A stretch of DNA of 40,546 bases, from positions 1-40,546 of the IMG/VR virus record IMGVR_UViG_3300037258_001220; one strand, given 5' to 3'. Under the pieces are notes generated by a model. The model saw only the letters and a list, made by a program, of their open reading frames with translations. It ran no database searches and was not told the DNA's origin. Each line of letters starts with the position of its first letter. Position 1 is the stretch's first letter. Positions 1-40,546 of this stretch are shown piece by piece. The stretch comes from a virus. A program made the position numbers and the translations under genes.

Positions 1-645
1 ATGGAAACCACACGCCCCTGGCTTTCGATCGCCGAGAATCAAGCTCTCGAATGCGCCGCCGCCGGGCCCGTTGCCGGGCCGCACCCATCAGTTTCACCCA
101 CCGAACACCAGGCTATCGGCCGCATCTTCGAAAAGACGCTGCGCGAGGTTCTGGCCGAGGATGCGGCACATGCAAGCCTGCGCGCCGAAGCTGCGGAGCT
201 GGCCGAGCGCTTGCAGCCGGAGCCGTGCCGGCGCACCAACTCTCCCTCCCCCAACCTGCAGCGATTTGCGGACGACACGGCGAACTTTCCCGCCGAGGCG
301 GAGTCGTATCCGGACGCGACCGGGACTGTTGAGCCGCTGTCGGTCGAGATCGGGCCGCTGGCGGTGATCGGGTTGCGCGACCTCGAGGCCGCGGATCGCG
401 AGCGGGAGTTTCTGCTGGCGTTGCTGATCGGAGCGGCGCGGCTGGCGGCGCAGTCGCGTCTGTTTGTGGGCGCCGAGGGTTACCGCGCGTGCTTCGATTG
501 CGGTGCGCATACCAGGATCGAGACCCTGGTGCACAACGCGGGATGCAAGAGCGCCAATGTGCTTTCGATCCTTGATCGGCTGGCAGTGAACGCGACCTTG
601 CGGGCGGCGCGGGCTGCGCAGCAGAAGCTGGCGGTGCGGGGATGA
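1..645 (+). CDS. Hypothetical protein with C-terminal Cys cluster
   Basis: I do not recognise this 214-residue protein. It opens at the first base of the window, so the true start could lie upstream. The first half is rich in Ala, Glu and Pro. The second half has a helical Leu/Ala-rich stretch (about 130-155) followed by Cys164-x2-Cys167 and Cys182, a spacing that could bind a metal together with nearby His residues. Its stop overlaps the ATG of the ParB-like gene by four bases, so the two are probably translated together. It sits at the head of a run of small early phage genes. A DNA-binding or regulatory role is possible but not shown. Confidence 0.6.
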   Translation: METTRPWLSIAENQALECAAAGPVAGPHPSVSPTEHQAIGRIFEKTLREVLAEDAAHASLRAEAAELAERLQPEPCRRTNSPSPNLQRFADDTANFPAEAESYPDATGTVEPLSVEIGPLAVIGLRDLEAADREREFLLALLIGAARLAAQSRLFVGAEGYRACFDCGAHTRIETLVHNAGCKSANVLSILDRLAVNATLRAARAAQQKLAVRG

Positions 646-2516
646 GAAACAAAGCTGCCGTTTCTGTTACCAGTTCTCAAGCCGCAGCCGGTGAAATGCC
701 GGCGGCGTTGCCGGTGCGGATGATTCCGCTGACGCAGCTGCGCGCGGCGGAGTGGAACGCGCGCAAGACGTTCGACCCGGTGGCGCAAGCCGAGTTTATC
801 GAAAGCGTTCGCGAGGCGGGAATCCTGACGCCGCTGCTGGTGCGGCCGTTTCCGGAGAGTGAGTGGCACGGGGTCGGCGAGCAGGCGGCGATCCGCGACG
901 GCGAGATCTTCGAGATCGTCGCCGGCCATCGCCGCTACGCGGCGGCGGGCGTGCTGCATCTGGCCTGGGCGCCGGCGATTGTGCACGAGCTGAGCGATGA
1001 GGCCGCGCGGGTGCTGGGCCTGGTCGACAACCTGCAGCGCGAGGATGTGCCGCCGATGGAGCAGGCGCAGTCGTTTGCCGAGCTGCTCACGCGGCTGGGG
1101 TCGATACCCGCGGTGGCGGCGCAGGTGAAGAAAGAGCAGAGCTACGTGGCGCAGCGGCTGAAGCTGTGCACGCTGACGCTGTGCGGCCAGGACGCGCTGC
1201 GGGAAGGGCTGATCGCGATTGACCACGCGCTGCTGCTGGCGCGGGTGGGCGCCGACGAGCAGGATGCGGCGCTGAAGTGGTGCCTCGATCACACGGCCGG
1301 ATCGAAGAAGCCGGTTGAAAAGGTGATGAAGGAGATCATTGGCCGGCGCAACGAGCGGGCCCGGCTGCTCGCCGAAGATCCCGAAGAATACGGGTATTAC
1401 AAAAACCATACCTGGGAGCCGCAGAGCGTCCAGAGGCTGAAGAATCACATGGCCGGCGAATCGGGTACGCCGCTGGCGCGCGCTCCGTGGCCGCTCGATG
1501 AGAACTACCTGGTGGCGGATGCGCCGATCTGCGAGCAATGCCCGCAGAACACGAGCGCGAATGCGCCGCTGTTTGCGGACCTGGCGGTGGGCGAGCCGAC
1601 GTGCACGGATGGGGCGTGCTTCAAGGAAAAGACGCAGGCCTTCGTGCACATCCGGCTGGCGGATGCGAAGCGCGGGATCGAGGCGGCCGCCGATGACAAG
1701 GCTGCTGCGCCGGCGCCGCTGCGGGTGAGCTGGAAGCAGACCAGCGCGGCGCCGCGGCCGGACAAGGAAACCGGCGCACCGAGCCCGACGCAGATCTTCA
1801 AGGATGGGCAGTGGCAGGAAGCTGGCGGGAAAAAGAAGTGCGAGCATGCGCGCATCGCGGTGACGGTGGATTGGGGCGATGCGGGGCATCGCGGGTCCCG
1901 GCCCGCGGAAGAGAGGCGCAAGCCGGGAGAGCTGGTCCAGGCCTGCGTCGAGCCGAAGTGCAAGGTGCACCCGAAGGCGTACGCGCGGAAGGCGGCGGGG
2001 AATAGGAATCCTCAGGTGGACGAGAAAGCGGTAGCTGAGCAGCGGGAGGGTATGCGGCTGGCTGCTCTCGCCGAGACCAGATTGCGCGCACGACTGGCGA
2101 GCGAGGCAATCGAGAAGATCAAAACCCTTCCGATCGCGCAGCTCCGCGCGATCGTTCTTAGTGAGTTGTCTGGAAACTGCGCCTACGAGAAAGTAGTCGA
2201 TGCGATCCTGCCGGGCGCGAAGAAGGTCTGCGCCAATGCAAAGATCGACAGCCCGGAATTTGCGCGGGTGGTGGCCCTGGCCAGTCTCAATCTGGACAAC
2301 GTCAAGGTGGGCGATTGGTGGCCAGCGGATACGCACCGGGCCGAGTTCATCAAGCAGTTGGGCGTCCTCGGCTACGACGCTTCGAAGGCCTGGGCGAAGT
2401 CGGCGAATAGCGCGGCTCAGCCGTCGGCGGTCAACTCTCGGAAGAAGAAGCCCGCGAAAAAAGCCGCGAAGAAAGCTGCTCCGAAAAAAGCGGCCAAGAA
2501 GGGCGGCCGCAAATGA
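642..2516 (+). CDS. ParB/RepB/Spo0J-like protein with lysine-rich tail
   Basis: This 624-residue protein carries the ParB/sulfiredoxin-type N-terminal fold. Residues 27-45 form the entry strand. The GHRRY box is at 95-99 and DNLQRED at about 129-135, close to the family's ENLQRE. A predicted helix-turn-helix follows at about 150-180. A Cys-rich segment near 295-325 (CxxC, then a CTDGACF motif) resembles those in larger ParB relatives of plasmids and phages. The last 24 residues are almost only Lys, Ala and Pro, like a histone H1 tail, and should bind DNA without sequence specificity. In phages such proteins act in segregation, in gene control or as nucleases. No ParA partner is visible here, so plain partitioning is not supported. 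Confidence 0.88.
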   Translation: MRNKAAVSVTSSQAAAGEMPAALPVRMIPLTQLRAAEWNARKTFDPVAQAEFIESVREAGILTPLLVRPFPESEWHGVGEQAAIRDGEIFEIVAGHRRYAAAGVLHLAWAPAIVHELSDEAARVLGLVDNLQREDVPPMEQAQSFAELLTRLGSIPAVAAQVKKEQSYVAQRLKLCTLTLCGQDALREGLIAIDHALLLARVGADEQDAALKWCLDHTAGSKKPVEKVMKEIIGRRNERARLLAEDPEEYGYYKNHTWEPQSVQRLKNHMAGESGTPLARAPWPLDENYLVADAPICEQCPQNTSANAPLFADLAVGEPTCTDGACFKEKTQAFVHIRLADAKRGIEAAADDKAAAPAPLRVSWKQTSAAPRPDKETGAPSPTQIFKDGQWQEAGGKKKCEHARIAVTVDWGDAGHRGSRPAEERRKPGELVQACVEPKCKVHPKAYARKAAGNRNPQVDEKAVAEQREGMRLAALAETRLRARLASEAIEKIKTLPIAQLRAIVLSELSGNCAYEKVVDAILPGAKKVCANAKIDSPEFARVVALASLNLDNVKVGDWWPADTHRAEFIKQLGVLGYDASKAWAKSANSAAQPSAVNSRKKKPAKKAAKKAAPKKAAKKGGRK

Positions 2517-2656
2517 CGCACCTGGCGATGACCTGGCTGCAGGGAATGGTGGTGGGCGCCTCGGCGATGGTCGCGTTGATGGCGCCGGCGGTGAGCGGCA
2601 TGCTCTATCACCAGCGCAAGCGGGACGCGGCGGCCGGGATTGGCGGCCGGCCATGA
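2513..2656 (+). CDS. Small single-pass membrane protein
   Basis: A 47-residue reading frame starts inside the last codons of the ParB-like gene (ATGA overlap) and its own stop overlaps the next start in the same way. Residues about 12-33 are hydrophobic (Val, Ala, Met, Gly) and end in a basic stretch, as expected for one membrane helix with a cytoplasmic tail. Function unknown. The two tight overlaps are the main reason to treat it as real. Confidence 0.55.
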   Translation: MTHLAMTWLQGMVVGASAMVALMAPAVSGMLYHQRKRDAAAGIGGRP

Positions 2657-2874
2657 TCGACCTGGCGGTTCCGACGTGGACGCACTGGGAGAGGAAGGCG
2701 CCGCCGGCGGGGGTGCTGATCCAGGTGAGCCGGGACGAGTGGGAGCGGCCGTGGCTGGGAATCCGCGAAGACGTGCCGGGCGAGATCAATGCGGTCGGTC
2801 TGTTTTGGAAGCTGACCGGCATTGGGCGCGAGCAGCTTGCGCAGCGGGAGGCGGCCCATGCGGTTTCTGTTTGA
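2653..2874 (+). CDS. Hypothetical small protein
   Basis: A 73-residue protein beginning MIDLAVPTW, rich in Trp and acidic residues. The start is chosen because its ATG overlaps the preceding stop (ATGA). A much longer upstream extension in this frame would run through the lysine-rich end of the ParB-like gene and is unlikely. No motif is recognised. It has the size and composition of the single-domain early proteins found between replication genes in GC-rich siphoviruses. Confidence 0.55.
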   Translation: MIDLAVPTWTHWERKAPPAGVLIQVSRDEWERPWLGIREDVPGEINAVGLFWKLTGIGREQLAQREAAHAVSV

Positions 2875-2944
2875 GCTGATCGTGTGGACGTCGGCGTTGA
2901 AGTGTGCGGTGGGGTGCTGTTTGCGGCAGAAGGTGAAGCGATGA
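2858..2944 (+). CDS. Possible 28-residue membrane peptide
   Basis: A short frame (MRFLFELIVW...) overlaps the end of the preceding gene and shares an ATGA junction with the next. It has a hydrophobic N-terminal half, three cysteines in the middle and a basic end. The overlap pattern matches its neighbours, but a peptide this short could be chance. Confidence 0.35.
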   Translation: MRFLFELIVWTSALKCAVGCCLRQKVKR

Positions 2945-3189
2945 GTGGAATGGATCGGAATGCTTGCCGGATCGAACTCGAAGGCCGCGGCGCCGAGGTT
3001 CTGGATTTCCTGCAGCTTGATCTGCGGGACATGCGCCGGGAGCTCGAAGCGCATGGCACCTGCGGTGTTTCGCGTGCGGAGGCGATCGAGCGCAATCTGC
3101 TGTATCTGCTCGAGTCGCTCTCACCCGCGCTAAAGGCCGCGCGGGCGCAATACGAGCGCTATCGCGCTGCACCGAAGGTGGGTGGGTAG
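2941..3189 (+). CDS. Hypothetical helical protein
   Basis: An 82-residue protein. The start at the ATGA overlap is preferred over a frame extension 57 bases upstream. The sequence is mostly charged and Leu-rich (about 20-75) and should be alpha-helical, perhaps a short coiled coil. No catalytic motif is seen. It belongs to the same tightly packed early operon. Confidence 0.55.
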   Translation: MSGMDRNACRIELEGRGAEVLDFLQLDLRDMRRELEAHGTCGVSRAEAIERNLLYLLESLSPALKAARAQYERYRAAPKVGG

Positions 3190-3191
3190 CC

Positions 3192-3479
3192 GTGGCGCTG
3201 ATCCAGCCAGGGATGTGCCGGTATTGCCGGTGCACGGAGAGCAATGCGTGCAAGTTGCCGGACGGCGATGCCTGCGCGTGGTTCGACGCGGCGCGGACGG
3301 TGTGCAGCGCGCCTGGGTGCATCGTGGCGGAGCGGGCGCGGCTGCGGGCGGCGCATAACGCGGAGAAGCAAGCGGCCGCGAACGCGAAGAGCAAGTATCG
3401 CGGAATGGGCTACGGCGCGATTGTGGCCGATATGCGGCGGGAGCAGCAGCGGCGGCGCAGGAAGCGGAGGGCGGCGTGA
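3192..3479 (+). CDS. Zinc-finger-like phage protein
   Basis: A 95-residue protein starting at GTG. Residues 9-42 contain CRYCRC, then Cys-Ala-Trp, then CSAPGC. This is the Cys-rich pattern of a small phage family with a treble-clef-like zinc site (C-x2-C-x-C ... C-x-W ... C-x4-C). The C-terminal half is basic, ending in a long Arg/Lys run, which suggests nucleic-acid binding. Its stop overlaps the next GTG frame. Function is unknown beyond the likely metal site. Confidence 0.6.
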   Translation: MALIQPGMCRYCRCTESNACKLPDGDACAWFDAARTVCSAPGCIVAERARLRAAHNAEKQAAANAKSKYRGMGYGAIVADMRREQQRRRRKRRAA

Positions 3480-3482
3480 TCA

Positions 3483-3517
3483 GGATAGGGGCCAGCGAAC
3501 AGAGATTAGGGAACAGC
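3483..3517 (+). repeat. Seven-base tandem repeat (GGGAACA type)
   Basis: Five imperfect 7-base units: GGATAGG, GGCCAGC, GAACAGA, GATTAGG, GAACAGC. The same repeat type recurs at 27928-27962, between two tail genes. Its presence here argues that the frame starting at 3476 is really spacer until ATG 3536. Confidence 0.6.
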
Positions 3518-3535
3518 AAGCCTGGACCGTTGCCG

Positions 3536-3799
3536 ATGTGGCGGTTCTGTCCTGGCTGCGCTGTGGAAGTGTTTGGCGGCGGGTATTGCCCGGATTGCCT
3601 TGAGCTGCGAGATGAGTTCGACGGGCGATTCCGGGCGCGGTCTGGGTCACGAGCGCTGCACGCAGGCGGCCGCGGGGCCGCAAACGGCTCGGCGGTGCAA
3701 ACGGCGACTGCCGCGGCGGTGTGGCTGGGGCCGCTGGTGCTGTGGGTAGTGGCGGCGTGGGCGGTGTGGGTCGCGGTGGAGAAGTTAAGGGGGAAGTAG
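3536..3799 (+). CDS. Zinc-ribbon membrane protein
   Basis: An 87-residue product if translation starts at ATG 3536, or 107 residues from the GTG at 3476, which overlaps the preceding stop. I prefer 3536 because bases 3483-3517 are a seven-base spacer repeat. The N-terminus has CPGC and, 11 residues on, CPDC: two CxxC knuckles of a zinc ribbon. Near the C-terminus is a strong hydrophobic helix rich in Val, Ala and Trp, then a basic end. A zinc ribbon plus one membrane span is common in small bacterial proteins of unknown role. Confidence 0.55.
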   Translation: MWRFCPGCAVEVFGGGYCPDCLELRDEFDGRFRARSGSRALHAGGRGAANGSAVQTATAAAVWLGPLVLWVVAAWAVWVAVEKLRGK

Positions 3800-4246
3800 A
3801 TGGACATCGGGAAGAAGACGGAGCTGGAGTTGTTTTGTCAGCTCACCGAAGAGGAGCGGCTTTCGCGGGCGTTGATGCTGGCCGAGACGGTGCACGCGAT
3901 CGACGAGACAGAGGCCGCGCGCACGGCGCTGGGCAAGGAGTTCCGCGAAAAGATTACCGGCCTGCTCGAGCAGCAGCGCAAGCTCTCGCGGATTCTGCAC
4001 GACCAGGCAGAGCGGCGGCTGGTGGAGTGCCGCACGTTTTTTCATGTGCCGATTCAGGGCAGCAAGCGGATCGTGCGCATGGATACGGGCGAGATGGTGC
4101 GCGAAGAGGCGATGACGGCGGCGGAACTGCAACTGAATATCTTTGCGGGGCAGCGCGAGTTCGAGGAGTACATGCGCGGCCAGGACGTGTCAGAGCAGCC
4201 GCCGGAAGATAAGAAGCCCGGCGAGCTGCCGAAGGATCCGGGATAG
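3800..4246 (+). CDS. Hypothetical phage protein, helical
   Basis: A 148-residue protein directly following the zinc-ribbon gene. Residues 10-70 are charged and helical, probably a coiled coil. The middle (about 80-120) has alternating hydrophobic residues with a MDTGEMV turn and looks beta-rich. The tail is acidic and Pro-rich. No enzyme motif is seen. It closes the first early gene group, and a spacer with seven-base repeats follows. Confidence 0.6.
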   Translation: MDIGKKTELELFCQLTEEERLSRALMLAETVHAIDETEAARTALGKEFREKITGLLEQQRKLSRILHDQAERRLVECRTFFHVPIQGSKRIVRMDTGEMVREEAMTAAELQLNIFAGQREFEEYMRGQDVSEQPPEDKKPGELPKDPG

Positions 4247-4252
4247 CGGTTT

Positions 4253-4273
4253 AAGGCTGACAGCTGACAACTG
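4253..4273 (+). repeat. Seven-base tandem repeat (ACAGCTG type)
   Basis: Three units, AAGGCTG, ACAGCTG, ACAACTG, followed by six T. The last unit and the T run together could form a weak terminator (ACAG...CTGT then T). It lies in the spacer before the DUF6745-type gene. Confidence 0.5.
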
Positions 4274-4376
4274 TTTTTTAAAGCTTCCGCGTTTGGAGAG
4301 CTCCTGGCGCGGAGGGCGGGGCGCCAGGTGAATTCAGTTGCCAGCCTGGCGCTGCGCTGTAAATGGGGAGGATGAG

Positions 4377-5855
4377 ATGCCGAAGAAGATAAATAAGCTG
4401 ACGGACGCGCAGAAAGCGCGATTCGACGAGTGGGCTGATAAATGGATTGAGATCGGCTTGCGAGCGGGCGCTGCCGACAGGCCAAAATTTGAAGCCGCCG
4501 TGCAAGAGTGCTACAGGTTTGCCGGACTCGAACCGCCGAAGGTGATTGTGTGGACTACCTCTCCGCTCGCGGTCTCGCTCGCAGGCCCGATCGCTTCACT
4601 GCTTATTGAACTGGCGAAGCGGCCTAGGGCCGCTTCGCGGAAAAATTTGGATGGCGCAGTCCATGACGTGGTCCATGACGCGGTCCGTGGCGCAGTCCAT
4701 GACGTGGTCCATGACGCGGTCCGTGACGCAGTCCGTGGCGCGGTCGGTGACGCGGTCGGTGACGCGGTCGATGGCGCGGTCCATGACGTGGTCGATGACG
4801 CGGTCGATGACGCAGTCCGTGGCGCAGTCCATGACGTGGTCCGTGGCGCAGTCGATGGCGCAGTCCGTGGCGCGGTCCGTGACGCGGTCCGTGGCGCGGT
4901 CGGTGACGCAGTCCATGACGTGGTCCATGACGCGGTCGGTGGCGCAGTCGATGGCGCAGTCGGTGGCGCAGTCGATGGCGCGGTCCATGGCGCGGTCCGT
5001 GACGTGGTCGGTGAGGTTCTGCGCAAAAGCTGGGGGAACATCTTCGGCGGCCAGTTCTGGGTTGGCGGCTGGTGGTGGGGCGCTGCCTTCGCCTCGTTTT
5101 TCCGGGAGGTCTGCGACCTCGAGCTCAAGGGCGATCTCTGGGATCGGAGCAGAGCATATGAAGCGACGGTTGAGTCTGCCTGCTGGTGGTGGCCTCATCG
5201 CGAGTTTGTCATTGTGAGTGAGCGCCCCGTCGCCATTCACCGCGAGCTCTCGGATCCAGCTCGGCCGCGCGGACGCGGATCACACCGGCTGCACTGTGAA
5301 ACGGGAGCAGCCTGCCGGTTTCAGGATGGCTGGGGCATCTGGGCCTGGCATGGTGTGAGAGTTTCGCGCCAGGTCATCGAGCAGCCGGAGACCTTGACCG
5401 TAGCCCAGATCGCCGCAGAGGAAAACGCCGAGGCGCGGCGGGTCATGGTGGAGCGCATGGGGTGGGATCGCTTCTGCGTTGAAGCCAAGATGCAGCTGAT
5501 TCATGTCGACGAGCTGCACTCGCATTTTCCCGACATTCCAGTTTCTGAAAGTGTGGATGCCGGCGCGCGGCTGGTGACAAGTTACCGATGCGGCGTGGAG
5601 CGCGCCGAACTGCTCGAGGCCGCAGACCTGCGCGATTTCGAAGATCGCCCGATGCGCTTTGTTCGCCTGACCGATCCATCGACCGGGCGCCAGTACACGA
5701 TTCGCGTGCTGCACGGCCACACCCGCTGCTATGAGGCAATTGGGTGGACCTTCGGCCTCACCGAAACCGAGTACAAGCGCGGTCGATTTATTCGCCAGGG
5801 CGATGTGTTTCTCAAACCGCTCTCTGGCGGCCCACTCGAGCAGCGGCACAGCTGA
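4377..5855 (+). CDS. DUF6745-type protein with tetrapeptide repeats
   Basis: A 492-residue protein. The start is set by a strong GGGGAGG ribosome site at 4365-4371. Residues 1-90 (MPKKINKLTD..., a helical opening, then WTTSPLAV) and the C-terminal half (TLTVAQIAAEENAEARRVM, then a WDRFC segment and a HVDELHSHF segment) match my memory of DUF6745 proteins, whose function is unknown. Between them, residues about 93-212 are 30 uninterrupted copies of [G/D]-[A/V]-V-x, where x is His, Arg, Gly or Asp. Such a strict four-residue period with Val at position 3 suggests a stacked, solenoid-like or helical rod. The partner at 5914 follows. DUF6745 genes are also found in bacterial chromosomes, so this pair may be cargo rather than core phage machinery. 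Confidence 0.75.
   Translation: MPKKINKLTDAQKARFDEWADKWIEIGLRAGAADRPKFEAAVQECYRFAGLEPPKVIVWTTSPLAVSLAGPIASLLIELAKRPRAASRKNLDGAVHDVVHDAVRGAVHDVVHDAVRDAVRGAVGDAVGDAVDGAVHDVVDDAVDDAVRGAVHDVVRGAVDGAVRGAVRDAVRGAVGDAVHDVVHDAVGGAVDGAVGGAVDGAVHGAVRDVVGEVLRKSWGNIFGGQFWVGGWWWGAAFASFFREVCDLELKGDLWDRSRAYEATVESACWWWPHREFVIVSERPVAIHRELSDPARPRGRGSHRLHCETGAACRFQDGWGIWAWHGVRVSRQVIEQPETLTVAQIAAEENAEARRVMVERMGWDRFCVEAKMQLIHVDELHSHFPDIPVSESVDAGARLVTSYRCGVERAELLEAADLRDFEDRPMRFVRLTDPSTGRQYTIRVLHGHTRCYEAIGWTFGLTETEYKRGRFIRQGDVFLKPLSGGPLEQRHS
4653..5012 (+). repeat. 12-bp tandem repeat, 30 units
   Basis: Exactly 30 in-frame units of 12 bases, each close to GAYGCGGTCSRT, fill 360 bases of the DUF6745-type gene. Units differ mainly at a few positions, so the encoded fourth residue switches between His, Arg, Gly and Asp. 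The period keeps several other frames open, which explains the apparent overlapping frames here on both strands. Such an array should change length easily by slippage or recombination. Confidence 0.92.
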
Positions 5856-5876
5856 AACCGCGTTGCCGGCGACAGC

Positions 5877-5897
5877 GCTCAACCTTCAACCTTCAAA
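5877..5897 (+). repeat. Seven-base tandem repeat (CTTCAAC type)
   Basis: Three units, GCTCAAC, CTTCAAC, CTTCAAA, in the 58-base gap between the DUF6745-type gene and its companion. Confidence 0.5.
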
Positions 5898-5913
5898 ACC
5901 GAAAGGACCAATC

Positions 5914-6213
5914 ATGAAAAAGACGGAGATTCCATCCACCGCTAAACGTATTCCGGTGCGGCCAGTCGCGCTGGGCGAAGTTACAGGGCACCATCACAGC
6001 TTCATGTCTAACGAAGAGGGCGTCGACGTGGCCGAGCTTGTCGAGATGTACGAAGACGCCGACGGCGCGACTTATGTGCGCGTGCTCGGCGAGCCGGGCG
6101 ATGTGTCGCTGGTGCACCAGGAACACAAGGCGCACGTGATCGAGCCTGGCGAATACAGCGTGACGATCCAGCGGGAAAATACTGACTGGGGCGCGCAGCC
6201 CGTCGCGGATTAG
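5914..6213 (+). CDS. Small companion of the DUF6745-type protein
   Basis: A 99-residue protein. ATG 5914 with GAAAGGA just upstream is preferred over a frame start 183 bases earlier that would cross the preceding gene and the spacer repeat. The sequence has a GEVTGHHHS segment near 28, a HQEHKAH segment near 72, then a PGEYSVTIQRE strand. I recall small proteins of this pattern next to DUF6745 genes in bacterial genomes. The two clusters of His could bind a metal. It probably works with the repeat protein upstream. The role is unknown. Confidence 0.6.
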   Translation: MKKTEIPSTAKRIPVRPVALGEVTGHHHSFMSNEEGVDVAELVEMYEDADGATYVRVLGEPGDVSLVHQEHKAHVIEPGEYSVTIQRENTDWGAQPVAD

Positions 6214-6219
6214 CCTGCG

Positions 6220-6462
6220 ATGGCCAACCGGTTATCACCGCCGCAGCGTTTCTTTCTCCAGACATCGCAGGCCGTCTTCGAGAAGGGCGCGCTGCGCCAG
6301 GTCATCGTGGAGGCGCAGGACGGTTTCGCCGTGCTTCGCCTTAAAGGCCTGCCGGAAAGCTACCCCGTTCCGTGGGGTTCGGTATATCACCTGGCCGTAG
6401 CCGAGTTCATGGAACGCGAATTCAACGCGAGAAGCGCGAAGTTGCGTTCGGCGCGGATGTGA
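6220..6462 (+). CDS. Hypothetical small protein
   Basis: An 80-residue protein, six bases after the DUF6745 companion. It has a basic start (MANRLSPPQRFF), a strand-rich middle and a helical end rich in Arg and Ala. No recognised motif. Spacing suggests one transcript with the genes on either side. Confidence 0.5.
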   Translation: MANRLSPPQRFFLQTSQAVFEKGALRQVIVEAQDGFAVLRLKGLPESYPVPWGSVYHLAVAEFMEREFNARSAKLRSARM

Positions 6463-6466
6463 CCAG

Positions 6467-6721
6467 GTGCCAGCTAAAGAGCGCGATTGGAGCAAAACGG
6501 GAACGATTGGCGGCTATGCGGAATACGTGCGCTCGCACGCCGATGCCCTCCTCGTGATCGTGGTTCGGCCGAACGATGCCGTGCTTGCGGCCGATCCGCG
6601 CCTTGCGTCGAAAGACGTGATCGAAGCTGTCGAGCTGAGGCTGCCTGGCCTGGTGGCCGATCTCGAGCGGGCGCGGGCGGAGAAGAAGCCGGCGCGGCTG
6701 AAGTGGGAAGACATTTGTTGA
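6467..6721 (+). CDS. Hypothetical small protein
   Basis: An 84-residue product from GTG 6467, four bases after the previous stop. The middle (ALLVIVVRPNDAVLAADP) looks like a strand-turn unit, and the second half is a charged helix (LVADLERARAEKKPARL). No family recognised. Confidence 0.5.
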   Translation: MPAKERDWSKTGTIGGYAEYVRSHADALLVIVVRPNDAVLAADPRLASKDVIEAVELRLPGLVADLERARAEKKPARLKWEDIC

Positions 6722-6741
6722 GCCCGCGAGGGGGCGGTGTG

Positions 6742-6918
6742 ATGAGCGAGATGACGGTATCCACACTGGTGGAAGCGCGGGCGCTGCTGCTCCGCGCGCA
6801 TTACCGGTTGATGGAAAACCCGCGGTTCTGGTACGAACAGACGCTCCTGGATGCGTCACGGATCCTCTGCGTGCGGGCGAGCGATATCAACCTTGAGCTC
6901 CTGGAGGGGGTGGTGTGA
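6742..6918 (+). CDS. Hypothetical small protein
   Basis: A 58-residue protein beginning MSEMTV. Its stop shares one base with the ATG of the next gene (TGATG). It is helical, with a central Tyr/Trp-rich stretch (LMENPRFWYEQ). Function unknown. Confidence 0.45.
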   Translation: MSEMTVSTLVEARALLLRAHYRLMENPRFWYEQTLLDASRILCVRASDINLELLEGVV

Positions 6919-7322
6919 TGGGCGCAGCGGCGATGTACACGACGGCGGACGGGCGCGCGGCTGCGCGCAGGCAGGGGAAGGTTGCGGCGCGGAAGTGGTC
7001 GTCGGGCCGGAAAGAGATGGCGGTGCCGGCGTGCTGGTCGGCGCAATGGGAAGGACTGCTGCGCGAGCTGGGCCTGGACGAAGCCGGCGCGCTGCGGGCG
7101 CTCAACGCGAGGCCCTGGGACGAGATGGCGGCGCGGATACAGAGCTGGGTGCGGCTGCACCGCACGGGCAGCTTTGTGCCGGAGGCGGTGCTGCTGGCGC
7201 TCGGCCTGCGGGTGGACTGGGACGAGGTCAGCACCAGCCGCCTGGCGCGGGGATCGAGCGTGGCCTGGCGCAGGGGCGGAGCGCTGCGGGAGACGTTGGC
7301 GGAAGTGGGGACGGAGCAATGA
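6918..7322 (+). CDS. Hypothetical early protein
   Basis: A 134-residue protein. ATG 6918 is preferred because it overlaps the previous stop. It has a basic N-terminus (about 10-35), Trp-rich helices in the middle (CWSAQWEGLLRELGL; WDEMAARIQSWVRL) and a second charged half. It lies just upstream of small genes that lead into the replication initiator, so a replication or DNA-binding role is possible. No motif confirms it. Confidence 0.5.
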   Translation: MGAAAMYTTADGRAAARRQGKVAARKWSSGRKEMAVPACWSAQWEGLLRELGLDEAGALRALNARPWDEMAARIQSWVRLHRTGSFVPEAVLLALGLRVDWDEVSTSRLARGSSVAWRRGGALRETLAEVGTEQ

Positions 7323-7564
7323 GTGAGGTTTGGGACCTGGCGTTTGCGATCGCGGACGAGAGCGCGCGCGAGCTGGTCGATTCGAGCTCGGTGAAGGAAG
7401 TGATCGACGGTGTGGAATGGCGCGACCTGACGGATCGTGAGTTCGACTACCTGGCCGAGCTTGAGGACGAACTGCGCTACCTCGAACTGCGCGGACTGCT
7501 GCAGCGGCATCCGGAGCGGCCGCGGCTGGTGCGGATCTGGCTTGCGGAGCCGGCTGAGAGCTGA
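7319..7564 (+). CDS. Hypothetical acidic protein
   Basis: An 81-residue protein overlapping the previous gene by four bases (ATGA). It is strongly acidic and Leu-rich (a WRDLTDREFDYL segment, then LEDELRYLELRGLL), so probably helical and possibly dimeric. The last codons fall in a seven-base repeat (7553-7580). Function unknown. Confidence 0.5.
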   Translation: MSEVWDLAFAIADESARELVDSSSVKEVIDGVEWRDLTDREFDYLAELEDELRYLELRGLLQRHPERPRLVRIWLAEPAES

Positions 7565-7580
7565 TGGCTGATGACTGGAG
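7553..7580 (+). repeat. Seven-base tandem repeat (GCTGATG type)
   Basis: Four units, GCTGAGA, GCTGATG, GCTGATG, ACTGGAG, across a gene junction. They are the reverse complement of the ATCAGCT units at 27337-27364. Confidence 0.5.
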
Positions 7581-7747
7581 TTTTGTCTCGCCGGCCGCGG
7601 CCGGAGGATGGCGGGATTGTGTGGCACGGGCGCTGGAACGCATTTGAGTGCCTGGGGTGCGGCGAGATGAAAGAGGTGCGGCAGCGCATGAGCGCGGCGC
7701 AGAAGAAAGCGTGGGCCGATATCCTGAGCGAAAGGAAGAGCGGCTGA
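7571..7747 (+). CDS. Small CxxC protein
   Basis: A 58-residue protein that starts within the seven-base repeat. It contains ECLGCGEM (one CxxC) in the middle and a basic helical end. It may be half of a zinc site completed by dimerisation. The ribosome site is weak, so the start is uncertain. Confidence 0.4.
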   Translation: MTGVLSRRPRPEDGGIVWHGRWNAFECLGCGEMKEVRQRMSAAQKKAWADILSERKSG

Positions 7748-7881
7748 AGCGTCACGCAAACCGCGACAGTGATCTCTGCGAGGGATGCGCTGAGGGGAAC
7801 TGTCTGGCGTGCGATGGGGGCGAGTGCCGGTGCGTGTGCGCGCTGGAGCTCGATGTGAAGCGGGGGAGGCGGTTCGCGTAA
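7711..7881 (+). CDS. Small cysteine-rich protein
   Basis: About 56 residues from GTG 7711; the start is uncertain and could be 7648. The end has seven Cys in a short span (CEGC, CLAC, then CRCVC), a pattern suited to binding zinc or iron. It overlaps the previous small gene in another frame. Several such mini zinc proteins occur in this early region. Confidence 0.4.
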   Translation: MGRYPERKEERLKRHANRDSDLCEGCAEGNCLACDGGECRCVCALELDVKRGRRFA

Positions 7882-7947
7882 ATGACAGAGGAAAACGAGC
7901 AGGCCGGGCGCAGGGAGCTTGACGCCGGCCACGGGAGAGCTGCGTGA
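7882..7947 (+). CDS. Possible 21-residue leader peptide
   Basis: A tiny frame (MTEENEQAG...) whose stop overlaps the GTG start of the replication initiator (GTGA). It could couple translation of the initiator. It is too short to be sure. Confidence 0.25.
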   Translation: MTEENEQAGRRELDAGHGRAA

Positions 7948-8690
7948 GCGTGAGCGTGATGAGCGCCGTGTGGGCCTCGTCGCTCGAGGACCTGACGGAA
8001 GTGATGCTGCTGCTGTGCCTGGCCGATCACGCGGATGACGATGGCGGCAACTGCTATCCCGGGCATCGGCGGCTGGCGCGGATGGCGCGGGTGAGCGAGA
8101 AGACGGTGGGGCGGACTTTGAGAAGGCTTGAACAAGACGGCTGGATCGAGATCATGCAGCGGGGCGACGGACGGGGCAACTTTTCGGAGTATCGCGTGAA
8201 CGTGGCCGCGATCCGCGAGAAAAGGTGTCAGGCTGTCCCCCTTTCCGCGGTACGAAAAAGGGGGACAACCAGGAAGAAAAAGGGGGACTTTGGGACCGCA
8301 AAGGGGGACTTTGGCGACACGCCTTTATTTGGAACCACCAAGAACCCTGAAAAGCATCCACCACCCCCACTGCCCCCGCCATTGCGGGGGCCTGTCGATG
8401 CGGCGATCGACGAAGTGTGCGCGGCGCTGGGAGTGAGAAACCGGCGGCGGCGGCGCATGCTGCGAGATGTGATCGAGGGCGAGCTCGAGGGCGGCGCGCA
8501 CCCGGAAGACACGGGGAAGGCGATGATCGCGGCCTGGGAGAACCAGGCGCGGCAGTCTCCCTACCTGCGCAGGAAACTGGGTCTGTCTGAGTTTTTCGGG
8601 GATGGCTACTGGAAAGACGGGAACCGCTGGCACTGGGATGAAGCGGAGCTGCGGCGCCGCGCCGGGGCAAGCATCGGGAGCGCGCGCTGA
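7944..8690 (+). CDS. Phage replication initiator, winged helix-turn-helix
   Basis: A 248-residue protein. Residues 1-95 form a winged-helix domain like phage O-type or RepA-like initiators: a segment reading LLLCLADHADDDGGNCYPG, then RRLARMARVSEKTVGRTLRRLE as the recognition helix and a wing near 70. Residues 100-150 are a low-complexity linker with KKKGDFG / AKGDFGD repeats and a Pro run. Residues 155-248 form a helical C-terminal domain that would load the helicase. The linker DNA carries four evenly spaced AAAGGGGGAC sites, see the origin entry. The order DNA-binding domain, iteron linker, C-terminal domain matches lambda O. No phage helicase gene follows, so the host helicase is probably used. 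Confidence 0.78.
   Translation: MSVSVMSAVWASSLEDLTEVMLLLCLADHADDDGGNCYPGHRRLARMARVSEKTVGRTLRRLEQDGWIEIMQRGDGRGNFSEYRVNVAAIREKRCQAVPLSAVRKRGTTRKKKGDFGTAKGDFGDTPLFGTTKNPEKHPPPPLPPPLRGPVDAAIDEVCAALGVRNRRRRRMLRDVIEGELEGGAHPEDTGKAMIAAWENQARQSPYLRRKLGLSEFFGDGYWKDGNRWHWDEAELRRRAGASIGSAR
8235..8309 (+). repeat. Candidate replication origin: four AAAGGGGGAC iterons
   Basis: Four identical 10-base sites lie at 8235-8244 (inverted, GTCCCCCTTT), 8257-8266, 8279-8288 and 8300-8309. Their starts are 22, 22 and 21 bases apart, two helical turns, so an initiator would bind one DNA face. They lie inside the initiator gene, as lambda iterons lie in O. A short AT-richer stretch (GCCTTTATTTGG) and a perfect 8-bp hairpin follow. 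Confidence 0.6.
8372..8391 (+). other. 8-bp GC hairpin next to iterons
   Basis: Arms GCCCCCGC (8372-8379) and GCGGGGGC (8384-8391) with the loop CATT. It lies in the Pro-coding stretch of the initiator gene, about 60 bases after the last iteron. It could be part of the origin or chance from the Pro/Gly codons. Confidence 0.4.
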
Positions 8691-8905
8691 TGCGGTTCGT
8701 GGTGGTGGCGACGCTGAAGCGTGGGGTGCTGCCGGCGCCGGAGCTGCTGGACATGGCAGGCACGATGCAGGCCTGGGCGGCGTTGATGGTCGAGATGCAG
8801 GCGGAAGGTCGAGCGGCCGCAGTGGTGGCGCGAAAGATCGAGCGGGAAGAGCAGTGGCGCGTGGAGCGGATGATGCGGCTGGCGACGGGGAGGTCGGCGA
8901 GATGA
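8690..8905 (+). CDS. Hypothetical helical protein
   Basis: A 71-residue protein whose ATG shares a base with the initiator stop (TGATG). It is mostly one long amphipathic helix region with many Met, Ala, Glu and Arg. Directly after a replication initiator, it could assist helicase loading in the way lambda P follows O. It is far shorter than P and there is no sequence support, so this is only positional. Confidence 0.5.
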   Translation: MRFVVVATLKRGVLPAPELLDMAGTMQAWAALMVEMQAEGRAAAVVARKIEREEQWRVERMMRLATGRSAR

Positions 8906-8915
8906 GAGGTGAAGA

Positions 8916-9164
8916 ATGCCGCCGAGGCTGAAGATGAGCAACGAAGAGCGCGCTTTGTATACCGCGATCGGAAGAAAGATTACCCGGCTCCGCGTGGGTG
9001 CGGCGGTAAGCCAGCGGGCTCTGGCTGGGTTCTTAGGAATCAGCGCTCCGGCGTTGGCGAAATGGGAGAGCGGCGAAGTGCGTTGTCCGTTGTCTGCGCT
9101 GGTGAGAATGGCGCGACATTTTCGAGTGCGTATCGAGTCGCTGATTCCAGAAAGTTTCACATAA
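8916..9164 (+). CDS. XRE-family transcription regulator
   Basis: An 82-residue Cro/CI-type helix-turn-helix protein. Residues 14-70 hold the five-helix domain. The recognition region is SQRALAGFLGISAPALAKWE (about 31-50), followed by the typical ESG and a PLSALVRMARHF helix. There is no dimerisation or cleavage domain, so it is Cro-sized rather than a LexA-like repressor. It ends 11 bases before an AT-rich promoter zone that starts the next gene group and could control that promoter. Confidence 0.88.
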   Translation: MPPRLKMSNEERALYTAIGRKITRLRVGAAVSQRALAGFLGISAPALAKWESGEVRCPLSALVRMARHFRVRIESLIPESFT

Positions 9165-9528
9165 GTTATTTTAGCTTGCACTGTTTTTTGTTTCTGTTAA
9201 GGTTTCTCCTGTTTCTACCTGACAATTTTCCGGTTCCTTTCGGGTTTTGAGGGATTGGACGGAGTGGTGGCGCCGATTTGCGCTGGACTGCCAAAGAGAG
9301 AGAGACGTGTGTCCATGCGCAGGAGCAAGATTCGGAAGCGTTAGCCGCTTTATACCTGGGAAGGTACTTCGCAAAGCTGCGTGCTGCGCTGGATCAAGCG
9401 CGAGGACGGGGAGAAGATCGCCGCCGAGGGTACATGTCGCGTGTTGCTCGCACCGGGCACGGAGAATCTTCTTGGCTTCCAGCTTTTGAATCGCGACACT
9501 CCCCGTCGAAACGTGGAGCCAGCAGCCG
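9165..9528 (+). other. AT-rich regulatory stretch, no clear gene
   Basis: The first 90 bases are markedly AT-rich and carry a good promoter (9176-9203). After that, frames are open but unconvincing. One (9278-9607) reads DSEALAALYLGRYF, and another (about 9370-9554) reads WIKREDGEKIAAEG then LLAPGTENLLGFQLL without a usable start. The frame switching suggests a decayed gene. I cannot assign it. Confidence 0.45.
9176..9203 (+). promoter_or_regulatory. Promoter, extended -10
   Basis: TTGCAC at 9176-9181, a 16-base spacer, then TGtTAAGGT with the -10 hexamer TAAGGT at 9198-9203. Transcription would start near 9210 and run toward the HNH/terminase genes. Confidence 0.6.
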
Positions 9529-10035
9529 ATGCCTCTTGCAATCGCATGCCAACGGGTTGAAAAGCTCTACCTATTTCGCCCGAAATCCGCCTCGCATGCC
9601 GATGTAATCCGCAAGATCAAGCTCCAAGAGGGAATAAAGAAAGAGGCCGCTGGCCTGTGGCGCCGAGTATTCGACACGGTGACGCGGGAATTGCGCGGTT
9701 TCCAGATGATCGCCGCCAGCGATGGCCGGGCGGACCTGGACATCCCTTCGCTTTCGAGTGCAGCAACCATGCGCGGACCCAGCCCTAGGCGCCGTCGGGC
9801 GTGTGGGGTTGCGACTCGCGGCGGCGCAGAGATCGCCACGGTGGAGGAACTGGGGGAGATGGAGCTGATCGCGCAGGAGTCGCACACAGCGGGATTGAGC
9901 GAAGAGCGCCGCGATGAGCGCATCAAGAGCGGCCTGTTAGCGGAAGATCGCGAAGAGCGTTTGCAGCGCAAGACGTGGCTGTATCGGCAGGTGGGACCTG
10001 GGCGCGGCGACATTCTGCGGGTGTGGCCTCGGTGA
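9529..10035 (+). CDS. Hypothetical protein, uncertain
   Basis: A 168-residue frame. Residues 10-70 look like real protein (helical, charged, including RKIKLQEGIKKEAAGLWRR). The middle is Arg/Pro-rich and atypical, and the end is again charged and helical. The stop overlaps the GTG of the next frame, as is usual here. A frameshift in the middle or a decayed ancestor is possible. Confidence 0.4.
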   Translation: MPLAIACQRVEKLYLFRPKSASHADVIRKIKLQEGIKKEAAGLWRRVFDTVTRELRGFQMIAASDGRADLDIPSLSSAATMRGPSPRRRRACGVATRGGAEIATVEELGEMELIAQESHTAGLSEERRDERIKSGLLAEDREERLQRKTWLYRQVGPGRGDILRVWPR

Positions 10036-10391
10036 TCCGTTTGGTGGGATCGGTGGGCGGCGAGTCGATCGACTTTGCGGGGGTGGCCAGCATTGAACCG
10101 GCCGCTGAAGAAATCCTGGAACGCAAGCTGTGCGAGGGCGGTTGCGATGGCGCATTTTACCGTGTGCGTCCGGCGACGGCGCGCGAGGGCGGGAAGCTGT
10201 GCAAGGCGTGCCAGGCGAAGACGGATGGCGAGCTGATGATCCAGGCCGGCGAAACATGGAGATCGGATGGGCGGCGGAGCCGGCGCCCGCTGAGCGATGA
10301 GCAAAAGCAGGCCGCGCGGGAGCGAGCTGCCGGTGCGCGCGAGGCGCTGGGACGGCGGCGGCGGGGTTTGCTTCTCGGCGAAGTGGCGTGA
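10032..10391 (+). CDS. Small zinc-binding protein
   Basis: A 119-residue product from GTG 10032, which overlaps the previous stop. The middle has CEGGC and, about 20 residues later, CKAC: four Cys suited to one zinc. The C-terminal third is very basic (Arg/Ala). A nucleic-acid-binding role before the HNH gene is plausible but unproven. Confidence 0.5.
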   Translation: MIRLVGSVGGESIDFAGVASIEPAAEEILERKLCEGGCDGAFYRVRPATAREGGKLCKACQAKTDGELMIQAGETWRSDGRRSRRPLSDEQKQAARERAAGAREALGRRRRGLLLGEVA

Positions 10392-10431
10392 GCAAGCGGC
10401 GTAGGAGTCTAACCATGGTTTCGGGGGCTGC

Positions 10432-10653
10432 GTGGATATGAACATGTCGGACCAGTTCTGGCTGAGTATCGGCATTCAGCTTGTGTTGAGTGGGATCGTG
10501 GTGGGCATGGTCCGGCAGCAGCTGAAGGATCACACGGGCTGGCTGAAGAGTCACGACCAGGACATCCGGGAGCATGAGACGCGGTTGACGAACCATACCA
10601 GCCGTATCTCGTACATTGAGGGCACGCGGGGCTTACCGCACGGCGGAGAGTGA
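10432..10653 (+). CDS. Membrane-anchored coiled-coil protein
   Basis: A 73-residue protein from GTG 10432 (ATG 10438 is an alternative). Residues 10-27 are a membrane helix, followed by a charged coiled-coil-like stretch (HDQDIREHETRLTNHTSRI). The layout is like XhlA or small holin-associated proteins, though it lies before the terminase rather than in the lysis block. Its stop is followed at once by the HNH gene. Confidence 0.5.
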   Translation: MDMNMSDQFWLSIGIQLVLSGIVVGMVRQQLKDHTGWLKSHDQDIREHETRLTNHTSRISYIEGTRGLPHGGE

Positions 10654-11040
10654 GTGAATCGGCCCTGCGCGCGGCCGGGCTGTCCTAATGTGGTTGCTCG
10701 CGGGTATTGCGCAGCGTGTGGCGAGCATTCTCCCCGGGCGCTGCGGGATAGGGCGCGCGGGAGTTCAGCGGCGCGTGGTTACGGCTATCGGTGGCAGCAG
10801 TACTCGAAGGCGAGGTTGAGCCAGCATCCGCTTTGTGTTGATCCTGACAAGCGTCACGCGGACCGCTGTGTCGCTGCCACGGTGACGGATCACACTGCTG
10901 CGGTGAGCGGGCCAGATGATCCGCGGTTCTGGGATCGAGAGAATCACCAATCGCTCTGCGATGGCTGTCACGGCTTCAAGACAGCACGCGAGGACGGCGG
11001 TTTCGGAAGGATGGGGGTAGGGGGGTCGAAATCTCTCTAA
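10654..11040 (+). CDS. HNH endonuclease
   Basis: A 128-residue protein starting at GTG immediately after the previous stop. It has an N-terminal zinc knuckle (CARPGC, then CAAC), the segment RWQQYSKARLSQHPLC, then the HNH motif: TDHTAAVSG, DRENHQSLCDGCHGFKT near the end. The His in TDH, the Asn in ENHQSL and the His in GCHGFKT are the expected metal and catalytic positions. HNH nucleases beside terminase genes work with the terminase to cut cos DNA in HK97-like phages, which fits this position exactly. Confidence 0.88.
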   Translation: MNRPCARPGCPNVVARGYCAACGEHSPRALRDRARGSSAARGYGYRWQQYSKARLSQHPLCVDPDKRHADRCVAATVTDHTAAVSGPDDPRFWDRENHQSLCDGCHGFKTAREDGGFGRMGVGGSKSL

Positions 11041-11215
11041 CCCTTTTGTTTCTAGACCGTGCCCACAGCTAATTTTTGCGTCCACAAAACTCGCGAGTTG
11101 GCCGGATGGCGGCGAGGTTGATGGATCGGAAGCGAATACAGAGTGAGCGCCGCAGGGTCGCAAAGGCTCGCGGAGGGCGTTGTGCCGGTTGATTCAGCTT
11201 TGAAGAGGTTCCGAT
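11041..11215 (+). other. Candidate cos/packaging region
   Basis: A 175-base gap between the HNH nuclease and terminase small subunit, where cos lies in cos phages. It has a 12-base perfect palindrome AACTCGCGAGTT at 11088-11099 and a T-rich stretch (AATTTTTGCG). No cut site can be read from the sequence alone. Confidence 0.35.
11106..11192 (+). CDS. Possible 28-residue basic peptide
   Basis: A short Arg-rich frame (MAARLMDRKR...) inside the candidate cos region. It may be chance. Confidence 0.2.
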   Translation: MAARLMDRKRIQSERRRVAKARGGRCAG

Positions 11216-11668
11216 ATGGCTGGCGGGCGGCCTAACAAATCGCTCAAGATTCACGCGCTCAGCGGCGCGATGGAAAAGAACCCGCAGCGGTTCCGTGACA
11301 GGGAGGTGCAGCCGGATTGCGAGCTGCCCCTGGGGCCTGCGCCCGAAGAGTGGGTCAAGGGTTCTGAGCACAGCATGGAATCCCGGGCGCTGGTCGCGGC
11401 CTGGGAGGAGATCTCCGCGAATCTCGCGCTCTACGGTCTCGGCAACGCCGGCGACCGGCTGGCGGTGAAGCTTGCATGCACGCTGAAGGTGCGGGCCGAG
11501 CGCACCGGCGCGAAGCTCTCGGATTACAACGGCTACCGCTCCATGCTGAGCGAGCTGGGGTTGACGGAGCGCGGCCGCGCGGGCATGCAGCGCCGTGCGC
11601 CGGGGGGCAGTTCCGAAGATGGTGAATTTGGCGAGTATACCGGCGGCCGCGCGCGCCGGTCGGCGTAA
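11216..11668 (+). CDS. Terminase small subunit, P27-like
   Basis: A 150-residue protein opening MAGGRPNKSLKIH, the GRP...K...L..GT-like N-terminus of the P27 small terminase family. The middle has a WEEISANLALYGLGNAGD helix pair and the end has the SMLSELGLTERGRAG motif seen in that family. It recognises packaging DNA and feeds it to the large subunit. Its 3' end overlaps the large subunit start by 50 bases in another frame, so the two are translationally linked. Confidence 0.85.
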   Translation: MAGGRPNKSLKIHALSGAMEKNPQRFRDREVQPDCELPLGPAPEEWVKGSEHSMESRALVAAWEEISANLALYGLGNAGDRLAVKLACTLKVRAERTGAKLSDYNGYRSMLSELGLTERGRAGMQRRAPGGSSEDGEFGEYTGGRARRSA

Positions 11669-13400
11669 ATCGCGGAAGGCTGAGCCGCCGCGACCGCCGA
11701 TCCGCGGTTACGCCGGGATCGCCACGCAGTATTGCCGGGATGTGGTCGAAGGCCGCAGGGTTGAATGCAAATGGGTGAAGCTGGCTTGCCAGCGGCATCT
11801 CGATGACCTGGCCAAGGCCGGCACCGAAGAGTTCCCGTATGTCTTCGACCCGGAGCTTGTGGCGCGAGTGTGCAGCTTCAAGGAAAAGCTGCCGCATGTA
11901 AAGGGCAAGTGGATGCGCGCGGCGCCCGGGAAATCGAACCGCATGCGGCTCGAACCCTGGCAGATTTTCAAGACTGGCTCCGTCTTCGGCTGGGTCCATC
12001 GCGAGAAGCGTCTGCGCCGCTTTACCGAGGCCTATGTTTCGGTGGGGAGGAAGAACGGAAAGACGGCGGACGCGGCCGGGGACGCGATTTATTTGCTCAC
12101 GGCAGATGACGAGCCGAGCGCGGAGGTTTATTGCGCGGCTAACTCGCTCGACCAGGCCATGGAGGTTTTCAAGCCGGCGCGCACGATCATCGAGCAGCTC
12201 CCCGATCTGCGCCGGGCGTTCTCGCTCGAGGTGAACAAGCAATCGATCGTGAGGCTCGATGATGGCGGCCGGTTCAAGCCGCTGACCGGAATCGCGCGCG
12301 ACGGGAGCTCGCCGCATGGCGTGATCCTGGATGAGTTTCACGAAGCCGAGTCGCCGGATCAGTACGACTCGAACAAGAACGGAATGATGGCCCGGGAGCA
12401 GCCGCTGATCGAAGTCATTACCACGGCTGGAACTTTTATCGGGGGCCCCTGTTTCAATCTTGAACTCGAAGGCAAGCGCGTTCTCGAGGGACTGATCCCG
12501 AACGAGCACTTTTTTGTGCTCATCTACACGCTCGACGATGGAGACGACTGGCGCGATCTCGAGTGCCTGAAGAAAGCGAACCCGAATCACGGCATCTCTG
12601 TAATTCCTGAAACCTTCAACCGGCTGCGGCAAGAGGCGATCCAGCAGCCGGCGAAGCAGCCGGAGTTCATCACCAAGAATGCCAACGTGTGGCGCAATTC
12701 AGGGCGGCAGTGGATCCCGCCGGAGGTCTGGTCGAAATGTACGGACAGCTCTTTGCGATTGGAAGATTTCAAGGGCTGCCAATGCTTCGAGGGGGACGAT
12801 CTCGCGGCGAAGATCGATCTGGCTTCGCGCTGCCTGATCTTTCGCCGCGACAAAGAAGGGCAAGCGCACTATTACCTTTTCTGGAAGCACTACGTTCCGG
12901 AAGATCGCGTGGTCGACGGCGCGCATAGTCACTATCAGCGCTGGGTTGCGCAGGGCAAGATGATCACTCATCCCGGGCCTGAGGTCAGGCTCGAGCTGGT
13001 GCAGCACGAGATCGAAGCGGAGCTGGCCGATTACCCGCGGGCCTGCATCGCGTTCGATCCCTGGAACGCGCTGCAGATGCAGCAGGCATTGCGCGCGGTG
13101 GTTTCAGGGAGTGTGTTGATCGACATTCCGCAAACCACAAAATTTCTTTCGCCGGCGATGAAGGAAGTGGAAGCCGCAGCCCACGCCGGGCGGCTGCATC
13201 ACAATGGCGATCCGCCCGCAGCCTGGGCGGTGTCCTGCGTGGTGGTTCAGGAAGATCACAACGGCGAAGTTTTTCCGCGCAAGGAAAAGAACGCGCAAGC
13301 GAAGATCGATCCCGTTTCCGCCATGTTGAACGCGATGAGCCGGGCGATGATTGGCGAGCAGCACCGGCCGTTCACGCGGCCTTCAATCGGGTACCTGTAG
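11619..13400 (+). CDS. Terminase large subunit
   Basis: A 593-residue product from ATG 11619. An upstream GTG at 11595 is possible. The N-terminal ATPase has a Walker A-like GRKNGKT at about 141-147 and Walker B VILDEF at 235-240 followed by HEAE, the Terminase_1/HK97 gp2-like arrangement. ITTAGT at about 266-272 is the coupling motif. The C-terminal RNase H-like nuclease shows AKIDLASR near 396, IAFDPW near 477 and GDPP near 530, giving the acidic metal residues. The enzyme pumps DNA through the portal and cuts it. Confidence 0.95.
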   Translation: MVNLASIPAAARAGRRKSRKAEPPRPPIRGYAGIATQYCRDVVEGRRVECKWVKLACQRHLDDLAKAGTEEFPYVFDPELVARVCSFKEKLPHVKGKWMRAAPGKSNRMRLEPWQIFKTGSVFGWVHREKRLRRFTEAYVSVGRKNGKTADAAGDAIYLLTADDEPSAEVYCAANSLDQAMEVFKPARTIIEQLPDLRRAFSLEVNKQSIVRLDDGGRFKPLTGIARDGSSPHGVILDEFHEAESPDQYDSNKNGMMAREQPLIEVITTAGTFIGGPCFNLELEGKRVLEGLIPNEHFFVLIYTLDDGDDWRDLECLKKANPNHGISVIPETFNRLRQEAIQQPAKQPEFITKNANVWRNSGRQWIPPEVWSKCTDSSLRLEDFKGCQCFEGDDLAAKIDLASRCLIFRRDKEGQAHYYLFWKHYVPEDRVVDGAHSHYQRWVAQGKMITHPGPEVRLELVQHEIEAELADYPRACIAFDPWNALQMQQALRAVVSGSVLIDIPQTTKFLSPAMKEVEAAAHAGRLHHNGDPPAAWAVSCVVVQEDHNGEVFPRKEKNAQAKIDPVSAMLNAMSRAMIGEQHRPFTRPSIGYL

Positions 13401-13408
13401 GGGAAAAG

Positions 13409-13612
13409 ATGCCGCTTACGAATCCTGGCGCAGCGAGTAAAAGGCCGAGCGCGAGCGCGATGCTTGCCGGCATTGCGGTGCTTCTCGGCGCCGCCATCTT
13501 TTCCTACGGTTTCGGGCTGGCCTGGCGGCCGCTCGGTTTTATCACCGCCGGCCTCTCGCTTTCGGTTGTGGGCGTGCTTGTTGGCCGCAATGCAGGACGG
13601 AGGCGTTCGTGA
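13409..13612 (+). CDS. Two-helix membrane protein
   Basis: A 67-residue protein between terminase and portal, with two hydrophobic helices (about 17-38 and 42-60) and a basic C-terminus. Its stop overlaps the portal GTG. Small membrane proteins are unusual at this site, and function is unknown. A holin role is possible on topology alone, but the lysis genes lie elsewhere. Confidence 0.6.
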   Translation: MPLTNPGAASKRPSASAMLAGIAVLLGAAIFSYGFGLAWRPLGFITAGLSLSVVGVLVGRNAGRRRS

Positions 13613-15303
13613 TTGGATCGGCGCTGCTGGGGGTGCGGAACATTCTCGCCGATGTGGGCGGGATCGGCGGTGCCCCGGCGCCGTGGGATGACTACTGGTA
13701 TTCGCCGACAGGCGCGCCGTCGGTTTCTGGAATGCGCATCACGCCCGATACGGTGAAGCGGCTTTCCACGGTGATCGCCGCGGTTTCGGCGAAGGCGCGG
13801 GCGCTGGGCGTGCTTCCCTGCCTGATCTATGTCGACCAGCCCGGCGGCGGCAAGCGAGTGGTTCCGGAGCATCCGAATTTCAAGTTGCTGCACGATCGGC
13901 CGAACGATATGCAGACGGCGTTCGAGTATTACCAGATGATGCAGGGGCACATCGAGCTGCGTGGCAATGCCTATTCGGAAATCCTGACCGGTCGCCGCGG
14001 CCAGATCGGCCAGCTCATCCCGATGCATCCCGACAACGTGCACGTCGAGCTGATGCAGGACGGCACGCTGCGGTACCAGTACAACGATCCGCTGCTGCGG
14101 CGGACGCGGGTGCTGCTGCAGGATGAAGTTTTTCACGTGCGCGACTGGGCCGATCACCGCCAGGTGGGGCAATCGCGAATCCAGATGGGCATGGACGTTT
14201 TCGGAGTTGCCTTGGCGCAACAGGATTACGCGGGCAAGTTCCTGAAGAACGACGCGAGCGCCGGCGTGGTGATCACGGGCACGAATTTCGCGAACAAGCA
14301 GGACGAGGACCTGTATCTCAAGGCGTTCGAAGAGAGCAATACCGGGGAGCGCCGGCACCGCGCGAAGCTGCTGCCGCCGGGCGTCGATATCAAAACGCTG
14401 GGTGTGAAGCCGATCGATATGCAACTGCTCGAGGCAAACAAGGCCTCCGAGGTGCGAATCTGCACCTTGTTCAACATTCTTCCTCACCTGATCGGCGTCG
14501 ACACAGGCCGCTCGGCAACGTATGCCAGCGTGGAGCAGTTCAACCTGATGCACGCGCAGCAGACGGTGCTCCCGATGGCGGTGATGTGGGAACAGGCGCT
14601 GCGCCGCGATCTTTTCTCCGCGGAAGATCCGGCTTATGTGAAGTTCTCGCTGGCTGCGCTTCTGCGCGGCGATTTCGCGACACGCACGACTGGCTACGCG
14701 GTGGCCATCGAGCATGGATGGCTTTCTCCCGACGATGTGCGCGAACTGGAAGACTGGAACCCAATCGCTGGCGGCATCGGCAAGAAATACTTTGTTCCGA
14801 TGAACTGGAAGACGCTGGATGCGGCCGCGGCGGCGCCGCTTGCCGCGCCTGGCGACCCCGATCCGGAGAGCGACCAGGAAGATGAGGACGATGACGACGA
14901 TTCGGGAACCGGAGATTCTGGAACCGGAGATTCTGGAACCGGGGACCCGGGCACACCGCGCCGCGGCCAGCTGATGCGCGCGCAGCTTGAATTGCTGGCC
15001 CACGACAATGCGTCTCGGTGCGTGCGGCGCGAAGTGAACGGCGTGCGGCGGCTCATCGAAAGGGATGCTGAATATCCGGAGTTGGCGGCGTTCTACGCTG
15101 AGCATTTCCGCTTCGTATGCTCGGTGTTTCATTTTCCGGCGACCCAGCAGCTCAAGGTGAAACAGGGATGCGATGCGCGCATGTCGGAGCTGGGCCGTGC
15201 GATGGGCGAAGAGGGCAGGGCCGCGGCGACGGTGCTGATCGAGCAAACGGCTGTGATGGAACCGGCAAGACTGGCGGCCCTGGCCGTCGAAGGAGTTCTC
15301 TGA
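13609..15303 (+). CDS. Portal protein, HK97 family
   Basis: A 564-residue protein from GTG 13609, overlapping the previous stop. It shows the family order: AVSAKARALGVLPCLIYV near 60-80, LLHDRPNDMQTAFEYYQMMQ near 85-105, LRGNAYSEI, then IPMHPDNV, HVRDWADH and the crown/stem region with DVSEVRI-like ASEVRICTLFNILPHLIGV and TYASVEQFN. The C-terminus contains a short Asp/Glu run and a three-unit GTGDS repeat. It forms the dodecameric DNA gate and head-tail vertex. Confidence 0.93.
   Translation: MIGSALLGVRNILADVGGIGGAPAPWDDYWYSPTGAPSVSGMRITPDTVKRLSTVIAAVSAKARALGVLPCLIYVDQPGGGKRVVPEHPNFKLLHDRPNDMQTAFEYYQMMQGHIELRGNAYSEILTGRRGQIGQLIPMHPDNVHVELMQDGTLRYQYNDPLLRRTRVLLQDEVFHVRDWADHRQVGQSRIQMGMDVFGVALAQQDYAGKFLKNDASAGVVITGTNFANKQDEDLYLKAFEESNTGERRHRAKLLPPGVDIKTLGVKPIDMQLLEANKASEVRICTLFNILPHLIGVDTGRSATYASVEQFNLMHAQQTVLPMAVMWEQALRRDLFSAEDPAYVKFSLAALLRGDFATRTTGYAVAIEHGWLSPDDVRELEDWNPIAGGIGKKYFVPMNWKTLDAAAAAPLAAPGDPDPESDQEDEDDDDDSGTGDSGTGDSGTGDPGTPRRGQLMRAQLELLAHDNASRCVRREVNGVRRLIERDAEYPELAAFYAEHFRFVCSVFHFPATQQLKVKQGCDARMSELGRAMGEEGRAAATVLIEQTAVMEPARLAALAVEGVL
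14901..14945 (+). repeat. 15-bp tandem repeat in portal gene
   Basis: Three units close to TTCTGGAACCGGAGA encode Gly-Thr-Gly-Asp-Ser repeats in the disordered C-terminal part of the portal, next to an acidic run. Confidence 0.7.
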
Positions 15304-16442
15304 TGGGTTATTCCGCGATTGTTCGGGCAGTATATTCGAGTGTCTGGGCGATTCTGCCTGAGAAGCTCGAGGCGATTGCCGCGTTTCTGCAGCTCAAGGC
15401 GGAAGGCGGCGCGGCGGCTCCGGAGATCATAGTCGCGATCCGCGCCGAAAATGAGATTGCGGCGGCGCGCATGAAAAGCCTCTCGGCGGACAAGCCTGGA
15501 TCGGTGGCTGTGCTGCCGCTCTACGGGATCATCAATCAGCGTTACGCCGGCGATTTCTCCGGGCCGAGCGGGACTTCGGTGCAGGAGTTCACGCAGCAGT
15601 TTCGCCAGGCGATGAACGATCCCAACGTGAAGGCGATCGTGATCGACGTGGACTCACCCGGAGGCACCGTTGCCGGCGTCGACGAGCTGGCGACGGAGAT
15701 TTACAACGCGCGCAAGCAGGGAACCAAGAAGATCTCTGCCGTGTCGAACTGCCTCTGCGCAAGCGCGGCCTATTACATCGCCTCCCAGGCAAATGAGGTT
15801 TGCGTCAGTCCGAGCTCGATGACGGGCTCGATCGGCGTGTATCAACTGCACGAGGATGATTCCGCGGCGCTCGACGATCTGGGCGTCAAATTCACCTTCA
15901 TCTCGGCAGGAAAATACAAAACCGAGGGCAACAGCTTCGAGCCGCTTGGCGACGAAGCGAAAACCGCGATGCAAGGCGTGGTGGATGATTTTTACGGGCT
16001 TTTCGCGAAGGCGGTGGCGCGGGGCCGGGGCGTGGCGTTGAAGGCGGTGACCAACGGCTTCGGCCAGGGCCGGTGCCTGACGGCGAGCGATGCGGTGAAG
16101 CAGGGCCTGGCGGATCGCGTGGCGACGCTCGATGAAGTGCTGGGGAAATACGGGGTGAAGCAGAATCCGGGAGCTTCCGCTTCGAGCCGTGGGGCGAGCC
16201 CGGCTGCGGCGCGCGCGGCCGACGATACGACGGTTGTGGACGATGACGATGAGATGTCGGCGGGGGGTTGCAGCTGCGATTGCGCGGCCTGCGTTGCCGG
16301 CGATTGCTCCGGCTGCACTCACGACGGGTGCGACACCGACGAAGAGGGTTGCGAGGGATGCGGAATGGCGTCGGCGAAGAACGATCTCAGCAAGTCTGAG
16401 GCTGAAGCGCGCGCGCGCAAACTGCGCCTGGCGCGGGCTTAA
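15303..16442 (+). CDS. Head maturation protease, S49/ClpP-like
   Basis: A 379-residue protein. The start ATG overlaps the portal stop by one base. It is a SppA/S49-type serine protease: the GGTVAGVDEL loop (oxyanion region) near 118-130, the nucleophile Ser154 in CASAAYYIAS, and Lys204 or Lys206 in SAGKYKTEG as the base. It processes capsid proteins during head maturation. The C-terminal 80 residues are extra: an acidic run (DDDDE), then nine Cys in about 33 residues, then a helical end. This tail may be a scaffold or metal-binding segment removed on maturation. Confidence 0.9.
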   Translation: MGYSAIVRAVYSSVWAILPEKLEAIAAFLQLKAEGGAAAPEIIVAIRAENEIAAARMKSLSADKPGSVAVLPLYGIINQRYAGDFSGPSGTSVQEFTQQFRQAMNDPNVKAIVIDVDSPGGTVAGVDELATEIYNARKQGTKKISAVSNCLCASAAYYIASQANEVCVSPSSMTGSIGVYQLHEDDSAALDDLGVKFTFISAGKYKTEGNSFEPLGDEAKTAMQGVVDDFYGLFAKAVARGRGVALKAVTNGFGQGRCLTASDAVKQGLADRVATLDEVLGKYGVKQNPGASASSRGASPAAARAADDTTVVDDDDEMSAGGCSCDCAACVAGDCSGCTHDGCDTDEEGCEGCGMASAKNDLSKSEAEARARKLRLARA

Positions 16443-16460
16443 AGCTTTTCGATAAATCCC

Positions 16461-16476
16461 GGCGGCCGATGCCGCC
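16461..16476 (+). other. Hairpin in capsid leader
   Basis: Arms GGCGGC and GCCGCC with loop CGAT, followed by TTGTTG. It could be a weak terminator or leader structure in the 136-base gap ahead of the capsid gene. A TGACGTCA palindrome follows at 16481-16488. Confidence 0.4.
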
Positions 16477-16578
16477 TTGTTGACGTCACCCCTGCCCGAT
16501 GGCGGATGGGCGGCGTTGCGGCTTTAACCCGGTTCGGCGATTGGCCGAGCCTAACTACTGTTTCCGAGGAGGAAACCG

Positions 16579-17862
16579 ATGAAGCTCCGTGAAGCACAGC
16601 AAGCCCTCGCCGCCGCGACCGATGCCGCCGCGGCGATCGACGCAGCGGTCGCTCCTGGCGCCATGATGACGACAGAGCAGAGCGCCCTGTTTGATACGCA
16701 CATGGCCAAGGCCAATGCACTGAAGGCCGAGATCGCCCGTCTCGATAATCTCTCCGAAATGCAGCGTACCGTCAGCACTTCCATCGAAGTCTCGAAGCCG
16801 GAGGGTTCAAAGAGGCCCTGGGCGAGCTTTGGTGAGCAGCTTTCCGCGATCGCCAAGGGCACCAAGCTGATTGGCTCCGGCCACACGAGCCTCGCCGATC
16901 CGCGCTTGTTTGCGGCCCTGGGCGCGAACGAAACCATTCCCTCTGAGGGCGGTTTCCTGGTGGCACCCGAATTCGGCGATGCGATCCTGCAGAAGACTTA
17001 CGACGTGGGTGAGATCGCGAGCCGCTGCCGGAAGATTCCGTTCAACTCCGCGCGCCTGGTGATGAACGCGATCGACGAAAACAGCCGCGCGGATGGCCAG
17101 CGCTGGGGCGGCATTCTCTCCTACTGGGAGGCTGAGGGCGCGCCCTACCAGGGCACGAAGCCGAAGTTCACCCAGGTGCAGTTCGTGGCGAACAAGCTCA
17201 TCGGCCTGGCTTACGTGACCGAGGAGCAGCTGGAAGACGGGCCTGCGCTCGAGGGATACGTGAAAATGGCGTTCCCTGACGAGTTCGGCTTTCAGATCGA
17301 CAAGGCGATCTTTTCGGGCGGCGGCGCCGGCGTTCCGCAGGGCTTCCAGGTCTCCCCCTGCACGATCGTGCAGGCCAAGGATTCAGCGCAGGCCACGGGA
17401 ACGGTTTCGGCGACGAACGTGATGAACATGAAGTCGCGGCTCTGGGCGCCGAGCTTCAAGAACGCCGTCTGGCTGGCTGAGCAGTCGGTCGAGCCGCAGT
17501 TGCTGCCGTTGCTGATTGCCGGCACGGCCGCCACGACGGCGGCGCTGCTCTACACGCCTCCGGGCATGTACGGGAACGACTCTCCCTACGGGTTGCTCCT
17601 GGGACGGCCGGTGATCTTCGTGGAGCAGGCGGCTGCGCTTTCCAGCCAGGGCGATCTCAGCCTGGTGGACCTCTCGCAGTACCTGCTGCCGACGCGCACC
17701 GATATCCGCTCCGACAGTTCGATCCACGTGGCCTTCCTGACCGGCGAGATGGCTTTCCGGTTCATGCTGCGGCTCGATGGCGCGCCCTGGTGGAAGAAGC
17801 CGCTTACGCCGTTCTCCGGCGCCGCGACCCGCTCCCCCTTCGTCACGCTTCAGGCTCGTTAA
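16579..17862 (+). CDS. Major capsid protein, HK97 fold
   Basis: A 427-residue protein with a strong GAGGAGG ribosome site six bases before the ATG, fitting high expression. Residues 1-75 are an Ala-rich helical delta (scaffold) domain. From about 117 the body starts with ETIPSEGGFLVAPEFGDAIL, the typical first segment of HK97-fold capsids. A segment near 170-185 (RWGGILSYW) and 195-215 (TQVQFVANKLIGLAYVTEEQL), then DSPYGLLLGRPVIFVE near 335 and a FMLRLDGAPWWKKP end match the spine, A domain and C-terminal strand. The upstream protease probably removes the delta domain. Confidence 0.94.
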   Translation: MKLREAQQALAAATDAAAAIDAAVAPGAMMTTEQSALFDTHMAKANALKAEIARLDNLSEMQRTVSTSIEVSKPEGSKRPWASFGEQLSAIAKGTKLIGSGHTSLADPRLFAALGANETIPSEGGFLVAPEFGDAILQKTYDVGEIASRCRKIPFNSARLVMNAIDENSRADGQRWGGILSYWEAEGAPYQGTKPKFTQVQFVANKLIGLAYVTEEQLEDGPALEGYVKMAFPDEFGFQIDKAIFSGGGAGVPQGFQVSPCTIVQAKDSAQATGTVSATNVMNMKSRLWAPSFKNAVWLAEQSVEPQLLPLLIAGTAATTAALLYTPPGMYGNDSPYGLLLGRPVIFVEQAAALSSQGDLSLVDLSQYLLPTRTDIRSDSSIHVAFLTGEMAFRFMLRLDGAPWWKKPLTPFSGAATRSPFVTLQAR

Positions 17863-17876
17863 CCGGTTTCGAGGAC

Positions 17877-17901
17877 TCCCGGGCCCCGACCGGGCCTGGG
17901 A
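17877..17901 (+). terminator. Hairpin after the capsid gene
   Basis: Arms TCCCGGGCCC and GGGCCTGGGA pair over 10 bases with one G-U and a CGACC loop, then ATTTCG. The T run is short, so this may only attenuate read-through or protect the abundant capsid mRNA. Confidence 0.5.
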
Positions 17902-17952
17902 TTTCGAGAACTTCACATTGTTCTCGGCATTGGCCGGGAAAGGAAATCAGCA

Positions 17953-18477
17953 ATGAGCGCAAAAGGTTTCTGGCTTTCACAGGACGGGCATGTTTGCCCG
18001 CTCGTTCCTCCGAAGAGTTCGAGCGCCGCGGTTGCGGGCGTTCGATTCAACATGGCGATGTGGAGTCACGCTTCGATCCTGCTCGCCCTGGGCGCGGCCG
18101 GCGGTCCGATCGGCGCCATCACGGTCAGCGTGTTTACGGCGCTGACGGGCGGCTCCGGCGTGGCAATTCCCTACCGGCTTTTCAAGCAGGAGTCGGGAAG
18201 CGCGCCGTTCGATGTGTTCTCGAACAATACGGTGACGAACAGCGGCAACTTCCCGCAGCTGGCATCCGGATACACCCCGGGATCGGATGTGGTCGATGCC
18301 TTCTACGTGATCGAACTCGATGCAGCCGATCTGCTGGCTGCCGGAAACGGTGGCGGCTACGTGGAACTGGACGTGGCGGTGGGATCGATGGGCACAACAG
18401 CGCAACTGCTGGCGGCCTACGCGGTTCTTTCGGCTGGAAGCTACACCGGCGATCAGTCGGCTTCAGCTCAGGTCTAA
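17953..18477 (+). CDS. Probable head decoration protein
   Basis: A 174-residue protein directly after the capsid gene. The ribosome site AAAGGAAA is close upstream. It is rich in Gly, Ala, Ser and beta-branched residues, with no charge clusters. Strand-like segments are spread through it, including VIELDAADLLAAGNGGGYVELDV. Position and composition suggest a capsid-decorating or head fibre-like protein, but I recognise no specific family. Confidence 0.55.
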   Translation: MSAKGFWLSQDGHVCPLVPPKSSSAAVAGVRFNMAMWSHASILLALGAAGGPIGAITVSVFTALTGGSGVAIPYRLFKQESGSAPFDVFSNNTVTNSGNFPQLASGYTPGSDVVDAFYVIELDAADLLAAGNGGGYVELDVAVGSMGTTAQLLAAYAVLSAGSYTGDQSASAQV

Positions 18478-18504
18478 ACCTTTCAACGAACAGAATCACA
18501 GCAA

Positions 18505-18542
18505 CCCGGGGTTCGCGAGCCAACCAGCTCGCGAACCCCGGG
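18505..18542 (+). terminator. Perfect 16-bp hairpin after decoration gene
   Basis: Arms CCCGGGGTTCGCGAGC and GCTCGCGAACCCCGGG are fully complementary with the six-base loop CAACCA. No T run follows. It sits between the decoration gene and the next small gene. It could stop transcription, protect mRNA ends or serve as a protein-binding site. Confidence 0.65.
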
Positions 18543-18553
18543 CGAAAGGCGCG

Positions 18554-18742
18554 ATGCTTCTCAAGATCAATTTTGGCCCGCGCAAGGGCGAGATCCAGGA
18601 TGTGGCTCCGGAGGCAGGGCGCGCCCTGCTCGCCGACGGGCGCGCGACCTGGCCGACGCCGGATCAGAATCCAGCGCAGGCGGCCGGAGATTCAAAGGCC
18701 CCAGACAAGCCGCGTGGGCGGCAGCAGCGGAAGGAACGATAG
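18554..18742 (+). CDS. Hypothetical small head-region protein
   Basis: A 62-residue protein. ATG 18554 starts 12 bases after the perfect hairpin; a longer frame upstream would run through the preceding gene. It opens MLLKINFGPRKGEIQDV, a pattern seen in small phage proteins after capsid genes, and ends in a basic, disordered tail. Function unknown. Confidence 0.6.
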   Translation: MLLKINFGPRKGEIQDVAPEAGRALLADGRATWPTPDQNPAQAAGDSKAPDKPRGRQQRKER

Positions 18743-18748
18743 GAGATC

Positions 18749-19636
18749 ATGGAGCCTCTTCGCCTTATCACTCCGCCCACCGGCGAGCCGGTTGCATTGC
18801 TCGACCTGAAGAATCTGCTCCGGATTCCTGTGGCGGATACGAGCTGGGACACCACGCTAGCGTTGTTCCTACTGGCTGCGCGCGAATCGTGCGAAAACTA
18901 CTGCCGCATCGCCATCATGATGCAGACCTGGCTTGCGCGCATGGACAGTTTTCCCAGCGTCCCGCTGCGGTATGACCGAAACGGCTACCCGCAGATGCTT
19001 TTGCCGAAGCCGCCGTTTCAGTCGATCGATTCCTTTACTTACGTCGACACGAGCGGCGCTGTGCAGGTCCTCACGCGCGATCCGAGCTACGGCGTGAATC
19101 TTGCCGCCCCGTTCTACGGTTATCAGCTGGACCCTGGCGGCGGGATCATGCCGGCAGGCCTGACGCCGCCCTGGGCGCGGCCGTGGCCGCCGCAACGCAT
19201 GGTGCCGATGAATGTCACGGTGCAGTTCCGGTGCGGGTACGGAGGGCCGATTACGGCGTCGGTCGATACGGGCTCCAAACTGCTGGTCGCGCCTAATTTC
19301 AGGTTCAACCCTGACGACGCTCCGCAGATAACCGGAGACACGGGAACGCCGATTTGCATTCCGGAGGCTGGAGGCGTGGTTGGCGGCGCGGCCTCGGCGC
19401 TCAATACCTTTGTTGCCTCGGTCGACAGCCAAGGCAACGCGACGCTCGCCGCCGCGGCGACGGCGGCCGTGAGCGCCGCAAGCGTGTGGGTGGGCAACCC
19501 GGTGCCGAACATGCTGAAGGTAGCGATCCTGTTTCAGGCGCAGTTCTTTTTCGAGCAGGGCGCGGTGACGGATCAGATGGAGCCGCACGTGATCAACATT
19601 CTTCGCAACGGCGGCTTCCGGAACCTGGTGAGTTGA
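18749..19636 (+). CDS. Head-tail connector, gp6-like
   Basis: A 295-residue protein, AGGAGAT before the start. Residues 1-60 match the gp6-like connector: TPPTGEPVALLDLKNLLRIP, then a helix with DTTLALFLLAARESCENYC. The C-terminal helix (ILFQAQFFFEQGAV) also fits. The family is usually about 100-200 residues. Here about 90 extra residues (near 190-260) with beta and Ala-rich content are inserted between the two helical parts. It forms a ring under the portal. Confidence 0.8.
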   Translation: MEPLRLITPPTGEPVALLDLKNLLRIPVADTSWDTTLALFLLAARESCENYCRIAIMMQTWLARMDSFPSVPLRYDRNGYPQMLLPKPPFQSIDSFTYVDTSGAVQVLTRDPSYGVNLAAPFYGYQLDPGGGIMPAGLTPPWARPWPPQRMVPMNVTVQFRCGYGGPITASVDTGSKLLVAPNFRFNPDDAPQITGDTGTPICIPEAGGVVGGAASALNTFVASVDSQGNATLAAAATAAVSAASVWVGNPVPNMLKVAILFQAQFFFEQGAVTDQMEPHVINILRNGGFRNLVS

Positions 19637-19637
19637 G

Positions 19638-20024
19638 ATGGCCGGCTACGGCGGAAGGGCGGTGACGCGGAATCCCCTGGTCATGGTGCCGGGGGAACTG
19701 CGGCAACTGGTGAGGGTCCAGTCTCCGGATTACGCGGCGGATGCGTCGGGGGCGAAGACGCTGGTTCCCGCGACCTGGGCGGACGTGGCGACAGCGAGCG
19801 CGCGCATTTACACGGCAGGCGGACGCGAGACCTCGATGGCCTCGCAGATCGTGAGCAATGTTTCGCACGTGGTGAAGATGCGCTGGCAGGGTGTGGTAGT
19901 CAAGGCGAATTATCGCGTGATCTACGAGGGCAGGATCTTCACCGTGCAGTATGTCGAGGATGTTGAAGAGCGGAACCGGGTGCTGCTGCTGTATTGCCTT
20001 GAAGTCGACGGCGGAGGGCAATAG
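19638..20024 (+). CDS. Head closure protein
   Basis: A 128-residue beta-rich protein with the features of the SPP1 gp16/HK97 gp7-like head-closure family: PGELRQLVRVQSPDY as strand one, TWADVATASARIYT, then VKMRWQGVVVKANYRVIYEGRIFTV and the final strand. It plugs the connector and gives a docking face for the tail. Confidence 0.85.
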   Translation: MAGYGGRAVTRNPLVMVPGELRQLVRVQSPDYAADASGAKTLVPATWADVATASARIYTAGGRETSMASQIVSNVSHVVKMRWQGVVVKANYRVIYEGRIFTVQYVEDVEERNRVLLLYCLEVDGGGQ

Positions 20025-20444
20025 GTGATCGAGGCGGGGTTGAATGCGCTGCTGGCGGGGAATGCGGCGCTGGCGTCGCTGGTCGGCGGCAGGGTGTTTC
20101 AGGGTGCGGCGCCGGACGACCTGGCGCAGTACCCGTGCGTGGCCTGGTCGTTTGTGGGCGGATCGGGCGATCCGACGTTTCAATCCGTGGGCGTGATCCG
20201 GCAGAGAGTGGAGATCAATGCCTTCGCGGCGCTGGCTGCGAACGGCAACTCGCCGGCGACGGTCGCCTCGCAGATTCGCGCGGCGGTGATTGCCGCGGTG
20301 CTGGGCTGGAAGCAGGTTCTGGGCGACGGGACCAGCGTGCTGGATGCAGAGCTTTTGAATCCTGGGACTGACATGGAGACGGCAGACAGAATCTACCGCC
20401 GCCTATGCGAGTTCTACGTGCTGTACACACTTAACAACCTCTAA
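20025..20444 (+). CDS. Tail completion protein, DUF3168/gp17-like
   Basis: A 139-residue protein from GTG directly after the previous stop. The opening helix (GLNALLAGNAALASLVGGRVF) followed by YPCVAWSFVGGSG and an RQRVEINAFA strand matches the DUF3168 family of tail terminator or completion proteins. It caps the tail tube at the head side. Confidence 0.85.
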   Translation: MIEAGLNALLAGNAALASLVGGRVFQGAAPDDLAQYPCVAWSFVGGSGDPTFQSVGVIRQRVEINAFAALAANGNSPATVASQIRAAVIAAVLGWKQVLGDGTSVLDAELLNPGTDMETADRIYRRLCEFYVLYTLNNL

Positions 20445-20457
20445 AGGAGCGTGCGCG

Positions 20458-21108
20458 ATGTCGCAGCAATTCACGGAAAAATTCACAGTGCCGGCGTCGT
20501 CGCCGTACACCTACAACCTGCTCAACCCCACCGGCGCCACATTGGTGCAGGTGCAAAGCCTGGCGGGGGTGGTGGTATCGGGCTGTTCGGTGGCGTCGGG
20601 CGTTCTGACAGTGCCTTCGGGCGAGGCGAGCGCGATCCTGATCGTGGTGTACAACGCCACGCCCAGCTCGAGCTACACGGGCAGCAAGGCGCAGGCGGGC
20701 CGGGGCGCCATCCTAACGATTGGAGGCGTGGTAATCGGTGAGCTCGACGAGATACCGCTCAAGCGCGGGAAGTGGAGCATGGCGAAGACCACCAACTTCC
20801 AATCTAACAAGGACGGCGAGCAGATTCCGACGATCCGAGAGCCAGCTTCCACGACTCTCGCGGGCAACCGTGTTTCGTCGGATTCAGGGCAGGCCGCGGT
20901 GGAGGCGGCGTATCAGAACGCGGCGCTGTCAGCCTTTGTGATTACTATGCCGATCAACACCGCGGCGGGGCAGTCGAGCCAGGGCGATACCTACAGCTTC
21001 AGCGCCTACGTGGCCGGGTCTGATTTCACGGTGCAGACGGAGCAAGTGGTGAAGTTCTCGATCGAACTGGGGATCACCGGACCTGTGACTCTTGCCGAGG
21101 GCAGCTAG
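20458..21108 (+). CDS. Tail tube protein
   Basis: A 216-residue beta-rich protein with the strong ribosome site AAAGGAG. It lies where the major tail protein is expected, between tail completion and chaperone. The segment from about 90 (GELDEIPLKRGKWSMAKTTN) and the region with VSSDSGQAAVEAAYQNAALSAF resemble tube proteins in that a strand pair is followed by the helix used in ring packing. The N-terminal 85 residues look like an added beta domain. Confidence 0.75.
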   Translation: MSQQFTEKFTVPASSPYTYNLLNPTGATLVQVQSLAGVVVSGCSVASGVLTVPSGEASAILIVVYNATPSSSYTGSKAQAGRGAILTIGGVVIGELDEIPLKRGKWSMAKTTNFQSNKDGEQIPTIREPASTTLAGNRVSSDSGQAAVEAAYQNAALSAFVITMPINTAAGQSSQGDTYSFSAYVAGSDFTVQTEQVVKFSIELGITGPVTLAEGS

Positions 21109-21149
21109 AAATAACGTCGGCGGTGTGACATAAGTCGTATTTCAATCTC

Positions 21150-21178
21150 CATGGGGCGTGCTACACTCACGCCCCATG
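21150..21178 (+). promoter_or_regulatory. 11-bp inverted repeat around an extended -10
   Basis: Arms CATGGGGCGTG and CACGCCCCATG are perfect, with the seven-base loop CTACACT. The loop with its left flank reads TGcTACACT, an extended -10 site (hexamer 21162-21167). A repressor binding the repeat would cover the promoter. The -35 match is poor. Confidence 0.5.
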
Positions 21179-21213
21179 AGGGACCAGCAGTTTGAAAGTC
21201 GGCTCGGTGACGC

Positions 21214-21399
21214 TTCTGTCGGCCCAAGAAGCCGGTGGAACTAGAGCAACTGCTCACGGCACGCAGCGAAGAGAGTGAGGCGGGAACAGCTTGGAGTCGA
21301 GAGGCCGTCCTGCAAGGGATTCGACGAGCCTTTGATAACATGCCTGGCGGATTAGTCGTACGCAAAAGTGGCAGTGGCGGCGGACGAGAGCGATGGTAA
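21214..21399 (+). pseudogene. Duplicate 3' fragment of tail chaperone gene
   Basis: Sixty-one open codons match the end of the frameshifted chaperone part at 22800-22967. They share RPKKPVEL, REAVL, GIRRAF, NMPGGL and VRKSGS; by my count 41 of 54 aligned residues are identical. A stop lies just upstream and there is no start, so it is a 5'-truncated remnant. It most likely came with the moron gene that follows it. Confidence 0.82.
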
Positions 21400-21402
21400 G
21401 CT
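21365..21402 (+). promoter_or_regulatory. Moron promoter element, copy 1
   Basis: AAAGTGGCAG (21365-21374), 22 bases, then TAAGCT (21397-21402) preceded by TGG, giving the extended -10 form TGgTAAGCT, then GAATGG. The same element with identical spacing stands before the other two cargo genes. Confidence 0.6.
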
Positions 21403-21424
21403 GAATGGCTTGGAGGGGTTTGGA

Positions 21425-21847
21425 ATGAAGCGGTCAATCGTTCTCGCGCTTGCATGCGTTTTGGTGCTTGGCGTGGTTGCCACCGCTGGATGGTGGTTTC
21501 ATGAACGCGCCGTTTGGGAAGATGCTTATACGGCCGCAATACAAGCCTTTCGCGGTGCTTATGAATCGCGTGATGAAGACACCGCAGCCTTTGCTCCGGA
21601 GCGTAGAGAATTTGAGATTCAAAGGGCGCGGTTGGATGATCTGCTTCCGAGGACCGACGAGGAAGTTGACCAGGCGGAGAAATTGCGGCTATGTGCAGAC
21701 GATCTGGATCTCTATCGGGAAAGTTCTGGGACTTTGCTTGAATCTGTGACGCTTAGGAGCGAGTCGCCAGAGGAGTTTGCTAAGGATCGTGCAAATTTGG
21801 CTGATTTGAGCAAAGGTGCCTTCAGCTGCCTCCGCGTTTCTGATTAG
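21425..21847 (+). CDS. Moron 1: signal-anchored exported protein
   Basis: A 140-residue protein with GGAGG at 21412-21416. ATG 21425 is chosen over a GTG 57 bases upstream that lies in the promoter element. Residues 5-25 are a hydrophobic signal anchor (IVLALACVLVLGVVATAGWW). The rest is charged, helical and would face the periplasm. No known domain. With its own promoter and terminator between two tail genes it fits a moron, perhaps for superinfection exclusion or host change. This role is inferred from position. Confidence 0.65.
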   Translation: MKRSIVLALACVLVLGVVATAGWWFHERAVWEDAYTAAIQAFRGAYESRDEDTAAFAPERREFEIQRARLDDLLPRTDEEVDQAEKLRLCADDLDLYRESSGTLLESVTLRSESPEEFAKDRANLADLSKGAFSCLRVSD

Positions 21848-21868
21848 CGTTTTATGTAGCAGATGATC

Positions 21869-21897
21869 AAGCCGCCTTTCGGGGTGGCCTTCTTGTT
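21869..21897 (+). terminator. Hairpin terminator after moron 1
   Basis: AAGCCGCC pairs imperfectly (one G-U, one bulge) with GGTGGCCTT, then CTTGTT. It is a worn version of the perfect hairpin at 22200. Confidence 0.55.
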
Positions 21898-21906
21898 GGT
21901 GCCGGG

Positions 21907-21944
21907 AAAGTGGCAGCGGCGAATCGGCCGGGCGGTGATAAGCT
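21907..21944 (+). promoter_or_regulatory. Moron promoter element, copy 2
   Basis: AAAGTGGCAG (21907-21916), 22 bases, then TAAGCT (21939-21944) preceded by TGA. Only nine bases separate the -10 from the ATG of the next gene, so the mRNA should be leaderless or nearly so. Confidence 0.6.
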
Positions 21945-21953
21945 GAACGGGTT

Positions 21954-22166
21954 ATGGCACGCGAAACACTTTCCGAATATCTTGCTGTCCAGAACAAGTA
22001 TCTGGATGAGCACGAGGCACCGCTGCTTACCGAACTCTCAAAGGTTCACAAAGTTGCCGAGCCGAGGCAGCCGCTCAGCTTTGGGGCGATGGTGGCCGCG
22101 ACCTTTTTGGGTAACCTGGCGTTCGCGCTTCTTTGTGGCGTTCTGTACGTGATGATGCATCCGTAG
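21954..22166 (+). CDS. Moron 2: tail-anchored membrane protein
   Basis: A 70-residue protein. Residues 1-40 are charged and helical and stay in the cytoplasm. Residues 46-67 form a C-terminal membrane helix (MVAATFLGNLAFALLCGVLY). No ribosome site is visible because the -10 is so close, which fits leaderless translation. Small membrane proteins of this type in prophages often block later phage infection. That is inference. Confidence 0.6.
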   Translation: MARETLSEYLAVQNKYLDEHEAPLLTELSKVHKVAEPRQPLSFGAMVAATFLGNLAFALLCGVLYVMMHP

Positions 22167-22199
22167 CCTGGCAATAACCGTTTCTGATCCCGCAGTATG

Positions 22200-22224
22200 A
22201 AGCCGCCTTTCGAGGCGGCTTTTT
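22200..22224 (+). terminator. Rho-independent terminator after moron 2
   Basis: AAGCCGCC (22200-22207), loop TTTCGA, GGCGGCTT (22214-22221), then more T. This perfect 8-bp stem lies just before the tail chaperone gene, so late transcription must be able to read through or restart. Confidence 0.85.
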
Positions 22225-22236
22225 GATGGAGGAAGG

Positions 22237-22617
22237 ATGGCAAGGGTGAATCGGAATAAGGTTGACGGTTTTCCAAACCCAGTGATCCCGGAGGTTTCGA
22301 TCGAGCTCGACGGGGAGGTCTACAAACTTTGCTTTGATTTCCAGGCTCTGGCGATCGCCAAGGCGAAGTTGAAGGAAGCGGGAGTTGAGATCAACGTGCT
22401 CCGCTCGATCAATTTTGCGGACCTCGATGTCGATACGCTGCCTGCGGTGTTCTTTGCGGCGGCTTCTCGCTGCCAGCCTGGATTGACCTGGGAACAGGCT
22501 CAACGGACGGTAAACATCCGGACAGCCGGGAGTATCGCGGTTGGCCTCTTTGCGGCGTGGAAGGCGGCGATGGCCAAGCCGGCGAAAAACCCTCCGGTGG
22601 CGGACAAGGAGAGCTGA
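22237..22617 (+). CDS. Tail assembly chaperone (G-like)
   Basis: A 126-residue protein between tail tube and tape measure. It has a short N-terminal strand pair (EVSIELDGEVYKLCFDFQALAIAKAKL), a helical middle and a WEQAQRTVNI segment, as in gp-G type chaperones of siphoviruses. It binds the tape measure during tail assembly. Near its 3' end is the slippery G-AAA-AAC at 22584-22590, where part of the ribosomes should shift by -1 into the frame ending at 22967. Confidence 0.85.
   Translation: MARVNRNKVDGFPNPVIPEVSIELDGEVYKLCFDFQALAIAKAKLKEAGVEINVLRSINFADLDVDTLPAVFFAAASRCQPGLTWEQAQRTVNIRTAGSIAVGLFAAWKAAMAKPAKNPPVADKES
22584..22590 (+). promoter_or_regulatory. Probable -1 frameshift site
   Basis: In the zero frame the codons are GCG-AAA-AAC, so the slip site is GAAAAAC. 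It lies nine codons before the zero-frame stop. After a -1 slip the reading continues as PSGGGQGEL and stays open to 22967. The heptamer is close to A-AAA-AAC but has G first, so its efficiency is uncertain. Confidence 0.65.
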
Positions 22618-22967
22618 GCGAGCAGGAGCTCTGGGAGCATCTTTGGGCCGTCGCTCGATATGACCTGCGAATTTCAGAAGCCGAGTTTTGGAAGCTTACG
22701 CCGCGGGCTCTCGAAGCGCTTCTCGCTCGCAATAAGGAGGCCCTTTATCGGGAGCAGACGCTGCTTGCCATTCTGCGGCGGGATCTTATCAACTTCAGCT
22801 TCTGCCGCCCAAAGAAGCCGGTGGAACTGGATCAGCTGTTGCCGCCGCGCGGCGAAGAAAGGGAGACAAGCGCGGCCCCGGACCGAGAGGCCGTACTGCT
22901 CGGAATCCGAAGGGCCTTCGGTAACATGCCCGGCGGCCTGATCGTACGCAAAAGTGGTAGCAGATGA
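22590..22967 (+). CDS. Tail assembly chaperone, -1 frameshift (T-like) part
   Basis: This frame has no credible start of its own; the GTG at 22557 lies deep inside the preceding gene. It is the -1 frame relative to 22237, as in the lambda G/GT pair. Joined at 22590, the fusion would be about 243 residues: 118 from the first frame and 125 from this one. It contains LWAVARYDLRISEAEFWKLTPRALEALLARN and a conserved NMPGGLIVRKSGS end, which is duplicated at 21214-21399. The fusion should contact the tape measure and tube monomers. Confidence 0.75.
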   Translation, partial: PSGGGQGELSEQELWEHLWAVARYDLRISEAEFWKLTPRALEALLARNKEALYREQTLLAILRRDLINFSFCRPKKPVELDQLLPPRGEERETSAAPDREAVLLGIRRAFGNMPGGLIVRKSGSR

Positions 22968-22988
22968 GCGCCGAAGAGATGGTAAGCT
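22951..22988 (+). promoter_or_regulatory. Moron promoter element, copy 3
   Basis: AAAGTGGTAG (22951-22960), 22 bases, then TAAGCT (22983-22988) preceded by TGG. The first half lies in the last codons of the chaperone frame, so the element is embedded in coding DNA. Confidence 0.6.
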
Positions 22989-23010
22989 GAATGGCCAGGA
23001 GCGACTCCAG

Positions 23011-23460
23011 ATGAAATCTGCATGTCTAGCCTGTCTTCTTATGGTTCTTTCTGGTTTGGTGGCGGCGGCCCAGGGTGCCGACGAGGGTGCCAAGATCAAA
23101 CCTTGCCCGGTGACGGTAGAGAAGGTCAACCTTGGAGCAAGTGGCTGCGATGACCCCTGGTATAGCTGCCTTCAGGTGACTTACACTAATTCCTCAAATC
23201 TGCAGGTTGAGGGATTGGTATTTGGTGTTAGTTACTGGGATGAACTTCTTTCTAGCCCCTCGCCGGAGCAGATGCTAGCAAGCGAGAGCTCTGTACGGAT
23301 CGGGAAGAAGGCGACGGGAACATGGAATGATGGCCTGTATGTGCATAATTTATCAAAAGGGATTCACGTAAAGTTGAGGCTTATAAAAGTCGCATACGGC
23401 AACGAGCTTTTTTGGTCGGATAGTATGCAAGATTGCCACTGGGAGTTTGTTGCTAACTGA
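23011..23460 (+). CDS. Moron 3: secreted protein
   Basis: A 149-residue protein, AGGAG nine bases upstream. Residues 1-23 are a signal peptide (SACLACLLMVLSGLVAAAQG). The mature part has Cys pairs (CDDPWYSC) and alternating hydrophobic strands (LQVTYTNSSNLQVEGLVFGVSYW), so it looks like a small periplasmic beta-sandwich. It is less GC-rich than its neighbours near 23200-23420, a sign of transfer. It is flanked by the third promoter element and a terminator. Lysogenic conversion or exclusion is a fair guess but is not shown. Confidence 0.65.
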   Translation: MKSACLACLLMVLSGLVAAAQGADEGAKIKPCPVTVEKVNLGASGCDDPWYSCLQVTYTNSSNLQVEGLVFGVSYWDELLSSPSPEQMLASESSVRIGKKATGTWNDGLYVHNLSKGIHVKLRLIKVAYGNELFWSDSMQDCHWEFVAN

Positions 23461-23483
23461 ACTGTAACCACCTTGCTTTTGAG

Positions 23484-23507
23484 AGCCGCCTCCCGGGGCG
23501 GCTTTTC
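23484..23507 (+). terminator. Rho-independent terminator after moron 3
   Basis: AGCCGCC (23484-23490), loop TCCCGG, GGCGGCT (23497-23503), then TTTCT. The stem is the same sequence as in the terminator after moron 2 with a different loop. Confidence 0.8.
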
Positions 23508-23520
23508 TATTGGAGACGTC

Positions 23521-24000
23521 ATGGCGGAGATGATCCGAATCGAGGGTATGGAGCAGGTGCGGGCCGCCCTTGCGCGCTTTGACGATGCCGTACAGAACCG
23601 CGCGATGATGGGCGGCCTGCACGACGCCGGCATGGTGATGAAGGAAGCCGTGGAGGCTGCTGCCCCGATCAAGGCGCTCCCTGGCGGAAGGCTCCCGGAC
23701 GGCGCATTGAAATCCGACGTAAGGCTGCGGGTGACGCGAGTGGAAGGGGCGGCGATGGCCATCGTCGATTTCGGGAAACTTACCTATTTCGTGGCGCGGT
23801 GGGTCGAATACGGCCACCGGCTGATCCGACGCCATCCGCAGGGGAATATCAAGCTCAAAGTCAAGGGCGGCGGCATGGGTACGCAGATCGGAAATGTAGA
23901 GCAGCACCCTTTTATCCGGCCGGCGTTTGAAGCGTCGGTAACCCGGAGCGTCGAGGCATTTGTCAACCGGCTGAAAGCCGAGCTGAAGAAAAGGAGCTGA
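23521..24000 (+). CDS. HK97 gp10-like tail component
   Basis: A 159-residue protein with TTGGAGA before ATG 23521. Family features: IEGMEQVRAALARF, then a helix with GMVMKEAVEAAAPI, LPDGALKSDVRLRV, then YFVARWVEYGHRLIRR, HPFIRPAFEAS and a helical end. This gene normally lies between the head closure and tail completion genes. Here it is displaced to the site between chaperone and tape measure. Confidence 0.85.
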   Translation: MAEMIRIEGMEQVRAALARFDDAVQNRAMMGGLHDAGMVMKEAVEAAAPIKALPGGRLPDGALKSDVRLRVTRVEGAAMAIVDFGKLTYFVARWVEYGHRLIRRHPQGNIKLKVKGGGMGTQIGNVEQHPFIRPAFEASVTRSVEAFVNRLKAELKKRS

Positions 24001-24001
24001 C

Positions 24002-26479
24002 GTGTCCACTGAGGTTTTGGCAACCGCCGGCGCAGTAAGAATCGTGATCCAAGGCGAAGGGTCCAATTTCAGTGCCGTGGTGGCCGATGCGAACCGGCAA
24101 ATCGCCAAACTCGGCGCCGGCGCTCAACGGAGCGGCAAGCAAATGGTTACGTCCGTCCAGGCCGCGAGCGGCACGATTCGATTGCTTGAGGGCGACATTA
24201 CCCGTAACGTGCGCGCGGTGGAGAAGTTCGTCACGATGATTCCTGGTGTTGGCGCCGCCCTCAAGATCGCGTTCCCGCTGGTCGGCGCATTGGCGCTGGC
24301 GGGAGTGCTGGAGCGTTTAGGTGAGGAAGTGACCGCCGTCCTCAAGAAAATGCACGATGCGCCGGATAAGATCCGCGAGGGTTTCGAGGAAATGAGGCTG
24401 TCGGCCCAGACGGCCAACGATGAGTTGCGCAAGAACAACGACGAGCTCGCCAACCAGATTGCAAAACTTGAGGGTAAACCGCAGAACAACCTGGCCGTTG
24501 CGCTCGACGAGGCGCGCCTGCACGCAGACAAACTGCAGGAATCGCTGGCGCGCAGCTACCAGGAAGCGAAGCGCCTGCTGGAGGAGAACCAGACCAGCCT
24601 GTGGGCGCAGGTTTTGCTTGGAAAGGGCGCCACAGGGGATGTGAAGGGCAACATCGAGAATTTTTACAAGCGGATCAGCGAGGCCGCCGCTAACTATAAC
24701 GCAGCCACCCATGCCGGCGACCAGGTTGGCGCTGCGGCCGCGCAGAATGAGTTGGAGAAGCTCCAGCAGAACGCGCTGGCTTATGCTGCGACCGAGATCT
24801 CGAAGCGGCAAGGCGCGGCGGTTCGCCCGAACATAGTCGAAGGGAAGATGATACAAAGCCGAACGGCGCCCTACGCTGAGATATATGGGAACCAGGATGC
24901 CAACATCGCCATGCTGCAGGGCATGCGTAACCTGATTTACCAGGATCAGGACAGCGCCCAGCTCGCAAGGCAGAACAAGCCATTGGTAGAACGCGAGCAG
25001 CAGCTGCAGCATACCAGGGAGCTCCAGGCAGAAGAGAAGAGGGCAGCTACGGAACGCATGGAGCAGGCGCAGAAGGAACTCGACAGGCAGCAGTCTGAGC
25101 ATGAGATGACACTGGACGAGGTTGCGGCGTATTGGCGAAAGCTTGCAGATACGGCGAAGGCTGGCTCCGTGCTCTATAGCGACGCGCTCGACAAAGCGAA
25201 CAGGGCCAAAGCTGAGGCTCTCAAGAAATTTAACGAGCAAACAGCCGAAGGCCTGCTTCACGACGCCGAGCATACGCGCGGCACTCAAAACGATATCCAT
25301 GATGCAATCACGGAGGAATGGCTGCGCAACCGAGACCTGGGGGATGCGGGAGACCGCACGCGGCAGGAGGACGCCGTGAGGGCTTTCCGTGAGACAGCTC
25401 AGCGCATGAAAGAGCTTGAAGAGGAGCAGGAGGAACAGATCAAACTTCAGATGCAGGCGGGGTCGCTTTCGCCTCACGGCGGGGCGGCGCAATTACAGAC
25501 TCTACATCGGGAGCGATATGCAGAATGGCTGGATAATGCGAAGGCGCTCAGTTCGCAATTTCCTTACGCTGGAGGTGTTGTGCCGGAAGCCAGCCAGACC
25601 GATGCTTCCAGGATTGTGCAGGCCGAGCAGGATGCAGCCCTAGTTAGATCGACATCAGCGCTGGGCGCGTTCTCGATTTCGCTGGGCAAACTGAGCCAGG
25701 AGTTCACGAACACGGGCGAGCAACTCAGCAGCGTGTTCGTGGAGGGGCTGCGGACTTTCAATCAGACGCTGATCGAAGTGCTCTCGACACCGGCGAACAT
25801 GATGCGCGGCAAGCATGTGTGGGGCAACGCGGGAGCGAGCTTCTTAAAGAGCGCGGGCGGCATGGCTTTGCAGCATACTGAAGGCGTGGGCATGGAATTA
25901 CTGGGCAAGATCCCGGGGCCCATCGGAAAGTTCTTCCAGGGAGCGCACAAGCCAACCGGCTCTGCGGGCGATCCGATTTATGTGCGATCGGCGGACGGCG
26001 CCGCCCGCGCCGCGGTTTTGAATATGGGCGCAGGCGGCGTGGCGGGAGCCTTTGGAGCGTCAAGCGCATCGGGAGGAGTGGGCGGCTCGCTGATCAACAT
26101 GGGCGCTGGTGCGGCGGCGAGTGGCATCGCGGCGTGGATTGCGGGCATGCGGACGGCCGGCGCGGTTTCAAGTTTCGGCGCGGGCGGGGTGGGGGCTTTC
26201 GCGGATGGCGGCTCGATTCCGAGCAACCTGCCGGCGCTGGTGGGCGAGCGCGGGCCGGAGATCTTCATGCCGCGCACGGCGGGCACGATCATTCCGAATC
26301 ACAAGATCGGCGGCGGCGGCGATCGGGAGCTGCACATTCACATCAACGGTAATCCCGATCCTGCCGCCATGCGCATGGTTGCGCATCGGGTGTTCGCGGG
26401 CTACCTGCCGCAGGTGGGCAAGCTGGTGGAGGCGCACAACGCCGATAACCGGCGGCGGCGCCCAGCGAGCCAGGGATAG
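24002..26479 (+). CDS. Tape measure protein
   Basis: An 825-residue protein from GTG 24002. It sets tail length and is ejected with the DNA. Residues 70-105 are hydrophobic (IPGVGAALKIAFPLVGALALAGVL), then long charged coiled coils fill about 110-520, followed by a Gly/Ala-rich hydrophobic zone (about 620-760) with AFADGGSIPSNLPALVGERGPEIFMPRTAGTII, split here: AFADGGSIPSNLPALVGERG is the motif common at the end of tape measures. It is fairly short, so the tail should be of moderate length, roughly 1.5 angstrom per residue by the usual rule. Confidence 0.9.
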   Translation: MSTEVLATAGAVRIVIQGEGSNFSAVVADANRQIAKLGAGAQRSGKQMVTSVQAASGTIRLLEGDITRNVRAVEKFVTMIPGVGAALKIAFPLVGALALAGVLERLGEEVTAVLKKMHDAPDKIREGFEEMRLSAQTANDELRKNNDELANQIAKLEGKPQNNLAVALDEARLHADKLQESLARSYQEAKRLLEENQTSLWAQVLLGKGATGDVKGNIENFYKRISEAAANYNAATHAGDQVGAAAAQNELEKLQQNALAYAATEISKRQGAAVRPNIVEGKMIQSRTAPYAEIYGNQDANIAMLQGMRNLIYQDQDSAQLARQNKPLVEREQQLQHTRELQAEEKRAATERMEQAQKELDRQQSEHEMTLDEVAAYWRKLADTAKAGSVLYSDALDKANRAKAEALKKFNEQTAEGLLHDAEHTRGTQNDIHDAITEEWLRNRDLGDAGDRTRQEDAVRAFRETAQRMKELEEEQEEQIKLQMQAGSLSPHGGAAQLQTLHRERYAEWLDNAKALSSQFPYAGGVVPEASQTDASRIVQAEQDAALVRSTSALGAFSISLGKLSQEFTNTGEQLSSVFVEGLRTFNQTLIEVLSTPANMMRGKHVWGNAGASFLKSAGGMALQHTEGVGMELLGKIPGPIGKFFQGAHKPTGSAGDPIYVRSADGAARAAVLNMGAGGVAGAFGASSASGGVGGSLINMGAGAAASGIAAWIAGMRTAGAVSSFGAGGVGAFADGGSIPSNLPALVGERGPEIFMPRTAGTIIPNHKIGGGGDRELHIHINGNPDPAAMRMVAHRVFAGYLPQVGKLVEAHNADNRRRRPASQG

Positions 26480-26676
26480 TGAAGATCGCCTGGAATACCG
26501 CGCAGATGGCCGCGCGCCTCGCGTGCGGGTGGGGCTTTCGCGTGGGGAATTTGGGGTTGTGCGGGATCTCCATATCGGTTGCGGGCTACGAAAGAGACCC
26601 GGAAGCGGCTGCCGATAAGGCAGTGAACGATCACTACCTTTACATGATGGCCTTGCGCCGGCACGCGGTGAACTGA
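26479..26676 (+). CDS. Small hypothetical tail-region protein
   Basis: A 65-residue protein from GTG 26479 overlapping the tape measure stop, with its own stop touching the next ATG. It has a hydrophobic, Gly-rich middle with two Cys and an acidic helix after it (YERDPEAAADKAVNDHYLY). No family recognised. Confidence 0.5.
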   Translation: MKIAWNTAQMAARLACGWGFRVGNLGLCGISISVAGYERDPEAAADKAVNDHYLYMMALRRHAVN

Positions 26677-27329
26677 TGCAGACGATCACGATTGGCGCGA
26701 ACACGTACAGCCTGTGCGCGATGCCGGCGAAGCCGGGGCCGGTGAGCATCGAGATCGCGAAGAACGACGCGGTTGCGGTGAACACTTCACCATTCACGCG
26801 GCAGGAGCAGACACAGGTTTACCCCGGGGGCGACTTCTGGGACGCGACGATAGAGCTGCCGCCGATGACGCGGAAGACGGCCGCGGCGTGGGAGGGATTT
26901 CTGGCTGAACTGCGCGGGCGTCTGAACGTGTTTCAGGCGGGCGATCCGCGGGCCGCGGGGCCACTGGGCACGGCGAAGGGCAATCCGGCGCCGCTGGTAG
27001 ACAGCTCGCAGCCGGCGAATAATCTGCCGATGACGTGGACGCTGAGCACGCGCGGCTGGCTGCCGAACCAGTTCGGGCTGCTGCTGGCGGGAGATTATCT
27101 GCAGATCGGCTACCGGCTGCACCAGGTGTGCGAACAGGTGAATTCGGATGCGAGCGGCGATGCGGCTTTCGCGGTGTGGCCGTCGATCCGCGAGACGCCG
27201 GCGGACGGGACCGCGGTGATCCTGACCAATCCGCGCGGGCTCTTCCGCCTGGCGAGCAACCGGCGCGCGCTGACGGCGAGTCCGTCGCAGCTGACGGGCA
27301 TCAGCTTGAAGTTTGTGGAGGCGAAATAG
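26676..27329 (+). CDS. Distal tail-like protein
   Basis: A 217-residue protein following the tape measure. It has an N-terminal beta part (DAVAVNTSPFTRQEQTQVY then FWDATIELPPM) and a WEGFLAELRGRLNVFQAG stretch, characteristic of small distal tail or Dit-analogue proteins of GC-rich siphoviruses. The rest is beta-rich. It would form the ring between the tube and the tip. Confidence 0.65.
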   Translation: MQTITIGANTYSLCAMPAKPGPVSIEIAKNDAVAVNTSPFTRQEQTQVYPGGDFWDATIELPPMTRKTAAAWEGFLAELRGRLNVFQAGDPRAAGPLGTAKGNPAPLVDSSQPANNLPMTWTLSTRGWLPNQFGLLLAGDYLQIGYRLHQVCEQVNSDASGDAAFAVWPSIRETPADGTAVILTNPRGLFRLASNRRALTASPSQLTGISLKFVEAK

Positions 27330-27336
27330 TGCAGCC

Positions 27337-27371
27337 GTCAGCTATCGGCTATCAGCTCTCAGCTAAGGCCC
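27337..27371 (+). repeat. Seven-base tandem repeat (ATCAGCT type)
   Basis: Units GTCAGCT, ATCGGCT, ATCAGCT, CTCAGCT and a diverged AAGGCCC fill the short gap between two tail genes. Confidence 0.6.
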
Positions 27372-27374
27372 ACG

Positions 27375-27926
27375 ATGCCGCGTAACCTGCCTTCGCCGAT
27401 GCTGGCGGCTATACAGGCTAACAGCGTGCAGCTTGCGTTTCTGCTCGACCTGCAGCTTGCGGGCAACATCTGGGCGCGCGCATGGACGGGCGTGGGCACA
27501 CTGGTGTGGAACGGGAACAGCTACCTGGGCGTGGGCTCGCTGGGTGCGATCGACGATATCCAGGAAGGCAGCGAGGTGAAGGCGGAGGGAACCACGGTTG
27601 CGCTCTCCGGCGTCGATCCGACGCTGCTGGGCGCGGCGCTGACTGAGATCCAGGTGGGCGCGTCGGCGACGGCGTGGCTGGCCGTGTTTACGAACGGCGC
27701 GCTGACGGCGGCGTACACGGTTTTTGGCGGAACGGTGGACCGCGCGCAGGTGGCAGCAGGCGTGAATGCGATGACGATCGCGCTGGCGCTCGAGACGAAG
27801 CTGGCGAACCTGCAGCGGGCGAGCAACCGGCGGTACACGGCGGCTGATCAGCGGCGGAATTATCCCGACGATGGCGGGTTTAATTTCGTCGAGGTGCAGA
27901 ACGATATCGCGCTGCTGTGGGGATGA
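27375..27926 (+). CDS. Tail hub-associated protein
   Basis: A 183-residue protein. It opens with SVQLAFLLDLQLAGNIWARAWTGVGTLVWNG, given here in parts: FLLDLQLAGNIWARAW and YLGVGSLGAIDDIQEGSEV. The pattern, followed by LSGVDPTLLGAAL and a RRYTAADQ segment near the end, is shared by small phage tail proteins next to distal tail genes (DUF2163-like in outline). It probably joins the distal tail ring to the tip. The family call is tentative. Confidence 0.65.
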   Translation: MPRNLPSPMLAAIQANSVQLAFLLDLQLAGNIWARAWTGVGTLVWNGNSYLGVGSLGAIDDIQEGSEVKAEGTTVALSGVDPTLLGAALTEIQVGASATAWLAVFTNGALTAAYTVFGGTVDRAQVAAGVNAMTIALALETKLANLQRASNRRYTAADQRRNYPDDGGFNFVEVQNDIALLWG

Positions 27927-27927
27927 A

Positions 27928-27962
27928 GAGACGGGGAACAGGCAGTAGGGAACAGGGAATAG
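27928..27962 (+). repeat. Seven-base tandem repeat (GGAACAG type)
   Basis: Units GAGACGG, GGAACAG, GCAGTAG, GGAACAG, GGAATAG. Same family as 3483-3517. Confidence 0.6.
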
Positions 27963-27983
27963 AAAAACTTCCGGGGTGAACCA

Positions 27984-30900
27984 ATGAACAAGCTGAGGGT
28001 TATGGCGGCCGCCGCGGCCGCGATGGCGGTGGTGTGTCTGGGCCTGGGCGCGTCGGCGCAGACGGTGCCGGCGGGCTACGTGCTGGTGAACACGCTTAAC
28101 CTGGGCGCGAACACGAGCAATGGCGTGGTGCAGAACGGCACTATCAGCTTTCAGCCGGTGAACAACCTGGGGCAGCCGATCAGCTTTCGCACGGCGGGCG
28201 GGTTGGGCGCGAAGGCTACGGCGCAGTTCGGTGTGACGATTACGACGCAGTCGCCGGGATCGGGCTACTCCGGAAGCTGGAGCTGCACGGTGGCGGGCGG
28301 CACGTTTTCAAGCCAGGCCACGTGCACGGCGACGGTGACTGGCGGAGGGCTGGTGTTTGCGCTGACGTCGGCGGGGACGTATACGGCGCCGCCGGTGGGC
28401 ATCACCTTCGCGGGCGGGACGTATGTTGCCGGGTCGCCGGCGACAGTGTCGACGGGGATGACGCTGAGCGGAACGACCGTGACGGCCGTAGGATCCGGTT
28501 ACACGGTTACGACGGCGGCTTTTCCGGGATGCACGGGCACGATTGCGAGTTCGGTGACGGTGAACAGCGGCGCTGTGACGGCGATCTCCGCGAGCGGCGG
28601 GAGCTGCCCGGGCGGAACGGTTGTGAGCATCGCAGGGCAAGGGCAGGCGGGGCCGGCGCCGATCACTGGCACGGTGACGGACGGCGTGTCTTCGGTGCTG
28701 CTGGGCGACTCGGTCTCGGCGACACCGGCGAATGTCTGCTACAGCGTGACGGCGACTGACAACGTGAGCGGCAATTCCGTTCTAGGTGTGGGCTACACGT
28801 GCGTGCAGCCGGCGGGATCTGGCGCGGCGGTGAGCGGTGGCCAGGCGTGGTGCACGGCGGGCGGCGGCGGCCAGGGCGGAACATGCGCTTTCGATACCTA
28901 CCAGCCGAATTTGACGAACGGCGTGGTGACGCAGACCGGGCCCGCAGGGCCGGAGGGTGTGCAGGGCGCGGCCGGCGCCGGCTTCTTGGCTGGAATCAGC
29001 ACCGCCTCTATTTCGACCGGCTATAACCCTGTGAGCCCGACGCCTGGCGCCAACGGCGGCGGCGGTACGGATGAGTGTTCGAAAATCATTCAAATGTCGT
29101 ACAACCAGGATCAGGCTGGTGCCGCCGGAAGCATCTTCGGGAGTTATGTGAGCGCGCCTGCTTATACGGAAACCTGCGCAGTGGCGGGGTTCTGGGATCC
29201 TACTTTGCTCGTCCCCAACCCCACCACGCTGCCAGGGTCGCAGAACAGCACAGTGCTGCTTACACCCGGTGGAACCTGGAAGATGCCGAACGAAGTGGAC
29301 ATTCCCACGTTGAGCACACTGGACGGGCAAGCCGTTTATGGATACCTCGCTTCACCGGATGTGGGCACATTTCTCGAGCCGAATCTCAGTGTCTTTCCCG
29401 AAGGAAACAGCGGATTTGGCACGGTGGGGATGAGCCTCGGTTGTCCTTCGGGAACGAGCACAGCGTGCTTTGCGCTGGGGGCGGTGATCAGGAATCTCAG
29501 TTACAGTTGCAACGGGCTGCCGGGGATGACCGGCATGCTGAACGCGAGCGGCCAGCAATACAGCCGCTTCGAGCGGGTTACCGTTCACAATTGCAGCACG
29601 GCGTTCGATTTTGAGTCGCTGACGTCGGGCGGCGGAAGTCAGAACATGGGCCTGAATGTCGAAAACCAGGCTTACGGGAACGGCAACGTGCCGTTGCCGG
29701 TGATGACGGGTGCTGTGGTTTCGGCTGGCGGCTCGGGCTACACGGAAGGACAGGCTGTGACTGTGACAGGTTGCACAACCGCGCCGTCCTACTACATCCA
29801 CATCTCGGGGAGTGCGGTGGCGAGCCTTTACGACGGGGCGCCGAACTACAAGGGCGTCAACTGCGGCGGTTCCACGGCGATCACGTTCTCGGGCGGCTCC
29901 GGTGCGGCGGCGACGCCTATCGTGCAGAACCTTCCGCGGTCTGTGGCCTTCAGGCTAAACGCGACCGGCCAGGGTGCGGGTTGGGGCGCGTGGCTCAAGA
30001 CGGATGTGGTGGCGCTGCAGAGCGAGATTGCCGTCCCGGAGGGCTACGACCTGAACGAGGGCGGCCTGTGGATGCATCCCTACTGCGAGGGCACATTCGA
30101 TTGCTTCGTTATCGGAGACAAACACGGCACAAACCTGCCGGCGATCATCGTGGCTGCGGAGGACAACCCCGCCGACGGCAACGCCGGCAACTCGGTGGTC
30201 CATCTTTCGAGCGCGTTCCAATCCAACGGGCTCGTCGGCATCGGGCTGCTGGGAAGCCAGGGTCCGTGGGAAGTGGAGGACGACGCTAACCAGGGCTGCG
30301 ATATTCCGCAGGACGGCTACAACTACGAGATGGGCGTCCTGGGATTGTTCGAAGACGACTGGGGCGCTTACAGAATATCCAGCGATCCGGCGTGCGCGAC
30401 GCTGCTGCCGATAGGCAACGCCATGACTGTCGGGGCGCAGGACTATCTCTATTTGCCGCAGAAGATCGTGAGCGGGGAGGTGAAACCGATGACGGTTGGC
30501 GATGCTGCCGAACCGGTGGGTATCTCGGTGAACGGATATACAGGCAGCTCGGTAGGAGCAACGCTCGAAAAAATGAGCTTCGCGAAAACCGGCGCATCGG
30601 TAAAATGCATCTTCGACAACACACCGGTGCCAGGCGACTACGTAATCGCACAGCAGACCGGCAGTGCGGTGGTTGGAGCGGCGGCAGGCTGCCACGACAC
30701 GGGCAGCGCTTCGAGGCCCACCAACCCCGCAACTGCGCCTTACTCTCTGGGCCAGGTAGTTTTTGACGGCATTTATGGAAGCGATTCGATTCCCACCACA
30801 CCTTCTGCGCCGACGGTGGGGCATTCGAACGCGGGCTCGATCAACTACTGCTATAAGACAGTGCGGGTGACGCTCCTGGATGGCAGTGCGAGCGCGCCGA

Positions 30901-31826
30901 CTTCAGCGGTGTGCGATGCGAGCGGCGCGAATTACATAGGAAACAGTCAGGCGGAGAATCTGAGCGGCCTGGGCGGGACCTCGACCGCGCCGGTGCAGGT
31001 GTATAGAACGACACTTGGCGACACGTTGCCGAGCAGCTGCACGGTAGCCTGGGCGACCAGCGTGGGCATGACCGGCTCGCTGGTTTGCGGAGTTCCAGGA
31101 GCAGGCCTGAACCCGAACTTTCCTCCGGTGATCAGCTTCGGCGGGGGCTGCACAACGGAGCCGGTGGTCAGCGAAGTAATCGTCGGCCTTGGCCGGGTGC
31201 TGGGCGTCAACTTCAAATCTTTCGGCGCGGGATGTTCGAGCGCGCCCACGGTTAACTGGGCACACAACATCGGCGAGACGGGGCTTATCGGAACTGTAGT
31301 CGGGAATACTCTGGTGGACGCAGGCCGCGCGGGCGATGGTTCGACGCCACCAGCAAGCGGAATGATCGCGGCGCGGGTCAACCTGAATATCGAGGGGATT
31401 GTTGGCGCGGCTGTGGCCGTGCCTGGAATCGTCCAGGGCCGATGCTACGGCACGGTCTCCGCATCGGCAGGTACCTACAGCCTCTACGGCCTCGGCGCGC
31501 AGGAAGCCAACGCCACTCTCCCGTGCAGCGGGGTGGTGCAAAACGCGGCGAAATCGCAGGCGAACGCGAGCGGGACCGTGAGCCAGTTGTGCGTGCGCGT
31601 AGCAACCCTGCCTACCGTAGCGGATGTAGTCTTCAGTGTTTTCGACAATGGCGCTTCGACAGGAATCTCAGTCACGATCCCGCATACCGGAGGAACGGCC
31701 GGCGTGGCGGTTTGCGATAACACGCATACGTTCACGGCGACCCAGGGAGATTTGATCGATGTGCGCTGGCCAGTGAGCGCCAGCGAAACGCTTGCAAGCG
31801 TGTGGGCATCGCTGCAGATTCCGTGA
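27984..31826 (+). CDS. Large fibre-like protein with signal peptide
   Basis: A 1280-residue protein. Residues 1-25 form a clear signal peptide (basic start, Ala/Met/Val core, ASA end before QT), which is odd for a virion part. Residues 75-240 have repeats of the GSGYT...G.V..I type seen in phage fibres. A short collagen-like stretch (GPAGPEGVQGAAG) is near 316, followed by a long beta-rich region that could be a beta-helix. The end (about 1170-1280) looks like a jelly-roll head. It lies where receptor-binding or side fibres are coded. It could be a tail fibre with an accidental hydrophobic start, or an exported protein. Confidence 0.7.
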   Translation: MNKLRVMAAAAAAMAVVCLGLGASAQTVPAGYVLVNTLNLGANTSNGVVQNGTISFQPVNNLGQPISFRTAGGLGAKATAQFGVTITTQSPGSGYSGSWSCTVAGGTFSSQATCTATVTGGGLVFALTSAGTYTAPPVGITFAGGTYVAGSPATVSTGMTLSGTTVTAVGSGYTVTTAAFPGCTGTIASSVTVNSGAVTAISASGGSCPGGTVVSIAGQGQAGPAPITGTVTDGVSSVLLGDSVSATPANVCYSVTATDNVSGNSVLGVGYTCVQPAGSGAAVSGGQAWCTAGGGGQGGTCAFDTYQPNLTNGVVTQTGPAGPEGVQGAAGAGFLAGISTASISTGYNPVSPTPGANGGGGTDECSKIIQMSYNQDQAGAAGSIFGSYVSAPAYTETCAVAGFWDPTLLVPNPTTLPGSQNSTVLLTPGGTWKMPNEVDIPTLSTLDGQAVYGYLASPDVGTFLEPNLSVFPEGNSGFGTVGMSLGCPSGTSTACFALGAVIRNLSYSCNGLPGMTGMLNASGQQYSRFERVTVHNCSTAFDFESLTSGGGSQNMGLNVENQAYGNGNVPLPVMTGAVVSAGGSGYTEGQAVTVTGCTTAPSYYIHISGSAVASLYDGAPNYKGVNCGGSTAITFSGGSGAAATPIVQNLPRSVAFRLNATGQGAGWGAWLKTDVVALQSEIAVPEGYDLNEGGLWMHPYCEGTFDCFVIGDKHGTNLPAIIVAAEDNPADGNAGNSVVHLSSAFQSNGLVGIGLLGSQGPWEVEDDANQGCDIPQDGYNYEMGVLGLFEDDWGAYRISSDPACATLLPIGNAMTVGAQDYLYLPQKIVSGEVKPMTVGDAAEPVGISVNGYTGSSVGATLEKMSFAKTGASVKCIFDNTPVPGDYVIAQQTGSAVVGAAAGCHDTGSASRPTNPATAPYSLGQVVFDGIYGSDSIPTTPSAPTVGHSNAGSINYCYKTVRVTLLDGSASAPTSAVCDASGANYIGNSQAENLSGLGGTSTAPVQVYRTTLGDTLPSSCTVAWATSVGMTGSLVCGVPGAGLNPNFPPVISFGGGCTTEPVVSEVIVGLGRVLGVNFKSFGAGCSSAPTVNWAHNIGETGLIGTVVGNTLVDAGRAGDGSTPPASGMIAARVNLNIEGIVGAAVAVPGIVQGRCYGTVSASAGTYSLYGLGAQEANATLPCSGVVQNAAKSQANASGTVSQLCVRVATLPTVADVVFSVFDNGASTGISVTIPHTGGTAGVAVCDNTHTFTATQGDLIDVRWPVSASETLASVWASLQIP

Positions 31827-32227
31827 CGAAGAGAGCTGTTGGAAGAAAAGGCGGCGGGAGCCGTGGCGCGCTGATGACGCTTCTCTGCGCCTGTGCGCTT
31901 CCGCTTGCGCGGGCGCAGGGGCCGATCGCGCCGGCGACGAGCGGCTACGTGGCGGCGCTGACCTGGCAGGCGCCGCAGAGCTCGCCCGATCCGGTGGCGG
32001 GGTACAACGTGTATCGCGCGGCGGCGGGATCGGGCGCGTACGACGTGGTGGGATCGACGGCGGCAGCGGTGCTCGCGTTTAACGATGGGAGCGCGGGCGG
32101 CGGTGCGAGCTGGGACTACGTGGTCGAGAGTGTGGATGCGGGCGGGAACGAAAGCGTTCCCTCGAATACGGCGACGGTGACAATCCCCGGGCTGGGCGCC
32201 GGAAGTTTCAGCGGGGCAACAACCTGA
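31823..32227 (+). CDS. Exported fibronectin III-like protein
   Basis: A 134-residue protein from GTG 31823, overlapping the previous stop by four bases. A basic start and a hydrophobic core with ARAQG form a signal peptide to about residue 36. The rest is one fibronectin type III-like domain: AALTWQAPQSSPDPVAGYNVYR, given as AALTWQAP and GYNVYRAAAGSGAY, then DYVVESVDAGGNES and the closing TVTIPG strand. It ends GSFSGATT, nearly the same end as the next protein. Such domains bind sugars or other proteins. Confidence 0.7.
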   Translation: MTKRAVGRKGGGSRGALMTLLCACALPLARAQGPIAPATSGYVAALTWQAPQSSPDPVAGYNVYRAAAGSGAYDVVGSTAAAVLAFNDGSAGGGASWDYVVESVDAGGNESVPSNTATVTIPGLGAGSFSGATT

Positions 32228-32238
32228 AAGGGAGAACG

Positions 32239-32646
32239 ATGATGCGCAAATTTGGATTGATTTGCCTGCTGGCGATGGCCAGCAGCCTGGCGCTGGCCGC
32301 GCAGACCGCCATCACGCCGGCGACGGCAGCCGGGACAACCCTGACCCTCAACGCACCGGCGGCGTGCGTGGCGGGCAGCTCATGCACGGCAACGGTGTGG
32401 CTGTGCGCGGGCGCGGCTTCGGCCTGCCCGCTGACGGGCTCGAACTGGACGGCGATCAAGACGGTGACGAGCCTGGTGGCGGGGACGCCGGGGACCTTCA
32501 CCGACACGGCCGAGCCGTTGGGTGCGCCGGTGACCTACACGGTGCAGTTTTCGCAGGGGAGCACGGTGGGCTCGCCGCTGGCCGCGTACACGGGGACGCC
32601 TGTTTCCCCTTTGGCGGGTGGGAGCTTTTCTGGGGCGACTTCCTAG
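32239..32646 (+). CDS. Exported beta-rich protein
   Basis: A 135-residue protein with AGGGAGAA before ATG 32239. The signal peptide runs to about residue 21 (LICLLAMASSLALAAQ). The mature part has four Cys (ACVAGSSC, CAGAASAC) that could form disulfides, and beta strands (FTDTAEPLGAPVTYTVQFSQ). It ends GSFSGATS, as does its neighbour with GSFSGATT. The shared tail suggests a shared docking or sorting signal. I recognise no family. Confidence 0.65.
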   Translation: MMRKFGLICLLAMASSLALAAQTAITPATAAGTTLTLNAPAACVAGSSCTATVWLCAGAASACPLTGSNWTAIKTVTSLVAGTPGTFTDTAEPLGAPVTYTVQFSQGSTVGSPLAAYTGTPVSPLAGGSFSGATS

Positions 32647-32687
32647 ACTGGCTCCGCGGGTTGTTTGAGTTTTGGAAGTGGTGAAGG

Positions 32688-32720
32688 AGGGGCGCGGCTT
32701 CAGTCGTGCCCCTTTGTTTT
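32688..32720 (+). terminator. Rho-independent terminator
   Basis: AGGGGCGCG (32688-32696), loop of eight bases, CGTGCCCCT (32705-32713) with one G-U, then TTGTTTT. It ends the transcript of the three signal-peptide genes just before the NlpC-like gene. Confidence 0.75.
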
Positions 32721-32729
32721 GGAGCGGCG

Positions 32730-33176
32730 ATGGCGATCAAGCGAATCCGGCACAAACTCTGGGCGACGCGGTACCACCATTTTCTAGTGTCGCGGGCGCG
32801 GATGAAGTTTGCCTGGGGCCAGCACGACTGCGCGCTGTTCGCCGCCGATGGCGTGCTCGCGCTGACGGGCGTGGATATCGCCGCCGAGTTTCGCGGGAAG
32901 TACCCGGACGAAACCGGGGCGCTCGCGGCGATCAAGACGATCGCCGGCGGGGCGACGATTGCCGACGCGGCAGCATGGTGCGCGGCGAAGCACGGGTTCG
33001 CGGAACTGGCGCATCCGAAGATGGCGCAGCGCGGCGACCTGGTGGTGTTTCAGGGCGCGACGGGCGGCAACGTGGCCGGCCTGGTGCACCTGAGCGGGCA
33101 GCTGGTGGCCGCGGGCGAAGATGGACTTTACCGGTTCCCGATCTCGAAGGTTCTGCGGGCGTGGCACTATGACTGA
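32730..33176 (+). CDS. NlpC/P60-like tail protein (DUF6950 type)
   Basis: A 148-residue protein, GGAGCG before the ATG. Cys34 in WGQHDCALFAAD is the likely nucleophile, QRGDLVVF near 100-107 is the typical NlpC/P60 strand, and His120 in GLVHLSG is the second catalytic residue. The position just upstream of the tail-tip gene is that of gpK-like tip peptidases, which cut cell-wall peptides or assist tip maturation. It lacks the extra JAB domain of lambda K. Confidence 0.78.
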   Translation: MAIKRIRHKLWATRYHHFLVSRARMKFAWGQHDCALFAADGVLALTGVDIAAEFRGKYPDETGALAAIKTIAGGATIADAAAWCAAKHGFAELAHPKMAQRGDLVVFQGATGGNVAGLVHLSGQLVAAGEDGLYRFPISKVLRAWHYD

Positions 33177-33185
33177 AATTCGACC

Positions 33186-33220
33186 GTCAGTTGTCAGTTG
33201 TCAGTTGCCGGTTGCCGGGG
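33186..33220 (+). repeat. Seven-base tandem repeat (GTCAGTT type)
   Basis: Three perfect GTCAGTT units, then GCCGGTT and GCCGGGG. It lies before the tail-tip gene and argues for its start at GTG 33228 rather than in the repeat. Confidence 0.7.
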
Positions 33221-33227
33221 TGCGCGG

Positions 33228-36200
33228 GTGAGCACCGCAGTCAAGGCGGTTGCGGGCGCGATCGAAATCGGCGGCGGCATTGCGCTGATGGTGTTTGGCG
33301 GCCCGGTCGGCGTGGCCCTCGGCACCATGCTGCTGAGCTCCGGCATTGCGACGGAAGCGGGTGCGCTGGCGCAGGCGCTGGGCTCGAAGGCCGGCCTGGG
33401 CATTACGACGCGCACGCCGGCGGCGTCGCGGCAGATCATTCGCGGCGTGCAGCGTGTGGGCGGCACGATTGTCTACCAATCGACCACGGGCGGAACGCTG
33501 CGACAGTACAACCTGGTGATCGTGATCGCGGGGGACCCGGTGCACGGCATCGAGAACCTGTATCTCGACGGGCGGCAGGTTTTCTGGAATAACGGCTCGG
33601 CTTACAACCAGACTGTCAACGGGCTCAACTTCGGCGGCGACGCGGACGGCAACGATCACACCGGGCCGAACGGCGTGCAATACAACTTTGGCGGCAAGGT
33701 GTTCTGCGCGGCGTTTCAGGGGCGCCAGACCTCCGATCCGACCGTGGTGAGCGGGAGCTGGGTGGGACCGGCCACGATAACAGGCCTCTCGCCGGCGAGC
33801 TATCCAGGGTTCGCTTCCGCACTCGAAGCAAATGACTCGGCGTGGGCGCCCTCATCGCAGGCGGTGGGCGCGGCCGCGGTGGTCTCATCCGCGATCGGCA
33901 GCGGCGGAAGCATCACGTTCAACCTCGAATCGGGAGGATGGGGTTACCCGGACGGCGATTACACGCTGACGGTGGTGGACCTGGTGGGCAGCGGGTCGGG
34001 CGCCGCGGGGCACATTCACTGCGTGGGCGGCTCGGCGGTAAGCGTGGTGACGGACTCGAGCGGCGGGAGTTACGTTGCGCCGCAGGCGACGGCGCCGCCG
34101 GGAACGACGTCGACGAGCATTCCGTATCTCGGCGGCTGCACCTATGTGTATCTCAAGATCGAGGCGGACCTGGGCACATTTCCGCAGTTCCCTGAGATCA
34201 AGTTCACGGTGCACGGTAAGGACGATATTTACGATCCGCGCACGGATACAGCCGGCTTCACGACGAACTGGGCGCTGCACGTTGCTGACGTGTTGATGGA
34301 CCCGACATGGGGCCTGGGCGATACCTCAGTCAACATGGACCAGCTGATTGCAGCGGCCAACGTGTGCGACGAGATGGTGGCGTGCGCTGCCGGCGACGAA
34401 GCGCGTTATTGCATGAACTGGACCTGCGACGCATCGATGTCGCCGGGTGACCAACTAAGCACCATGATGCGCTCGAAGGAAGGCAGGTTATCGCGCATCG
34501 GCGGCGAGTGGTACGTGTGGCCGGCGTATTGGCAGGGGCCGAGCGCGACCTTCGATGAGAATGCGCTGCTGGCGGATATCGCCTGGGCGGCGCAGCGCTC
34601 GCTCGACCAGTTGTGCAACCGGGTGACGGGGAAATATATCGCGCCGAATTTCCCGTTCAATGTGACCGGCAATCTCTACGACTCGAATGGATTCTGGAAT
34701 GGGCAGACGCAGAACAATTTTCCTTACGGGTTCCAGCCCACCGATTATCCAGAGTATGCCGAGGACGCACTGCACGGCTTTGGCGAAGATGTGTTTCTCA
34801 TTGCCGACACGCCTAACCTGGGCGCGTGGAGCAGCGCGACGGCTTACGCGGCCGGCGCCGTGGTGATCTCCGGCGGCACGCCGTGGCAGGCGACGCAGGC
34901 GAGCACCAACCAGACGCCCAGCGGCGCGAGCGCGTATTGGAAGGCGGCGGGGAATTTTCTGCCCTTCGACCTGATGCAGGAGTGCACGCTCTCGATCAGC
35001 GAAGCGCAGCGCGTGGCGAAGATTCACCTGCTGCGCAACCGTCAGCAGGGATCGGGCACGCTGGTGATGGGCCTCGAGGCCTTCCAATTGCAACCGCTCG
35101 ATGTGCTGGAGATGAATTTCGCAGCGTGGAGCTGGACGAACAAGCTGCTCGAAGTGGCCGGCGCCCAGGGGGCGAAGTTCAAGTTGCGGCGGGCACCTTC
35201 GCCGGGCGCGCAGGAGGGCGAAGGCGGGGAGGATACACCGGCGTTGTTTGTGGAAGTGCCGGTGAACGAGACCGACTCAAGCGTGTATGAATGGGACAAC
35301 CTTACCGAGGAGCTGACTAACTACGACGTCTCGCCCTACGGTGGCGCGGTGAACCAGTGGATGGTTGCGCCGCCGACGAGTGTGACGGCGACGAGCAATC
35401 TTTCGACGGCGCTGATCCAGCCGGACGGAAGCGTGATCCCGCGCATCGAGCTGACCTGGACGGAGCCTGCCGACCCGTTTGTGACCGGCGGCGGCTCGAT
35501 TCGGATCCAGATGACGCCGCACGGCACGAGCGCGTGGGAAGACGTGCTGCTGGTGGGCGGCACGACGACGACGGCGTTCCTGGGCAACGTGATCAGCGGC
35601 AGCGCCTATGACCTGCAGATCGCGGCGGTGCGCGCAAACGGGGCGCAGTCGGCCTGGGTGCAGGTGCTCAACGTGGTGTGCGGCTACGCGCTGGCGGCCT
35701 CAAATCTTACGCCGGTGGCTCCGGCGGGGACGCTGAACGCGGTGACGTCTTCGGCGATCGACTCGGACATCCTGATCGCGAGCCCGTTCACGGCGACTTT
35801 TGCAGGGCTGAGCGTGAGCTGCACGCCGAGCCTGACGGATATCCCAAGCCTTACGCCGCAGACGCTCTACTCGGTGTATTACATCGACACCGCTTTCGCC
35901 GGCGGCAGCATCACGCCGATCGCGACCACGAACCAGAACGACTTTCTGAACAAGCCGGGCTACTTCCTGATCGGCACGATTCTGACGCCGCCGTGGGGCA
36001 GCACGCGCCTGGCGCCCTCGGCGTGGACTTTCAACGGCAGCGGAACGGTGACCAATCCCGCGAACGTCTACGACGGCAACGTGTTCAGTTTTGCGTCGTT
36101 TCAAGCTGCAGGCACGCCGGCGGTGCCGACGGCGCTGGGCGGCCAGCTTCTCTACTCGGGATTTCCGCCGATCAACACGACGAGCGGGCAGCAGCTCAAG

Positions 36201-36599
36201 GTGTTTTGGTCGGTGACGGGCTCGGGCATCCAGCCCTGGATCATCACGGCAAGCATTGGCGGCGGCTCGCAGCCGGCCGGCCCGATTTCCGCGCTCAACG
36301 ATCGCAGCGCCTGGGCCGCGAGCACGGCCTACGCGCAGTGGGACAAGTTTTCCCAGGGCGGCGTGGAGTGCCTGGTGGTGGCGCCGTACACGTCGGGCGG
36401 GACTTTCGGCTCAACGGACATGACGAACACCTGCTTGCTGATCACGAGCAGCTTCGGAACGACTTCGGGCGGCGCCGTCGAGACGACTCCGCTGCCCACG
36501 GGCTTGAATATGAGCCTGATTACGGTGGTCTTCAGCTCGAACGGAGATCCGGGCGCCGGGATCAACACTTTTGAACCGAGCGAAGTGTATGTGCAGTGA
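33228..36599 (+). CDS. Tail tip protein (gpJ-like)
   Basis: A 1123-residue product from GTG 33228. Residues 4-45 are hydrophobic and Gly/Ala-rich. Then comes a tip core with IVIVIAGDPVHGIENLYLDG and, near 345-440, WALHVADVLMDPTWGLG and the MMRSKEGRLSRIGGEWYVWP segment typical of the gpJ/TipJ core. Near 530-565 and again near 1025-1060 are Trp/Tyr-rich carbohydrate-binding-like motifs (AWSSATAYAAGAVV; AWAASTAYAQWDKF). Residues about 716-815 look like a fibronectin III domain. It closes the tube and contacts the host surface, and the two sugar-binding-like modules could act in receptor search. Confidence 0.85.
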   Translation: MSTAVKAVAGAIEIGGGIALMVFGGPVGVALGTMLLSSGIATEAGALAQALGSKAGLGITTRTPAASRQIIRGVQRVGGTIVYQSTTGGTLRQYNLVIVIAGDPVHGIENLYLDGRQVFWNNGSAYNQTVNGLNFGGDADGNDHTGPNGVQYNFGGKVFCAAFQGRQTSDPTVVSGSWVGPATITGLSPASYPGFASALEANDSAWAPSSQAVGAAAVVSSAIGSGGSITFNLESGGWGYPDGDYTLTVVDLVGSGSGAAGHIHCVGGSAVSVVTDSSGGSYVAPQATAPPGTTSTSIPYLGGCTYVYLKIEADLGTFPQFPEIKFTVHGKDDIYDPRTDTAGFTTNWALHVADVLMDPTWGLGDTSVNMDQLIAAANVCDEMVACAAGDEARYCMNWTCDASMSPGDQLSTMMRSKEGRLSRIGGEWYVWPAYWQGPSATFDENALLADIAWAAQRSLDQLCNRVTGKYIAPNFPFNVTGNLYDSNGFWNGQTQNNFPYGFQPTDYPEYAEDALHGFGEDVFLIADTPNLGAWSSATAYAAGAVVISGGTPWQATQASTNQTPSGASAYWKAAGNFLPFDLMQECTLSISEAQRVAKIHLLRNRQQGSGTLVMGLEAFQLQPLDVLEMNFAAWSWTNKLLEVAGAQGAKFKLRRAPSPGAQEGEGGEDTPALFVEVPVNETDSSVYEWDNLTEELTNYDVSPYGGAVNQWMVAPPTSVTATSNLSTALIQPDGSVIPRIELTWTEPADPFVTGGGSIRIQMTPHGTSAWEDVLLVGGTTTTAFLGNVISGSAYDLQIAAVRANGAQSAWVQVLNVVCGYALAASNLTPVAPAGTLNAVTSSAIDSDILIASPFTATFAGLSVSCTPSLTDIPSLTPQTLYSVYYIDTAFAGGSITPIATTNQNDFLNKPGYFLIGTILTPPWGSTRLAPSAWTFNGSGTVTNPANVYDGNVFSFASFQAAGTPAVPTALGGQLLYSGFPPINTTSGQQLKVFWSVTGSGIQPWIITASIGGGSQPAGPISALNDRSAWAASTAYAQWDKFSQGGVECLVVAPYTSGGTFGSTDMTNTCLLITSSFGTTSGGAVETTPLPTGLNMSLITVVFSSNGDPGAGINTFEPSEVYVQ

Positions 36600-36605
36600 G
36601 GGCGC

Positions 36606-36755
36606 GTGAACGCGGAGCAGCGGCCGGATGGGGATATTGCGACGGCGTGGTGTATCGCGCTGGGCTGGAAGTTCAGACCGCCGTTTGTGGCCGCGCCGGT
36701 GGGGATGCGGATTGCGGCGTGGTTTGCGCGGGTGGCGGCGCACGCGCTGAATTGA
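36606..36755 (+). CDS. Small hypothetical protein
   Basis: A 49-residue frame from GTG, six bases after the tail-tip stop. It has a hydrophobic, Trp-containing middle (WCIALGWKFRPPFVAAPVG) and a helical end. It could be a small membrane-active protein preceding the lysis enzyme. Confidence is limited by length. Confidence 0.4.
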   Translation: MNAEQRPDGDIATAWCIALGWKFRPPFVAAPVGMRIAAWFARVAAHALN

Positions 36756-36764
36756 GGGCAGGTT

Positions 36765-37124
36765 ATGTGGATTTATTTTCGCGGGACAGGCGAGCTGGTG
36801 CGGAACGGTGTGGTTGCCGGCGCGGGCTACGCGGGATGCGGCGAGGGCCTGAATAACCCGGCGATGAGCAACGTGCCGGATGTGGGGCCGCTGCCGGCGG
36901 GCGATTACACGATCGGCAAGTTTGGGGCGCATCCGGATGTGGGCCTGTTCGCGGCGCCGCTGCAGGTGGATGCACGCAACGAGATGTTCGGCCGCGACGG
37001 CTTCTTTCTGCATGGCGACAACGAAGAGATGAACCACACGGCGTCGGAAGGCTGCATCGTGATGGCGCGGGAAATCCGCGAAGCGGTGGCCGCGAGCGGC
37101 GACACGCTGCTGCGGGTTTTGTGA
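36765..37124 (+). CDS. Tlde1/DUF2778-like wall enzyme, probable endolysin
   Basis: A 119-residue protein with CAGGT before the ATG. It has GxGxxN (near 28-31), GPLPAGDYTIG (41-51), GRDGFFLHGD with His83, and SEGCIV with Ser94 and Cys97. This is the order of the Tlde1/DUF2778 family, which is related to L,D-transpeptidases and cuts or edits peptidoglycan stem peptides. It is followed by a holin-like and a spanin-like gene, so it is the best candidate for the lysis enzyme. No lysozyme-type gene is seen in the window. Confidence 0.78.
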   Translation: MWIYFRGTGELVRNGVVAGAGYAGCGEGLNNPAMSNVPDVGPLPAGDYTIGKFGAHPDVGLFAAPLQVDARNEMFGRDGFFLHGDNEEMNHTASEGCIVMAREIREAVAASGDTLLRVL

Positions 37125-37135
37125 GGTGAGGGGCG

Positions 37136-37339
37136 ATGGCAATTCTGGGATTGATCGAGTTGTACGCGAAGGGTTTTGGCGAAGGGCTTTTCGTCGCCGG
37201 CCTGGTGCTGACACTGCTGGGCGTGCTGCTGGGCTATCAGCGGGCGGTGACGGTGCGCGGCACGGTGATGGCGATCGCGCTCTGTGTGATCGGAATCCTG
37301 CTTATGGCCGGCGGAATGGTGGTCTACCAATGGCAGTGA
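37136..37339 (+). CDS. Holin-like membrane protein
   Basis: A 67-residue protein with GGGG before the ATG. Two hydrophobic helices (about 15-34 and 42-63) are joined by a short basic loop (YQRAVTVRG). Size and position between the wall enzyme and the spanin-like gene fit a class II holin, which would release the enzyme by opening the inner membrane. It has no sequence family that I recognise. Confidence 0.65.
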   Translation: MAILGLIELYAKGFGEGLFVAGLVLTLLGVLLGYQRAVTVRGTVMAIALCVIGILLMAGGMVVYQWQ

Positions 37340-37692
37340 AAGTGTTCTTGACCTGGCTGATGCTGCTGGGCGCTGCGGCTGCGGCGCAGGCGCATGTCCT
37401 ACCGGAATGCGCGAACGAGACCGCGCTCGATGCGCAATACGACCGGCTGGAATGGCAGATCGAGCGCACGGCCGATCGGCTGGAGCTGGCGGCGCTCGAG
37501 GCTGAGCAGGCGCCGGTGCGGGCGCAACTCGACGCGTGCGTGACAGCGCAGATGGCCGCCGACACAGTGACATTCGAGCAGCTGGCGAAGATGTTTGTTG
37601 CGGCGGATCACGACCTGGTGATCGCGCTGGCCAGGCAGAAGCGGTTGCGGCGCGAGCCGTGGCATAAGGAGTTCTGGCAATGGAGACGGTAG
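37330..37692 (+). CDS. Spanin-like periplasmic coiled-coil protein
   Basis: A 120-residue protein overlapping the holin-like gene by ten bases. Residues 4-22 are a signal anchor or signal peptide (VFLTWLMLLGAAAAAQA). Residues 30-75 are a charged coiled coil (YDRLEWQIERTADRLELAALEAE) with two Cys, and the end is basic. This is the layout of an inner-membrane spanin, which fuses with the outer membrane in the last step of lysis. No outer lipoprotein partner was found. Confidence 0.55.
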   Translation: MAVKVFLTWLMLLGAAAAAQAHVLPECANETALDAQYDRLEWQIERTADRLELAALEAEQAPVRAQLDACVTAQMAADTVTFEQLAKMFVAADHDLVIALARQKRLRREPWHKEFWQWRR

Positions 37693-37922
37693 GCGCTTGC
37701 TTGCACTGCATCCTTCACGCCCTGGCGGCGCACCCGGCGCAGGTGGAAGGCGCAGGTGCGGTGCTGTTGTTTGCCTTCGTCAGCTCGCTGCCGGCGCAGC
37801 GGCCGAAAACTCTTGACGATTGGTACGCCTATTTCCGGGAGTCGCTGCAGAGCGCGATCCCCGTGGGCAGGCATTCCGCAAACCCTACGCCGCCGGCGAA
37901 CCCGGCCCAACCCAAAAGCTGA
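37680..37922 (+). CDS. Small membrane protein in lysis block
   Basis: An 80-residue protein overlapping the spanin-like gene by 13 bases. Residues 12-38 are moderately hydrophobic (HALAAHPAQ..., then GAVLLFAFVSSLP), followed by a WYAYFRESLQSAI helix and a Pro/Asn-rich tail. It may be a second lysis component or an antiholin. Unproven. Confidence 0.5.
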   Translation: METVGACLHCILHALAAHPAQVEGAGAVLLFAFVSSLPAQRPKTLDDWYAYFRESLQSAIPVGRHSANPTPPANPAQPKS

Positions 37923-37933
37923 AGGAGATCCAG

Positions 37934-38404
37934 ATGAGCAGCGCACCGATTGTGCCGGTTGTGCCGGCGAAGCAAACCCAGCAGCAGAAGTTCGAGTCGT
38001 TTCTGACCAACTTCGGCACCATCCTCAAAAACGTTGCCAACGCGGCGGTGAACATCGCGCAGGAAGAGGCGCCGATTATCGAACCGCTGCTGCCTCCGGC
38101 GATTGGCGCGGCGCTGGCCAAGGTGCTGAGCGCGGCGGCTACGCAGGTGGCGTACGCCGACGCGAAGTATGCGGCCATCGAGGGATCAGACGTTCCGTTC
38201 GGCGTGAAGGTGGCCGAGGCTGTGGCCGTGGGCGGATCGGGCGTGCTGGCGATCGCGGCCGTGGCCGGACTCGAGATCAGCTCGACGCAACTGCCGCAGT
38301 TCTTTGGGGCGGCGTTCCAGATTGCGTCGGTGCTGAACCTGGCCAACATCACGGCCGCGCCGGCAGCGCCCGCAGCTGCACAGCCAGCGCAAGCCGCAGC
38401 CTGA
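37934..38404 (+). CDS. Hypothetical protein with hydrophobic helices
   Basis: A 156-residue protein with a good AAGGAG site before ATG 37934. Segments 50-80 (IIEPLLPPAIGAALAKVLSA) and 95-115 (VAEAVAVGGSGVLAIAAVAG) are Ala/Val-rich helices, and the end is an Ala/Pro tail. It could insert into membranes or form a virion-associated helical bundle. Not recognised. Confidence 0.6.
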   Translation: MSSAPIVPVVPAKQTQQQKFESFLTNFGTILKNVANAAVNIAQEEAPIIEPLLPPAIGAALAKVLSAAATQVAYADAKYAAIEGSDVPFGVKVAEAVAVGGSGVLAIAAVAGLEISSTQLPQFFGAAFQIASVLNLANITAAPAAPAAAQPAQAAA

Positions 38405-38697
38405 TGACCGCGTTCGATCTGATCGACTCGATCTACTCGAGGCCGCATGCCGGCAAGCTGGCGGGCAATGAGCGCTGGATTACAGAGCGGCAGTTTGCGA
38501 AGCTGCGCGAGCTGATCAGAGAGAACGAGGAAGGCAGTGCGCTCACGGAGGGCATGAACGGCGGGTTTGCCTGGACGCCCTCCGGGCGCAACAAGTATGT
38601 GGTGAGCGTGTACCCCGGCGACAGCCGCCGCGAGACGTATTACAAGCTGATGCGCCTGGCGAACATTGTGCCGAGTGGGATGGGGAGATTGTTTTGA
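38404..38697 (+). CDS. Hypothetical protein
   Basis: A 97-residue protein whose ATG shares a base with the previous stop (TGATG). It opens with a helical part (NERWITERQFAKLRELIREN) and ends with strands (FAWTPSGRNKYVVSVYP). The C-terminal half could be a small nucleic-acid-binding fold. No family recognised. Confidence 0.55.
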   Translation: MTAFDLIDSIYSRPHAGKLAGNERWITERQFAKLRELIRENEEGSALTEGMNGGFAWTPSGRNKYVVSVYPGDSRRETYYKLMRLANIVPSGMGRLF

Positions 38698-38708
38698 GGG
38701 GGAGTGAA

Positions 38709-39284
38709 GTGACCGAGCAAAATTCCAGCCAACCAGCGAGAGGATATCTTGAGGTTGGCACAAGTGGCGACGGTGAAGTGGTAGTCAATCATCCGGACTT
38801 AGAGCCGGATGAAAGCGGAGTGGGGCACATCGTTTTCTCGGTGGATGAGGCGAACAACCTGGCTCATTTGCTGCAGGTTAAAGCGGTTGAGGCTCGACAC
38901 GAGAAGGAAGAAAAACGCCGGGAAGACGCGGCGGCGATTCCTGTTGATCGAAGCGCCAGGGAGCTCGCAAGCGGAGAGTCGGTGCCAACCGATCAAAGTC
39001 ATGCGGAGCTGAAGGAAAATGGCCAGCAGAAAGACTATGTGGTCCTCTCTGCTGCCGAGCGCGCCAAGGGCTTCGTGCGGCCGTATCGGGATGCATATCG
39101 GCATTTGACTTGCGGCAAGATCACCACTATGGGCCGCGCGATTGCTGAGACGTACGCTCGCGATCCCACCTTCTACAGCGGGACGTTCTGCACAACCTGC
39201 GTCGGACATTTCCCTGTCGGCGAAAACGGTGAGTTTGTCTGGTACGAGATGAACGGGACCACGGGCGCAAAGGTCGGTACTTAG
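38709..39284 (+). CDS. Hypothetical protein with conserved C-terminal domain
   Basis: A 191-residue product from GTG 38709; a TTG 15 bases earlier is possible. The middle is acidic and low in complexity. The C-terminal 80 residues (YVVLSAAERAKGFVRPYR, then MGRAIAETYARDP and a TFCTTC pair) form a domain I have the impression of having seen alone in other phage and mobile-element proteins. The CxxC may bind zinc. GC content is lower than in its neighbours. It ends seven bases before the convergent regulator gene. Confidence 0.55.
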   Translation: MTEQNSSQPARGYLEVGTSGDGEVVVNHPDLEPDESGVGHIVFSVDEANNLAHLLQVKAVEARHEKEEKRREDAAAIPVDRSARELASGESVPTDQSHAELKENGQQKDYVVLSAAERAKGFVRPYRDAYRHLTCGKITTMGRAIAETYARDPTFYSGTFCTTCVGHFPVGENGEFVWYEMNGTTGAKVGT

Positions 39285-39291
39285 GCGCCGG

Positions 39292-39474
39292 CTATTTGAG
39301 TTCGGGGTAGAGCTTTTTGGCGACGGCCTGGCGGATGACGGTGGAGCGGTCGGTACGCTCCTTTTTGGCCAGGAAATCGAGGCGGCGGAGATCTTCGACG
39401 GGGAAGCGGACGGCGACGAGCTTGGTCTCGCCGGAGAGAGTTTTCTCCTGAATCAACCTTTTGGGCCGGGGCAT
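39292..39474 (-). CDS. Ribbon-helix-helix regulator
   Basis: A 60-residue protein on the - strand. The pattern TKLVAVRFPVEDLRRLDFLA then RTDRSTVIRQAVAKKL, given in parts (ETKLVAVRFPVEDLRRL; DRSTVIRQAV), is the strand and two helices of a CopG/Arc-type repressor. ATG 39474 is chosen because the promoter -10 ends six bases before it. The alternative start at 39510 would place the promoter in the coding region. It faces away from the integrase and probably controls itself and the integrase through the shared region. Confidence 0.8.
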   Translation of the reverse strand: MPRPKRLIQEKTLSGETKLVAVRFPVEDLRRLDFLAKKERTDRSTVIRQAVAKKLYPELK

Positions 39475-39480
39475 GGAAGC

Positions 39481-39510
39481 ACGATAGAAGGACGTAACCT
39501 GCGTTGTCAA
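39481..39510 (-). promoter_or_regulatory. Promoter of the RHH gene (leaderless)
   Basis: On the - strand TTGACA (39510-39505) is a perfect -35. An 18-base spacer leads to the -10 TATCGT (39486-39481). The predicted first base of the mRNA is at or next to the A of ATG 39474, so the transcript has no leader, like lambda cI from PRM. Confidence 0.7.
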
Positions 39511-39526
39511 TTGGCGGTTACCGGAG
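39506..39526 (+). repeat. Seven-base tandem repeat (GTCAATT type)
   Basis: Units GTCAATT, GGCGGTT, ACCGGAG. This is a diverged relative of the 33186-33220 repeat and overlaps the -35 of the RHH promoter. Confidence 0.4.
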
Positions 39527-39544
39527 TTTGTAGCTGTATCACAT

Positions 39545-39562
39545 TGTTATACGGTGTTATAC
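39545..39562 (+). promoter_or_regulatory. Tandem TGTTATAC operator-like sites
   Basis: Two TGTTATAC copies start exactly ten bases apart (39545 and 39555) in an AT-rich island between the RHH gene and the integrase. A one-turn spacing suits cooperative binding of RHH dimers. Confidence 0.5.
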
Positions 39563-39613
39563 AAATACAAGATATAAAGAAAGTCAAGGTGCGGGTTTTC
39601 CGGCGGGTTGTCC

Positions 39614-39626
39614 GAACGTACCGTTC
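39614..39626 (+). promoter_or_regulatory. Inverted repeat before the integrase
   Basis: GAACG-TAC-CGTTC lies directly before the integrase ribosome site AAGGAGG (39628-39634). It could be an operator or an integrase arm site. The attP core should also lie near here. Confidence 0.4.
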
Positions 39627-39637
39627 AAGGAGGGACG

Positions 39638-40546
39638 GTGGCGGCGTACAATCGGCGGTCTCAGGAAATTTATATAGAAAAGCACACCCAGGGGCACGTG
39701 GATTGCCCTGTGTGCGCAGGGACCCACTTATCCATGTATCAGGCTCTAACTCCGGATTTACCCTTTCCGCTGGCTTTCAAGCTTTGGATGCAAAGACGCA
39801 CAGTCGAAACCGACCTGGCCGATCCCGATGCGGGGTTTGAGCAGGACAGCGGCTACTGGGCGCCGGACACGCTGCGCGATTACTGGACCAACTTCGAGGC
39901 GCTGAAGATCTTCTTCCAAAAGCCGATCGGGAAGATCAAGCCGGACGATCTGTTCCGGTATCAGAATGCGCGGCGCCGCAATGCGCCGAGCCCGGACGGG
40001 GAGTACCGCTGCCTGCGCATGAGCACGCGCTCTGGCGCCGAGGCCAAGCGGCCGACAGTGCGGGGTAAGTTTGCCACGCGCGAAGAGGCTGAAGCCTTTG
40101 TGGAGGCGCACGCGGAAGGCGACGAAGAGGATTGGGCGATCCGGCAGACGTTGTGGGCTTACCGCGCCGGGAACAACTGCATTCGCAAAGAGGTGGCGCT
40201 GCTGATCCGGATTCTGAAGGCGGCGCGGCTGTGGGGCGAAGAGGAAGAGCGGCAGTTTCAGCGGCTGCGTCCGGTGGATTGCGACCTGGATTTTGCGATG
40301 ACGGTGCCGGAGCAGCACAGGTTGCTGCACGTGGGCGGGTCGCGGCCGGAGCTGCAGTACGCCTACCAGTATGCGATTGTGGCGCTGCAGTCGACGGCGG
40401 GGCCGAACGAGATGCGCTGGGTGAAGCTGGGCGGCGTGTTTGTGGAGGGGCTCAAGCCGAGGTTTCAGATTCCGCGGCGCGGGGCGAAAAATAAGCATCG
40501 GGCGCGGGAGATCCCGCTGGTGACGCGCGAGGCGGTGTGGGCGATG
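39638..40546 (+). CDS. Tyrosine recombinase (integrase), partial
   Basis: An open frame of 303 codons with no stop to the window edge. The GTG start is set by AAGGAGG four bases upstream. The N-terminus (HTQGHVDCPVCAGTHLS) is a short CxxC/His knuckle, then TPDLPFPLAFKLWM. Residues 60-110 are the SAM-like core-binding domain (DTLRDYWTNFEALKIFF). The catalytic domain begins near 245. ALQSTAGPNEMRWVKL takes the place of the usual TGxRxxE box, and GAKNKHRAREIPL is the strand with Lys. The later His, Arg and Tyr lie outside the window. It integrates and excises the phage. Confidence 0.88.
   Translation, partial: MAAYNRRSQEIYIEKHTQGHVDCPVCAGTHLSMYQALTPDLPFPLAFKLWMQRRTVETDLADPDAGFEQDSGYWAPDTLRDYWTNFEALKIFFQKPIGKIKPDDLFRYQNARRRNAPSPDGEYRCLRMSTRSGAEAKRPTVRGKFATREEAEAFVEAHAEGDEEDWAIRQTLWAYRAGNNCIRKEVALLIRILKAARLWGEEEERQFQRLRPVDCDLDFAMTVPEQHRLLHVGGSRPELQYAYQYAIVALQSTAGPNEMRWVKLGGVFVEGLKPRFQIPRRGAKNKHRAREIPLVTREAVWAM

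Follow-up and report, generated by a model that had tools for sequence, protein, structure and literature searches.

The stretch of DNA that we analysed, referred to here as the window, is a virus contig of 40,546 bp in which terminase, protease, capsid and tail genes are present. At 7944–8690, on the + strand, lies a gene of 248 codons whose product, judging from profile matches and predicted structure, is an O-like replication initiator. Its N-terminal part is matched by phrog_1032 (5.3e-18), by phrog_391 (1.1e-14), a profile annotated as 'replication initiation O-like', and by HTH_36 (PF13730; 1.2e-10). The predicted structure, with six relatives included, places a winged-helix-like N-terminal part first, then a disordered linker and a helical C-terminal domain, so that the protein has both an N-terminal winged helix that falls on O-like profiles and the wHTH-linker-C-terminal domain order of an O-like initiator. 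The linker (residues 97–138) has a pLDDT below 50 and is bounded on both sides by confidently predicted domains. A fold search with the initiator gave wHTH matches only, all of them weak, and a PDB sequence search with its profile returned only aldehyde oxidase matches that look spurious. Neither a P-like loader nor a DnaB was recognised by PHROGs among the ORFs scanned, and the next ORF (8690–8902) has no PHROG match. Elsewhere in the phage, the left arm encodes a 624-aa ParB-like protein (642–2513; ParB_N 5.9e-16, HTH_ParB 7.3e-09), and 12-nt units (CGTCATGGAC, GACTGCGCCA and related variants) are repeated densely in tandem at 4659–4988, inside a 505-aa ORF with a DUF6745 domain.

Inside the initiator gene, which is read on the + strand across this region, the word AAAGGGGGAC occurs as four exact matches, one inverted (8235–8244, − strand) and three direct (8257–8266, 8279–8288 and 8300–8309, + strand), just as a sequence-only reading of this DNA had reported, and there is no fifth copy anywhere in the contig. 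The same reading placed the sites in the linker between the winged-helix and C-terminal domains; they encode residues 98–122 and are indeed inside the low-confidence segment. AAAGGGGGAC is a 10-bp word without a dyad, and an AAAG...CTTT arrangement is found only at sites 3 and 4. The starts of the sites are 22, 22 and 21 bp apart, that is, several iterons lie about two helical turns apart within an initiator gene, as in a lambda-type origin. The annotated iterons of lambda (J02459), inside gene O, are spaced by 20, 24 and 23 bp, which bears out the earlier suggestion that the locus follows the lambda plan.

The array is followed at 8310–8371 (+ strand) by a candidate unwinding block in which the coding strand is C-rich and G-poor. 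Its GC content is 0.52, with the lowest 30 nt (0.37) at 8324, compared with 0.65 for the whole gene, and its GC skew of −0.44 is at the 0.05th percentile of the 62-nt windows of the phage. The AT-richer stretch described earlier is therefore present on the C-terminal side of the iterons, but it is only moderately AT-rich while being very strand-asymmetric, and it is weaker than the corresponding region of lambda, with 0.31 GC. Across 17 arrays, the 100 bp after the array are AT-richer than the gene (p 3e-5). The block in the window also contains two GAACC units on the + strand, at 8332–8336 and 8342–8346; with only two units, 10 bp apart, this is a weak example of a feature discussed below, and it is the sole GAACC pair spaced by 10–13 bp on either strand of the contig. 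Next comes a hairpin at 8372–8391 (+ strand) with an 8-bp stem and a 4-nt loop, which the sequence-only reading had pointed out and which is real by DNA folding (−11.8 kcal/mol, z −3.6). A similar hairpin follows the array in L157, introduced below, and the sequences of L231 and L232 contain one like it after theirs. We rejected the hairpin as a component of such origins in general, however, since hairpins are not stabler downstream than upstream of arrays in O-like genes (p 0.72). GC skew, proposed as a check on the origin, did not support it and shows no turn or inflection at the site. AT content over 50 nt is highest in the phage at 9144–9200, at the end of an Xre-like gene, and at 39535–39590, both with 26% GC.

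Searches with peptide patterns and tblastn found no close homologues of the initiator in viral contigs and phage records, and in plasmids these direct searches gave short wHTH matches only. The nearest homologue, in L157, was located through a search with the large terminase and inspection of 10-kb flanks. The L157 large terminase is 66% identical to that of the window, and its initiator is 30% identical over the alignment and 26% identical in the tblastn match. L157 contains neither a KGD peptide nor AAAGGGGGAC; four palindromic CTGTCTCAGAGACA-type sites, spaced by 24, 21 and 21 bp, occupy the corresponding position, and these are followed by a block and then a hairpin about 62 bp past the last site, about as in the window. 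Four further relatives were reached from the L157 iteron word. They are 35–56% identical to one another and to L157 (BLAST, protein) and all retain the exact 11-mer GTCTCAGAGAC, although the first copy is read in a different frame in L231, L232 and L233, where it encodes CLRD or RLRD rather than VSET. The sequence-only reading had looked to homologues for a similarly phased repeat with another motif, and L157 provides one, with differently spelled sites in 21–24-bp phase; the contrary pattern, in which KGDFG residues are kept in other codons while the DNA sites are lost, is absent, L157 lacking peptide and word alike. This comparison speaks for selection at the DNA level. It also shows, from the sequences of these lineages, that the position of the array is conserved while its sequence changes.

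A broader survey gave a similar picture. We gathered 32 O-like initiators by profile from Pseudomonadota and Acidobacteriota genomes, blind to repeats, and scored an array wherever at least three exact copies of one 9-mer occurred within 130 bp. Arrays were found in 18 of these initiators, compared with 4 of 131 other ORFs of the same loci, and in 21 of 35 when the window, L157 and L159 were added (Fisher 9e-14); only 22 of 1050 codon shuffles reached the same threshold. The other 14 initiators fall short of this threshold for exact 9-mers. The array words are lineage-specific, the spacing is often 21–24 bp, and several arrays rotate through frames, such as that of L191, where AAATGCGAC advances in 22-bp steps through all three. 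A GGTG or GGGG (a GGKG core) is present on one strand in 13 of the 18 words, as against 13% of the 9-mers of the same genes (p 2e-8). Scored in the same way, arrays also occur in 7/20 Bacillota and 8/11 Actinomycetota initiators.

On reading the blocks, we noticed that in many O-like genes tandem units with a GAACC core, spaced by 10–13 bp, lie just downstream of the array. Counted as [AG]AACC at 10–13-bp spacing, at least two units are present in 20/32 initiators and 3/115 control ORFs, and at least three in 12/32 and 0/115, respectively; these counts are exploratory because the core was picked after viewing these genes, and the sets that follow were examined afterwards. A GAACCRT triple is present in at least 120 viral contigs. 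In 70 of those listed the ORF that contains the triple also encodes a confidently recognised wHTH; the triple is there on the coding strand without exception, 23–121 residues past the wHTH. Many of the remaining listed contigs contain low-complexity repeats or genes cut at the end of the stretch. An array is present as well in 63 of the 70, with 34 different 9-mers. Since 40 of the 70 proteins belong to one 50%-identity cluster, the others being spread over 26 clusters, the 70 amount to nearer 27 independent cases. The chain was also present in all six cultured phages inspected (MD8, LESphi3, phi2, Itty13, PP9W2 and PHB09), which are not independent because all were chosen by similarity to one query; in MD8 and phi2 it accompanies an iteron array. 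GAACC units occur in L157, L205, L206, L209, L215, L404–L409 and others, and the chain occurs in 4/11 Actinomycetota initiators; it was found in none of the 20 Bacillota initiators, and lambda has no GAACC units. Phages and prophages of Pseudomonadota, Acidobacteriota and Actinomycetota are represented among the carriers, and the iterons next to the units are of many kinds. A scan of 249 Pseudomonadota genomes for the strict triple gave 5 matches, of which a single tandem repeat accounts for 3, and the reversed control gave 3; the triple is too rare there for the scan to be informative. A search of open paper texts with the GAACC unit sequences gave nothing on origins among the matches listed. 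The counts in these genes show that many O-like genes have, past the array, a second type of repeat built on a common core.

Repeats within a coding sequence may reflect the protein rather than the DNA, and this possibility has to be weighed for both repeat types. The array could be a KGDFG peptide repeat in a flexible linker, maintained by protein-level selection or produced by slippage, and two neighbouring copies do encode KGDFG in nearly identical codons. The 'KGDFG repeat' that the sequence-only reading took to be the coding effect holds for these two, sites 3 (KKGD) and 4 (AKGD), but not for site 2, which encodes KRGT, or the inverted site 1, which encodes VPLS, and because of these other residues the argument for DNA is stronger than that reading had made it. 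The frame offsets of sites 1–4 are 0 (inverted), 1, 2 and 2, and in 100,000 synonymous recodings of the linker, drawn from the phage's own codon usage, the maximum was two sites and none had three. Between the homologues L136 and L153, which are 62% identical, the one DNA word is in opposite orientations, encoding VVPL and KGD, respectively, as if the sites had been flipped in nature. Of the 20 genes of a separate set that was picked for carrying AAAGGGGGAC-type sites, 15 have them in two or more frames or orientations. The earlier preference for DNA-level selection is upheld by the mixed frames and orientations, by the recodings and by the L157 array without the peptide; judged from sequence, what is conserved in the sites is the DNA and not the peptide, and a peptide repeat, already largely refuted, is very improbable. 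For the GAACC units alone, a conserved peptide (EP or TVNEPSLNH) in place of a DNA signal is somewhat easier to entertain, though still unlikely. In some genes (L190, L199 and L221) all units are in a single frame and encode EPxxEP, and a pair survives in 20% of synonymous shuffles. Against this, the units occupy two or three frames in 60 of the 70 listed viral initiators, the 62% and 37% of initiators with at least two and at least three units exceed the 20% and 4% of codon shuffles that have them, and the reversed core CCAAG was found in 0/32.

Selected DNA sites could serve a purpose other than replication. Plasmid iteron-binding initiators often repress their own genes, and the sequence, which contains selected repeats resembling binding sites, says nothing of their use; the initiator or another phage regulator could bind here for autoregulation only, with replication starting elsewhere. 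The array is, however, in the middle of the gene and not at a promoter, and the asymmetric, AT-richer block that comes after it matches the layout of the lambda origin, which has been characterised; we give autoregulation alone only a small chance. Least credible of all is that AAAGGGGGAC is a dispersed, mobile REP-like repeat that chanced into the gene. Pairs of AAAGGGGGAC are frequent in some bacterial genomes among the matches listed, notably in one Symploca assembly, where they are spread over many contigs (L020–L133) in the manner of a dispersed repeat; the listed genome-contig pair matches include many dispersed repeats and were used for single cases only. The phage, by contrast, holds only four copies, the AAAGGGGGAC pairs in viral contigs are mostly in wHTH genes and after the wHTH (9/11, by inspection), and different words are found at the same place in other initiators. 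The word was present in 11 viral contigs, compared with four for the reversed motif CAGGGGGAAA.

Several known systems resemble the locus in part. In lambda, the four iterons to which O binds are within gene O, and O opens the AT-rich DNA beside them (PMC7466680, PMC5043065). The two have in common four iterons 20–24 bp apart in the initiator gene, located between the regions for its N- and C-terminal parts, and a strand-asymmetric stretch of higher AT content after them. They differ in that the lambda iterons are imperfect inverted repeats of 18–19 bp, each bound by an O dimer, whereas those of the window are a 10-bp word without a dyad, the first copy being inverted; that the lambda block is purine-rich, 31% GC and without GAACC, whereas that of the window is C-rich and 52% GC; and that lambda has gene P adjacent, whereas no P-like gene was recognised in the window. 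The O-like gene of Pseudomonas phage MD8 has internal repeats that its authors read as a lambda-type origin (PMC8508860), which is a published precedent for the reading made here; the text consulted mentions the O-gene repeats and not the GAACC units. In MD8 too a GAACC chain comes directly after the array, but the iteron word is ACCCCCGCA, in six copies by our count, there are four GAACC units, and a P-like gene is adjacent. The lytic origin of phage P1 is thought to be inside the initiator gene repL, where replication suffers when an AT-rich stretch is changed synonymously (PMC9948254); the origin is likewise within the initiator gene, although the initiator is of another kind. In the oriV/TrfA system of plasmid RK2, the unwinding element contains short tandem repeats, one strand of which is bound by the winged-helix Rep initiator, and the iterons that this protein recognises are double-stranded (PMC4081077). 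The two-part arrangement is similar, but the plasmid Rep carries a pair of winged-helix domains and its unwinding repeats are 13-mers, while the GAACC units, which would be bound as a single strand, are within coding sequence.

Considering the array, the block and the gene together, the segment 8235–8391 is very probably a phage replication origin within the coding sequence of its initiator, in the style of lambda. We file it as working like a lambda-type intragenic origin and do not count it among lambda origins proper, because the GC skew does not point to it, a P-like gene was not recognised and the iteron has no inverted repeat; lambda origins proper have an imperfect inverted repeat as iteron and an adjacent gene for a P-like loader. 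In the mechanism that we propose, the winged-helix domain would bind the iterons, four 10-bp sites at intervals of two helical turns, and the resulting complex, as in lambda, would strain the DNA and open the adjoining strand-asymmetric, AT-richer block. One strand would then be captured in the block, in many relatives at the tandem GAACC units, by analogy with the RK2 13-mers, and this capture would lead to helicase loading. The GAACC units may thus be a signal for strand capture or for a loader.

It is possible, and in our view only slightly short of an even prospect, that O-like origins in general are built in two parts: a fast-changing, lineage-specific iteron address, and a conserved module of GAACC-core units 10–13 bp apart that acts single-stranded during opening. 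This module would be common to phages and prophages of at least the Pseudomonadota, Acidobacteriota and Actinomycetota, though not to lambda, and the double-strand specificity of the initiator would diversify while its single-strand or loader contact stayed fixed. If functional, the GAACC module would be a common strand-opening signal beside rapidly diverging initiator sites. Pairs of initiators and binding words would allow the recognition code to be learned, and origins in uncultured phages and prophages could be found without knowing the iteron, by locating the wHTH initiator gene and inspecting its linker.

Two further sets of repeats were seen. In L007, L012, L045 and L066, AAAGGGGGAC repeats are present late in the proteins and encode KGDNLS or KGDISS; these proteins resemble alphaproteobacterial plasmid RepC initiators. 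In L305, L306 and L350, a GAACC triple is on the non-coding strand of other ORFs, giving peptides such as NGSKMVPKRFQNGS, and these are possibly another initiator family with the complementary word.
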